A stretch of DNA of 64,000 nucleotides from Albifimbria verrucaria (Eukaryota > Ascomycota > Sordariomycetes > Hypocreales > Stachybotryaceae): contig JAHREC010000062.1 of NCBI GenBank assembly GCA_020081605.1, positions 3,224,001 through 3,288,000 on the forward strand, in the 5' to 3' direction. Shown in pieces: positions 1 through 64,000 of the stretch. The translations under genes and the position numbers were made by a program. The notes beneath the pieces were generated by a model. It had not been told where the DNA came from and did not search any database. It was given only the letters and a program-made list of their open reading frames with translations. How positions within the stretch are numbered: position 1 is the first letter of the stretch; each line of letters opens with the position of its first letter.

Positions 1-705
1 CAGAGAATGTATCGTACCTTTCCGGTGAACGGAACCATGTGGTGCTCGCAGAGGAGAACACCTCAATGTCCTTGATGATGACCATCTCGTTGTGTCCCTC
101 GTGGAAGAGAGCATTGTTGACGATGCTCTCAACGTTGACTTGGTAACCCTCGTAAACTCGAGCAGAGCCTTGGCATATCGGCCGGGCGTGTCGAGCAGGC
201 CCTCACGATCAGGGTCCTCGCCCACGCACTCGAGGATGGTGCGCACAGCGCCGCGCATCTTCTCCAGACGCGCCTTGGCCTCCTCCTCGCTTTCGTTGAG
301 TCGCTGTCGCGTTCCGAGGCCTGACGAGGTTAGTCTGTGATGCGGGAGTATGTCTAGAGTTGTGGATCTTACTTGGTCGGCTCAGTCCGTCTGACTCAAT
401 GACGGGAGGGAGACGCTGTCCGGGGAGTGTCTTGACCAGGCAGTTTCTTGGCCTTTTGGCGGGAGGCTCATCCCTAGGATCTCTAGCAGCCTTGCCAAGG
501 CTATCGCGTCGGCTTTGGAAGGCATTGAGGTGTCGGTTCGAGATGAAGGCGTCGGTGCCGTTGGAGGACGACTTCTTGCCGTTCTTCTTGTCCTTGCGCT
601 TGCTCCGGTGTCGGGTCGACTCGTCGCTAGTGGATGACCGCGAAGAATTGTCAAACTCGATGGGGCGTTTCTTGAAACCACCTCGTCGCCGTTGAAGTGA
701 ACCAT
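1..705 (-). CDS. GTP cyclohydrolase I (partial, C-terminal part beyond left edge)
   Basis: Converts GTP to 7,8-dihydroneopterin triphosphate, the first step of folate/pterin synthesis. The ATG is at 703-705. A lysine/serine-rich N-terminal leader typical of fungal forms is followed by an intron at 321-372 (GTAAG...CAG, 52 nt). The catalytic core then starts with [30 protein letters not shown] and, near the edge, the zinc-site segment CEHHMVPF. The rest lies outside the window. Reading frame is lost three times by one missing base: near 690, at the CCC of 147-149, and near 52-54. Each restored frame gives conserved family sequence, so I treat these as sequence errors. It is divergent from TAF11. 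Family assignment is from the recognisable core motifs; the exact N-terminus is less certain. Confidence 0.9.
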
Positions 706-1515
706 GTTGAAGGTAGTCGTCGGGTTATACGACGATCAATGGATAGAGGATGAAGACGAAAGCAACCAGCTGGGCGGCGAAAACGGGCATTTAATGAGGA
801 AATGGCGCCAGAGTTGGATGGATGGGATCGGAGGGCAGGGAAAAAGAGGGACAAGTGCTTATCTTATCGTGCATTTTGACGTCAAGCCACTAACGTGGGT
901 TGAGCATGGCGTTGGTTCGGGGTCCGGACCAGACTTCACAAGGGTCCTTCAGTGGACTCGCGTGGGGCATGAGGGGGCCCAAATTACGGAGAACCGCTGG
1001 TAACCGTGCGAGCAGCTTGGCTCTGGCATGGAGAAATCCAGGACCCAAGTCCTTGCTGGCCTCTGTGACACCTACGTCAACTCACCCGGGGCTGGAGATG
1101 CCGATCGGCTCGCGTCATGAGGAAGAAGCAAACGTGCTGAACCATCCGTGCCGTTGCGGCTCAGGCGGCATGACTCTTTGTCGGGCGTTTTGGCAACCCA
1201 ATGAGAAATCCGCCTTTGGCAATCCTGGTAGTTTGCACCGATCCACCGAAGCGCGTGTGCCACAACGGGTTCCAGTCGGAAAGATTGTGTGGCGCAAACA
1301 TTCCGATCACGTGATTAATGCAAAGTGCCTTATGTAATCTTGGGCGTTGACGAGCCTCGCGAGCCGCGTGCAGTGAAGCAAGCGTCCTTAGGGAAGCTCC
1401 GGCCGTGAAAACCACATTCGAAGCCATCGTATTGTCTGTCGGCGCAGTACACTTGCACCGAGCACAATAGCCCACGCGAATTTAACAAACAAACCCTCTG
1501 CAGAATTCTTAAAAC
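706..1515. promoter_or_regulatory. Intergenic, shared upstream region of GCH1 and TAF11
   Basis: About 0.8 kb between two divergent starts with no credible coding sequence. It should hold both promoters. I see no clear TATA box or named operator, only a GC-balanced leader before the TAF11 ATG. Confidence 0.5.
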
Positions 1516-2544
1516 ATGGCTTCACCACCATACGCGACCTCGCCTTCGGCAATGTCGCCGCCGGCGCTCTCACCATCCTACAATCCACCATCTCAAGCAG
1601 CCAACAAACGGAGGTCGACGAATCTCGACGTGAACGCACCACCTGTCAAGCGGCGCAAGCCTCCAATGTATCGATATCGTCGGGTCCCTCGCACCCGTTG
1701 CGTCAAACGTCGTTCCCCCAGAGGCTCGATCGCCCTACGCGCGCTCCCCTTCAGTCGATGCAACATCACACGTCAGCGGCAGCGCTGTCAGTACCACTGC
1801 CAGTGGCGCGCCAAAGAAAAACGCGGAAGGAAAGCGAAGAACGCTAAGGGCGACGAATCCGTGGAGCAGACACCAAGCCTCGTCGGTGGGAAAGCACCTA
1901 CGAACGTGAGCGGCCAAGGGGAGAAAAGGAGGGCGAAGACGACGATGATGATGAGAAGGCGGAGATGGCGCTCGAGGATGTGGGAGCGAGGACACAGGAG
2001 CAGAAGCAAGAAGAGATAAGATTGAGGGCTATGCTTGTGGAATCGTTCGACAGCGAGCAGTACAACCGATACGAGGTCTGGCGTGCAGCGAAGCTATCTG
2101 ACGCCGTTGTCAAAGGGTAAGCCGAATGCAGAAGCAATTAGTTCGTTTCCCGGGGCTCTAACATGATACTAGGTGGTCAACGCAACGGTGTCTCAGTCAG
2201 TACCCCAGATGGTGAGCACAGCCGTCAAGGCGGTCGCCAAGCTGTTTGCGGGAGAGATCATCGAGGCCGCACGAAACGTCCAGGCCGAGTGGATCGTGGC
2301 AGGAGAGAAGCAGAGCGACCTCCCCACACCTCCGCCTTCAGCAAGCGAAACGGGCGAAAACGAAGAGCACCCCGAACTTCACAAGCGAGGCCCGTTACGT
2401 CCTGATCACTTGCGAGAAGCATGGCGGCGGTACCGGCTGAGCGGAGAGAGCCGTGGCGTGGGAATGCATCAGCTATGGCACGCTCAACAAGGGAGTGGTG
2501 TAGAGAGGTTTTCGACTAGGACCGGCACGAGGCTGTTCAAGTAA
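1516..2544 (+). CDS. TAF11: TFIID subunit TAF11 (TAFII28-like histone-fold protein)
   Basis: Subunit of general transcription factor TFIID; in known complexes its histone fold pairs with TAF13. The N-terminal part is a Ser/Pro-rich, low-complexity region followed by a basic GRKAKNAK-type patch and an acidic stretch. The histone fold begins around MLVESFDSEQYNRYEVWRAA and continues across an intron at 2117-2172 into VVNATVSQSVPQMV and VKAVAKLFAGEIIE. The C-terminus has the family signature GPLRPDHLREAWRRYR, then GSGVERFSTRTG. The frame changes several times in the N-terminal half, and one A is missing from the AAA at 2112-2114 just before the intron. All look like single-base losses. Only the histone fold and tail are strongly conserved; the N-terminal frame choices are inferred. 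Confidence 0.88.
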
Positions 2545-3940
2545 AGGATTGATGAAGAGAGAGAGAGCGGCTCTCAGTCTGCTGAAAAATGGGCGCAACG
2601 ACGGACTCAAAGGATCATTCAACAACGTAATAGAACCCTAGCGATAATAGCATAACGATACCCCAATGAATTTGAACAACACATAGCAAAGATCGTTTGT
2701 CCATAAAGACCACATGCCCAGCCCCAAGATGAATCTACTGATCTGCACAAGTAGCCAACACCAACCTTAGCTCACAGGCGCAATAGCTCTCTGTCCACTA
2801 TCGTACTGTGGAGAAGCGCAGCGAATGTAGCGTCAGGGTCGTGCAGCCCAGCTCCCGATCGAGTACCGCACCACAACCGTGTCACGGCAGGGGGCTCTCT
2901 CGCACCCCTGTAGAATGCGACGCTGCGCCGATTTGAGGGTTGTCGGCAGTTACCGGTAGCGTGAAGATCTAGACTTGTTTTTTTGGCCAAGACTGATTTC
3001 ACCAACAGCATTGCTTTCAACGGTATACTGTATACTTAGGCAGCCAGGAATCCTTATATAGGTATTTAGCCTTAGGTAAATGCCTAATAGTACCTCTAGC
3101 AATGTACTTAGTAACTCTATACCAGGTAACGTTACTTGGTAAATAACTTCAGGCTTCCTTTTAATAAGGCTTTTTATGTTACTAAAAATCGTAAGGTAGG
3201 CGAGACTTTTCTCCTCCCTCTGTAGAATCGTTCTGAACCGTGGCCTACATATCTATATATCATTTTCATGGCTAGCCTACAATTATAAATTTCTTATGGT
3301 TTTATTCATTAATTCTTGGATATTTTATTGATTATTCGTTAAGATATCAGCGCGAAATATGCGGAACTTTTGTCCGCCCACTGAGCCCAGCTTCATTGGA
3401 TTATAGTGAGACTTCAAGGCTCTGGGTGGAACTCACCCACAGGAACTATGCATGTTACTGGACCCTGAGCATCTGGTTGATTGATTAATTGATTGATTGA
3501 TTCAAGGGAACGCACGCTGCGGTGGCCCCGCGGCTGGCTAACATGCGGTCTGGGACGTGGGCGTCGCTAGACACAAACGCAAACGCTGCACGGCTGGATC
3601 TGGAAGAAAAAATTGGCTGCTGTAAGTAGGGCATCGATAGCTGCCTACATTAGTGCAAGCCAGTGGCAGCCCCACCACTAAAAATTCGCCGGGTGCCCAT
3701 ACCATTCAATTCCGCTTTGTTTGTCTTTCAGGTTTCCTTCTTTCCCGTCTGGCCCGTTTACATGTTTTGCTCAGCTTCAGCTTTCGTCCTCTCCCAATTC
3801 CCAGCTTCTCGGATCTCCCCTCCCCCTTTGCGTTTGCGTTTGCGGCACCCATTGGGGACGGTCCGTCTGTGACTCCAGCGCCCCTCCTTCTCATGTTAGA
3901 CACACGGTAGACTTGTAGAACCAACCTTCGCAAAGGCGCC
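2545..3940. other. Intergenic with an AT-rich patch and a short microsatellite
   Basis: No gene supported. About 3020-3370 is clearly more AT-rich than its surroundings and may be an old RIP-affected remnant, but I cannot name an element. A (TTGA)n-like run lies at about 3478-3503. The pyrimidine-rich stretch at 3700-3860 is a likely 5' leader or promoter of the following bZIP gene. Confidence 0.5.
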
Positions 3941-4959
3941 ATGGCCGGGACAAAGGTACGCTTCCCTCCCCACTTTGGCTGTGTCTCACACAAATAACAA
4001 ATCTCGGTGCGATTGTCTGACATGGCGCTTTTTCTTGCCGCTCTTTCGTGTAGGCAACCCAAAATGGAACTATGGACGCTTCAGCCGTTCGGATTCGTGA
4101 CAATCAGCGCCGCTCCCGGGCCCGGCGCAAGGAATACCTCGAGGACATCCAGAAGAAGCTCCAGGAGTACGAGCGCCAGGGCGTCCAGGCCACCCTCGAC
4201 ATGCAGCAGGCCGCCAGGGACGTTGCCATTGAGAACGACCGATTGAGGATGCTGCTCCAGCAGCGTGGTGTCACCTCCGACGAGATCAGCGCCTTCCTCC
4301 AGTCCTTCCCTTCCAGCCAAGAATCCGCCAAGAGGATCAAGATCGCTTTGAACCCTCCTCAGAGCCCGCAACGGCCAGGCCACAGACACCCAAAGATGGC
4401 TCTGCCGCCGTTGTCCGCCGCCGTTACGACTCCTCCCAAAGAAACCAACCCGATCTCGACACCGGTCGCTATTGATCCTGTTCCCCCATGAGATCTTGTG
4501 CGCCGTACTGTCCTTCAGCCATTCGAACGCCTCCAGAGTATGGCCCAACGCAGTTCCCCGCGCACCCATACTCGGACGTTGTGTTGCCTCCAATTCAAAC
4601 CATCAAGACGAGCGAGGAAATTGGCGTTGACAGGCTATCAGTCCTTGCACACGCAAGCGCTCGGCAAGATTGCTGCAACGGTCACACTAAGTGTGTTGTC
4701 CCCTGAGGTATCGCAGGCACCCAGCCCAGCGGCTACGGTTCTGGGCTCATCACAGCCGCATTCTACTTCTCCGGGTGAGCAAAACAACATCTCGCCACTG
4801 GAAATGTCCTGCAGCCAGGCAGCTAGGATCATTGCCGATATGCAAGGGCATGGGGATTACAACCTGGCCAAGGAAGCGCTTGGGTGTAATTCCTCGCAGG
4901 AATGCATCGTGAAGAACTCGGCTGTGTTCCAAGTGCTTGAGAACCAGGAACCAATTTGA
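3941..4959 (+). CDS. Fungal bZIP transcription factor (short form)
   Basis: Predicted nuclear DNA-binding regulator of the short fungal bZIP type with a C-terminal Cys-containing domain. The ATG at 3941 encodes MAGTK, then an intron 3956-4053 splices in frame to ATQNGTMDASAV. The basic region RIRDNQRRSRARRKEYLED is followed by heptad leucines in LQEYERQGVQ and ENDRLRMLLQ. A C-terminal block, CSQAARIIADMQGHGD then LGCNSSQECIVKN, is characteristic of this family in Sordariomycetes. The frame is interrupted at the C run 4483-4487 and at 4700-4703; adding one C to each restores a continuous protein that includes CCNGHTKC. The stop is at 4957-4959. Target genes are unknown. Confidence 0.85.
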
Positions 4960-5121
4960 AAAGGCAAAGCATTCATCACTTCGAATGACAACGAGCCTCC
5001 ACTAAGCACCATGCAATCAAAACCTGAGGTATTGGGAATCATCATAGTTGGCTTTATATGCACGCTAACAAAGTTTTAGAATTTTGCAACATCGTTCCAG
5101 TCATAGAAGCTCGACGCTTCG

Positions 5122-6371
5122 TTACGCCCATTTCCAACGCCTTGCCATGAACCGCATGAGGTAGACCAGTCCAATCAGGACTGGTACCTCTATCAACGGG
5201 CCAACAGTCGCCGCCAGGGCTTGTTGGCTATCTGCACCGAATGTCGCAACCGCTACGGCGATTGCCAGCTCAAAGTTGTTGCTCGCGGCCGTAAAACTCT
5301 GGGTACATCCCAGTCTGTAGCCAAACTTCAGCTTACGCGTAATCCAGAGCGTAAAGAAGAAGATGACGACAAAGTAAACGACCAGTGGTGCCGCTACCCG
5401 CACAACAGAGATAATCTGGCGAACGACCTGCTTTCCTTGGGCGGCAAACAGCACAATAATTGTATAAAGCAAGCCAATCAGCGACCACGGGGACAACCAC
5501 TTCATGAAAACATTCCGGTACCAATCAGGCCCTGCCAGACCGCGGACAATGAATCTCGTGATGATGGCAGCACCAAGGGGATTCCGAGGAACGCCGCCAC
5601 GCTTGTCGCTACAGTCGAGTAAGACACTGCGCAGATATCGGTCATTTCCTCGTCACCAATGACGCCGATGAAAAAGACGGCAAGAGGAGCGAATAGAACC
5701 ATCTGAAGGATAGAGTTGATGGCCACCAGGATAGCGCAATATTCGGTGTCGCCGTGGGCGAGGTTGTTCCAGATAAGGACCATGGCTATGCAACGGCCGA
5801 GTCCCACGAGGATCAGGCCAGCCCGTAGTTCAGGCTCATCAGGGAGGAACGCCCACGCAAGAGCGAGCTGTGTGTTATTGTCAGCGGACCAGCTAGCGAA
5901 CCAGTTAGATAGCATATTGACTTACCATGAAGAATGGAGCAATGATCCAATTCATAACGATGCTGAAGCCTATCTGTATCCATATCTTGCGTTGACGGAA
6001 TACTTTGTGAAGAGTCTCGTATTGAACATTGCAGAGAATAGGATACATCATGACGAGCAGGCCCACCGCTGTTCGATATTAGCTTACAACCCAAGATGAA
6101 CGAGCAGTAGCTTGAGCTCACCTATCGGTACGGAAGCGCCGACAAACTCGCCCCGGTGCAAGACATCTGCGGTTTCGGGGACGTAGTTGCCCAGTAGAAT
6201 GCCTATCACCATGGCCAGAAACACCCATATAGCGAGAAGCCGATCCAGCCATCCCAGTGCCTTGATTGCTGAGCCAGATTCGCCATGTCCACTGGGCGGT
6301 GTAGTTTGGGTAGCCTTCTCCTCATCGGATTGCTGTGTCGCGTGCTCCTGGGATCCGGCGCTTCCGTCCAT
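5122..6371 (-). CDS. ACR3: Arsenite efflux transporter ACR3
   Basis: Plasma-membrane As(III)/antimonite exporter of the ACR3 family (bile acid/arsenite permease fold, ten membrane helices expected). I take the ATG at 6369-6371, after which a polar, Ser/Thr-rich cytosolic N-terminus leads to helix 1, LLAIWVFLAMVIGILLGNY. Introns are at 6069-6121 and 5868-5925, both GT-AG and both restoring frame. Family landmarks are MMYPILCNVQYE, LVGLGRCIAMVLIWN with the conserved Cys, and CTQSFTAASNNFELAIAVA. The protein ends in a basic RRWKWA. One base is missing in the G run 5577-5580; with it the frame continues through TRFIVRGLAGPDWYRN. No arsenate reductase or ArsH gene is adjacent. Confidence 0.93.
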
Positions 6372-7074
6372 GGTCGCTGGACGCCGAAAAAAATGTCTCA
6401 TTTCGGGGTGGCGTAACGGAGCACTCCTGGCTTCCTCGCGCAACGGGAGGACAAGTGCAAGATCCCAATGCCTTCCCAGCCGTCCGAGTGGGAAGATGTA
6501 CAAAGTCCAGCACGGGGACTTTTAAGGTATTTAGGTTTCCAAATGTGGGCTGCAGCCAGGCTTAATAGATAAAGAGGTCCGGCCAACTTTGCGTCAGCAC
6601 CGACCAATCCGCGGCGATGGGTGACGACCCTCCCCGGAGCGGCAATTTTTGGTCAGATTCCCGATATGCTTGGCATAGGTACCAAGCGTATCAGATCCAG
6701 GGTTCGCAAGCGTAACATTCAGTTCGGCCATCTTAAATCCGAAAGCATAAAAGCCGGACCAGGGGTTTTTGCACGTCGCAGAGCTCTTTGGGCAGTGATG
6801 GTCACGCTTGATAATCCACCCACCGATTGATGGCTCTAAGCCTTGCTCGAAGCGTATACATTACCCGATCAGGGCCCCAACTGATGAAGCCCATATCCCA
6901 CTTTCGCCACAGGACTTATCGCCAAGCAGATAGTGCCAAATAATCACATGGCGTACATCATCATCACTTCACCCATGGAAAAAATCCAAGGAGGCTAACA
7001 GCTCGATATGGGATTTACTGCTGATTCATCACATTAAAACATGTCTTCATTAAAGCTAGTGCTAAGCTACCGAA
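6372..7074. other. Intergenic between ACR3 5' end and SurE-like 3' end
   Basis: About 0.7 kb holding the ACR3 promoter and the 3' region of the SurE-like gene. No open frame with recognisable sequence and no repeat seen. Confidence 0.5.
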
Positions 7075-8029
7075 TTAAGGCAGACAGGTCAGGATGTCGC
7101 GAAGCTTCTCCAGCACAATGTTCTGGCGCTCGTCATTGACGGTGGTCTTGTCAGAGGCGTCACCAATGCTGATAGAAATGTAGCAGCCGTCCGTGTCGAC
7201 GACATCGGTCTCGGTGGGCAGACGGTCGGAGCCGCACCAGTCGACATCAGGGGCCGAGATGATGCCAGGGTTGATTCGGCTGAGAACCCACTTGTAGTTG
7301 CGGGCGTTCTCGCAGGCGCCCACGGCCTCGGGGAAGTTGACGTTCAGGAAGACGTCGTCAGGCAGGTAAGGCTTGCCCGACTGGATGACCTTGTTGGTCA
7401 GCTGGGTGGCCAGCTCGGCGTAGACGCGGCTACGGACGGGGACCGGCGAGGCGTTCCATGCGAGACGGCCCTCAGAGGCGGCGGAGAAGGCAATGGCTGG
7501 GATACCGGCCTCGTGAGCGGCGTAGGCGGCAGCACCAACAGTGCCGGAGAAGGGCACGGAGAGCCACAGGTTGGTACCGACGTTGGGGCCCGCGACGGCA
7601 AGCTCCGGGGCGGCGCCGTTCCAAAGCTTGGGGCCGAAGCGGTCGATGCCGTAGCGCATGGAGGTGACGGGAAACGAGTTGACCCAGTTTAGGTCGGGAC
7701 GGGTGGCGTTGTTTCCGAAAGCGCCGCTGTTGGCAGGGCAGCTGCTGTACTGGCAAGCATCACGGCGGTTGCCGGGCTCGATGTCAAGGGAGCCTGGAGA
7801 CGGTTGTCAGTTTATGATGATGCGAGAATGCAGAACCTGGTAGGGACTCACTAGTGCCGGACTTGTTGTCAGCGGGAGCAGAGACAACGACGTTGTGGCC
7901 AGAGGCCCTCAGGGCGTCGTTGAAGGAGCGGAGGTACAGCTCAGCCCAGCCATCGTCGTTGGACTGGACGATGCGGACGGCCTGGACAGCCAGGACCTGC
8001 AAGGCAACGAGGGAGAGGGCAGCCTTCAT
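7075..8029 (-). CDS. Secreted SurE-type acid phosphatase / nucleotidase
   Basis: Member of the SurE survival-protein phosphatase family; fungal secreted members are usually annotated as acid phosphatases or 5'/3'-nucleotidases. The start at 8027-8029 gives a classical signal peptide (MKAALSLVALQVLAVQA) directly followed by the metal-binding N-terminal motif VRIVQSNDDGW. An intron at 7794-7851 joins exons of 178 and 719 nt into an intact protein of 298 residues. Other family landmarks are VSAPADNKSG, AVAGPNVGTNLW, SGTVGAAAYAAHEAGIPAIAFS and DDVFLNVNFP. Extra cysteines (DACQYSSCP, GACEN, DWCGS) fit a secreted, disulfide-bonded protein. Upstream in-frame ATGs exist, but only this one exposes a signal peptide at the N-terminus. 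Confidence 0.9.
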
Positions 8030-9419
8030 CGTGAATGATGTTCGCAAGAATGCTCGGATGACCCTGGTAGGTTCTTGGTCCGATCTGTCCTGGTGATGGA
8101 AGCTGAGAGAGCTGTGGTTTGAAGGGAATAGGCCTTGCTCCTCTGTCGTCCAGGGACAAATCAGGAGATCATCACGGCCTAGGCCCGTCGTACTTATACT
8201 CAAGATCCATGGCGGCTTCAACTACAGTTTGAACCGAAAGCATGTGAAATGACCTCTGCCATTTGCCAACTCAAATGAGCTCCCTGTCACGGAGCAACCG
8301 GGCCCTGGACAAATCATGCGAGCTCAACGGCCGACGATCAGCGGTGCAGAGCAGCGGGATTGGGCAGCTAGTCGTCGGCATTGGACCTGGTCGCGCGAGG
8401 GCCAGGACTGCCATTCGTTATGGGAAGCACACGTGGGTGGGCGCTGGGAGGAGGCTCGGTGGGCAGAAGCAGCAAGGCCAGCATGGAGACGGTGATGAGC
8501 TGCCTGTTTGAGTAGGTGGTTGGGACGTGTTAATAAGAGTGCTCGGCTTATAGGCCAGAGGCATGGAACGGTCGGCGAAGAGGCGGGTCGAGCGCTCGGA
8601 TGTCGGGGTCCCCAAATAGCTGCGCGCTTGTGAATAATGCGTCAGGTCTATGCGGATCCAATTCATTCACGAGTTGAGTCACTTTTTTCTTCTTTTTTCA
8701 AAGTTGCATCAATTGAGGGAATAATTGTAAACCACCTTTGTTTGTTGTAGAAGCCGTTGCAAGCTGATGGCTTTGGGCCACTGTTCTAACGGCGCCTAAG
8801 ACTCTTGAATTATAGTGTGCTCCGTGCGCTACAATAGGCCGCCTGCGCGCTCCGCTTATACGCGCCTTCAGGGCTCCATCGCATTGCATTGCAGCGCAGC
8901 GCAGCTAGAGGGCCACCCGACGGAACCAGATCGGCCGATCGTGGACACCAAAGCCTAAATCTAAATCCTGCCAGCCAATCGACCTCGCACGCAAGCATCA
9001 AATCCTTGACACGTATTTCTCCTTGTGACTTATAACCCTTTTCTTATTCCCTCGCTTTGCTATGTGCTGCAACTCTGCTCCGCTGCCTTGACGGTGGACG
9101 TAATATCAGAGACTTTCCAGGTTGCTGCTGCGCCTCATGGCTCCGTTTCTGAGAAGCCGTCAGGGGAGCAATAGACGAAACAACGATATAATCCATGTTG
9201 AGGGAAAAGTAAAAACTCCCAGACACCGGCTCCAATCAATGTATGCTCTGCCCATATCAAGTTGTCATTCGAGGTGTTGCTGTCGGCTGCGCCTATAACT
9301 CGAGTTCCAGACATTAGACAACGCGGGTTGTCTCTGTTGGTGCTGTTGCGATTCGGTTACACCGTTGTATCATCGTGCAAACCCTCATGTAAAGGTCCCT
9401 CCTTTGCTTGTTCGAGTCC
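8030..9419. other. Intergenic, promoter side of the SurE-like gene
   Basis: About 1.4 kb with no recognisable gene. Contains a G/C-skewed stretch (8340-8520) and short homopolymer runs near 8685-8700. No repeat family identified. Confidence 0.4.
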
Positions 9420-9701
9420 TCAAACAAGGTCACCGTCATTCTTCGCCATAGCCACGCCCCCGGCGACTTTGGCCCTGAGCATCTGCACCATCTCTTCTCG
9501 CGGTCGCTCCAGCTTCTCCAGCTCCGCTTTATCCCACCATCGATAGAACACCTCAAATGCGTGGTCCACACTCCACTGACTGAACATATTCGTTGCCTTT
9601 GTCATTGAATAGCCGATTCCGTACGGGTTGCTGCTTGAAAGGTTGGCAAATTGGCACTCTCCAGCAGTGAACCTGTGAGCCCAAATTGCGAGCCAGGCCA
9701 C
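9420..9701 (-). CDS. Possible small hypothetical protein
   Basis: An open frame of 93 codons with a charged amphipathic C-terminal half (WDKAELEKLERPREEMVQML) that looks more protein-like than neighbouring frames. No domain recognised. It could be an exon of a longer gene extending toward 9900, or chance. There is no strong start context and no homology I can name. Confidence 0.25.
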   Translation of the reverse strand: MAWLAIWAHRFTAGECQFANLSSSNPYGIGYSMTKATNMFSQWSVDHAFEVFYRWWDKAELEKLERPREEMVQMLRAKVAGGVAMAKNDGDLV

Positions 9702-10221
9702 GCATTTAAATACAAATGGACAGAATGCTCAGCCTCGGCCCATTGCCAGCCGTTCACAACGGTGCAGGGCGTATGACATGCATCCCGTTGCTTGTTGGCT
9801 TAGGCAATAACCCCATTTAGCTGACGAGATGTCATCGTTCAGCGCCAACCGTCTGGCGTCCCGGGTTATCCGATTTTTAAGAACTCTAATACCCGCTTCA
9901 CCACCCTTGACTATCCTGCTCATTGCCCCTCGTCAGCCTGCCATGACTCTTCAGGTCCCCGACAATTAGGTCCCCGACATTTCTTCTTACTGCTCACCTA
10001 AGAGACGAGGCCCAAGACAGAAAGGTTCGCGCCAGCTGGCCTGTTGATACGAAGGGTTGGGCAAAAAAGGTTTAACCCAGATGACAATTATCCACAAACG
10101 TATCATGGGCCCTTGCTTCGCTACAGCCTATCTCTTGCTTTATTTTTATCAGCAGCTACTATCTTACTACCGGGTATGACTCTGCTGTTCGTCTCCATGA
10201 TGCACTTGTCCATACACTGGC

Positions 10222-12204
10222 TTATTTTCCTGCCTTGCCAGTCGGGATGTTGAACAGAACCACTCTCGGGCCCTTCTCACCCGCCTCGCCCTCCTTCCAG
10301 TCACCCAGTCCCTTGTCGACTCTGTAGAATCCTCTCCTCTCGAGCTGAATGATGTCGTCCTGCTTCAGCTGTCCAACGCCCGCGTCGCACCATGCCTCCT
10401 CCATCCACGCCGTCTTGGGGTTTAGGAAATCCTCAACATTGTCATCCTCCTCAAGCTTGTCCTTGGTGATGAGGTAGTCAAAGTCCCACAGCTCTGCAGG
10501 GACAAGCTTGAAACCATCCGCAGACAACCAGGTAATCTTCTTCTCGGTTGACTTGAAATCTCCCTTGAGGTTAAGCTCGAACGAGGCGGAAGGAATGACC
10601 TCGGCAGCAGGAAGCTCGCGGACGAAGGCATTGCCCCAGCCCATCAGAGTAATCTCCTCACCCTCCTTGAAGGTCTTCGCATCGGCCTGGTCAATGTAAA
10701 CCTGCGATGAGAAGTAGACCTGCTTCATGCCGACGCTGGCGTTCTTAGGGTGCTTTTGGCGCTCCTCGGTAATCACGCTGGAGGGGGCCTCGGGGCCGGT
10801 CAGGGTGACCTTAACCATGTCCTTCTGCAGAAGAGCAGTGTGTCGAGGAGCAATAGGGTCGATTTCCTTCTTGTTGGTGTTCCAGAAGCTACCCCAGTCC
10901 ATCACGACGACGTTACGGCTGGGACCCTGCTTGATAATGAACTCTCGCAGAGCGCTCACGGTCATACCACGACGACGCACACCACGGATGGTAGGCATGC
11001 GAGGATCGTCCCAGCCCCAAACCTTTCCGGTGTCGACCAGCTTGGCAAGCTTACGCTTCGACAGGAAGGTCTTCTGGAAGTTCATCCTGGCGAAATCCCA
11101 CATGTGAACCTTGCGTAGGCTCAGAGTGTCCAGGAACCACTGGTACTGGGGTTTCGGTCGGTGTACTCAGTGGATCGCAGGGCATGGGTAACTCCTCGTA
11201 ACTGTCGACGACGGGGCAAGCAAAGTCGTACATGGGGTAGATGTTCCACTTGCGTCCAGTTCGGTGGTGGGAGTTTTCGATGTTGCATCTGTAGATGACA
11301 GGGTCACGCATAGCCTTGTTGGGGTCGTCAAAGAGACCTTGGCACGCATGCAGTGTGCCAGACCCTCCTCGGAGGCCTGCTTCATCTCCTCGAAAATGCG
11401 CAGGTTCTCCTCAATAGATCGGTCACGACGCTTCGAAGGAATACCGTCCATTCGCTGGCTCCTCATGGTCTCCTGGTCAGTGTCGTCCGCGTAGGCCTTG
11501 CCCATGGAAATAAGCTTCTTGCACATATCGTATAGGTAATCGAAGTAGTCGGATGTGTATGTCAGCTTGTCGGCCTTGATACCCATGAGGGCAAGATCCT
11601 CAACAATGGCATCCTGGAACTCCTCCTTCTCCTTCGCGGGGTTCGTGTCGTCGAGACGCAGGCGCATCTGGCCCTGGTAAGCAACATGGCCGAAGTAGTC
11701 GCTGAGCAGAGCAGCCTTGGCGTGTCCGATGTGAAGGTAGCCACTAGACCCGTCGAGTTAGTAGGTAAATTGGTGTTGCATGATAAGGATGGCTTACGAA
11801 GGCTCGGGAAGGAATCGGGTGACAACACCCTTCTCGGTATCCTGAAGGGCAAGGTTGTAGCTCGCACCAGCCTTGCTCGCGGCCTGGGCCTTGGCCTTAG
11901 CGGCGGCGTCGGCAGCCTTAAGCTCTTCCTGGATCTCCGGGTGAGATTGCTCGATGAAAGTGAACCATCGTGTCAAGTTGGGAAGGGTGTTCTTGCGAAC
12001 GAAACCAATGGCGGCCTTGTTTCCACGCAGGGTCTGCCAGATCTTAGTCTCAAGCTCGCTGAGGCTGTACCCTTCGAGGTACGATCGCAGGGTCAGGTGC
12101 TTGTCCAAATCCCTGAGATGAGCCTCGATGGAACGGAAATCTCCGCCCAGTTTGGCTGGGAGCTGTGCGAGATCCTCGTTCTTCATGTTAAATACTTGGT
12201 CCAA
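10222..12204 (-). CDS. GUS1: Cytosolic glutamyl-tRNA synthetase
   Basis: Charges tRNA-Glu in the cytosol; eukaryotic/archaeal-type class I synthetase. It starts at 12202-12204 with a GST-C-like appended domain ([34 protein letters not shown]), then an Ala/Lys linker. Intron 11744-11797 falls immediately before the catalytic HIGH signature [24 protein letters not shown] and [18 protein letters not shown] follow, with the KMSKS equivalent LSKRKL. The C-terminal anticodon-binding domain ends in [16 protein letters not shown]. Single-base losses break the frame near 11330, 11205 and 11155 (TTT, GG and CCCC runs); frames on both sides are conserved GluRS sequence. The N-terminus may be longer than modelled. 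Divergent from uL1m with only 241 bp between starts. Confidence 0.93.
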
Positions 12205-12445
12205 TTCAAGAAGATGAGTATGAGTGTCGTCTCTTGTACCAAGTGAGTCAATGGATTTTCTTCATGGTGGGGAAATGGAGGGGCTTGAGGGGTGCTCCAG
12301 GTTCCATGACCGTCGGTCTTATCGATAAGGAATTTCCAGCTTCGCTTCGAGCCTAACTTCCCAGGCACTAGCGCTGTCCTGAGCATGATCTTTTCCGTGT
12401 CTGGAGATCAACTTCGACTTTCAGGGTCTACAGCCATACATCAAT

Positions 12446-13394
12446 ATGGCACCATCCGAACGATGCTTGGCCTCAATGGCCAGGCTCAGCGTGTCGCAAG
12501 CTTTCATGCGTCCTACAGTCTCCTCGCTACCGCGTTTTGTCGCTCCTGCGCTCGTGCAAAGCCGTCAAGCCTCCGTCATTCGATCTAAGAAGACAACGAA
12601 GAAGAAGCCGATTCCCAAGGACTTCAAGCGTCACAACCTCACCAAGCGAGAGTTTCCCAATACTCTCTTTGCGAGGCCATGCGGTATGCTCAGTTGTTCT
12701 TTTCTACAGAATATTTCTAACCCTTGGTACAGAGTGCTCCGTGCGGTCGAGGTCGGCCAGCCCCCAGCGACAGTCAAGTACGAGGTCCACGTCAATCTCA
12801 AGACAGCCAGAAACGGGCCCGTCATTCGTGGCAGCGTACGACTCCCCATCCTGTTAAGAGCGACTGGCAATTCGGTGTCATCTGCCCCGAGAATAGTGAG
12901 ATGGCTGCTGCCGCGATGGCTGCTGGTGCTGTTGCCGTTGGTCAGGAGTCTTTGTTCGAAGCCATCCGTCAAGAGAAAATCAACTTTGATCGCCTAATAT
13001 GCCATGAGTCCTCTGAAGGCGCGTTGAACAAGGCCGGCCTGGGAAGGATTCTTGGCCCTAAGGGACTTATGCCTAGCAAGAGAACAAAGACGATTGTCGG
13101 CGACGTCGTAAAGGCTATGCGCGATTCGTCCGGTGCCGCAGACTACCGCGAACGATCAGGCATGGTCAACATGGCTATCGGCCAGCTGGGCTACACCCTG
13201 ATCAGCTGAAGACCAACCTTCAGACCCTCTTGAAGAAGCTCAAGACGGATTGCGCCAACATCTCGGAGGAATCTCCTAAGGAGATCCATGAAGTCATCTT
13301 GAGCACGACCCATGGGCCTGGTATTAGCTTGAACGGTAATCTTAAAAACGAGGATGACCCGGTCACCCCTGAGGCTTTGTCAAGTGCTATGTAG
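12446..13394 (+). CDS. MRPL1: Mitochondrial large-subunit ribosomal protein uL1m
   Basis: Component of the mitochondrial ribosome L1 stalk. The N-terminus is Arg/Ser-rich with few acids, fitting a mitochondrial targeting presequence (MAPSERCLASMARLSVSQAF). Intron 12684-12732 interrupts the segment before LRAVEVGQPPATVKYEVHVN. The L1 core follows with FGVICPENSEMA and the diagnostic LGRILGPKGLMPSKRTKT, then VKAMRDSSGAADYRER. The stop is TAG at 13392-13394. Single-base losses occur before the intron, in the C run 12844-12847 and near 13197; each corrected frame continues the family sequence. Divergent with Glu-tRNA synthetase, so the two translation genes likely share a promoter. Confidence 0.9.
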
Positions 13395-13513
13395 GCGGTC
13401 AATGGTTGGCTGCTAAGTTGTATAATATTTGTCACGATAGCAGTGTACTTTCATCTTAGAGTAGGAAATCGCATGGCGTGGGTATCATGTCTGTTCAGTT
13501 CTCAATGCTAAAT

Positions 13514-14407
13514 CTATCCGCCACGTAGTGCCTTGACCGCTTCATGTTGGGCATCGAGTATTCGATATATACCCAGGTATTTCATGACCCTCTCCTGCCC
13601 CTTTACACCCGCCTTCCTTGCTTCCTTCAGCGCATTGCCAAGGTCAAGCAGCAGTGTGTTACGACATCTGGTTATGCGTTCCTCCATCTTCACTACGAAC
13701 GGATGGTCCTGGTCTAGCGTCTTGAATATTTCGATAACACGACTGCATTCACGCGCCGAGGCTAACAGCTTGCTGGGTGAGCTGCCAAGCATGCCTTTGC
13801 CCTGATCCATTTCGTCGTCGTCGCTCTCCTCGCCGTCATCCTCATCCCATTCCTGGTCTCCACTGGCACCAGGCAAGCTATCCAGCGCCAGCTTCTCTTC
13901 TAGCGCAGACAAGCGCTCTGAAAGCTCTATCATCCTTCTTCCTTGCTCAATCGTTGAACGAATTTCTTTCAGGTCATTATTAAGGCTCTGGGACTCTTCC
14001 CGGCGCTTTGTCACCTTTCCTTAACCTCTTCCACGGCACGGCGAAAACCAAGCAACGCGACCTTGACATCTTCAACCTTCTCGTCGCCCCTCTTAGATCA
14101 TCTCCTAGGGAGAGGAAGGCCGTGTAATTGGAGTTGACGAGCTCCAATAGCTCGGTGCTGATCGAGGCACTGCGATCCCTCAGATCTGACCGTAGGTCTT
14201 CTAGAGTTTGATGGCGATGCGGTAGAGCAGATAGGTATGCAGCGGGTTGGAAGTCGGGCGCAAGAAAGTCGGTTCGTGGGAGGGCCGTAGGGAAGGGCAG
14301 CGGAGCATCGTTGTCGCCAGCATCGGAGGAATCTGAGTCGAGGTTGAACGTAGCAGAAGTCGAGGAGGTTGGGCGGGGAAGTTGGCGGCCGTGAGTAGGT
14401 TCGCCAT
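13514..14407 (-). CDS. COG2: Conserved oligomeric Golgi complex subunit 2 (short fungal form)
   Basis: Subunit of the COG tethering complex for intra-Golgi retrograde vesicle traffic. The start is placed at 14405-14407 (MANLLTAANFP). The COG2 N-terminal signature is clear: DFLAPDFQPAAYLSAL, then HRHQTLEDLRSDLRDRSA and LLELVNSNYTAFLSLGD. A long helical coiled-coil region follows (IEQGRRMIELSERLSALEEK), an acidic Asp/Glu stretch, and a C-terminus with YLGIYRILDAQHEAVKAL. Frame breaks near 14365, 14090 and 14016-14018 (TTT on plus) each need one extra base. Length near 300 residues matches the short COG2 of filamentous fungi rather than the long animal protein. Tail-to-tail with uL1m. Confidence 0.85.
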
Positions 14408-16118
14408 TGTGCTTTCGTGTAATGCGTGACAAACGAATCACGAGGCTCTTATGCACGCGGTGGCCAGATTCTATTTGTGCTCTGGCGCAGCCGCCTGAAG
14501 CTTCCAGATGTCAGGTTGGCTTTGGGAGAGATGGTGGGTTGGTGGGACGCTACGGTGTCTTGGGTGGTGGTAGCTACTAATTGGATGTCCCGCTAGATGT
14601 CAAGTACCTGTCAGACGCGGTAAGGGTATTGTAGACAAGCATGAAAATGGCCCCTTAGTTGTACTTTAACACACCCATTATGCATTCATTCGCTCCTGTA
14701 TACTAGATCAAGGATTTGAGATCGTACAAAGGAATCCAAGGCAATAGGACACAAGCTTGAGTAACAAGTGAGAGAGGCCCGCGTGTCAACAAATCTGCCA
14801 TCAACTGCCCCAGCAGCTTCTGCTATGCTGCATAGACAATTTTGTTTCCTGATTTTTCATTCACAGGGTGTGTGGTCTAGGGTATGACGTCGGCTTCGCA
14901 TCAAGTGACTTTCAGGTGTTCTCACCCGAAAGAAGCCCCGGCGACTGCTGAAGGTCCAGAGTTCGATTCTCTGTTCATCCACATCTTTTGCATTTGTCCA
15001 CTCACAAAACCGGTGCATCCACATCTTTTTGCATTCTTACACTCACCAAAGCCGATAACACGACTTGATGGTTTCTAAAATACTAATGTTTTCTTTTTTT
15101 CTTCTACTCGTACTGCTTAGATTTATGATGTACAGAGCGCACAAGGCATGGTTGTTTCTACTGTTGCCACGAAGGATCAATAGCCTGGAGCTACGGTGGG
15201 TAGAACGGACAATTACAATCAACGTGATCTGTACCCAGGGCGCCAAGAACCCACCAGAACTGGTGCTCCATAGATCGTACAGTTCGGATCTTCGGCTTTC
15301 CGACCACGCCAGCAAAAGTGAAGGGTCGTGCATGTTTGTAGTAAGAACTTGGTTATGGGCTACAATCGATCAATTGCCTGATCAACACAAGCAGCTACCG
15401 TTGATAAAGAAAGATGGATATGCACAACGACTGTCCTGGTTTTAACAGCTGTTTGTTCCCGAGACCGCCTCTATGGCATTCCTTCATCATGACACACGCG
15501 GTTGGTACACAAATGCTTTCCGATGCAGAGTCAATCAAGTGGACCGCCAGTGAGCTTAGGCTTGCTTAGCCCCCTGCGATGCGAATACGGGTGGATTTTT
15601 TATCAATCACATCTTATCAATCTGATCAGGCCCACCCTTGTCTCCTAGAATCGGACCATGCCATTTCTCAAATACAGGACCTAACCTTGGCCCCGACCCT
15701 CACATCTTTGATGTTTCCGATGCAAATTCTCTCAACCCCTCCTTCTCCCCTCCTTCCTCACATTCTTGCCCTCTTTCTGTTCCAAGACGCCGCACTTTCT
15801 GGAGGCCATTGATGACAGAATCTTCGGAGACGGAGACTGTACACGTGGTTGACTGGTAACTCCTGAGGTCAAGAGCCTCGGAACACGCATTGGCTTAAGT
15901 TGCTCACAAATTTTGTTTTGGCGGATCATCAGACCTTGCCATTGCAGCCCTCGATTACCCTGGAAATTTTTCCCTTTGGCTCATACTCTTACCGTCAGTT
16001 ATCGTCTCACTATTGATACGGCCATCTCGTGTCACATTGGCCTTGATTTCCCTTCTCGGAGATTCGGAGGCTTGCGTCGGCTCTAGCGAATCACGTCGTA
16101 AGCGCACCCACACCCATC
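14408..16118. other. Intergenic upstream of COG2 and HapX
   Basis: 1.7 kb, divergent promoter space. Besides the 40-bp duplication I see no gene. The proximal 650 bp before HapX is pyrimidine-rich and contains several GATA-type motifs (for example near 15612-15630), which would suit iron-dependent control, but none is an exact match that I can call a SreA site. Confidence 0.4.
14976..15056 (+). repeat. Imperfect tandem duplication of about 40 bp
   Basis: Two adjacent copies start with CATCCACATCTTTT at 14976 and at 15016. Both continue with GCAT, a pyrimidine-rich middle and ACTCAC. Copies differ by a few substitutions and one T. Just upstream (14964-14972) lies GTTCGATTC, resembling a pol III B box, but no full tRNA fold is convincing. 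Confidence 0.6.
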
Positions 16119-17946
16119 ATGAGTTCCCTGACAACTCCACTTGCAACGTCTCCTGCGCATCATGAACCTGCGCATGACATCAAAAACCAAAACCTTCAAC
16201 ACACAGGGCCGTCGACCACTGTAGCTGCTGCCGCCGCTGCTGCTACTCCACCCGCCCCACATCGAAAGCCTTTGGTCGCTCATAAATCCAAGGCCAGAGC
16301 AACCGAGGCACCGCCCACACTTCCACTACAACGTCAACCTCTACCCATCACTCAATCGGCCATGGCCTCTTCCGCCAGCCCGGTGCCGATAGCTGAACAG
16401 CCCAGGATGTCCATGACATCCAAGGAATGGGTTATTCCCCGCGACCGAAGCCAGGCAGGAAGCCTGCGACTGATACCCCGCCAACGAAACGGAAGGCCCA
16501 AAATCGTGCCGCTCAGCGCGCATTCAGAGAGCGGCGGGCGGCTCGAGTTGGCGAACTTGAGGAACAGTTGGATCAGCAACGTCTGGTTCATGATCAGGAG
16601 GAGATCGAACTCAAGGACAAAATTCACACACTTGAGTTAGACCTGCAAACCTTCAGATCTCGATGTCTTTTACTCGAGAACATGCTCGATAAGGAGCGAC
16701 AAGAACGTATTCGTGCTGAGACTGAGGCTGAGACCTTGCGACGTCAACTACAAGACGAGACCGCGCGATATTCCAATCCAGATCGCCAACGTCAGCACTC
16801 GTACGATCGGTATGAGAATACCGGGCTACAGCACCGAGACAGTCTTTCACAGAGAAATGGGCATCAAACCAACCTCTCAATCTCTCAAATTATTACTCCA
16901 CCAGATCTATCAACGGATGTGACAGATGCACCGTTGACTTGCGGCAACTGTTCACCAAATGGACGATGTGCATGTGCCGAGGAAGTCCTGGCTTCAGTGA
17001 CGGCGGGATGCGGCAAATGTGCCCTGGGCTCTGAATGCCAATGCCTAGACGCCGGGTCGTCATCCTTTGCCCAAAACTCGGACTTGAAGCGTCCAGCATC
17101 ACCATCGGCTTTTGTGTCGAACGACAAGAGGCAAAGATCGAGTGTGGGTTCCAACGACTATGAGACAGATATGACCAGTGGATTCTCGGTTGGAAACGTG
17201 TCAGGCTCACAAGAACAAACCCCTTATCAACTACAAATGACGCAGTCAGCTGTTGAAGCAACTGTGCCGATGAAGGATAGATGTGGTTTCTGCAAAGATG
17301 GAACTTATTGTATCTGTGCAGAGGCAGCACTTGCAACACCAGCAATGACACCTTCAGACACGTTACCGCCAATTGCTCGTCAGATTCATACTCCTCCTCC
17401 GTCAGAAACCGATATTGTGTCAACCCCAATGCCCATGGAGATGACGGCAGATGGCGCGGTCAAGCTCCCCCTCGGACAAAGTCCAAACCTCAACCTGCCA
17501 AGTCAACATCGCGCAGTTGCGGTCCTAATGGACCAGGCACATGCGCTCAGTGCCAGGCCGACCCAAAGTCAGGTCTATTTTGCCGGCTGATGGCTGCCAA
17601 CTTTGACCGCCAGCAAGGAGGCTCGGGCGGCGGCGGCTGCTGCGGCGGCAAAGGCGTGGGTGGAGGTTGCTGTAAAGCTGGGCCGAAGAAGCAGAACATC
17701 ACGCTTCCAAGCCTACCTAGTCTGGGCCTGAGCTGTGCAGAAGCATATCAGACACTGTCCAGTCACCGCAACTTTGATCAAGCGGCTGACGATATAAACT
17801 CATGGCTGCCAAAACTCAAAGCTACGCCGCGACCTATGGGAGGCGCCCGAGCCCCAGCACCTGGGAGGATGCCGATTGAGGTGGAGGCAGCAAGTATTAT
17901 GAGCGTTCTCAAAGATTTTGATGTGCGATTTGGAAGAGAGTGTTGA
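16119..17946 (+). CDS. hapX: Iron-homeostasis bZIP regulator HapX
   Basis: Nuclear regulator that works with the CCAAT-binding complex: it represses iron-consuming genes in iron starvation and responds to excess iron through Cys-rich regions. Order of domains: Ala/Pro-rich N-terminus; Hap4-like CBC-binding motif followed by PRPKPGRKPATDTPPTKRK; basic region NRAAQRAFRERRAARVGELE; coiled coil to about 16780; then Cys-rich regions CGNCSPNGRCAC (16939-16974), CGKCALGSECQC (17011-17046), CGFCKDGTYCIC (17283-17318) and CGPNGPGTCAQCQ (about 17518-17556), plus a Gly/Cys-rich patch near 17630-17670. The conserved C-terminal helix region ends in MSVLKDFDVRFGREC. Two frame breaks sit in C runs 16437-16440 and 17467-17471; one added C each restores the whole protein. 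Identification is strong. Confidence 0.95.
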
Positions 17947-20758
17947 GTAGACGGCGATGCCTTTGGCAGATGAGCATAGCACGCAGCTTGTGCTTGAAGT
18001 GGCTCGATGATTAAAACGGGGTTATGAAGATTATGAACCGGGTGTGGTTAATTATGTATATTGATAAATGTTGAACATATTTTACTCATGTGTGTTAACG
18101 TGTGGTGTGATTGTGCTTTTATTGGTGGTAATATGTAGAACAACCAATACCCTCATCACGAAAAGCGATCCCGTATGTGTTGTGCAACCATTTGAAATAT
18201 GGATGAGGTATTAATACGTTCATTTATTCCATGAGTTATTCAGAGTCTTAGGAAGAGTTTCTTACATGGTGACGGCTTACAGACGATTGAGGATCAATTT
18301 CTGTCGCTCCTGTGGGACAGCTACCCTAGGGTTGATGTATGGACACACCACGTTGCTCAACCCATTCATGCTCGACAGATCGTCCGATGACTCCTGGCCA
18401 GTCCCTAGTTTCTACAAGAATCAGATTAAATGGCTTGCATTTAATCTGCCTATCGTATGTAGCCTTGCATCTCCTGCTGGTCATAACTGAGCACTGCTGA
18501 GACATGTGCTGCAGGCAGTAGAGCAGCGCAATGTAAACCACATGGCAATGTTAAAGGGGATGGGATTGTGCTGGAACCCTTCCTCTTTTGTTTAGGCACC
18601 TCAGTAGTTCCTCCAATTGCCGATATAGGCAGTACGAAAACTAGACTGTAGCTTTACTGCCTTTTACGAAAGCCTACCTTGGTCGAGACGCAGTTGTTGG
18701 GTGACTTGCTTGGTGCTTGGTAAGCTAAAATCCAGGAACTGAGTTTAGGGGCGCCAGAGCAGGTGGTTCAGCACACCTCGGAGCTTCCTGGTGACCGGGC
18801 GGGCTCAAGACCACGACCTGTTGCTGTTTACGAGGACCCTGCGTTAGAGAGCTGGTCGGAGGAGGGCGGGCTCAGGATGATGATTGGCAGCCGTGGATGC
18901 GCTGTCGCCCGGGGAGAAGAGGTGTGCGTTGTGCTGACGGATGATTGGTAGCGGCGAGTGAGTTGGCACCTGGCCTGGGCTCTCGGGTCCGTCCAGTGGC
19001 GTGGTCAACGGGGATTGGGCAGCAACGAGACGCTTTGCGTGGGCGGCAGGGATTGGAGGGCGGAACATGTACGGACATGTGGGATTGTAATGCAGGTAGA
19101 TGAATGCAGTGACAACTCACCAGACCTTGGTACGTTGCTTGCTTTGTACAGTACTTGCCTGCCATCTGTGCTTCTGTCGACTCTGCGGTACGAGGACCGG
19201 GTGGTCGAGACGGTGATGCGTGTCTTCCGGAGGTGGTGAGGGCGAGTCGTGTGGGAGGCTGCGGGTGTAGCAGGATCTACAGGACATTATACCAGTCTGT
19301 AAGATGTGGTGCGTGGGTGAAAAGGTGCCAACCTGGCCTCGGATGACTTGCGATTGCGATTACCTGCCTGCCCACTACCCAGGGCTGTGGACGAACCGTT
19401 CCAACGGAACAGACCGACGCCCTGGCTCCTCAAGCGTTTCCGTGTTGATCCTGTGGTCGCAGCGACGCGATGGTGGAAAGACGGGACGAAACAAGGCTGG
19501 CGACCACGCTTGCTGACCACGGTAGCAGGGCAAGGCATGTCAGGCAAAGCAAAGTCACGTTGAGCAGCAGGCGAGTACTCTGAGCGGTGGTCCAAATGAT
19601 CATGTGCCACGTCAAGATGCGACACACACTTGTTTGATGTGGCAATCTCAGATGCACCACCCCATTTGCAACTGACGATGCGGTACCCTGGCAGTCGCGC
19701 ATGCGAAGAGACAGGCGCGGGAGAAACCTGATGCACGCGGCACAACGCAGCGCACTACTGTATTTTCGCATGCAGCAGGGAGATATCTCGAATCTACCCG
19801 GGCCCTGTGGTGGGCGGTGGTTGGTTTCTGCGTCCAAGCCGCACTGCCGTTCCTGCAAGGCCTGGCAGGGGGCTTTCTGGCGGGACGGTTTACTTTTTCC
19901 CACCACGTCGTCGTGCCTGTGCTGCGTAATTTAGTTGGGTGCTTCGTTGTACTGGGGAGTGTGAGGCTACCGGCGAGTACGCATTGACGCCTGCCCGGTT
20001 CTGGGGAATTGGTTGTAGCTTGGCCGTACCGCTAAACAAGGCACTACCGCGTTTGGGGTCCACCGCCTGGCCTGGGGCTCCCCTGCACTGGACTTGCTGT
20101 TCTATGCCTGCCTCACTTCCCTTAAGGTACCGAAGCCCTGTCATATTATTGTAGCTCCTCCAGATGTTATGCGTGCTGCTGCTCCGTTCCGCTGCCGACT
20201 TTGCCCTCTCTCTCCCTCCTCGACCGGCGCCCGGCTCTCTTCTTTGTTATTTTTCGTCCCGGCGTTCAGAAGCTGCTCGGCCACGGTATTTCTCGAGGAC
20301 GTTATTTCGAGCGGTGCATCTCCTTTGTTTGTGCCGGAACCTGGTCTTCCTCACGTTTCTCTGTGTTCAGTGCTCTTAGCTCCCTGCCTCCCCGCCGGCA
20401 CGACAGAACCCCCACACTCGCCCACCTCAGCGCCCGTTGCTGCTCGATACCCTCGACACCTACTGAGCATCCTATCTCGTTTCCAGGCGAAATCCCTTAG
20501 AGCGCGACCGGTTTCGATTTCGATTTCGACGTCGGTTTTGCCCTTTACCACTTGTGTCGCATAGTTCGTTAGCACGCTGGGGGCCGGAGCTGCTGCTCGA
20601 GCTGGGCGCGCTCCTCTGCCGTGCCCGCTTGCCCATGGGCACACTATGATTTCCATGCAGCGATCTCTCTCTTCACCAGTCCGCATTCACACCTCTCCAC
20701 GTACGTTTGCGGGTTTCCACAATCGCGGACTCGAGCCCCTAATACTCCTGCCTCTTAC
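17947..20758. other. Long intergenic region (2.8 kb)
   Basis: No supported gene on either strand. 17950-18260 is the AT-rich HapX 3' region; 18750-20100 is GC-rich and without codon structure. The pyrimidine-rich 20150-20700 stretch is a plausible long 5' leader of the following large gene. Confidence 0.45.
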
Positions 20759-23700
20759 ATGAACCGTGGAGTTAATCTTTCCTCCCCAATAGCTCCGTCG
20801 CCCACCGTCACCCATACTTCACGATCGCCGACTCCATCGCCCGATGACCATGCTGGCGCTTCCCAGCGCTACCGTTCTAGAAGCCCGACTCGTGCTTCCG
20901 ATGCCACCCAGACCCTCCCTTTACGCCGCAGCGAAGATGTGAAGCGTCGTCCACCTCACCAGTCCCAGTCTCCAAGTAGGGCCTCGCGGAAGCCTGTAAT
21001 AGCACAGTCCAAGGTCCCCGTTCCTCTCACCCACGACATGGACCCGGCGATTCTTCTGTCGCACCGTCCTCGATCCGGGAAGACAAGGCTACCTCAGCAT
21101 ACCCGAAGTCGCTTTTGCATGATGTGTCCCTGTACACCAACTCTCACCTGACTCGTGACAGCGACAGTACCACCCTCGAGGAGCTGGCCCATTTGGTGCG
21201 ACTTTCCAAGTACCAGGAGCGCAAGCGCGCCAACACCCGGATCCGATTGCAAAGAAGTCTGATTTCTACCGCTCTGAGTGCTCGGCTTACTCGTTGCGGT
21301 GAGATAGCCCACCGAAACCTGGTCGATAGTTTCCGAAAGGACGAGAAGGACAACTTTGCCGCCCTTTACAATGCCATCCATGACGTGAGGCGGAGCTGCG
21401 ACGAGCTCCGGCGGTATGCCATCCTGGAGCCCGACATGGAGTCTTTATCTTCCCTTGCTCTTGGATCTACGGAGAGTTTGGATACGCCTACTAACTCTGT
21501 AGTCGGCTCTGGCCCCTCAAGACAATAACGCCCTTCTTACATGACATTTCAGCCTCAGCCAGGGACACTTTCCTTGACTTTCTTGCTCAGATCCGGACGA
21601 ACCCCGATTACTTGGCCACCAGAATATGCTCCTTGACCAGTTCTGAACTGAATGCATTTCTAACCTCCCATAAAGGACTGGAACCTGTTGAGTCGGTCCT
21701 CCCGTTTCAGAGTCGCTCAGCAATGAGGTCCCATCCTTCAACCTCAGGAAAAGGCGGCATTAGTGCTGATATAGAACGTCTACTTTCTTTCCAACGACAT
21801 GATCCTCTCTCAATCCTGATTCATGCCTGCTTTGCCAATTCCGCCGGACCGGACAGCTCTGAGGACCAACGACGAACTGACATTTGGGCAACAGCATTGG
21901 CTCGGCTCATCCAAGAGCCAAAGTCTACTGGCGAGCATTTTCTGATTTCTGTATTGAACATTTGGACAGTGATGCGAGATTGGTCCGGCAAGTCCAGCAT
22001 GGAATGGTACCTTATGAGAATCCTCGAAGATGGCTCCTTCCTCCTTGATCGTGCCGAGGATCAACATGGCACACGATTCAATGTGTCAGACTGGAACCAC
22101 TCGGACGAGCTAGCTGCCAAGGAGTTTTATGATTCAGCAGTGAATGATCTATTTGAATTAGTTGACGACGAGGACGCCACAGGCATCCCGGAGGGCCTCC
22201 TGGAACTTGGTAACGCCATCCTGAAGAAGCTTGACCACAAATACGTTGAAAACACCTCAAGATGGCTCGTTTGGAGATGCCTCTTCTTTGTCTTTCTCCT
22301 GGGCGTCATTATCCACCCGGAGTCGTATGGAATGCTCGCCGAGTATCACATAACTCCCTATGCCCGGGAGAAAATTCTCAAAAAGGTCGCGATGAAAGCT
22401 CACGAATATGTCTCTAGTATGTGGAGCGGCAAACCATCCGCTACTTGTGTCCCCATGGACGTCCCCCAAAGATAAAAAAACATGTCGAGAGCATCATGGC
22501 CAGGTTCCAGGGTTCTCAATCAAAAGTGCCTGCCGCCAAACTCCTGCCTGCGAGGTCAATTACTTCTTTAAGGAAACCGTGGAAGTCCATCCGTATCTGG
22601 TTGTCAGCCCGGCTGATTTGGTAACTCTTGTCAATGCACTTTTTCCTGAGAGACGACCACTATCTGCAGCATCTGGTAGCCTGAGATCTGGGTCAGCATC
22701 AATATCGGGGATGTCGGCTATTTCTCAACCTATCCCCATGGCCAACTCGAGGAACAATTTCGAAACAGCATCCATCATCAGTACGAGTGCATCATCAGTT
22801 TTCAGTGATGCGACTACATCCCGTGAAACTTTGATGGACGAGGTTGCCAGCGCGGCACCACATCGCTACTCCCCACCAACCATAGACCAGGAAGCTCAGA
22901 GACGACTCAACAAGTACGAGGATGATGGATACAGACTCAGGCTTGCGCTGCATGAGATGACTCAAACCCTAGGAGCTGACGTTGTTCGGGGTTCATGCCA
23001 CCCATGTGCTGAAAGATGGGTTGTTCTTTTATCTCACCAGATGGCAAAGGCCTCTCGACTCACATGACTTACGACCCCGAAGATGATCACGAGGATGAGG
23101 AGAATTCGTCCAGCACTGATACAGAAGATGACGAGGAAGTCGACGGACCAGGACTTGACAAGGACTATCACCAGTTGAGGGACTCCATTCTCAAACTTGT
23201 AGAGGATTATGAGATTCCTCGGAGCCTGGATCCTAGCAGTGCACAAACACAGCTGAGCAACCGTGCGACTGGCTTGAAGAAATACAAGTCAAAGAACAAG
23301 ATCCTCACTCCAGAAAACTCAATGTCTAGTCGCAATCCCTACAGGAAACAAGTTAGTAAAGAGCCTAGCCAGCAACAAGAAGGCGCTGCCGAGCGCAACA
23401 ATACGTCTGGCGGGAGAGCCACAGAGCAATCCGAGGAACCAGAAGCAGTTTTAATCACCATGCTCAAGGCAGCTTCCTCACAGTCCAAAGCTCAGGCTGA
23501 CTTCGTGTCGTCTCATGTCTACTGGAAGACGTTGAACCAACTCAATGCTTTACCCTCACCATCACTCCGTAAGAATGGCTTTGCTGCGCTAGTCAATATC
23601 TTCTCCCGGGGACCGCGAGATTCGATTCGCCGATCTGCTTCTGCTATAGAGGAGTACGATGCATGGCTTGTGTGGCTGAAGCAGAGCCAAGAACGTCACG

Positions 23701-26112
23701 AGGGATTGATCGAGCAGATGATGAAGCGTGTGAGGGCAATGCGTGACAAGATGTGGTATGTCACGGATGTGCGTAATTCCAAAGAGTACGCACATAGTCG
23801 AGATATCTGTCAAGCGCTGAAAACCATGGGCATGCCTCGTCGGTGGAACTCCTTCCAACGATCTCGGGCGAACATGGCGCGTGGCACAAGCACATCATAT
23901 CTCTACCGCACAGAGTCTCAGATCATAGATCTACTGGCTGCTTCCGAAGAACAGGGTGGGCCCAACAAACTCAGCGATGATCAAGCAGAGATGACGTCCA
24001 TGTGGCTTCAGCAGTATGGAATCGAAAACTTTTGTCAAGGGGAGGAGAGAATTCATCGATTTTGCTGCGAAGTCGACAGATGCATCTCCAAGCTAGTGGG
24101 TGAGACAATGCGAGAAGCGCCCGTACTTTGGTCAAGTGAGTTGTATAAGCGCGACAAAATGATCTACGACCGATTGAGAGCTCGCGAGCGTGAGCACTCA
24201 TGGGCTGGAGATGATTCCGCAAGCATCATAAGCGACACTGATCGAAGGATGGGTTCTGCTCCGAGCCGAGCACCCTCTTTCACGCGGGACCTGAGGACAA
24301 CGACCACACACAATACTAGCCAGCTCTCGCTGGACTCAGCTAGACATGGCATACCAAGAGGAGCCACTACGCTGTCAGATATATTGGATGGACAGGATTA
24401 CTTTGACAAAGCCTCACCTATTCACACTATTGACTCAGCAAGCACCTACTGGTCACCCTTTCAACAGACCATGTCACCCGGGTCTGGTGCCTCAAGGGTT
24501 ATTCTCCCACTACAAGCTTGACCAATTTGTCCACGACGTTTTCTGGCTCGGCGAACCATGTTCATCTGCCTTCAAACTCAAGCTTCTCCACAGGACGGCC
24601 AGGCACATCCGCTTCATCCATTGAGACTATCAACCAGCAGAGACTGGATGATGAAAAGACCCGATTCTTGAACGACAGACGACAGTCATTAGCGAGCCTG
24701 CTACTGTCAGATCTCGGTAACTTGGTTCTCGCCCGTGGCTCTGAAACAGATAATTGGTTCCAGACGCTTGGGCAACAGTGTATTGACCGAAAAGATGCAC
24801 TTGATAAGCGTGCACGGAAGAAGGCAGAGAAAAAGGAAAAGACAACCAGGAGCTCGACCCGACCACGAGTCATTGAAAAGAAGAAGTCGTTTGGCAACTT
24901 GAGGACTGCAGGCGATGCTGCTTCCGAAAGGGCGTCGGAAGTATCCGACAGCCATTCTGCCGCTGGTAATGACTCCTCCCAAACCGCTGCGGCAAACAAC
25001 AAAGATGGTGATACCGAGTTCCCTTCAAAAAGGCTTATAAGAGACTTTTGAACATGTTCACAGTGCATCCTAATCCGTATGCCAAGCTCAACGCGCTGCA
25101 TGAGCTGGAGCACTTGGTGGTGGCTTCTCTCTTGTCAAGCGGGTCAAGGAAGACAAAATGGAACAGGTCTGATGCTGGCTCCACGGCGACTGAGGATCAC
25201 GGTGGTCCAAGCAGGCCTACGCCTTTGGAAGGAACCATTGATAACGTCAAGGAGCGGCGATCGCAGGCCCTCCAGTCTTCGTTATCGCCTCTTGGGTTTA
25301 CGTACCAATCTCGACAGTCCAATGCGGAAACTCGCTCCGTCATGTCAGGCAACCCTGCCAATACCGATGCTATCACAAGCGAGCTGCAGGCGCTGTTCCG
25401 GGATGCATCGATCCGGCCAAAATCAATTTTCCGTGATCTGCAGCTGATCGCCTCATTCGTTTCGCCATCAGTCTTAGACAGGGCTGACAAGGGCAAAGCG
25501 TTTTGGAACACAGGACTGGCCGCTCTCAAATTGAAGTCTGAGGTTTGCCGAACGATGGTCGAGATGGCTGATGAAGTGATTGCGGCGCATACCCACGTAA
25601 GGAAGTCAAACAATGACGGCCTCACCCAGGTAGACACCCCACAGTCTACTACAGGTACACCGCCTCCACCATCTACGACCTACAAGCTCGACGACGTAGG
25701 CAAGATGTGGGCCATCACAGCAAAGGAGGGCTTCCCGACGGCACAGCGGGAGTTGGCCCTCTTCTACCTCTCAAATCCAGAGTTCGTGGAGCGAACAACG
25801 CTACCGCTCTCGAAGCCACGAGAAGTTTTCAAGCAAGCCGTTATGGAGAAGTATGGTCGCACCGACAGAGCGAGGTTAAGTGGTGTAGGGCCAGGGGCTG
25901 CTGGACTTGGAGGCGTCGGCGTGGGATCGCGCGCGCCTGGAGGCGGTGGTGTGGGCGTGGGCGACGGCGGTGTTGGAGGCAAGGAGGGCGACGTGCGCAA
26001 TGACCCTGGTCTAATGTGCGTGGCGGTCCACTGGATGGAAGCCGCGGAACAGGGCGGTGATGAGCTGGCAACAAGCTTCCTCCGACAGAACGGCTTCATG
26101 GGCCTGGGCTGA
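20759..26112 (+). CDS. Very large fungal protein with C-terminal Sel1-like repeats
   Basis: About 1,780 residues once frame breaks are bridged (near 21045, 21530, 22470, 22570, 23010, 24510 and 25035). Starts at MNRGVNLSSPIAPSP with a Ser/Pro/Arg-rich disordered region. A helical domain then runs from ELAHLVRLSKYQERKRA through RWLVWRCLFFVFLLGVIIHPES to about 22430, followed by a Ser-rich linker, an acidic segment (DEENSSSTDTEDDEEVDG) and a second conserved helical part with QYGIENFCQGEERIHRFC. A Lys/Glu coiled coil and NMFTVHPNPYAKLNALHELE come next. The C-terminus (WAITAKEGFPTAQRELALFY; VHWMEAAEQGGDELA) matches Sel1-like repeats, with a Gly-rich insertion at 25880-25985. Architecture resembles fungal proteins annotated as relatives of S. 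pombe mitosis inhibitor Nif1; that name is a guess. No catalytic motif seen. Confidence 0.75.
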
Positions 26113-27221
26113 CGTGCCAACTTGGTAGGCCTCTTCCTGTGCGACGTGATGCAACACGGAAGGCCTACGACATGTCGTGCAGACCGTCTTGTCGAATCAC
26201 GAGGGGGAAAAGCTTGCTTGATGCATAGGGAATGACATGGCGTGCTTGATTCAGAATTTGGGATACACAAGGAAATGGGAATAGAAATTCAGGCGAAGGA
26301 CTCTAGCATGACATTATATTGGGACATAGTGAGCACACTGTATGGCGGATTGGATAGACAAGCCCCTGATGTACAAGTGTTTTGCGGAGGATATACCACT
26401 GTTTAGCAAATTAGCTCTGCAATTGACACGGTTTTGTTTTGACAGTCACGACTTGCTTGCGAAATGACACTGATATAGGGTGATAAGAATTGGTTACTAA
26501 GTTAGGTAGTTTGTGCTAGGAAGCTCGATACCCGGGCTCAGTGGGAGAAGTTGTAAATAAAGGGAGCCGAGGATGCGGCTGACGTGAGTACGTACCTTTA
26601 GTGCCTGCCTCATCAACCCCGTAGGTGCAAGCAAACAACCTGCACAACCAGTTACCCCTATCATTTTCATTTTGCACAAAGCAACCCTCTTTCCAACAGG
26701 ACAGAAAATAGATGATCTGCCTATTCATCAACCCTGCCTCGGTTTGAATACAACGGCAGCTCCATCCATCATCGCAGCTCCCTCCATTTCACTAACCCAT
26801 TCCGGAGGAGCCCATTGAAACCGACCCGCTCTGCTGCCTACTGTAGCGGAAAGCGGCATCCGCTACTCTACCTGCTTACCAGGCTGCACCGTCGACTGCT
26901 CATCAGTTGCATCACAATCCCCGATACAGCCCACTCCATAGATTCACCTGCGAGGGTATTTGGTACTGTGACGGGCCGTGAAAACCTTGCCTGCATCCGA
27001 CTGCGTTTTCGCACAAGGGGTCGCACAGCGCAAAGGGGCGTATGCAGGCGCGTGCACCGTCTGTCTTTATGATATAAGGCCCTGGACATGACGGATCTCA
27101 ACCACACCTAGACTATCAAAACCGCTTCTTCCATCGCCACCTCAAGGTTTTCCCACATCGACTCTTTCCTCCCCATTCCTCCTATTTTCCACATCGCCCA
27201 ATAGCATCCCGCAACCTCACA
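26113..27221. other. Intergenic
   Basis: 1.1 kb between tandem genes; no coding signal, no repeat. Region 27080-27220 is a C-rich leader directly before the F-box gene start. Confidence 0.45.
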
Positions 27222-28840
27222 ATGGCCGACGCAGCTGCAAGCTGTCCCATACAGCAGATCCCTTGGAGGTCTTGCTCCGCATCACCTATCATCTCACAAC
27301 ACCCGAGCTTGGCAATTTTCGCCTCACATGCCGCTCCATAGAGCAATCTCTGTACAACGCGTTCATCCGCGAGTTCTTCACCATCAAGCAATTCATGATC
27401 ACGGAGGACAGCCTGCAGACGCTCATTGATATCTCCAAGAGCCGTTTGGGCCACCATCTGCGTCATGTCCATGTTGGACTCGAATGCTTCCCGAAGGCAT
27501 GCACCGTCCGCTCCAGGACGAGGAGAGGGAAGGCCGCTTCAGGCAGCGCTATGCTGACCAATTTAGCCTGTGGAACACAGGCTACCACAGAGACATGCTT
27601 GCCGAGGCGTTTACGAACCTCAAGAATCTTGAGAACGTCGTTATTCGGGACTTTAATTCGAGGCGTAGATCGCGCGATGGACCAAACGCTGAGTGGACAA
27701 GCTACGGGTCCACGACATTCTTTAAAGAAACCGGTGTGCGACTGAACCAGGGCCACGTCAGTGCGTGGAATTCCACATACCCGTCGCAGTACTGTAGCCA
27801 GGTCTTTGCCGGCGTTGTTGCTGCCCTGGGCCAGGCCGGCGCTCGTCCCAGTGGTATCGAAGTCATGTCTAGGAATGGCAACCACCTACGCGACTTCGCA
27901 TTCAACATCCCGAGTTTTACAGAGCCCACAGTCTTGCCTATGCTTCAAAACCTCAAGAAGCTTCACCTTTGCGTCGACTTCACGTGGCGCAACAGCACCA
28001 GTTCTTGGCCTGGGCAGACACATGGCAACTCTAAAATGATACCATACGTTCTGATCCGGAAATTCTTGAGCCACTGTCCTAACCTCGAGAACCTGAGAAT
28101 CAACGAGAACCATACACACAATCCTGGCCTTTGCCAAATGCTGCAGTGGCTGGCAACACCCGTGCATCAAAAGGCCTCTGCTGCTCAACCACAGTCCGCA
28201 CAGTCCACCACACCCAACATGACATCTCCCTCTCCTCCTCCAGTCCTACTGCCACGCCTAGAGGAGCTAAGCCTTGGCACCATGAAGGTCGAGTCTGCGC
28301 ATCTTCTTTCGGTCATTCAGAAGTTCGCCTCTTCTCTCAAGCGGCTGGAACTTTGGAAAATCACGCTGTTGCGGGCACTACCTGATCACCATTCGGGCCC
28401 GCCACCTAAAGTAATATTCTGGACCAAATTCTTCGAGAAGCTTAAGGAAATACCCGACCTTGACTTGCATCACATCAAGGCTGGCATGCTACAGCAACAT
28501 TGGGCGCATGCGTCCCGTCACGTTCACGTTATGTTCAAGGATGGACCAGTCAAGGAGTACACGGGCACGGATTGGAAGCACTTCGTGGGGACATCACAAC
28601 ACAACTTGAGGCGGATTGGCCACAAGACCGCAGCGACAGCGATACCTGGGGTGATGACCACGCGAGTGATGAGGATGTTGAAGGTAAGTTATGTTCAATT
28701 CCATTGCTAAATTGCGGACAAATGACCTCAATGGCTCCATCTGGAGGTTATGATGAACCTGGGCTGACATACAAGTTGAAGATTCGGACGTGGAGCCCTC
28801 AGAAGATGACGAAGATGAGAATGAAGATGAAGATGATTAA
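27222..28840 (+). CDS. F-box protein with leucine-rich C-terminal part
   Basis: Probable substrate receptor of an SCF ubiquitin ligase. The ATG is at 27222. The F-box-like start reads LEVLLRITYHLTTPELGNFR followed by LTCRSIEQSLYNAFIREFF, and the middle holds leucine-rich stretches (EAFTNLKNLENVVIRDF; MLQNLKKLHLCVDF; LIRKFLSHCPNLENLRINEN; LPRLEELSLGTMKVESAHL). The last intron, 28684-28775, joins GDDHASDEDVE to a strongly acidic tail (EDSDVEPSEDDEDENEDEDD), stop at 28838-28840. Frame breaks near 27260-27262 (CCC), 27484 (AA) and about 28610 each need one base. Read-through of the last intron would instead give a short unrelated tail; the acidic tail is preferred because both exon parts share composition. 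Target unknown. Confidence 0.75.
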
Positions 28841-30156
28841 TGCTGGGCTAACTGGACGGTTCTCTTTCGCTAAAAGCGAGCGTGCATTTTCAGAGGCGCG
28901 ATAGTGCCGTTAGGGGCTGTATATTTGGAGTGTATCTTCCACGCATGATTTCGGACTAGCATCATGCTATTTGTGTGTTGGGTTTCGGGAGTGTCGTCGC
29001 ATGAAATCGGCTCTTATGCAAATGACTTAGGTTGATTGTGGCATGGTTCTAAAACATATGAACGCCATGTAGACTGACAGAGTCATTATTATCGGAATGA
29101 CCAATCAACCAGTAATTCACCAAGTGTACCATGACCTAGACGAGCCAGTGGGGATGCAGCCCAGTTCGTAGCAGATCTGGCGGGTTTGGCAGGTTTGACG
29201 TAGACGTTAACTACATTGATCGCTTGAGGGCTAGACCAGACGGTATTGTTGGTCGACTGTTCCGGAGGAGATCCTAGATTCAAGATTCGTGCGACACTGT
29301 AGAACCTGCAAAAGTGTAGCAGAGAGCGATGAGAAGGGTAGTCTGTCTGGTGGTGAATGGGTTGGTGTTGTCTTGGTATAACGACGTGATACCATATCAT
29401 GCAGGTTTTGAATAGCTTTGAAGGTCAGTTGCACCAACACTGCAGTGAAGTCGGTACTTCATGGTGGCTTGCTGCCTGTTACATCTATTAATCTCCTGAT
29501 GTGGACGGAAGGAGAGTCGTAACGACAGAAGCGGCAGATCTGTGTACGCCATCGAGCTTCTTGTTGAATAAGGTGGCGAGTGGCGGTGAAATGGCTACTG
29601 CTGCCTTCCCAGCCATTTGATATCTTGAACTGCTCGATCATTATGCGTTTAGCTCTCAACATGGGGATCCATCAAATCAGGCAGACGAGCCCCAAGTGAC
29701 AATCAATTAACGCCATGATTGCCCATGCACGTGATGTCGTGTTACGGTCGCGCTGCAGCCGATGTGATGGCTTGTCTCCAGAGCGCGCTGGTGCCTGAAA
29801 TCCGCGCGCCAAAAAGGGCTAGATCCAGTGCTAGAACAGTGGGGCCTTCGTCAGCAAACAGCCTAAGGGAAAGCACGGCCCATTGTTGGTCGGAATCGAA
29901 AGTGAGCAAGAGCTGAGCCAAGCTTGGCCTCAACAGGAGCAAGCCGTCTCCTGAAATAAATAAAACCGCCTCTTCGACACCTGTTCCCTTCATCTTTTCA
30001 TCCGAGAAGGCCTGGCATCCTTTACACGTATCAACAATTACCTCCCTCCATTTTGCATCAATTCTCCATCACGATTGGCCCTCTGATCTGATTCCCCGCC
30101 GTATTGTCACTACTGTACCCCGTACCCACTCCCGCCCATTCAATTGAGCCGCAAGC
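28841..30156. other. Intergenic upstream of PARP gene
   Basis: 1.3 kb with no supported gene. Mixed composition; no repeat or RNA gene recognised. Confidence 0.45.
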
Positions 30157-32502
30157 ATGCGGGCAACTCGAGGAGCTGCTGCGAAGAAAGCGGCAAAGAC
30201 GCCAGACCCAATTCTCGATGGATTTGTTTTCGCCATAACTGGGAACTATCGCGACTATGACCACGACCAAACCTCTCTCACTAATCTTATCCAGTCGCTG
30301 GGTGGTAAGGTTACCAAGTCGGTAGCCAAGAGCACCACCCATCTTCTGTGCAGTGACTTGGCCGAGTACAAGAGCGGCTGTGCTAAGGTCACTGCTGCCA
30401 AAGGTCGAGACATGCCTCTCGTGAAGCCTGAGTGGCTACTGGCCTCTGTTCAAGAGAACAAGGCGTTGGCACTTGATGATGAGTACTTGTGGACCGATGA
30501 CAGCGCTGCCGCCCCCACTCCAGACCCCGACACGGGCAAGAAGCGGCCAATTGCCGTAGCCAACCCCTCAAACGGCAGTGCTGATGATGAGCCCAAGACC
30601 AAGAAGGCAAAAGCCACAAAGGGTGCCACCAAAGCCACCAAAGCCAACGGCAAGAACCCTGTGAAGGGTGAAGAGGACGAGGACGAGGAAGAAGAGAAGC
30701 CTCTGCCTAAAACCACCAAGGGTACAAAGGCTTCGAAGGCGAGTAGCAAGACCTCTGCCAAGAAGGAAGAGAAGAAGGAGGAGGAGGAGGTGCCTGAGGA
30801 TGCCGCCACTGACGAGAAGGTGGTTGCCGAAGGTCAATTCATCAAGAAGAAGGACTTTGAGATCCCTCGCGATGAGGTTTGTCCTCTTCAAACTTACAAG
30901 GTGTACATCGACCCAGTCTCTGGGCTCATCTACGACGCTTCACTGAATCAGTCTAATTCTACGAACAACAACAACAAGTTCTACCGCCTTCAAGTAAGTG
31001 TTCTTTCAGCATGGGCGAATGCACTCTAATACCTGAGCAGCTTCTGCACGAACCAAAGTCCAATGACTTCAAGACATGGACACGATGGGGTCGTGTAGGC
31101 GAGTCTGGCCAAAACGCTATCCTCGGAAATGGCACACTCGCAGACGCTATCAAGAACTTTGAGAAAAAGTTCCGGGATAAGTCAGGGTTGGCTTGGGACA
31201 AGCGCAATGATGACCCCAAGCCCGGCAAATATGCTTTCATTGAGCGGAGCTATAACCCAGATTCCGACGATGAAGCTGATGCTGACGACAAGAACAAAGA
31301 AGACGTCAAGAAAGAAGAGGCAGAAGACGACTACACTCCACCTGAGTCTAAACTCGAGGAGCCTGTCAAGGAGCTGATGGAGCTTATCTTCAACCAACAG
31401 TACTTCCAGGCAGCCATGGCCGCCCTTAACTACGACGCTGCCAAGATGCCTTTGGGTAAGCTCAGCAAAAGCACCATAACACGGGGTTTTCAGCAGCTCA
31501 AAGATCTTTCCGCGCTCATGGATGACCCCACGTTGGCTACTACTAGGTGGCAAATGCCCATCGCAAACGCAATTGAGCATCTCTCCAACACGTACTACTC
31601 TGTCATCCCTCACGACTTCGGTCGAAACCGTCCTCCTATCATCCGCGACGAGACAATGTTGAAAAAGGAGGTTGAACTGCTTGAAAGTTTGTCAGACATG
31701 AAGCTTGCCGCCGATATCATGAAGGTATCCAAAGCTAGACCCACTGTTCACCCCTTGGATCGACAATTCGAAGGTCTCAATCTTAATGAGATGACCGTCT
31801 TGGACCAAAAGAGCAAGGAGTTTTCGATGCTATCTGATTACCTCAACGAATCTCGCGGCCAGACACACAATGTCAACTACGACATCCAGCAGATTTTCCG
31901 CATTGAGCGACAGGGCGAGAAATCTCGATTCGATAACTCGCCATTTGCCAACATGTCCTCTGATCGTCGTCTGCTTTGGCACGGCTCACGTGCCACCAAC
32001 TTTGGTGGTATTCTGAGCCAGGGCTTAAGAATTGCACCACCTGAGGCTCCAGTCAGTGGCTACATGTTTGGCAAGGGTATTTATCTAGCTGATATGTCCT
32101 CCAAATCGGCGGGTTATTGCTGCTCCTATAACTCGAATGGCCACGCGCTGCTGCTGCTTTGTGAGGCTGAGCTTGGTGACCCCATGCAGAAGCTCACCAA
32201 TTCGTCCTACACTGCGGGCGAAAGCGCTTACAAGCAGAAGATGTGGAGTACCATGGGCCAGGGTGGCACAGGACCCAGCAAGTGGATTGATGCCGGGGTT
32301 GCACATGAGGGCCTCAAGGGCATTAAAATGGTAAGGTCCAAACCTCCTGAGTTCAAGCTGTTTCTAACATATATCATAGCCTGACCCGTCGGTCGCACCA
32401 GGCCCGACTAATGTGCCAGGCACCTGTCTTTACTATAACGAGTACATTTGCTACGATGTAGCGCAGGTCAAGCTCCGATATCTTTTCCGCGTCAAAATGT
32501 AA
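30157..32502 (+). CDS. Poly(ADP-ribose) polymerase (BRCT-WGR-PARP)
   Basis: Nuclear NAD-dependent ADP-ribosyltransferase acting in DNA-damage signalling; filamentous fungi usually have one such PARP1-like gene (called prpA in Aspergillus). Three exons with introns 30994-31040 and 32331-32379 give an intact 749-residue protein with no frame break. BRCT domain at about residues 18-110 ([48 protein letters not shown]). A Lys/Glu/Ala-rich linker at 140-225 is probably DNA-binding or flexible. WGR domain follows ([19 protein letters not shown]), then the helical regulatory domain and the catalytic domain with [19 protein letters not shown]. The H-Y-E triad is His593, Tyr627 (GKGIYLADM) and Glu730 (YYNEYICYD). 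The final exon is needed for the catalytic Glu, which supports the second intron. Confidence 0.96.
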
Positions 32503-32968
32503 CGACCTATACACGCTTTCACTTAACCAGCACCTATGCCTGCCCTCAGGTAATATCTTGCGTCACCGATCTAGGTGTCGGACATCTTATCTCGCTCATT
32601 TGCTTTATTTTATGTTATAGCGTAGCCCAATAACGACTCGTAAGACTTATACTAAAAGTGTTAAAGTAATATGTGCCGCCTAATAATATGCTCGTGAGTC
32701 TAATGGTTTGGATTCAGATGACGTTAGTGTCTCATGTTAGGTAAAGCTGTGTTGTCACTGTGGTAGGTATCTACATGCGGGCCTGTGGTCTGGGTTCAAC
32801 ATTGCAGTTCTACCAGAGGCCTCGGACATAGTCTTAAACACAAGTAAATGAATGAAGCAATAGAGAGGAGTGTAAACAAAGGCAAAGCAAGAACAAAATA
32901 TAAGCATGTAAAACGTCTGTATCATACGGCCTGAACGGCCTGAACGACTCGAACCCGGCGATTTTCGC

Positions 32969-33556
32969 TCAGACTGCCCCCACAGCTTCAAGGGCAATTT
33001 CCTCTACTGTCTTATCCAGTGCCTTGGCAGCAAGTGCCGTCATCAATATCATTTCGAGATAATACCCATCACAAGGAATGAACACGAGTAGCTGCTTCTG
33101 CTTCAGGTTCATCACACCATTCGACTTGAATGCTGCAACTTTTCTCCCGGCGGCGTCGTGCAAGTACAGACCTGTACGTGTAACTGGGTGCGGCTTCCAT
33201 TCGAGTCGGCCATAATTGGGTGATTGCACGATGTACTTGGTGCTTGATGCACTGGTCCGAACGGTAATGGGTTGGCCCCGATGCGCAATCTCCATGGCAA
33301 GTCCCATTTTGACGCTTTCGCAGTTACCGATTGCATTGGCAGGGTGAGGCTCGCCACGATAGAACTGTTTATTTGACTTCCCATTCATGATAGTGTATAT
33401 TGGAGGTGACTCTGGCGGCTGATCAATAGGGCGGGCATCAGTGACGTCTGAGTTCTGCAGGTTTGGACGAAGTATGAAGTGATGTGTTGCAGGAGGTCCA
33501 TCACCATTGTCGGAGACAGAAGCACCATTGAGTAGCTTGGACACTAGTTTACTCAT
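32969..33556 (-). CDS. Small hypothetical protein, possibly tubby C-terminal-like
   Basis: Intact 195-residue single-exon frame. No signal peptide or membrane segment. The middle (YTIMNGKSNKQFYRGEPH; TKYIVQSPNYGRLEWKPHP; LHDAAGRKVAAFK; LLVFIPCDGYYLEMILMTAL) alternates short strands and ends in a hydrophobic helix, which resembles the tubby/LURP-one-like beta-barrel proteins common in fungi. This is a fold-level guess, not a family match. Good codon structure and complete length argue for a real gene. Tail-to-tail with PARP. Confidence 0.7.
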   Translation of the reverse strand: MSKLVSKLLNGASVSDNGDGPPATHHFILRPNLQNSDVTDARPIDQPPESPPIYTIMNGKSNKQFYRGEPHPANAIGNCESVKMGLAMEIAHRGQPITVRTSASSTKYIVQSPNYGRLEWKPHPVTRTGLYLHDAAGRKVAAFKSNGVMNLKQKQLLVFIPCDGYYLEMILMTALAAKALDKTVEEIALEAVGAV

Positions 33557-34579
33557 TGAAACGTAGGGGCTTTTGGCCTTGAATGGCGATTTCCCAATAA
33601 GTGAAGAGCTGAGAATATGATGTTTATGAGGATAACAGCCGGTTCACAATGATACTAGGATGCGTAAGTTTTCAATGCTCCCAGATGGTATATCTTAAAT
33701 AGAGCCGGCCCCCAAATTGTCTATATAGGCTATCGGAATACCTTGGTACGTCATTCTTGCTTCAGCTCAAACTGATTGAACAGGGCGAAGCATGCTGACG
33801 TACTGTGAAGGAGGCGATGCCCGGAGAGCCGCGGGCACCGCGACACTATTTACGAAATACGCAACTAGCACAGGTCAGCAATTGAACCTTGGAGAAACTA
33901 CAGAATACAGGCTCGCCCCAATTATGAAGGACTGGTCAAGATCACACGAAATCGCCATGTGACTATCCCAGCCGAATTGTGTCGCAGCGCAGCATATTCC
34001 CAATCCGGCAACCTCACTACTTAGCGCATCCACCTTGGACGACAGCAAACTCACCTTTTATCTAACATTGCTTCTGTTCAACTTATCTCCGGTAAGAATC
34101 TGGTAAAATATGCCGTAAGGGTTAACCCCTAGGAGGCATATGTTATCAGTGTACTATTGACTAGCAACAAAATTTACCCGCATTGACTGCTTTATCCAGA
34201 TGAGAGTCTTCCGCCGGTTCGTACCAGTTATGAAATTGGTCAAGGTCGATGACCACTGCCAGCTAAGCGGTGACACGAGAGCAAGAGATAATACAAGCCC
34301 GAGATTTACGAATGCGACCAATAGACGGTCTGGGAAGCTCACGAGGGAAAGAACCATATTCATCAACTAGGCTTAATTTATAATTCAGAGGTATAATGAA
34401 TACTACTAAATCACATTGTTGTAACATAATTCCTCTGCTTGGCTCATTCTGGTGCTGTTATTGATATAACTATGTAAAACCGTATAAACCTCCCTCGCAA
34501 AGCAGGGGAACAGTGACAAGGAGATTATACAGAGGGTTGACCGAAGTCTCCTTACCTAGCATCAATGAACAGCAAGTGA
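33557..34579. other. Intergenic with possible relic sequence
   Basis: About 1 kb. The promoter of the small minus-strand gene is at the left. On the minus strand, 34366-34154 encodes one hydrophobic segment (DRLLVAFVNLGLVLSLALV) that could be a stray membrane-helix remnant; otherwise nothing is recognised. Confidence 0.35.
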
Positions 34580-35763
34580 TACATTCTCAGCCTCATGGTC
34601 ATTACCGCGGTATGTCAGGAAGTCTTTGAAGAGGATAGTGGCTAATACCTGGAAAGTTCTTTACGTTGTATGCATCATTCTCGACCGCTGGGGCTGCTTT
34701 TGGCACTGGGCGTCACCATAAAGATCTCGAGCCCGAAAACATCAAGAAAGGGTTGCTGGTAGGAGAATATCACCATTTTCCTTCTCATAATAGGAGCTAA
34801 CTGAAGCCAGTGCTGGTGGTTCTGTTACCTCTGGTACTCGATCGCCATGGTCGCATCCAAACTCTCTATTGGATGGTTGTTGCTGCGAATCACCAACAGC
34901 AAGGGTTTAAAATGGATCATATACGTCGCCATGGTTGCTACCACCATGTCCGGCCTCGTCTTCTTCCTGGTCATCATGTTCCAGTGCAAGCCTATACCGT
35001 TCTTCTGGAACAAGTCCCTCCCTGGAGGAGAATGCGTCAACATTGAGATTGTGATTGCACTGGGGTTCCTCTACAGCTCCTTCAGTGTGATCTCTGACTT
35101 CATCTTTGCCATATTGCGCAGCTACATTGTTTGGAGGCTACACATCAACAAAAGGTCCAAGTTGATGTTGGTCCCGTTGCTCGCTATGGGCTGCGTGTAA
35201 GTGTTACCTCTTCGTTCTGACAGGAAAAAGCTGATTGGAACATACAGGACAAGCTGTGCTGTTATTGCTCGGTTCCCTTATCTGCCAAAGTTGCGACAGC
35301 CCGACTTCCTTTGTGAGTTGAACGACCCTGCTCACAATAACACGGCATACGGCCCCCATATTGACCATACATAGGGATCACAACAGGTATTGCCATTTGG
35401 TCTACAATTGAGCAGGGCTTAACAATCACCGCCGGAAGCCTCGCAACACTTAGGCCGTTGCTCAAGGCCATCGGTCTCAAGCTCGGTACAAGTAAACCCT
35501 CCTACTCCGGTGGCATGGGACCTTATGAAAGAGCCCACGCGGAGCGCTTCAATGCCAACAACGATGTTTTAAAGTCGCAGAGGTCGTACGGCATGTCACC
35601 CATTACGCGAAAAGACATGGTAGAGGTTACCTACGAGGCACGGAATGCTAGTACGAAATCATTTGGTCTCTCTTGTCCCTTCGACAGTGGCCCCGGACGG
35701 TCAATGGTGACGGGACCGATGAGAAACAGTGATAGCCAAAAAGAATTGCGCTCACATGTGTAA
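34580..35763 (+). pseudogene. PTH11-like (fungal rhodopsin-domain) membrane receptor, 5' end broken
   Basis: Integral membrane protein of the fungal rhodopsin/PTH11-type family. Exons can be joined through introns 34610-34656, 34759-34810, 35197-35247 and 35313-35374, all GT-AG and in phase. The reconstructed part starts at YILSLMVITA, then carries an ASFSTAGAAFGTGRHHKDLE loop, WWFCYLWYSIAMVASKLSIG, a helix through VFFLVIMFQCKPIPFFWN with the conserved Cys, and ends in a long cytosolic tail. Upstream of 34580 the frame meets TGA exactly where family members have Asp-Asp-Tyr, and the first helix and start codon are not found in place. Either the 5' end is lost or an indel hides it. The remaining exons are open, so function cannot be excluded. 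Confidence 0.7.
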
Positions 35764-36138
35764 TGAAGGACAGGCCAGATATGCAAAACATGACGTTACC
35801 AGATTTCTATGTTTAGGAATAGAATATAAGACTTGAAGTTGGAACTCAATATTGGGAAAAGGTTCAAGGTGACAACTGACGGTTAAGGTTAACATTGCAG
35901 TTTTGTACCATCACAAAAGGATTGTATGACTTGTGACCGTGCTCGTCTCCCCACTGAGAGTAGTGAATACTTAGCACGTGTCACGCGTTTCTATTAAGAT
36001 ATCTTACTGATGATAAGAAATTGTGGATACGTCCTTTCAGAACTATGGCTTTCGAGATATATCACAGGCTTCTGCCACCTTCTATCGCTGCATTATTTAT
36101 ATATTTGACCACACTGACCTGATGTCACCAATTCACTG

Positions 36139-36991
36139 TCATCTGATCATGATATAAGAGCCGGGCTCTTCTAGATCTCTATGCTCCGGGGCTATACTGC
36201 ACTCATCGAGAAGAGTTTCGCTTGTATCCCACTGCTCTTCAAAAGCAACCTCAAGAAGATTATCCTCTGCATCATCTTCTTCTTCTCCTCTGATCCCCAC
36301 ATAAACCCGCCATTTGTTATCTCCAAGTAGACCTGTTTCGACTTTGCGCGAGGAGAACCACTTAAAAGCCATTTTGCAGTATTGAACTGCATACACTGCT
36401 TCACCAGAGACTGTAAAATCGTGAGCAGACTTCTCCTCTGTTTCGTTTTCCTGGGTGACTGAAGGATCCAAGACTCCCCAAGGCGGATCCCATATAGGTT
36501 CGCCTCCACGACTGAAGATACAGGAGCTTGTATAGTGCAGCCAAGGCCTTTCTTTGCCTCGGCAGCGACGTTGACTGAAGCATTGAGAAACGTGCGATAT
36601 CCTACGATGAAATAAACGTCCTTGCCATCCTCTATGGCCTCCTCTATCCATCTTCGGGTATCGTCCAGCGCACAAGCACTGCGGAAACTGCTGTCCCAAT
36701 GATTGAGAATGTAGGTCCTAGCCATCGTCGACTGCACATGAACCCCTGAGCCTTTTTGCGGCTCTGAAAGAGAGTCAGGAGCTGCGTAAGGGCGACACCA
36801 ACTTGAGTGTTTTTGACATGTTCCGATAATTCTCGCACATCCTTCTCTACCTGCACTGTTGAGCCCAGGTGTTCAGCTCCAAAGGCGTCATGGTAACGTC
36901 GCTGAGGGTTTTTCAAATCCACCACAAACCGACCCAAGGCAACGGCGTCGAGCGGAAGCAAATGGTTTTGAAGCAGAAGTTTGGCGGCCAT
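36139..36991 (-). CDS. Gasdermin-like candidate, partner of the TPR-CHAT protease
   Basis: Predicted single-exon protein of about 284 residues, start 36989-36991, stop 36139-36141. N-terminus MAAKLLLQNHLLPLDAVALG is followed by a proline/charge-rich loop, then ARTYILNHWDSSFRSAC, DDTRRWIEEAI, and the strand DGKDVYFIVGYRTFLNASV. A later pair of strands is AVYAVQYCKMAFKWFSSRKV and KWRVYVGIRG, then an acidic tail of about 50 residues rich in Glu/Asp. Length, helix-then-strand order and a short acidic tail after the putative pore-forming part resemble fungal gasdermin-like proteins, which are known to sit beside protease genes. Two frame breaks lie in homopolymers (T run 36753-36757, C run 36476-36479 on plus). 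Gasdermin identity is inference; the gene itself and its linkage to the CHAT gene are seen. A different effector family remains possible. Confidence 0.6.
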
Positions 36992-37449
36992 GTTCTGGTA
37001 GTAGTCACAAGACCGCAGAGGTGAGCCGCAAGAGACAACCTACGACACATTGCCCTATTTTGTGCCAATAGAATCTTTATTACGATGTATGACAGTGCGG
37101 GACATAGTAAGTAAGCACCGAGGACAGGGGTACTTTCACGCAAAGACGATAATGTTAATTGGAGGAGACGGCCACCCCTCCTCAACGTTGCATCGAAGGC
37201 GGAGCAATTGTCTTCTCTGAGGACATCTTGGTCTGGGGTCAGTTGAGCCTGAATCGGTCTGATTGGAGCTTCGAGCGAAGGAGCTCAAGGCACCCGCTGA
37301 AGCGAGGCTGAGCAGTTCCTTGACTAATCTTTCTACCAAATCTTCCCAAGTCCAAAATTTAACAATTTGCAACCTGCGTCCTACTGGTTGATCTCTGTCA
37401 GCAAAGTTTTATTTGTTCTCAACACAGCTAGTTGTTTGCATTTGTTTGA
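36992..37449. promoter_or_regulatory. Divergent promoter of gasdermin-like and CHAT genes
   Basis: 458 bp between two head-to-head starts. The only open frame inside is short and unrelated. The arrangement implies joint expression of the two genes. No specific operator recognised. Confidence 0.55.
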
Positions 37450-40400
37450 ATGCTTGATCCACCAACAACCAGTGATATGGAGTTGTTGGGACAAAACGGA
37501 GAGCCAATGGCCGACCAGGTCTTAGCTCAATTGCCAATGGTTGAACAGATGATGGAAATGATGCCGCAAGAAATGAGGAACGTCTTTTGGAAGGGTATCC
37601 GTGAACTCTTCCACCAGAAGTTTCTAAAAGAAAGGTCTGTTGCGGACCTGAATGAGGCCATCAAAGCTGGCGAGAAGGCCTTGACTTCGGCACATGATGA
37701 GGATCGCCCATCGGATCTGAATAGCTTGGCCTATATGATGGTTTCAAAATATGAGATCAGCTCTGACCTATCCCATCTCAACCAGGCAATCTCTTACAGT
37801 TTGGAAGCGAAAGAGCACGCCTTGACGATGGACGAGTTAAGATGGGAAATTATAAACGATCTGGGCTTCGCTTACAACTTAAGATACCAATCTCTACCAC
37901 CAGGAAGAGGAATGGATGACTTAGACAGAGCCATTGACTGCTCAAGAGAAGTATTGGCACATGCTCAGCCAGGTAGCCCAGTTCATGCCACGGCTGTATC
38001 CAATCTTGCTAGTCGTCTGCTTCTCAGGTCAGGCGCGAATGACAGTCTCGACGACCGGAATGAAGCATTAGAGGCTGCCAGGCAATGCTTGGAAATTGAA
38101 TGTGGGGTTCTGTGCCACGAATTGTTATGCAACAAAATCTGAGCTATACGCTTCTGATGGATTATAAGCGAACCGGCCACGGACGCGATTTGGAGGAGGC
38201 TCTGAGACTACAAAGACTCGTGGTGGACACATGCACCAATGATGACGAGCATATGGCAAAGAACTACAATACTCTTGCCGATATCTTCCATGAGAAATAT
38301 CGACAGACTCTAGACTCCAGCGACTTGACGGAGTCTCTCTTGTCCAGGAAAAAGCTATATTAGCAAGTCCCCTTTCGGATGATATAGATTCGACGCGAGG
38401 GCGATATCTGCTCCACTACGTGATTCAAGTCAAGGAACTGGTAGCGCTCATCAACGATGCTGCAAAGATTGAAGATCTTATTCTTGAGGCTAAAGAGTTG
38501 ATAGAATCTATGCCAGATGTCTTTGCGGAATTTGTCAGTGTGCGGTATCAGTTTGGGCACCTTCTCAGTCGAAAGTACGAGCTAACAGGCGAAATCATTG
38601 ATCTCAATATTTTGCTCTGTCATACAAAGGCTGTAGCCTATTTGATCAATTGCATGGAATGCGAGAGCTCAAACTTACCAAAGCATGACATGGACGCATT
38701 GTTGTTGCTTCTTACCCACGTTCAAGCCATTTCTGCAGCGTCTCACAGTGATGACATAGTGGCTCAAATGACAGTGACCATGCACAAGGCGTATTGTACG
38801 TTGATAAAGACGAAGGACTATATAGAAAGTCTTACCGCACTGGAACTCGATACTCAGCTCCATGTTCAAATACGCATAGTCGTACAAAGTTTGGATCCTA
38901 CAGATGAGGAAAGGATGATCAGGATGCGAGAGAGGGTAGATTTTGCCTCCTCTTTGGGGCAAAATCCTTCCAGTTTCGGCTGGCATTGGGCAATTTAAAA
39001 CTGAAAGACCATGAAGCCAGCAACATTACAAGTGAAATGGAGGCCTTGGAAAAGGATTTCGGAAATTTAACGACGCTCAAGCCTTCTGGCGATATGCCAC
39101 AAGAAAAGTACGCAGTTACCTTCGAGGAGAACATGATTGCTAACTATGATGTAGTGAAGACAATATTCTGGAGGTCGCAGAAGAAGTCTATAATGTTGCA
39201 AGATCAACTGAAAACTTTGATCAAGGGGTCTTGGAACTTCAGACTTTGTATTCAAACCAACTGACAAAAGAAAACAAGGCTCATTTGGTGGACTTGATCG
39301 CAAATCTTCATTTTCAGTCTTACTTATTTACTGGATCTCCAGAGGACTTGATGAAAGCGGTAGACAATGTAAAGAAAAGCCTTCAACTATTTGATGACCA
39401 GGTTTACTCAAAGTAAGTGACCCTACCATCCTAATAGGCTGTCAGTTAATCCATGTATGTAGCCAGGAATGGAACATGCTGCGGGGCAATGTATTATGTG
39501 ATACAGCAAATGCTCTGAGAGGCTTGTTCATACAAATGCGAACAGAAGAGAGTTTGACGGACGTCTTGTCCATGGCTGAAGCGACTGTCAAGATGACAGA
39601 ATACACATATGCAAAGCCAAGAACTGCAGAGGAATATGGGCTCAGGAGTGCTGCCAAAACTATTATTTCAAATGCACTCAAAGCGAAGTATCAGTTGAGA
39701 GGAGACTTCAAAGACTTGGAAGAAGCCATCAAAGCTATGCATGAGGCTATGGAAATTGACGACCAAAGCCCTTCAGTCAGCACCGAGCAAAAAGAAGTCC
39801 AGGTGAACCAGCTCGCTTTGATGATGCGTCTTCGTTTTTTTGAGACGCACGAGACCTATGATCTCGACACAGGAATACGATACATAAAGGATTTTGTGGA
39901 AGGTAAGAACTGACATATTATTGAAACCTTATGCTGTGTTACTGAATCTTCCCAAGGTTATGGGGGCAAGAGGCCAGACCACCTTCGTAATTATAATGGT
40001 CTGATCTGCAATCTTGGCTTGTTGTGCGGAACCAAGGCGGAACGCACAGGGGACTTGGACGACGTGGATCAAGCGATCAAGTATCTCAACAAAGCTTTGG
40101 ATCTGACACCTACCGAGAGCCCTGCCTACTACGCGGCGATGCAAAACTTGGCGAATACTTATTCAACCCGATATGGTTTGTTTGACGAACTAGGCGACCT
40201 AGAGATCGCAGTTGGCTATGCCAAAATCCTCGGCGGACGCGCATATGAAGCGCCTGTTTCGGATGGAAACATGTTGCTTGAGTCTGCAATGATCATGAGG
40301 ACCAGCTATAAAGCGACGAATAATATCGAGCACTTGAAGTTGGCAAGCCATTGGGCAAGAAAGGCAATGCCCTACTTTCCTCCAAGTTCTCATACGTATC

Positions 40401-42415
40401 CATATGCTCAGCTAGGACATGCCACAATCTTGGAATTGCAGTTCAACAATGATCACTCTGACCAAACATTGACAGAGTGCGTCGAGGCTTATAAAGCCGC
40501 AACGGAAGCAATAAGTGCAAGGTGGAGGGACAAGGACCTAGCCACCCAAGCTCTATACAAGCTGTTGGTGAAACAAAACAATTGGGTGGAAGCCTTGAAG
40601 TTAGTGGAAGGAATGATTGAAGGCATGGGCGATCGTTGCCCACGTTGGCTGCCATCAGGCGATCGTCAATTTGTCCTGTCAATCTTTCATGGAGTACCGT
40701 CAGACACCGCCGCTTTGCTTCTGCAACTCAGCAGCCCCAACAGGGCGTATCGGGCTTTGCGAGCTCTGGAAATAGGTCGTGGTATACTCCTGGGCTCTAC
40801 CATGGATTATCGAAGCGAGATAAAGCATTTCAGGGCTGAGCAAAGAGACTTATTGCGAGACTGGAACAACCTCTGCATGAGAATGGATTCGGCTGTGCAG
40901 GAATCTAAGAAAGAGCTGGATATGAGCAAACGGCATTGGATTCGAGCTGCTTTGTCGAAGACTATCGAGCGAATACGGGCCATTCCCAAGTTCCAAAATT
41001 TCTCTCCGCTTTTGGACTATAATTCGCCACTATTGAGGGAGCTACGGTCGGAAAATCCTGAGCTTTTCGGAGTATACAACACTCTGCAACGCCAGCATGA
41101 TGCTCTACCCATTGAGATTCAAGATGGACAGCAATCAAAGAGGCAACGCCAACTCTCCAAGGAAATGGATCAGATGCTTACCCTCATCAGGAAGCAACCG
41201 GGTCTGGAAGACTTCTTGCTTCCATTAAGTGAGGCTGAGATGAAGGTCTTGGGGTCCCAAGGACCTGTTGTGATAATCAACAGCAGCGAGAATATCCAAC
41301 GAAGTGACGCCATCATCATTACAGCGAATGGTATTCAGGCTCTGCCGCTATCCACCCTGACTTATAGTGATGCCAAGCGGTATGCTCAATTGCATGCAGA
41401 AGCAGTCACCGGCTGGACGGTCCGGACGATGGCGAGAAAGAATAAACTTATGAGAGAATATCTTTTGTGGTTATGGTCTGAAGCTGTTCAACCTGTCCTC
41501 AACAACCTGGGCGTACAGGCAAGTCGCGCTGGACCGAAGCAACGCATACATTGGATCGGTATAGGAGTCTTCAGTGGAGCTCCTTTTCACGCCGCTGGTG
41601 ATCACAGCGAGGGCTCAACAGAGAACACCATTGCCTGTGTGATGTCCTCATACATACCCAATCTCCGAGCTCTATCGTTTGCTAGAGAGGAGCCCTCTTC
41701 CAAGGATCTCAGATCACTCAGTAGTGCAAAAGATTCCTGCTGGTCTCCGTAGCAGCGGCCCCAGGTGTACCACGATTACCTGCAGTGCACGAAGAAGCCG
41801 CAGCTATAGCGAGCGTGGCTCAATCACATTACAATGTTGTTCACCTCAAGGAACCAACAACAGAAGAGGTTCTTCAAGAATTACCCTCGCAAACATCCTA
41901 CACCTTGCCTGTCATGCCACGGCAGATCGGCACGACATGAGCAATAGCCATCTCATCTTGATGCCAGAAAAGAAGCATCGCCTACGAGCCTCATGTCTCC
42001 AGAGCTGGTGAGGCATATGGGCGAAGATGCGAGCAAATACTACCAGCCCGAAGCGGCCTATGGTCAACTCTCCGTCAGCCAAATCAGCTCAAAACGGGCC
42101 CCATCTGCCGAATTGGCGTTCCTCTCTGCTTGTTCTGCGGCAGAAAACAGAGTTGCAGCACTCGCTGACGAATCAGTTCACATTGCTAGCGCCTTTCAGC
42201 TTGCTGGATTCAGGCACGTCGTAGGCACCCTGTGGCAGACAAAGGACAAGTGCTGTAGAGAAGTTGCAGCGCATTTTTATCAGGTGTTGTTGGCTGAGGG
42301 AGATGGGTTGAATCTTCGAGTTCCTGAGGCTTTAGATAAAGCTGTGCTGAAATTGCGCGAGGCAAATCCGGAGAAAGTATTGGATTGGGCGCCTTTTATT
42401 CATATGGGAGCATGA
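37450..42415 (+). CDS. TPR-repeat CHAT-domain protease
   Basis: About 1,600 residues. The N-terminal 1,200 residues are a long array of degenerate TPR units, each with a YSLEAKEHAL or DLEEAIKAMHEAMEIDD style helix pair. The C-terminal CHAT domain (caspase-like clan CD fold) begins near 41240 and contains PVVIINSSENIQRSDAIII, PGVPRLPAVHEEAAA, EPTTEEVLQEL, then the catalytic His in HLACHA (CAT 41913-41915) and the catalytic Cys in AFLSACSA (TGT 42131-42133). It ends with HVVGTLWQTKD and WAPFIHMGA. Both catalytic residues are present. Introns 39413-39462 and 39903-39956 are GT-AG and in phase. Frame breaks near 38105, 38340, 38985, 39220, 41720 (A run), 41895 and 41970 look like single-base losses. 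Partner of the divergent gasdermin-like gene; repeats probably sense a ligand and release protease activity. Confidence 0.85.
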
Positions 42416-42718
42416 AAGGAGTCCCTGATGATTAATCTGCTCGCTTACTGATTAGTATACGTGACACTAAAGGGGTTCAAGCTGCCAAAACTAAGTATAG
42501 CTAGGGCTGGTGAGATATAAAGAAATATTTAGACACAAGAGTGATGAGTCAAAGGAATAAGGGACAGCAGCTATAAAAATAATTTATAACTTTTTAAGAT
42601 CTCTTTGTCGTGAGTTCTTCAATATCTATTAACACTAAACTAGCAACTTTAGAGGACAAGCATGAGCAGAAGCAATAGGCCTGCCTACAAAATCGCAAAG
42701 CCATTACTAGTCATCATA
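42416..42718. other. Short intergenic before the transposon
   Basis: 300 bp of CHAT 3' region, AT-rich, nothing recognised. Confidence 0.4.
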
Positions 42719-42831
42719 TGTTACGACCCGTACTGACATGATGCCTGAAACATGTCGGAACGGACTAACCTAACATCCGCAGGATAACTAAGGACTACAT
42801 ACCTTACCCTCCAGTAAGCTGTGAACGATAT
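42719..42831 (+). repeat. Left terminal inverted repeat of the piggyBac-like element (outer part)
   Basis: Aligns with the reverse complement of 45980-46093: perfect for 15 bp, then roughly three quarters identical, including GGATAACTAA and AAGCT...AACGATAT. The repeat resumes at 43534-43562 (ATCCCCTTGAGGCCGGTAAG and beyond) after the nested MITE. Confidence 0.85.
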
Positions 42832-43533
42832 AGAAGCCTATACTACGAGAGACCATATGCACGAGAATACCCCACAAGGGAAGCGGAAGACACGTATCGT
42901 AGAACAACGAATCAAGAGTGCAGAAAGAACCCGCGGGTGATATTAAGTTAATAGACAATAGAAAGGGAATACTACGAAAAGGGGATTAATATAGAGTGTA
43001 TAATGCATCTCCATAGTAGCGTAGTGAGGACCAATATGGAACCACAAGAATATAAATTGAAGAGACAGCCAATAGGGATAGGAGCAATAATAGGAATCGC
43101 TCCTAGCATCAACACTGAAGCGAAGGAGCGAAGTGCTCTATTGCTCCTAGAACAAAGGCATCAGTATATAGATAGGAGTCTTCTCCCGATTACTAATTAG
43201 AAGACTATCAGCTATCAATAACATACAGTCACTAAGCTACCCTTAACTTAAGTTCCCAAAGGTAACTCACCTGACTAGTGACAACTACGTGATATTGCTT
43301 TAAGTTAAAGTAAGCCCCGTTTACTTATCCAAGGATAACTACTCGATCTTACCCACCCTATACCCGTCACACGGTATAGAATAACCCTGATCGTCACAGT
43401 TATCCATTAATTCAATACCACTGATGAGTTCTTTTCGGACTCTTATGTCGTCATTCCATGATACGTGTTTCCCAAACCTCTTGTTGTATACTGGGTACTC
43501 CTGTACATATGGTTCTCCGTGGTATAGGCTACT
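42832..43533. mobile_element. Nested MITE-like insertion (702 bp) inside the left repeat
   Basis: Its two ends are inverted repeats of about 90 bp: AGAAGCCTATACTACG...GAGACCATATG on the left and, reversed, AGTAGCCTATACCACG...GAACCATATG on the right, with ACACGTATC shared further in. The intact right end of the host repeat fixes the insertion point after AACGATAT and a 2-bp target duplication (AT or TA), which fits Tc1/mariner-type MITEs. No transposase coding. Confidence 0.8.
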
Positions 43534-43732
43534 ATCCCCTTGAGGCCGGTAAGGCTCAGACTAGGTAGCAAACCAGTAAATTGACCAATTGGAACCGGAT
43601 AAAAACTAGATACATAGAAGGCCTAGTAAATTGGCTGATGATAAAGGTACCAGCATTGCCCCGCGTTACATATAGCTACATTATAGACATCACAGCCCAT
43701 ATTCGTAGTTTTAGCTTTGGGAGCCTCCGGCG

Positions 43733-43905
43733 GATCCGGGTGAGGGTTTTCGTCAAGGTCATCGTTGAAGTCATCGTCAAGGTCAGGGCCCGGGCCCGGG
43801 TCAAGGTCATCGTCAAGGTCATCGTTGAAGTCAGGGCCCGGGCCCGGGTCAAGGTCATCGTCAAGGTCATCGTTGAAGTCATCGTCAAGGTCAGGGCTCG
43901 GCCTG
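43733..43905. repeat. GTCAAGGTCATC tandem repeat block
   Basis: Short units GTCAAGGTCATC and GTTGAAGTCATC alternate with GGGCCCGGGCCCGGG blocks; the larger unit of about 54 bp occurs two to three times. On the minus strand in one frame it would encode an Asp-rich DLDDD/FNDDL/PGPGP repeat, possibly the acidic C-terminal tail of the transposase. Confidence 0.8.
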
Positions 43906-44514
43906 CAACGGCGTTTTCGAGGGCGTTGAAAAGGGCGTTCAGAGCTGCGAGTTCGAGGGAAATTTGCAAGCCTTTGCAGCTAAGACAACGGGATCTTTTC
44001 CTCTATTAACCCAATGGTGTTGTGATATATGGATAAATTCGTTCCCGGCTCGATATCTCTTCCGGGATCCCTTTTCCTTCCTATATATCGACCAATATTT
44101 CCTATATAATTCGTCAGAAACAGCTTCCTGCCACAGGCCCAGGGATCTATAGCGTGGCCAAGCTGGCTGCCCGTCTCTCTGCAAAATGAAGCTATTAGAA
44201 ACAGCCGTCTTGAGGAGGAAGTCCCAGGCAAGGGCCCTAGCCGGGCCCCGGCGTTGACGATGATTTCCTATACGCATATTCGATCTTAGATGATCTGCAA
44301 TATCTACGCCGTTCATATGATGGTTATAGTCAAAAGCCACAGCCGGGATCGGGACCTCTTTGACCGGCTCGTCTCCAAAGAACTGTTTAATTGGGCCTGA
44401 ACAGCGATGTGACGATATTGGCCGCTTCCTCGTACAGACAACGGTCTCGCTACCGTCATAAACAGTGGTCAAAAACAACACTAAGGCATTGTCTTTCCAA
44501 GCTATCTGGTTGAC

Positions 44515-44664
44515 CTTCAAGACGGTTAGTCAGTCAGTCAGTCAGTCAGTCAGTCAGCTAGTCAGTCAGTCAGCTAGTCATAGCTATATATATATATATA
44601 TATATATAGCTATGACTAGATGACTGACTGACTAGCTGACTGACTGACTATGTGGGTGACTGAC
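44515..44664 (-). repeat. Palindromic (GTCA)n-(TA)n-(TGAC)n microsatellite filling a transposase intron
   Basis: The 150-nt interval is made of GTCA repeats, a core (TA)n flanked by CATAGC/GCTATG, and the mirrored TGAC repeats. It can fold into a long hairpin. Its borders coincide with a GT...AG intron on the minus strand that joins two conserved transposase blocks in frame. Confidence 0.8.
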
Positions 44665-45951
44665 CTTGTTATCTGGTGTTGGCCACGATTGAATCCGGCC
44701 ATAGGACCACATTTTCCGTCCTTTCCGGTCATCTTCCTTCAATTCAACGAGACGGCGATACAGACCACAGTTCGTACAGCATATGCCGGTGGCCCCTATC
44801 CCTAGCTGCCTAAGGGCAACGAAGAGGCCCAGAGACGGGAATAAGTTATCTATATAGACGTGACATCTAGATAGCGGCAGCCGCTTTATAAGGGCCACAA
44901 CGACGGCTTGGGTCATAGTCAACGCCGGGGCCTTGTCTGACGAGCCGTCTGACGAGCCGTCTGACGATATGACCTTGTTCCTAGCTTTCCGGGGCCCCGG
45001 CCTTCAATGCCCACGGGACCGCAGCCGGGCCTATGCCATAGCCACTGTAACATATATCCGGCAATAGCTAGGACCCAGATCTTAAGGCCTGTGGGTGTGG
45101 GTTTTCCCTTGATCGTCACCTTCTGTTTAGAACGGCCTTAGAAGGCCTGCATAGCCTCATCGACAGTCACGATACTTCCAACGCTAACGATGCTAACAGC
45201 AGCGTTCATCATAATATTGGCCCATTCATTGACCTTATTATAAGGATCCAGGATATCCATATCTATTATATCCGGATTATCGATTCAAAGCCGTCTTTTA
45301 GTAGGGAAAATCGGTCAAACAATATATATCTTGCTATACAGTGTGTCGAGGCATTTCCCGGCCATTGGCCCCTTCCAATAGTCCCTATAGGATTTTTTAG
45401 GATTTAAATCTATATATATTATTATAGCTATCTATATATAGATTTCCGAGATAGATATTGTAATCGTACGGCCGTCAGGACCCGGGTTTCTATTAGTATA
45501 GTCAACCCAGCTTTTAATGAGCTAGATAGGTAGGAAATGCTAGAATAGCTTCAACGGCGATACAGGAAGGTCATAGACTTCAAAGGGATATTCCGGGACG
45601 TGGAACGGTTCAAATTGGCTGCCTATAGCGTCCGTGGGCTTAATATTTGGTCTATATATGCTATCTGCATCTTATTCCAGCCGACTATCGTTCAGGATAA
45701 TATCGAAGTCGATACCTTCGTTAGCAGCCGGTTCAACGATGCCTTCGTCAGCAGCCGGGGCCCTGACCCTTCGAGGCCTGACCCCTTGAGGCCAGGCCTG
45801 GCCGGGCCCCGGCCCTGCTGTTGATATCTTCGTCCTTTATCTTCCATCGATGTATCGTCAAAAGTCCCTGCCTAGCATTTTTGGTGGTAAGAGGTTCAGG
45901 AAGTTACTCTATGTACCGACGTCTGACTAAGACGTTGTGGGGCTTCTACAT

Positions 45952-46093
45952 GGTCTGAGCCTTACCGGCCTCAAGGGGATATCGTTTATAGCTTGTCGGG
46001 GGTAGGGTATATAGTCTCCGTTAGTTATCCTACGGGCGTTGGGTTAGTCTGTTCCGTTATGTCTCAGTCGTCAGGTCTGTACGGGTCGTAACA
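45952..46093 (-). repeat. Right terminal inverted repeat of the piggyBac-like element
   Basis: The uninterrupted copy. Its complement reads through AACGATATCCCCTTGAGG, showing what the left end looked like before the MITE insertion. Confidence 0.85.
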
Positions 46094-46126
46094 CTTCGGA
46101 GAAAGGAACGTCGAGGACGCGATGGA

Positions 46127-46880
46127 TCATCTTCTGGGCCTGTTTTTGTTTTTATCCCAATCATCACCTGGCCAGCCAGTATTCCGCATTATACAGCGTA
46201 CCTCCTCAAGTTCCACTTCAAGAAACCCTGTGGTATTGTCTTGAATGTACCCTTGCATCTCATCCAAAATATAAGGCGTCCATTTGAGATCCCTGATATT
46301 TCTTTCAAAAGCTTCGAAGAAGGTATCAATGGGCCATGGCCATCAATATGTTTCGAGGCCTGTTATATCTCCGGGTAGATCAATTTGGGAATCTTTCGGG
46401 AGCCCGAGTAAAGGAGGATCACCATGCCAGTTACAATACACCATGCAATTATTCTTGGTGTCCAGATAGAGGTATGACCCGTACTCTTCCTCGGGCGCAG
46501 AACCTCCAAGGCAGATCACATGGGGTGGCGATTCATTAAACGAAATAGGTTTGCCTTCGCGCATCAAGCGACTGTCTTGTGACCATCTTGCAACATCATT
46601 AGGGTCAATATAGGACGCAGGTTCCACATTAGCCATGACCTGAATATGATTCGGTCGCTCAAAGTAAGGAATATGGCGAATTAATTCCATAACATCCTTA
46701 TCCGCTCGGAAGCATGCAAAATTCTCATCGCCTACCTGGGGCCATCCCCTGGGGGTGGATAAAGCAGATCGGGCCATGCGCTGTCAGGATATGCTCGACA
46801 GAGGAGCCTGAAGTATGATGTGATGGCTGCGACAACGGCCTCACGTGATATGGTGCAACTTGGGGCTGCGACTGGGACAT
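46127..46880 (-). CDS. Fungal hypothetical protein beside the transposon, one in-frame stop
   Basis: Start ATG at 46878-46880 (MSQSQPQVAPYHVRPLSQP). Then HILTAHGPICFIHPQGMAPG, DENFACFRADKDVMELIRHI, NHIQVMANVEPASY, PPHVICLGGSAPEEEYGSYL and YLDTKNNCMVYCNWHGDPP. This layout matches a Sordariomycete protein family of unknown function that I recognise by pattern only. After an in-frame TGA at 46343-46345 the same frame stays open for 71 codons (FFEAFERNIRDLKWTPYILD; VRCIMRNTGWPGDDWD), which is the expected C-terminus of this family. The last codon is 33 bp from the transposon edge. A single-base shift near 46745 is also needed. Possibly a pseudogene, possibly sequence error. Confidence 0.6.
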
Positions 46881-49800
46881 TGGAAAATGAAAATGAATCC
46901 GAGAATTTCTGTGGACTTGTAGAGAGTAAATTGACTCGACCGTCAGCTTCGCCGTGCTGGGACGAGGGCGTTGGTTATGTCCAATCAATGGAAATTAGCC
47001 CCAACAGTGTTGGTTGGTGGTTATAAACGGAATGAATAAAGTAGCCGTACCCTACAGACTCTACAAAATAACTTCTACCAAAGTACATCTCCCGTCCTGC
47101 TACTACCTCAATCTACAAATATTCTCATGAATTTGGCATAGCCAACCCTAACTCCTCTGGCACTGGGTTATCCATTAGCAGCAGGACATCGTATCCAACC
47201 GGTTTTCTATAAGCTACACTCTAGACTGACATTGAGTTGCAACGAGTGTGGCTGCCCTTCGTTGTCTTCGTTAACATGGTGGTAATATAATATTACATCT
47301 AAATTCGACAACAACATTTCAAATCATGATGTTGACAGGTGGAATGAGAGCAAATCCTGATATGTATCCACCAACCGATCGAATGGGTCCAACTCTACTT
47401 GACCAACTTCTTGTTGCACTCCTTATCCTGCAACTTACATTGGTCGAAGTGGCTCTCTCTCTCACATATACAGAGTAATTTTCTATCATCTGATAGCTAG
47501 CTTTATGCGAAGACTGGCATAATCATAACAGCCAGACTGAGAGTAGACCTCAATAGTTTCCTGTTCGCCTTGCAAACCACCACGCTTTGATGTATTGGCG
47601 CATTGATGTCAGGCCTAAGAGCTGAGGATTGACAGCATTAATGACACAATCCCTATTAAATATTTATGCGTCAAATAACAAAAGTTGGGTCATTCGAGGC
47701 CACACGAAGGCCGCCGCTAGAAGGCACGATACGAGTGGAAGATCAGAGGGCATTTTATGCTGTTGCTCTTGAAGACACGATGTCCAATTTGTCCGTAGTT
47801 AAGTAGTGTATTTCATTGCTCATCGTCCGCCTACTTGCAGCGTGTTATCAAGATCCAGCTGGAACTAGCCATGAGCTTGAGCAAAGTTCACCGGGCAGTA
47901 TCGAGGTCTACTGCCTCTGTTGACTTCATATATTTCAAGTGCCACTAAACAGACGATCTGAGTCGCCACCAACACCGGTCGGGTGTACTACAGAGACAAA
48001 ACATGTGAGAGAAATCAAGGGTTAGGCAGGTGGTACCCAAGTAGGAAGTGTAGACAGGCGAATTCTGCCAAGGCGATTTTCTCTTAACGAAATGACAAGG
48101 TCGTCACTGTTAGAACATCAGGGTCAGGTTGCGTTACTTGGCACAGCATGATACACCAGATATACGGCGAAAACAGTAGCAAGCGACCAATGGTGCCTGG
48201 ACGCTGCTTTCTCCATTGTCCATGGCCCCGAAGAAATCGGGTGTGTGTAGACGTCCTTCCGAGATGTTCCTATGATAGAACATCGTTATGTGGAATCCAA
48301 CCAGGGGCAAATCAATAATGAGATGGACGCGCACATAGGTGAACGTAATGATGGCGCGTTGAGGGAATTTTTGGGCGTTTGATGCCGTGTACGGGATTGG
48401 GAGCAATGATTCAGCCCCTGCCTGTGGATTCTGGCCCTGCAAAGGAACCCATTGTGGCAGTACGAACACATGCTATCCCCATGAATGTCCATTTGGAGAC
48501 ATCATGGTCGTGGTAGGAGTACAGTTAAGCACTAAGCCACGTACTCCATGTTCCAGAATGTCTGCATAGGTGCGTGCACGAAATCCTGCACGATTGGGGA
48601 GTAGCTGCCGCATGGAATGATGGGGTTATTCACAAGTTCCCCGGTTGCGAGAACAGTCATCACCCTTTGCTCTCAGCCAATCACGGACGTATCAAGTCCT
48701 CAATTCGACAATTTGGAATGTCAATTATTAGAATTCCCATTTTCATGGGTCTGCGTACTCATGGTGCGACCACGGACCGGGGTGACGCGGCAACGTTGCT
48801 TCCCGCCCCAATCCAGATGCTTTCACAGGGCGTCAGCATCATCGTGGGCCTGCCGGAGAGATGAGCCCGGGAGCAAAGTCCAGGAAGAAAAGGAGAACTA
48901 AGAATGGTGCGAGAAGAAGCTTATGCTAATTAACCATTTTACACAGAAAATTAGCGCCCTTTTCGGCGAGGTGAGTGTGTGCCTCGGCGACGACCAGGAT
49001 GACCTCTGGGATGGATGGACTTGGAGTGGCCAGTTACAGTAGCTGGACGGGTGATCCACAAAGCTTTACACTCACTCATACACTACTACGTATGGACGTT
49101 ATTCCGTCGCGACCGTGGTGGGCCCACTGGTTGATGCTGCTATGGATCGAACAGGAAGCTGGTGCCCCTACAGAGGAGAAGCTGGTACGAGGGTGCAATA
49201 CCCGAATGAGAACCGAGAAACGGGAAACCCCGCCTTCCAAGTCACAAGGCTAGGTGGGCATGCAGGATTCACTCAAGAGTTCCGATGACGCCAAGGCGTT
49301 GGCCAGGCCGAGGGTGGGTACTGAGTTGTCTCGCGAGATGTGCATTGGAGGCTGACAGCCCATCTTGGTGGCGTTGGTTGTGACGAGACTTGAGCCACAG
49401 AGGCCAAGGCTAGGCCCTTGACGGAAACAGGTATTGAGAATCGAAACAGCAGAGTGAGGTGACCCAGACCGTCTCCTTGGCAAGGCGGGCAGGCTTCGAT
49501 CGAGTCGGGAGCTTACGACACTTGCAGTGCTCTTGGGGATGTACAAGCTGCTGACTGGGAGAAGGGGTAGAGAGGTTGCGGGAAGACACCGAAAAGGCAA
49601 TCTCACGCTCATCAGGTGTTCTAGAATGATTGGTCGTCACCACACATGCAGCTGAGGCGTCAATTACGCACGCGACCAGGCAAGGGATCCAAGACATGTG
49701 CCATGGCCACTTGGTTCGTGCATCGAATGCCGAAGATGGGAAATGCCAAAACAGATCGATTTAGGCGCGAGAGACAGAAAGAAAGTAAGAAGAAACATCG

Positions 49801-51962
49801 CCATGTTGAACAGTGCTGATGGAAAGCCAGGGGTCCAAGGGCGCGAATTGAATTCACCCAGAATGACACCCTCGTCACTAGCACTGTGCCAAGGTGACGA
49901 GAGCTTGCTAAGCGAGCACATCATTGGATTGTAAACGCGCCCGGATCAAGGAGGGTGGCCAGGGTACCTAGGGCTGAGCTAGCTAGGGGCTCAAATGAGG
50001 CTGCCTGGATGCCAAGAATGCTTCAGTGAGGCGCGGATCCGTATAGTCGGCCGATGAGTATGTAGAGACGGACGGCCATGCCCTCTCCTTCGGGCCCTAA
50101 TAGGCCTAAATATGCCTGGCTGTGGAAGAGGTGAAAAGTGACGAGTTGCTGTTACGTAGGCAGCTCGGCTAGCAGGTTCGCGCACATTGCGAGCGTGCCT
50201 CGTAAACCGGGAATCCTGACTCGTTGATCCGCACTTTGGACGGCGAACGCTCCACCGCAAACCACATTTATGCGAAGCTCCTTCATACCAACCAGGAGGA
50301 TGACCAACGGGTGTCTTTTTTTTTCTCGGGTTTTTTTGGGGTTCGCTGACGGACTGGGTATTACAAACCGTGCGCGCTTACTTGCGTCTGAAATTACCAA
50401 CAGTACCTTCGCCTCCTTTTGCTGCTGCGACCTCCTACCCATTGCGGCCAGGCCAGGGCAGGGAGCCTGCCCCAGGTACCTACCTCATGTACTTCGCCAC
50501 CCCTTCACCATGTGCGTGTTTGTTCGTGCCACGCTTGTACAGCAAAGCAAGGCAAAGAAAAGGAAGAGCTCTGTTCTGGAACTTTTACCTGTGGCAGCCC
50601 GTCCCTGGATCCATAACAGCGGGTCCTTCCCCTCATGCTGCCAAGTGGGGTCCTCATTCTATTTTTACATAATACGAGGAATTCTAACTGGTTTAAGCCC
50701 GTATGGGATATTCCCTCCCCTATGTGGCATTGTTGCAAAACTGAGAGGAGAGAGGCGGGAAAAAAAGAAAAGAAAAAGGAAGAAGAGAGAGAGAGAGAGA
50801 AAAAAGAGGGGAAAAAGAGAAGAAAAGAAAATGGAAGAATTGAGATACATGATGCACGTAGAGGCTGAGGCACCCCGCGTTTCCTTCATCTTGGACTGAG
50901 ACCTCGCAGATCTGCCCAAACATCGCCGATCCAAACCGCCGCTTCCTTGAACAATGCTGTCTCTCTGTCTGGTACGGGACAGTGCTATTTCCAAGTAACC
51001 GTCGATCACAAAAGATCATCAATGTCCCGTTCCGGTAAACTGTCACGGGGCTTGGCTTGGTGCCTTGAGCGAACCAACATCTCAGGGGCTAAGCTCTCCG
51101 GTCTTGGGCAAGCGCATGCCGCTCTACCTGTCCTGTAATCTCGGCTATACCCAAATCTGCTATAGACCACGTGCATAAGCACCTCTGCCCTGTTCCCTAC
51201 GTTGGCCGCTCGACCAATCATGCCCTCCAGGTCGTAAAAACTGCTACCACACTGAGGCTAAGACTCTGGTTAGGCTCCCATGACATGTCAAGCCAAACAC
51301 GACTGCAATTTTGGCATAGCATGGCATCGCATGGCATCGCGTGTGTGCGCGCGAGGCACGACATCTTACTGTACTCGGACTCACTCCACATGGACCAGGG
51401 GCCAGCCAGGGGACCAACGAGTCGACCGCATCCATGATGAGGCTGGGGTTCGGTCCTGGGACTAACCAATATGGCTCAAGTGGTCGAGGCCCCCCGTTAG
51501 CCAGAGGTCGCACAAGCTGTTCCCAAAATGCTGGTTTACCGACACTAGAATTAGTCAAGGGTCTGAGGCTGAAAACCGCTATTCCGAGGAGGAGGATTCT
51601 TTTGCCCCTTGCTCTTCATGCGCCTCTCTCGTTCTTCTTTTAGTCTTGGCTCCTCCCCGCTGATTTTCCAAGCGACTCTTGTCACGATATTCCGTCCTTC
51701 ATTTAGACACTGGAGCCCTACCGCCCAGTGCATTCTTTGTTTCTTACCACCATCCACAGCGCAAGGCTTTGCTTTTCTTTTCTGTTTTATTATTATTACT
51801 GAATATTTTTTTCTCCTTGTCTTGTTCGGCATATTCCTTGACTAGCATTGACAATCATTCTTGGCTACCGCTCCATACGCCAAGCTTCGACACCTCCCGC
51901 GACTCACTCACACCATACATGTGTCACGCCTAATCCAAATCCTGCTTACCAACTTTTGAAAA
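46881..51962. other. Gene-poor region (5 kb)
   Basis: No supported gene. 46990-48100 is AT-rich without repeats I can name; 48130-49250 and 49250-50100 have short open frames without protein-like sequence. A purine-rich tract lies at 50757-50835 (GA/AAG repeats), and a CATGGCATCG duplication at about 51318-51340. The last 350 bp before 51963 is T/C-rich and probably the promoter/leader of the following gene. Confidence 0.45.
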
Positions 51963-54595
51963 ATGATGCGGCCACTGTCCGACGGGCCAGCGCCGCGTCG
52001 GTGGATGCGTTACCTGAACTCCCAGGTTGCGAACCGGCGCCTCCTCTTCACCTTTACCGCTCTGGCGCTCCTTGCCGCCAAGTTTGTTCACATCTACGCC
52101 CATGCGTCTGCGGTCCCCAGCAAGACGCTCTCGCGATGGGCCTTTTCTCTCTTCGCCCAGGACGTAGGACTCATTATTGCGATTCGAACACTGCTCGACC
52201 CGCGCACATCCCGACTATGGCTTCTATTCCGAATCCCTCTTCACCTCTTCACCACCGTTGTGGTTGCTTTCAACACCGCGCTGGCTGTCATCTCCATCAC
52301 ATTCTACTCGACCACGAAATCAGAAATCCATTGGCGAAACCTAGGGCTCGTTAGCGATGCTTCCTCCCGAGCTCTAGTTCTGTCCGGCACCATCTCCTTT
52401 GTCTGCGTCGTCACTGCCAACCTGCTCCTTAGTTGGCTGCTTCAAAACGTTTGCTTCGGCCTGTTCGGGTACGCTACTGACATGGCCATCGGTATCTTCG
52501 CACTTCCTTGGTACATTGTGCGCTTGTTCTACCCTCGCAAGAGCAAGTACCTCGAAATTCCTCAGCAAGATGTCGAGTCTGCTGCCAAGGAAAGCTACGA
52601 CGACAGCGCCGCCTCCGAGAGCAGCGGTCTCAGCGATCGATCTTCGAGGCCTCCACTGTTCCTCACTCGCTTGCTCCAAGCCCTGCTCTCGCTCTTGCGA
52701 ATTCGCATTACCATCTCCACAGCCGAGCTAATCCTGAAGACATTCATTTACATGGGCGTTCTTGGTGTTCTTCTTGCAATTACTATCTTGGCTTTCAAGC
52801 GTCCCAACGAAGCGACACTTACCTTTCTTTCTTGGACTACTGCTTTATTGCCCTTTGTCGACATCTCATCTACCTCGCCAGTTCTTCAGAACCTGAAGCC
52901 TATCTACGCAGAGGGTCTCGAGAACAAATGGAATAATCTCACTGCGCTTACCCCTCCGGTCGAGTTTGAGTGGCTTACTACGAACGAACCCCTTGCAGGT
53001 TTTGAGGATTGGTTCATGAATGGCAAACACTACAACGCTGTCGCTGATCCAATGAGGGTTTCCAACCTCGATGAGCCTGTTATTACTTCACTTCAGGAGA
53101 GCCTCGAAGACATCAAGGTTCGACATGTACTTTTGTCGCACTCGAGAGCACAAGGAATGATGTCTTCCCACTGAAGAAGGATGGCCTCATTTGGAACCGG
53201 ATAGCTGATACATACAGCGACAAGGAAATCCCAGACGACGTAGAGGAGTTCCTGTCGAACCTGACGCCGAATGCCAAATATATCACCGGAGACTATGACG
53301 ATGGCTTTGACCCTGATAGCAAGAAGCCCCAGCCAAAGCGAGGTGGCATCAACTTCAGCAATGCATACACTACTGCCACGTACACACTCAAGAGTCTAGT
53401 TGGAAGCATCTGTGGCATCACCCCACTGGTCGCCGATTTCAACTTGGATCACCTGCACCACCCGTATCAGCCTTGTCTGCCTCATATTTTCGAAGCCCTG
53501 AACCAAATTGACCACTCGGACGATGATGAATCTGGCCCTTTCGCCAATGCCAAGTGGCAGTCGTACTTCTTCCAAACTGCCACGCTGCAGTTCGATAGTT
53601 TCGACAAACTGATGGCCAAGATTGGATTCCCGGAAAACAACACCATCGATACCGAATACTTGAGGTCGAAGAATGCTAAGCACGGACCCGTCTCGAACCC
53701 GAACACGAACTACTTTGGGTTTGAGGAGGAGCCTCTCGAGGACTATATCCGTGATGCTTTCACATCGGCGAAGGAGAACAATGAAAGAGTGTTCCTGAGT
53801 CACATCACAAGCACAACCCACCATCCATTTGTCCTGCCAGAGAGCGAGGAGAAGGTGACTCTGGGCAAGGGTCTGGATGATATCTCAGACTATGTTAACA
53901 CTGTCGGCTATGTCGACAAATGGCTGAAGAAGTTGATGGATTTGCTTGAGGAACTGGAGGTCGCCGACGAAACCCTGATCATCTTCACTGGTGACCACGG
54001 ACTGACCATGCCTGAGAATGACAAGTTGTCTACTTACTACAACCCAGGCAACGGCGCCAACCATGTTCCTCTAGTGGTCTCTCACCCGAAGTTGCCTGCC
54101 ATCACCGTTGACGACCCAGTTTCCTCTAGCCAAATTCTACCGACCATCCTCGATATGCTACTGGAAACAAAGTCCCTAGATAAAACCAGCAGCCGAGCCG
54201 CCAATGACCTCGTTAACAACTACGAGGGACAGTCTCTTATCCGACCCCTACAGTTTTCCAGCAACGAAACTGGCGAGGGCAACTGGCAGTTTGTGGTTAT
54301 TAACCCTGGACGCGGCATGGTCTCTGTTCGTGACACTCGCGACCCCGAGTGGAATTTTGTTGCTCCTCTTGTCGAGAACGTTGAGTGGGGACTAACCAAC
54401 ATTCATGATGACCCGCGAGAGCAACATACTGTCCAGGCAATGAGCTTCAATGCCTTCTTGCAAGATGTTGAGCAGACCTTCGGGGTAGAGAGGGCGAAAT
54501 GGGCTGAGGAGGCCGCTTTCAAAGTCCGGTGGTGGTTCGAGGACAACAACAAGCGATGGCGTTATGGTCTGTATGCTGCGGGCGAACAACTCTGA
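51963..54595 (+). CDS. Membrane sulfatase / LTA-synthase-like protein
   Basis: About 877 residues. The N-terminal half has several membrane helices (LLFTFTALALLAAKFVHIYA; LWLLFRIPLHLFTTVVVAFN; TFIYMGVLGVLLAITILAF). The C-terminal half is an alkaline-phosphatase-superfamily (sulfatase/LtaS-like) domain facing the lumen or outside. The nucleophile region is ESTRNDVFP, then GGINFSNAYTTATYTLKSLV, HITSTTHHPF and the metal-site motif FTGDHG. The substrate is unknown; bacterial LtaS homologues transfer glycerol-phosphate and fungal members are uncharacterised to my knowledge. One G is missing near 53133, just before the nucleophile codons; restoring it joins the two halves into one frame. No intron needed. 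Confidence 0.88.
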
Positions 54596-55266
54596 TTTTC
54601 GTTACATTGTCATGGCGGTGGCGTTATTTCTGATCATTTAGACAAAGGTGTACGGGGCTCAAAGCGACTCGAATTACATCTTAGACATTAAAATAGTATT
54701 AAAATTCTATTTCATTTTTAAAAAGTGTTCCTTAGCATGACGTGATCTATGGCTGTGATATGCTTTTTGGCTAGAATAATTGAATAACCTTCGAAAATAA
54801 TATCCCTAAACTGCTTACCACCACTTATATGAATCCCTCCCGGACTAAATATAACAAAGGTCTCATTCTTATAACGGAACAACAAAGGGCAAAAAGCCCA
54901 TTACAAGCGACTAATCCAGGGCATTTTATCCAAAAAGCAACCCTATATATGTTTCTGAAGAGATAGGCGAGCTCCTAACTCGAATCCAGTGATCTATTTT
55001 CAATATTTCCTCGCGCTCCTGTTTATTGTTTAAATATTGAGCGAGAATATACGTGTACCCACCACATTGTATGTATCATCTAATAAATAAGATACAGGTC
55101 CTCAATTTGCCTTTTACGGTGTACAAGATGAGATATTACATCATTCAACGAATGTTTACCGTGATAAGATAGTTTTCGTAAGTCGATATCAGAGCCGTCT
55201 GAGCTCCAATCTTGGCAAATGATTCCCCCTTTTTTTCAAGTTATAGTGAATATATAACTAGCCTAC
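54596..55266. other. AT-rich intergenic
   Basis: Noncoding, strongly AT-rich, 3' region of the sulfatase-like gene; no element recognised. Confidence 0.45.
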
Positions 55267-55620
55267 TTATTGCTCAAGCTTCAGCCAGAGGGAATGGGAT
55301 GTGTGTTTGGGGAGAAATGACAGTTTCGGAGATAGCCTGAATGTCTTCCTGTTCGAAATTGGAGACACCAGTGGGTCTAGTTTTGCCTGACACTTTGAGT
55401 ACTTCCATTTGTGCCCAGATGTGTGATAGCCCTTCGTCGAAGCCTGCTGTAAATGGCAAATGCACCACCTAGGTACAAGTCTACATAACCGAGACCGAGT
55501 GAGATAAGCAAAGAGGCCATGGTAAGCTCGGCTCTCAATCCTTAGTTCCAACCACTGTAGTCGTGATGAAGTGTCTGTCGAGGACACACAAGACACAATA
55601 GTTTACCTCCCGCACAGTTG
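55267..55620 (-). pseudogene. Aldo-keto reductase fragment
   Basis: Short relic with pieces of the AKR barrel in different frames: SLLISLGLGYVDLYL (the LGLDYVDLYL strand of AKRs), then DEGLSHIWAQMEVLKVSGKT and RPTGVSNFEQEDIQAI, which is the diagnostic SGKxRxxGVSNF segment. No catalytic N-terminal part and no C-terminal part follow. Stops and frame changes mean it is dead. It may once have belonged with the P450 and NRPS piece to its right. Confidence 0.75.
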
Positions 55621-56472
55621 AGATAAAAGTATGCACTCCGAGCGGTTGTTACTTTTGTATAACCGACATACTCTTCTCGCCCTCACAGGTGAGTAGTCCA
55701 GCGGTTGTATTGCTAGGAACAATTGTGCATTGTATGAACCAACAAAAGGAGCATTTGATTGTTGGCTAGTCATATGCCAATTCAAGACCACAACGATCAC
55801 ATATAGGCCTGATTTTCAGTGATACTACCATCGTCCTATCATATTAGCAGTAGCTATCATATTTGGGGCATTGTTTAGTGACACGAGGTGATAGGTAGCA
55901 TGACACGGACACATTAGCCCACGCTTTGTTTGATTACACGCACGGTAGATACAGTATATATAGTTACGTACAAGCACACTCTATAACCTAGGAAATAAAT
56001 TACGGTGAACTGCTCATATGCTTGCAGTCTGTATGAATTCCCACGAATTCGAATGACATCATCATGAGCTCTCACTTTGACTTATGATGAGGGCTTTCGG
56101 GGCTCAGGCACGCCCATAATGCACCTGAAAAGCCGACTCCGGGGTAGCATTCAGTTATGTATTAGGTACAGTAAGCAGATGAGGAAAAGACAGCACCAAG
56201 CACGGGAAATTCCGGGCCGAATTAGGAGCATGTTTACTTCAGCAAGCAATCATAATTACTTCATTTGTTCCATACATTTCTCTTAGATCAAGACATTTCA
56301 CAGTGGGGTGAATAAGGCATGCTAAGACACAACATTAAGAGGTTGTCTCACATTGAGGGTTGTCACCCTGCCGTTGTCTAAGGTAGAGAGGGCCTGATTG
56401 GAAAATACTTATACAACAGTCAAAAATGAATTAATAACCGAATCCTCAATTATTTGTATTGCCTGATTATAA
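55621..56472. other. AT-rich intergenic
   Basis: No coding sequence recognised on either strand; composition as in RIP-affected regions. Confidence 0.4.
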
Positions 56473-58401
56473 ATGCTTCATGTGTGCTCTAACAAACGGA
56501 AGCTTCACATCACAGCATATCAACACTTCCTCAACTTTGACCCTGAGCTTCAAGAGCATCTGAGAAGCGCCTTCAGCATGGAAAATAAAACCATATATAT
56601 ATTGTCTAGGGAAATGATTTCCAATGACGGGTCTATCAACCAAGTTATACGTGCCTTCGTTCTGGTGATAATAATAATATTTCTTCAGAAAATCACACGT
56701 CGTCTCATAGGAGTCCATGAAAATATCTCGAATATGCCTCTTATTAATGGACCGAAGCTTTGGGGCTTTTCTACTGCTGCAGAAAAACAAAACTTCATGC
56801 AAAATGCTAGTTCTTTATTAGAGGAGGGGTTTAAGACTGTGAGTAGTTTGTATTTATATAACTACTTTATACTGACGCTCTAGGTTTAGGGTCGTAAAGC
56901 ATTTAGAATCTACACAGATCATGGGATCCGTCTTGTTTTGTCGGCAGAGTATGCTGATCGCATAAAGAATCATTCTGATCTCAGTCTTCCGATTGATACT
57001 GCATATGATTTCCATGGAAATATTCCTGGCTTCAATCTATGGGCAATGGTTGGCTCAAAGAATCGACTTATTGTTAGAACAATCAAGGAGCATATGCTAA
57101 ATCGCAGTTGTGAGCAAGATTATTCCCTTCTCGTTGCTCTGCGACTTGATTGGAGCTCGAGGTCCTATTTCTACCAATCTAATACTTCGTCATAGCTGTT
57201 TTATATCAGCCCCTATCATCAAAAACAAACGATATCTTAAAACTGATTTGGAGTGATAAAACTGGTGAGTGGAACTGGATTATCAATCATGCGAAATAAA
57301 CTCGTTTACTGATTTGTTATTCAGAGTGGCATGAAGTATACGCTCACCCAACTGTATACCAGATTATTGGTCGACCCTCGTCTTTTATTTTCTCCGGGCC
57401 GAAACTCTACGACGACGAGAACTGGCTCCCATATATTACTTTATATGTAATGAATTCATTTAAAGCAGCGCAAGACGTCCGGAAATGGCCAGAGTCGCTA
57501 CAACCAATTGTGCATTGGTTTATACCATCATGCCAGAAGCTGCGGACAGAGTTTGGCAAATGTGACGCACTTATCAGACCGGCTCTTAAGCAGCGCCGAG
57601 ACGACAAGAAAACACGAGTTGCCCGAGGACTTGAGCCTGAAGAGCATAACGATGTCATGGACTGGCTTGAGAAAACAACAAATGGTCAGCCTTATGATGC
57701 TACAGCGGCACATTTAACATTCGGGATGGCAGGGATTGGCAGTAGCACTGATATTGCTGTTAAAGTGCTTTATAACCTGTGCGACCAACCGAAACTTATG
57801 GATGACTTAAGAAAGGAAATTATTGAAGTTAAATCGGTAAATGAATGGGGAAAAAGCATTTTCTCGGTTAAAGCTTATGGATAGCGTTATGAAAGAGACA
57901 CAGCGGCTTGAGCCATTGACTATGGGTAAGTACTCCTTAAGGACTGGATCCTGACTCTCCAACAACAGGACTAACATGCTTAAAGTTTCTATGAACCGCT
58001 TCGCCATCAGAGATACCACTCTGCCTGATGGAATTCGTATATCGAAAGGGACAAGGCTTGTGGTCTCTGCTAACCATTCATGGGATGATTCTATTTACCC
58101 AGATGCAAACAAGTTTGATGGCTATCGATTCCTTCACTTACGTGAAAAGGGCTCAAAAGTTGCTCAATTTGCAACAACAAGCTCCAGCACCTTAGGTTTT
58201 GGACATGGAGAGTGGGCATGCCCAGCACGTGGCTTTGCATCAGAGGAGATTAAAATAGCTTTGAGTCATATTCTGCTTAAATATGATTTAAAACCAGCTC
58301 CCGGAGTTAAGCCTAAAACCATATCTATTGGCTTTACAACTTCAGCTGATCCTATAGGCCGTATTATGATACGAAGGCGGAAAGCGGAACTTGATTTATG
58401 A
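56473..58401 (+). CDS. Cytochrome P450 (CYP68-like), possibly damaged
   Basis: Heme monooxygenase, ER-anchored. The start is at 56473 or at the in-frame ATG 56578; the membrane anchor is VIRAFVLVIIIIFLQ. Introns: 56839-56889, a further one ending at about 57324 before EWHEV, and 57926-57985. Landmarks are DFHGNIPGFNLWAMV, SFKAAQDVRKWPESLQPIVH, the I-helix FGMAGIGSSTDIAV, ExxR in MKETQRLEP, and the heme-binding FGHGEWACPARGFAS, whose Cys is the iron ligand. The heme loop differs from the usual CPGRFFA at two positions. The segment 57120-57230 does not read in one frame and another shift occurs near 57870, so it is either misassembled or decaying. Neighbouring NRPS piece and AKR relic suggest a former biosynthetic locus. 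Confidence 0.78.
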
Positions 58402-59274
58402 GGAGTTATATAGCTGGGACTAACGATATTAGATTTTATTCTAACAACCCAGAGGTACTCGTTATTAATATCCACTATAATTTATTTTCAGTCTTTCGAT
58501 TAATAGGCGAATAGTAGGGAGAATAGAAACACTATTATAGCTAGTTAAAATATATAGAAGAGACTCCTCAGTTCTAGCTTCTATAGATTATAATATATAA
58601 CACTTTTAGAGTTTCATTATATTCGATCTTTACTTATTGGTTCAGCCTGTGTTATCTGCATACTATTATCTTTATTTATAGTTCCTATCTAAATATTGAG
58701 TTACTACTCTTTATCTGAGACACAAACAATAAAGCATCATGCTAGTTATTGTTAAACTATGCCTTCGAGTGACTGGCTTTATCCTCCTAGAATCTAGTGT
58801 CGTTTCGTCTAAGGAACTTCTAGCCCCTTATGGTATGGTAATTTCTTGGTAATTCTGATCCATTTGGGCTGGAAGGCCTGACAATCTGCCACTTGGTTCC
58901 TTTTGTGAAGGCCTGGTGTTCAGTTGTGGCAAATCTGAGTCTTGTCTTTTTGGTGTCCTGGGGGCCTAACCTGGCTTATGTTTGAGAATTCTCTCATAGA
59001 TCAAGTATTGTGCAGGCTCGCTTTGGTCTTATGTTTCATATGACATATTAGGGTGGCTGGTTTGAGACATAACGGAAAATGCTTACTATGCTATCATTAG
59101 CATCTCCAAATAGATATATAGGTTAAACACTCCTCGAAGACACACCATCCTTCCTTATGGGTCTGTTATAGCTATACACACCTGCCCTGAGTATACATAA
59201 AATAATTGGTTCAAATACTGTATACCATTTAAGAAATACCCGTCACAATCAACGCAATAGATACACGCCACGCC
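58402..59274. other. AT-rich spacer before the NRPS piece
   Basis: 870 bp, no adenylation-domain sequence or other gene detectable. It should hold the promoter of the following gene. Confidence 0.5.
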
Positions 59275-61005
59275 ATGACTGCTACATCGGGTACGAAGCG
59301 GGCGTCTGTTGGGGCTCCATGTAATGAGGCCGACGCCGTGCTTCTTGAAGAGCTAGCCGGTATTCTCGGCGTCGAAGTTGGCATCTCAGACAACTTCTTT
59401 GATCTTGGTGGTGACTCACTTACAGTGGTAAAGTTCACCACCAGAATCAAAGAGCGAACGAATATCGATATCTCAACCAACGACGTATTTGATCAGCCCG
59501 ATCTCGCCGATCTCGCGAACGTCGTTCGATCCAAGATTCTAAACGCCAAGTCACTTAACAATACGCAAAACTTAGTAGTGCTGGCTTATGCGCCGTTCCA
59601 GCTACTATCTCTTGATAACCCAAAGAAATATATCATCGAAACAATTTCTCCTTGTCTTAAGGATCACCAAACTAGTATTTTGGATGTATATCCTGCTACG
59701 TTCGTACAACAAATATGTCTTCACGACGCTATAACAGGACAAGTACGCCCTCCGGAGGTCTTCTACATGGACTTTCCCGCTGGTTCAGACTCCGACGCTC
59801 TAGTTAAGGCTATTAAATCTCTAATCGAGCATGTGGACATTTTCAGAACAGTCTTCGTATCTAATGCAGGTACTATCTATCAAGTTGTTCTGAAACATCT
59901 TGAAGTGCCTATTGACTCTATCAAAGTAGAAGACGACATTGACCAGGCGACATATACACTAGCACACGGAGATTTTCAAAACCCTCTCAAAATGAACCAT
60001 TCCTTGCTTCGCGTTGCTATCCTTAAGAAGAAAGAATCATCAGCAGTGCGGGTAGTGTTTCGAATGTCTCATGCCTTGTACGATGCTCTGAGCTTCAAGC
60101 ATGTTTTGGAATCTCTTCATGCCTTATACAATGGTCAAATTCTCCAGCCGTCGCCCAGATTCGCTCAGTATATGCAACTCATGGCTCACAGTCGTAAAGA
60201 TAGCTATACGTTTTGGCGTTCAGCATTAGAGCATTCGGCCTTAGCGATGTTCCAAAGAAGCAATATTCCTCAGTGCCAGCCTGAAATGAACGGCATGTGG
60301 TTTATAGAAAAGTTCATTGATGCCCCTACTAAGAGCAATTCATACGGTATCACGCCAGCTACTATATTCACCACCGCATGCGGGCAAATGCTAGCTACAG
60401 AGACACGACTAGAAGACGTTGTATTTGGACAGGTTGTGTCAGGAAGGCATTATTTGCCGGCTAGCTGCCAAAACATAATCGGTCCCTGTGCCAATTTTAT
60501 ACCTATCCGCTTGCGTGTAGACAACAAGCACAATCTTCGAGAATTGCTACGAAACGTGCAAGATCAATATCTCAAGAGCCTGCCGTTTGAGACATTAGGA
60601 TTCGACGATATGAAAACAAACTGTACGGATTGGCCGGATCAGGTTTCTAACTACGGCTGTTGCACAGTGTATCAAGGCTTCGACATACAGCCTGAAAGCA
60701 AAATCGGTAATCAGCAGATCCGTTGGAGACAACTGGGGTTGCATAATGATCAACCGGTCGAGTCTACGAAGCCCGGCACCGTGCTAACAAGGCAGGCGAT
60801 CCCCATGACACCACTACAAGATTTATCCATAGTTGGTACAGCTCAACGCGCTGGAGTTGCGTTGCGGGTTTTCGTGGCGGGACATCAGAGAGTTTTCACA
60901 GAGGACAGAGTAGAGAATATACTCGATGAGATAGCGAGGAATATTCGGATACTGAACTCAGCTTTACAACATCCGCCCGCTGATGAGAAAGTTCAGGGGC
61001 AGTAG
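59275..61005 (+). CDS. Free-standing thiolation-condensation (T-C) NRPS protein
   Basis: Intact intronless frame of 576 residues. Residues 18-88 form a peptidyl-carrier (thiolation) domain with the phosphopantetheine site DNFFDLGGDS (Ser48). Residues about 135-570 form a condensation domain: YPATFVQQICLHD, DIFRTVFVSNAGTIYQVV, the active-site motif RMSHALYDALSF (His266, Asp270), VVFGQVVSGRHYLPA, GPCANFIPIRLRV and LLRNVQDQYLKSLPFE. An SHxxxD form instead of HHxxxDG is typical of fungal terminal, product-releasing/cyclising C domains. There is no adenylation domain here or in the 870 bp upstream. It may be the last module of a lost synthetase kept as a separate gene, or act with an enzyme encoded elsewhere. 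It carries no stop or frameshift, unlike its neighbours. Confidence 0.9.
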   Translation: MTATSGTKRASVGAPCNEADAVLLEELAGILGVEVGISDNFFDLGGDSLTVVKFTTRIKERTNIDISTNDVFDQPDLADLANVVRSKILNAKSLNNTQNLVVLAYAPFQLLSLDNPKKYIIETISPCLKDHQTSILDVYPATFVQQICLHDAITGQVRPPEVFYMDFPAGSDSDALVKAIKSLIEHVDIFRTVFVSNAGTIYQVVLKHLEVPIDSIKVEDDIDQATYTLAHGDFQNPLKMNHSLLRVAILKKKESSAVRVVFRMSHALYDALSFKHVLESLHALYNGQILQPSPRFAQYMQLMAHSRKDSYTFWRSALEHSALAMFQRSNIPQCQPEMNGMWFIEKFIDAPTKSNSYGITPATIFTTACGQMLATETRLEDVVFGQVVSGRHYLPASCQNIIGPCANFIPIRLRVDNKHNLRELLRNVQDQYLKSLPFETLGFDDMKTNCTDWPDQVSNYGCCTVYQGFDIQPESKIGNQQIRWRQLGLHNDQPVESTKPGTVLTRQAIPMTPLQDLSIVGTAQRAGVALRVFVAGHQRVFTEDRVENILDEIARNIRILNSALQHPPADEKVQGQ

Positions 61006-61434
61006 CAACGTTTGAGTTGAGAGAGGAGATTCTGTGTTAAAGTATATAGTGTAGGAGAAGGAGGTAATTCAAAGAGGGAGCTTTGTAAGTCTAATTCGAG
61101 AATGCTAGGACAGATTTCTCTTTAATCTAGCTACAGTACACGACATGACTAGTTGCACTACATGCTCAGTAGATATAGAGATAATATTCCTCATTCAGAC
61201 TTAGCAACTAATAGTTTAGCCGTTGGACTAATATCGTGACACTTTCACAGCCATTGGTGATATCCTTCGACGTGATTGGATGGCTGATGTTAACTGCTCA
61301 GCCGCACAAGGCTGGCGGCTAAGGCAGCAATGAGCCCTTTTGGCGACCTCTTTGCCTCCAACCCCTCTATTGAGTGAGATGATGTTTGCATCCCCGTGAA
61401 AGCGTGTATGAAAACGTGCAGCCTTTAGAACTCA
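61006..61434. other. Intergenic before the NLR-like gene
   Basis: 430 bp, AT-rich, nothing recognised. Confidence 0.4.
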
Positions 61435-64000
61435 ATGGCACGAGACTATCGCATTCGTGGTATTCCTCTTGAATGGAACTCTGACCAGGTAAGGGTTTTT
61501 CTGGCAGAGAATAGCCGTGATGAACCGCCACTTCTACACTCTCTCGCCCGCGAAATTCACGGCCGGTCGCAATCAGCGACAATCTCTTTCCAGAATGTAG
61601 ACAGTACACTGCCTCGACAGACACGGCTACCGGTTTCAAACCAATTCTCGCGACCGCAGGTCATTACAATCGATGATAATTTTCATGGCATAACCACCTT
61701 GCATATACCACCTCGACAGAATCACTGTATCGAGTGAGTCTAGCTAGCGTATCCGGCATCTAATAAGGTTCTGATAATAACTAGTGTTATTGCTATGTCT
61801 GGTCTTGGTGGACATGCCTTTGGATCTTTTAAACAGAGAGGCGAGGACCATATGTGGATCCGTGACTCGCTTCCATATGATCTTGTCTTAGACGACACCC
61901 AAACCTCCGGAATAGGTAGAGTTATGACCTATGGTTACGACTCTATCGTAAAGGGAAGTACTAGCTTCCAAAACATCGAAGATCTTGCAGTATCTGCACG
62001 CGACTCGTTACTCCCAGTCACCAATACTACCGATGCTACCACTTCTCGGCCGATTATATTCATTGCTCATAGCTTGGGTGGTCTGATTCTGAAGCAAGTA
62101 CGTAATGATGCATATTATAAAGAGGTCTCATAGAACTGATAGCTCTAGCTGCTTATCCTATTATCTAAATCGGAGAGAGACGAGGATTTGAATTTGCTTA
62201 ATTCGGTTTATGGCGTCGCCTGTTTCGGCGTTCCACATGACGGCATGGATACTGGTTCACTTATACCGATGGTTACAAATGCACCAAACCGGTTCCTCAT
62301 CGAATCTATCAGCAAATTCAACCCCCAAATTCTGAATATACTGCGTCGAGATTTCCATACTGCATTGGGAGAAAAGGGCGGATCAGAGATTATCTGCTTT
62401 TATGAAACGAAAGAATCACCAACAGCTAAGCAGGTAAGGGATTCTTCTCACATTGCTGAGTATATAAAGCGACAAGAGGTAACTTTAGACAGGATCTTGA
62501 TGGCACATGGAAAATGAATGGCCCCAATGCGATATTAGTGACGAAATCATCAGCCACGCATGGCCGATACTGGGAAGAAGGACCGGAGTACATTTGTGGT
62601 ATAGATCGCACACATTCCGAAATTGTCAAGTTCGGACCGCAGGATCATGAATACGAAAAAGTGCTACAATGCCTCCAAAGTTTGGCCAAACGGGCACTTG
62701 CAGCACCACGCCGGACCAAACACACCCCTCCACGCATGCCCGTACACAAGCGGGTATGTAAGGCGCCAGCAAAGTACTAGGAGAAACATGACAGAGGCAA
62801 AAACTAATAGCATAACAGACGCTGGCCCTGAAACGTACTACCACATCCAGCTTGCTAAAAACACCCGGTTCACCGGGCGCACCGCAATCCTAGGTACACT
62901 AGAGGAGACACTCTTTGGTCCGGAGCCGAACCGGAAGGTGGCGCTAGTCGGACTCGGTGGAGTTGGCAAGACTCAAGTCGCTTTACATTTTGCTTACCAA
63001 ACAAAAGAAAAGCGGCCAGACTATTCCATCTTCTGGGTACCAACATTAAGCGAGCAAAGCATAATACAGACTTACACGGAGATAGCTAGCAAAGTCGGTC
63101 TAAGAAAGAGTAAATAGGATGAGGATATCCGAGAGCTCATTCGTCAACACTTCAGCTCAAATAAAGCTGGAAAATGGCTCATGATTGTGGATAATGCTGA
63201 TGACCAGGAGCTTATCTTTGGAGACGCTGAAAAGCCAGGTATAGAGGAATATTTGCCTAAGAGTGAGGATGGTTTAATACTCCTAACCACCCGGTCTAGC
63301 CAAGTTGCAGTGGACTTTGCCGGGCCCAATATGATTGAGGTACAACAAATGGACCCGGTAGAAGCGACATATCTCATGGAGAAGTCTTTAACTCAGAAAG
63401 ACCTTATTCAAGATGAAGCTATTATTAACGAGTTACTAAACTTTCTAACCTTCCTTCCTCTAGCTATCGCACAGGCTGCAGCTTACCTAAACATCACCAA
63501 GGCGCCTGCACGAAAATACATGGAACTCCTACGAGGAGCAGAAAGCAATATTGCTAAAGTGTTAGGGAGAGAGTTTAGAGACCCTACGCGATACCGAGGA
63601 TCACGGAATGCTGTGGGAGCAACGTGGCTCGTGTCATTCGAACAAATTGAAAAGACTAATCCGGTCGCAGTCCGTCTGCTATCGTTTATATCATATATCG
63701 AGCCAAAGGCGATTCCTCAAACTATTCTGCCCCAAGAAGAAGTGGCAGACTTGGATTGGGCTATCGGCACGCTCTGTAGCTACTCATTTATACTGCGCCG
63801 GGAGGGAGCAACACATTTGATATGCACAGCCTTGTGCACATAGCGATACGAGGCTGGCTTGAGATGCGTGGTCGAAAAGATCATACTGTGAACCATGGAA
63901 TAAGCCATCTTGCAGAGATATTTCCATCAAGCGACCGAACCAACCATACATTGAGAAGAGAGTATCTGCCACATGCAATGCGGTTTACTAGACCATGTTA
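61435..64000 (+). CDS. NLR-like protein: SesB-type lipase, NB-ARC, start of TPR (partial at right edge)
   Basis: Fungal intracellular receptor of the STAND class, linked in known members to nonself recognition and cell death. N-terminal YRIRGIPLEWN segment, then the SesB-type esterase/lipase: DVIAMSGLGGHAFGSFK, VMTYGYDS, nucleophile motif FIAHSLGG and YGVACFGVPHDGMD. Then NB-ARC: NTRFTGRTAILGTL, P-loop VGLGGVGKTQVALHFAY, Walker B KWLMIVDNADD, LLTTRSSQ, and FLPLAIAQAAAYL. The winged-helix part leads to DMHSLVHIAIRGWLE and the first TPR-like sequence at the edge. Introns 61734-61784, 62098-62148 and 62434-62492 are in phase; the next one (about 62755-62818) does not splice cleanly in frame. An in-frame TAG at 63115-63117 splits NB-ARC, and one T is missing near 63815. 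The C-terminus is outside the window. Confidence 0.85.

What the first reader, a model, noticed from the sequence alone, without database searches (positions are those of the whole stretch)
36139..42415. Head-to-head gasdermin-like gene and TPR-CHAT protease: candidate protease-activated cell-death module
Seen: a roughly 284-codon gene and a very long TPR-CHAT gene share a 458-bp divergent promoter. The CHAT domain keeps its catalytic His (41913-41915) and Cys (42131-42133). The small protein has a strand-rich middle and a short acidic tail. Known: fungal gasdermin-like proteins (HET-Q1 of Podospora, RCD-1 of Neurospora) cause cell death after proteolysis, their genes often lie beside protease genes, and bacterial gasdermins are cleaved by neighbouring caspase/CHAT-type proteases. 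Inference: the TPR array senses a trigger, the CHAT domain cleaves the small protein near its acidic tail, and the N-terminal part makes pores.
Basis: partly seen in the sequence, partly recalled or inferred. Interest (0 to 1): 0.88.

Follow-up and report, generated by a model that had tools for sequence, protein, structure and literature searches.

The report
Fungal gasdermin beside its CHAT protease
This stretch of a fungal genome holds a gene for a likely pore-forming cell-death protein head-to-head with a gene for a caspase-like protease that probably switches it on, a pairing already described in other fungi.

Summary
The finding is essentially right, but the system is a known kind. The small gene has no Pfam match. 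Its intact relative P0001 (98% identical over 250 compared residues) is predicted to fold as a gasdermin: the best 24 Foldseek rows are all gasdermin entries, led by Neurospora RCD-1 (model confidence modest). The large gene carries a CHAT protease domain with His and Cys in place. The same genome holds two more head-to-head gasdermin/CHAT pairs. P0001 and the intact CHAT relative P0023 both come from contigs of 28,383 bases, probably one contig.

Correction: neither gene is one open frame here. Five of five breaks tested against relatives go the same way. Chaperone genes of this genome show similar intron-less breaks, so assembly errors are likelier than decay. The true gasdermin is about 271 residues, not 284.

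Reviews report that about 80% of fungal gasdermin genes lie near protease genes, some CHAT (PMC10197012), and that a TPR-CHAT activates a gasdermin in Podospora anserina (PMC12881547). Cleavage, trigger and pore formation are inferred here, not shown.

The parts
36180..36991 (-). fungal gasdermin-like gene, broken over three frames in this assembly; true end inferred near 36180
   Evidence: P0001 (271 aa, intact) matches in three frames at 36991-36743, 36758-36477 and 36477-36187; gasdermin fold of P0001
36139..36179 (-). end of the last open frame beyond the probable stop; probably not coding
   Evidence: P0001 ends after SIAPGA where the window reads on for about 15 codons
36992..37449 (.). 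458-bp intergenic stretch between the two divergent starts; shared promoter inferred
   Evidence: the other two pairs in the genome are also head-to-head
37450..42415 (+). TPR-CHAT protease gene, broken over several frames in this assembly
   Evidence: open frames; CHAT Pfam PF12770 E 8e-20 for 41993-42412; P0023 (784 aa) matches 40064-42412
37450..40018 (+). N-terminal repeat region, TPR-like (weak Pfam TPR scores), in several frames
   Evidence: TPR_8 E 0.026 in 37450-38139, below cut-off; P0023 does not reach this part
39413..39462 (+). probable 50-nt intron; explains one frame change
   Evidence: GT...AG with a branch-like motif found by scan
39903..39956 (+). possible 54-nt intron (read by eye; the scan did not report it)
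   Evidence: GTAAGA...AG, length a multiple of three, same frame on both sides
41456..42412 (+). CHAT protease domain (matches P0023 residues 465-784), three frame breaks inside
   Evidence: PF12770 E 2.8e-34 on P0023; breaks within about 41728-42017
41913..41915 (+). catalytic-type His codon (P0023 H618)
   Evidence: invariant in 9 of 9 aligned CHAT proteins
42131..42133 (+). catalytic-type Cys codon (P0023 C691)
   Evidence: invariant in 9 of 9 aligned CHAT proteins

Best explanation
A two-gene fungal pyroptosis-like module. The small gene encodes a fungal gasdermin held inactive by a short acidic C-terminal tail. The divergent gene encodes a TPR-CHAT cysteine protease that acts as sensor and activator. 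On an unknown trigger read by the repeat region, the CHAT domain cuts the gasdermin near the tail, and the N-terminal part oligomerises in the plasma membrane and kills the hypha, probably in non-self recognition or defence. Shown here by sequence or prediction: gasdermin fold of a near-identical relative, CHAT domain with both catalytic residues, acidic tail, head-to-head linkage at three places in the genome. Inferred from studied relatives: inhibition by the tail, cleavage, pore formation, cell death. Unknown: trigger and cleavage site. The frame breaks in this assembly are probably sequencing errors.
Confidence: 0.8

Rival explanations
1. A decayed module: both genes are pseudogenes in this strain, kept intact only elsewhere.
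For: Two frame breaks in the small gene and three in the CHAT gene against intact relatives, and further frame changes upstream.
Against: Away from the breaks the pieces are 98.0% and 99.6% identical to P0001 and P0023 (5 of 250 and 3 of 744 residues differ, no gaps). Five of five tested breaks have the same sense. Hsp70 and CCT chaperone matches of the same genome have nine junctions without room for an intron: six lack one base, two lack two, one has an extra base; two of the nine span gaps in the profile and are less certain.
Confidence: 0.12
2. A gasdermin activated without cleavage, as RCD-1 is (pairing of two allelic forms), with the CHAT gene acting on something else.
For: RCD-1 is the closest solved fold. 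PMC11760362 passages say that no proteolytic step has been observed for RCD-1.
Against: RCD-1 lacks an inhibitory C-terminal domain, whereas this family keeps an acidic tail in 22 of 22, and gasdermin genes sit beside CHAT genes at three places in this genome.
Confidence: 0.08
3. The two genes form a heterokaryon-incompatibility locus whose alleles differ between strains, like hetB of Aspergillus fumigatus (a large CHAT protease in one allele, a short protein in the other).
For: PMC11138114 passages describe hetB so. The gasdermin differs more than the CHAT between the two assemblies: 5 of 250 against 3 of 744 compared residues, Fisher p 0.027.
Against: Both genes are present in both assemblies. 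The difference in divergence rests on eight residues and one pair of assemblies, one of which has base errors, and no population data were available.
Confidence: 0.15

Closest known systems
fGSDM/TPR-CHAT two-gene cluster of Podospora anserina (Clave et al. 2022, seen only through the review PMC12881547)
   Same: gasdermin gene clustered with a gene for a TPR-bearing CHAT protease
   Different: activation was shown there; here it is inferred. Sequences could not be compared because the paper is not held
HET-Q1/HET-Q2 of P. anserina (PMC10989679, PMC12881547, passages)
   Same: gasdermin of similar length (278 aa) regulated by removal of about 40 C-terminal residues
   Different: its protease is an S8 subtilase, and the two genes are idiomorphs of one locus, not neighbours
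RCD-1-1/RCD-1-2 of Neurospora crassa (8jyx, 8jyy, 8jyz)
   Same: closest solved fold
   Different: no inhibitory tail and no cleavage reported; two allelic forms co-activate
hetB of Aspergillus fumigatus (PMC11138114, passages)
   Same: large CHAT protease at a locus with a short protein of no annotated domain
   Different: there the two are alternative alleles; here they sit side by side
bacterial gasdermins clustered with protease genes
   Same: same logic according to the reviews, and bacterial gasdermins are among the fold matches (7n50, 8sl0, 9a84)
   Different: prokaryotic; no PADLOC model matches here

Membership tests
fungal gasdermin (fGSDM) | gasdermin pore-domain fold | tested here: met
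   on the intact relative P0001; model confidence modest
fungal gasdermin (fGSDM) | sequence similarity to a characterised fGSDM (RCD-1, HET-Q1) | tested here: inconclusive
   profiles A2 and A3 found no PDB chain at E<=10; HET-Q1 sequence not in hand
fungal gasdermin (fGSDM) | short C-terminal segment after the pore domain | tested here: met
   20-61 residues after R235, acidic, in 22 of 22; that it inhibits is not shown
fungal gasdermin (fGSDM) | gene clustered with a protease gene (about 80% of cases by the reviews) | tested here: met
   458 bp from a CHAT gene; two further pairs
fungal gasdermin (fGSDM) | membrane pore formation and cell death | not testable with these tools
   needs expression
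CHAT protease | PF12770 above its cut-off | tested here: met
   71.8 bits in the window, 119.3 in P0023, cut-off 24
CHAT protease | His/Cys catalytic pair | tested here: met
   H618 and C691 invariant in 9 of 9; same codons in the window; that these are the catalytic ones is from knowledge of the family
TPR-CHAT | TPR array N-terminal to CHAT | tested here: inconclusive
   several TPR models at E 0.001-0.05 but below Pfam cut-offs; designed TPR chain at E 0.011
Q2L protease controlling an fGSDM | cuts the neighbouring gasdermin | not testable with these tools
   bench test only
bacterial gasdermin system | matches a PADLOC model | tested here: not met
   0 families for P0001, P0004, P0022, the L026 gasdermin and P0023

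The most novel reading that the evidence does not exclude
One fungal genome uses the same divergent gasdermin/CHAT cassette at three places, with the sensor half exchanged (TPR-like arrays at two, a CHAT-NACHT NLR-type protein at the third), so that each cassette reads a different trigger, and the window's cassette is a polymorphic self/non-self locus of the hetB kind. A separate gasdermin-like family in the same genome (three copies, without the strongly acidic tail and with no CHAT match beside them) would work without a protease.
Probability: 0.12. Interest if true: 0.55.

Novelty: new member of a known kind. Interest (0 to 1): 0.32.

Why it matters
It adds a well-supported gasdermin/TPR-CHAT pair, and two more in the same genome, to a kind of system whose triggers a 2025 review calls a major open question (PMC12881547, passage). 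A genome with three divergent cassettes that differ in their sensor half is a handy natural comparison for asking what the sensors read. It also warns that such genes can be missed in assemblies with lost bases: neither gene here would be annotated correctly.

Tried and rejected
Sequence routes to the fold led nowhere: PDB searches with P0001 (E<=1), profiles A2 and A3 (E<=10), the L026 gasdermin (one chance match at E 5.8) and P0022 (five chance-level matches); Pfam and PADLOC gave no gasdermin family. The structure of the CHAT relative P0023 could not be predicted, so the protease rests on Pfam and conserved residues. Introns as the cause of all frame changes were considered and rejected: one probable intron accounts for one frame change in the CHAT gene, but the breaks within 41728-42017 and in the small gene leave no room. 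In the profile scan of the window and seven loci, L027, L030 and L031 had no match and L029 only E 280. L048 and L049 score only E 650 and 720 with that profile; they are tied to the gasdermins only through L028. Linkage in other species could not be tested: no fungal contigs are held, and of the nine CHAT relatives (8000 candidates scored, capped) only P0023 shares its longest-contig length with a gasdermin relative (also capped). The host was not identified.

Full report
Setting. The window lies in a genome of 48.4 Mb in 41 contigs (C41:3224001-3288000), fungal by its introns, neighbours and relatives. Neighbours are ordinary for a filamentous fungus: PARP, fungal rhodopsin domain, sulfatase, an NRPS fragment, a transposase remnant.

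Observation. The two genes are divergent, with 458 bp between the starts. But the small gene lies in three frames and the CHAT domain in four frame segments.

Errors or decay. Against P0001 and P0023 there are two tested breaks in the small gene and three in the CHAT gene; five of five have the same sense. Further upstream the CHAT gene's frames change again, seen only from open frames. A probable intron (39413-39462) explains one frame change; a second (39903-39956, by eye) leaves the frame as it is. As a control I took the listed Hsp70 and CCT matches in the same genome (18 and 20 matches). Of 20 junctions between neighbouring matches, nine have a surplus of intron size (47-146 bases), two are neither (one nested match, one in-frame shortfall), and nine have no room for an intron: six lack one base, two lack two, one has one too many; two of these nine (one of the two-base losses and the surplus) span gaps in the profile and are less certain. 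Breaks in several such conserved genes point to lost bases in the assembly, though I did not show gene by gene that each is essential. A few residues away from the breaks, the window differs from P0001 at 5 of 250 residues and from P0023 at 3 of 744.

The large protein. CHAT is found at E 8e-20 in the window and 2.8e-34 in P0023. H614, H618 and C691 are invariant in the nine aligned proteins. The N-terminal part looks like TPR, but scores stay below Pfam's cut-offs.

Linkage. A search of the genome with P0001 gave, beyond the window, weak matches at C33:116305-116547 (E 0.003), C33:1678747-1679211 (E 0.010), C6 (0.27) and C22:490752-491156 (0.77). A search for CHAT gave 11 matches, four of them with the same score on C12, C17, C18 and C19. 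The two best gasdermin matches lie beside CHAT matches. A profile of the 22 family members supports them against open frames (E for one million sequences): L025 1.2e-11 and 4e-7, L026 4.5e-7, and L028 (C22) 6e-5; C6 (L029) is not supported, and L027, L030 and L031 have no match. L025 is a TPR-CHAT gene and L026 a CHAT-NACHT gene, both head-to-head with their gasdermin. So three of the four loci that the profile supports lie beside a CHAT gene. Two further relatives of L028 on C21 (L048, L049) are not supported by the profile itself and have no CHAT match on their contig; counted in, it is three of six. The chance of two such pairs outside the window is at most 2.5e-6 within 2 kb and 6.2e-5 within 10 kb (plain arithmetic). 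P0001 and P0023 are each listed with a single contig of 28,383 bases; that it is the same contig is inferred from the equal length and source.

Mechanism. The best explanation is proteolytic activation of a tail-inhibited gasdermin by a sensor protease. This follows reported cases: HET-Q1 loses about 40 C-terminal residues to HET-Q2 (PMC10989679, passages), and a TPR-bearing CHAT protease activates a gasdermin in a P. anserina two-gene cluster (PMC12881547, section 21 read). Here inhibition by the tail, cleavage and pore formation are inferred.

What is known. PMC10197012 (passages) states that about 80% of fGSDM genes are clustered with protease genes, 19% within 10 kb of CHAT genes, and that some of the proteins are NLRs with a CHAT protease; PMC10989679 (passages) gives about 17% of Q2-L proteins with CHAT, and PMC12881547 about 17% cysteine proteases, CHAT among them. 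PMC11138114 (passages) describes hetB of A. fumigatus. The primary paper, Clave et al. 2022, is not held. The pair in the window is therefore a new member of a known kind.

Noticed in passing
L025 (C33:113500-123400), gasdermin 2216-3078 (-), TPR-CHAT about 3744-7191 (+): Second head-to-head gasdermin/TPR-CHAT pair; its gasdermin is also split between two frames without room for an intron, and its tail is only weakly acidic.
   Followed up: partly
L026 (C33:1672500-1682400), gasdermin 6044-6919 (+), CHAT-NACHT gene from somewhere below 6043 (-): Third head-to-head pair: an unbroken 292-residue gasdermin with acidic tail beside a CHAT-NACHT (NLR-type) gene that is broken over many frames; its exact start was not fixed.
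   Followed up: partly
L028 (C22), L048 and L049 (C21): A second set of gasdermin-like proteins: two copies on C21 are 47% and 42% identical to L028. Their last 40 residues are not strongly acidic (net +11, +5, -2). No CHAT match on C21 and none within 100 kb on C22. L028 matches the gasdermin profile at E 6e-5; L048 and L049 do not (E 650, 720).
   Followed up: partly
C12:292477, C17:40684, C18:40684, C19:40684: Four CHAT matches of equal score on different contigs, three at the same coordinates: repeated or redundant contigs in this assembly. At C12 the neighbouring frames look like NACHT and WD40 repeats by eye.
   Followed up: no
genome-wide (Hsp70 and CCT loci): Base losses in conserved chaperone genes suggest that the whole assembly lacks bases here and there; other 'broken' genes in it should be read with care.
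   Followed up: partly
window 43939-44922 (-): Remnants of a transposase just downstream of the CHAT gene (DDE_Tnp_1_7, PiggyBac type, E 1.9e-5 for 44635-44922), next to a simple repeat.
   Followed up: no
window 59275-61005 and 63181-63843 (+): An NRPS fragment (condensation and carrier domains) and an open frame with a weak NB-ARC match (E 0.005, below cut-off), possibly another NLR-type gene.
   Followed up: no
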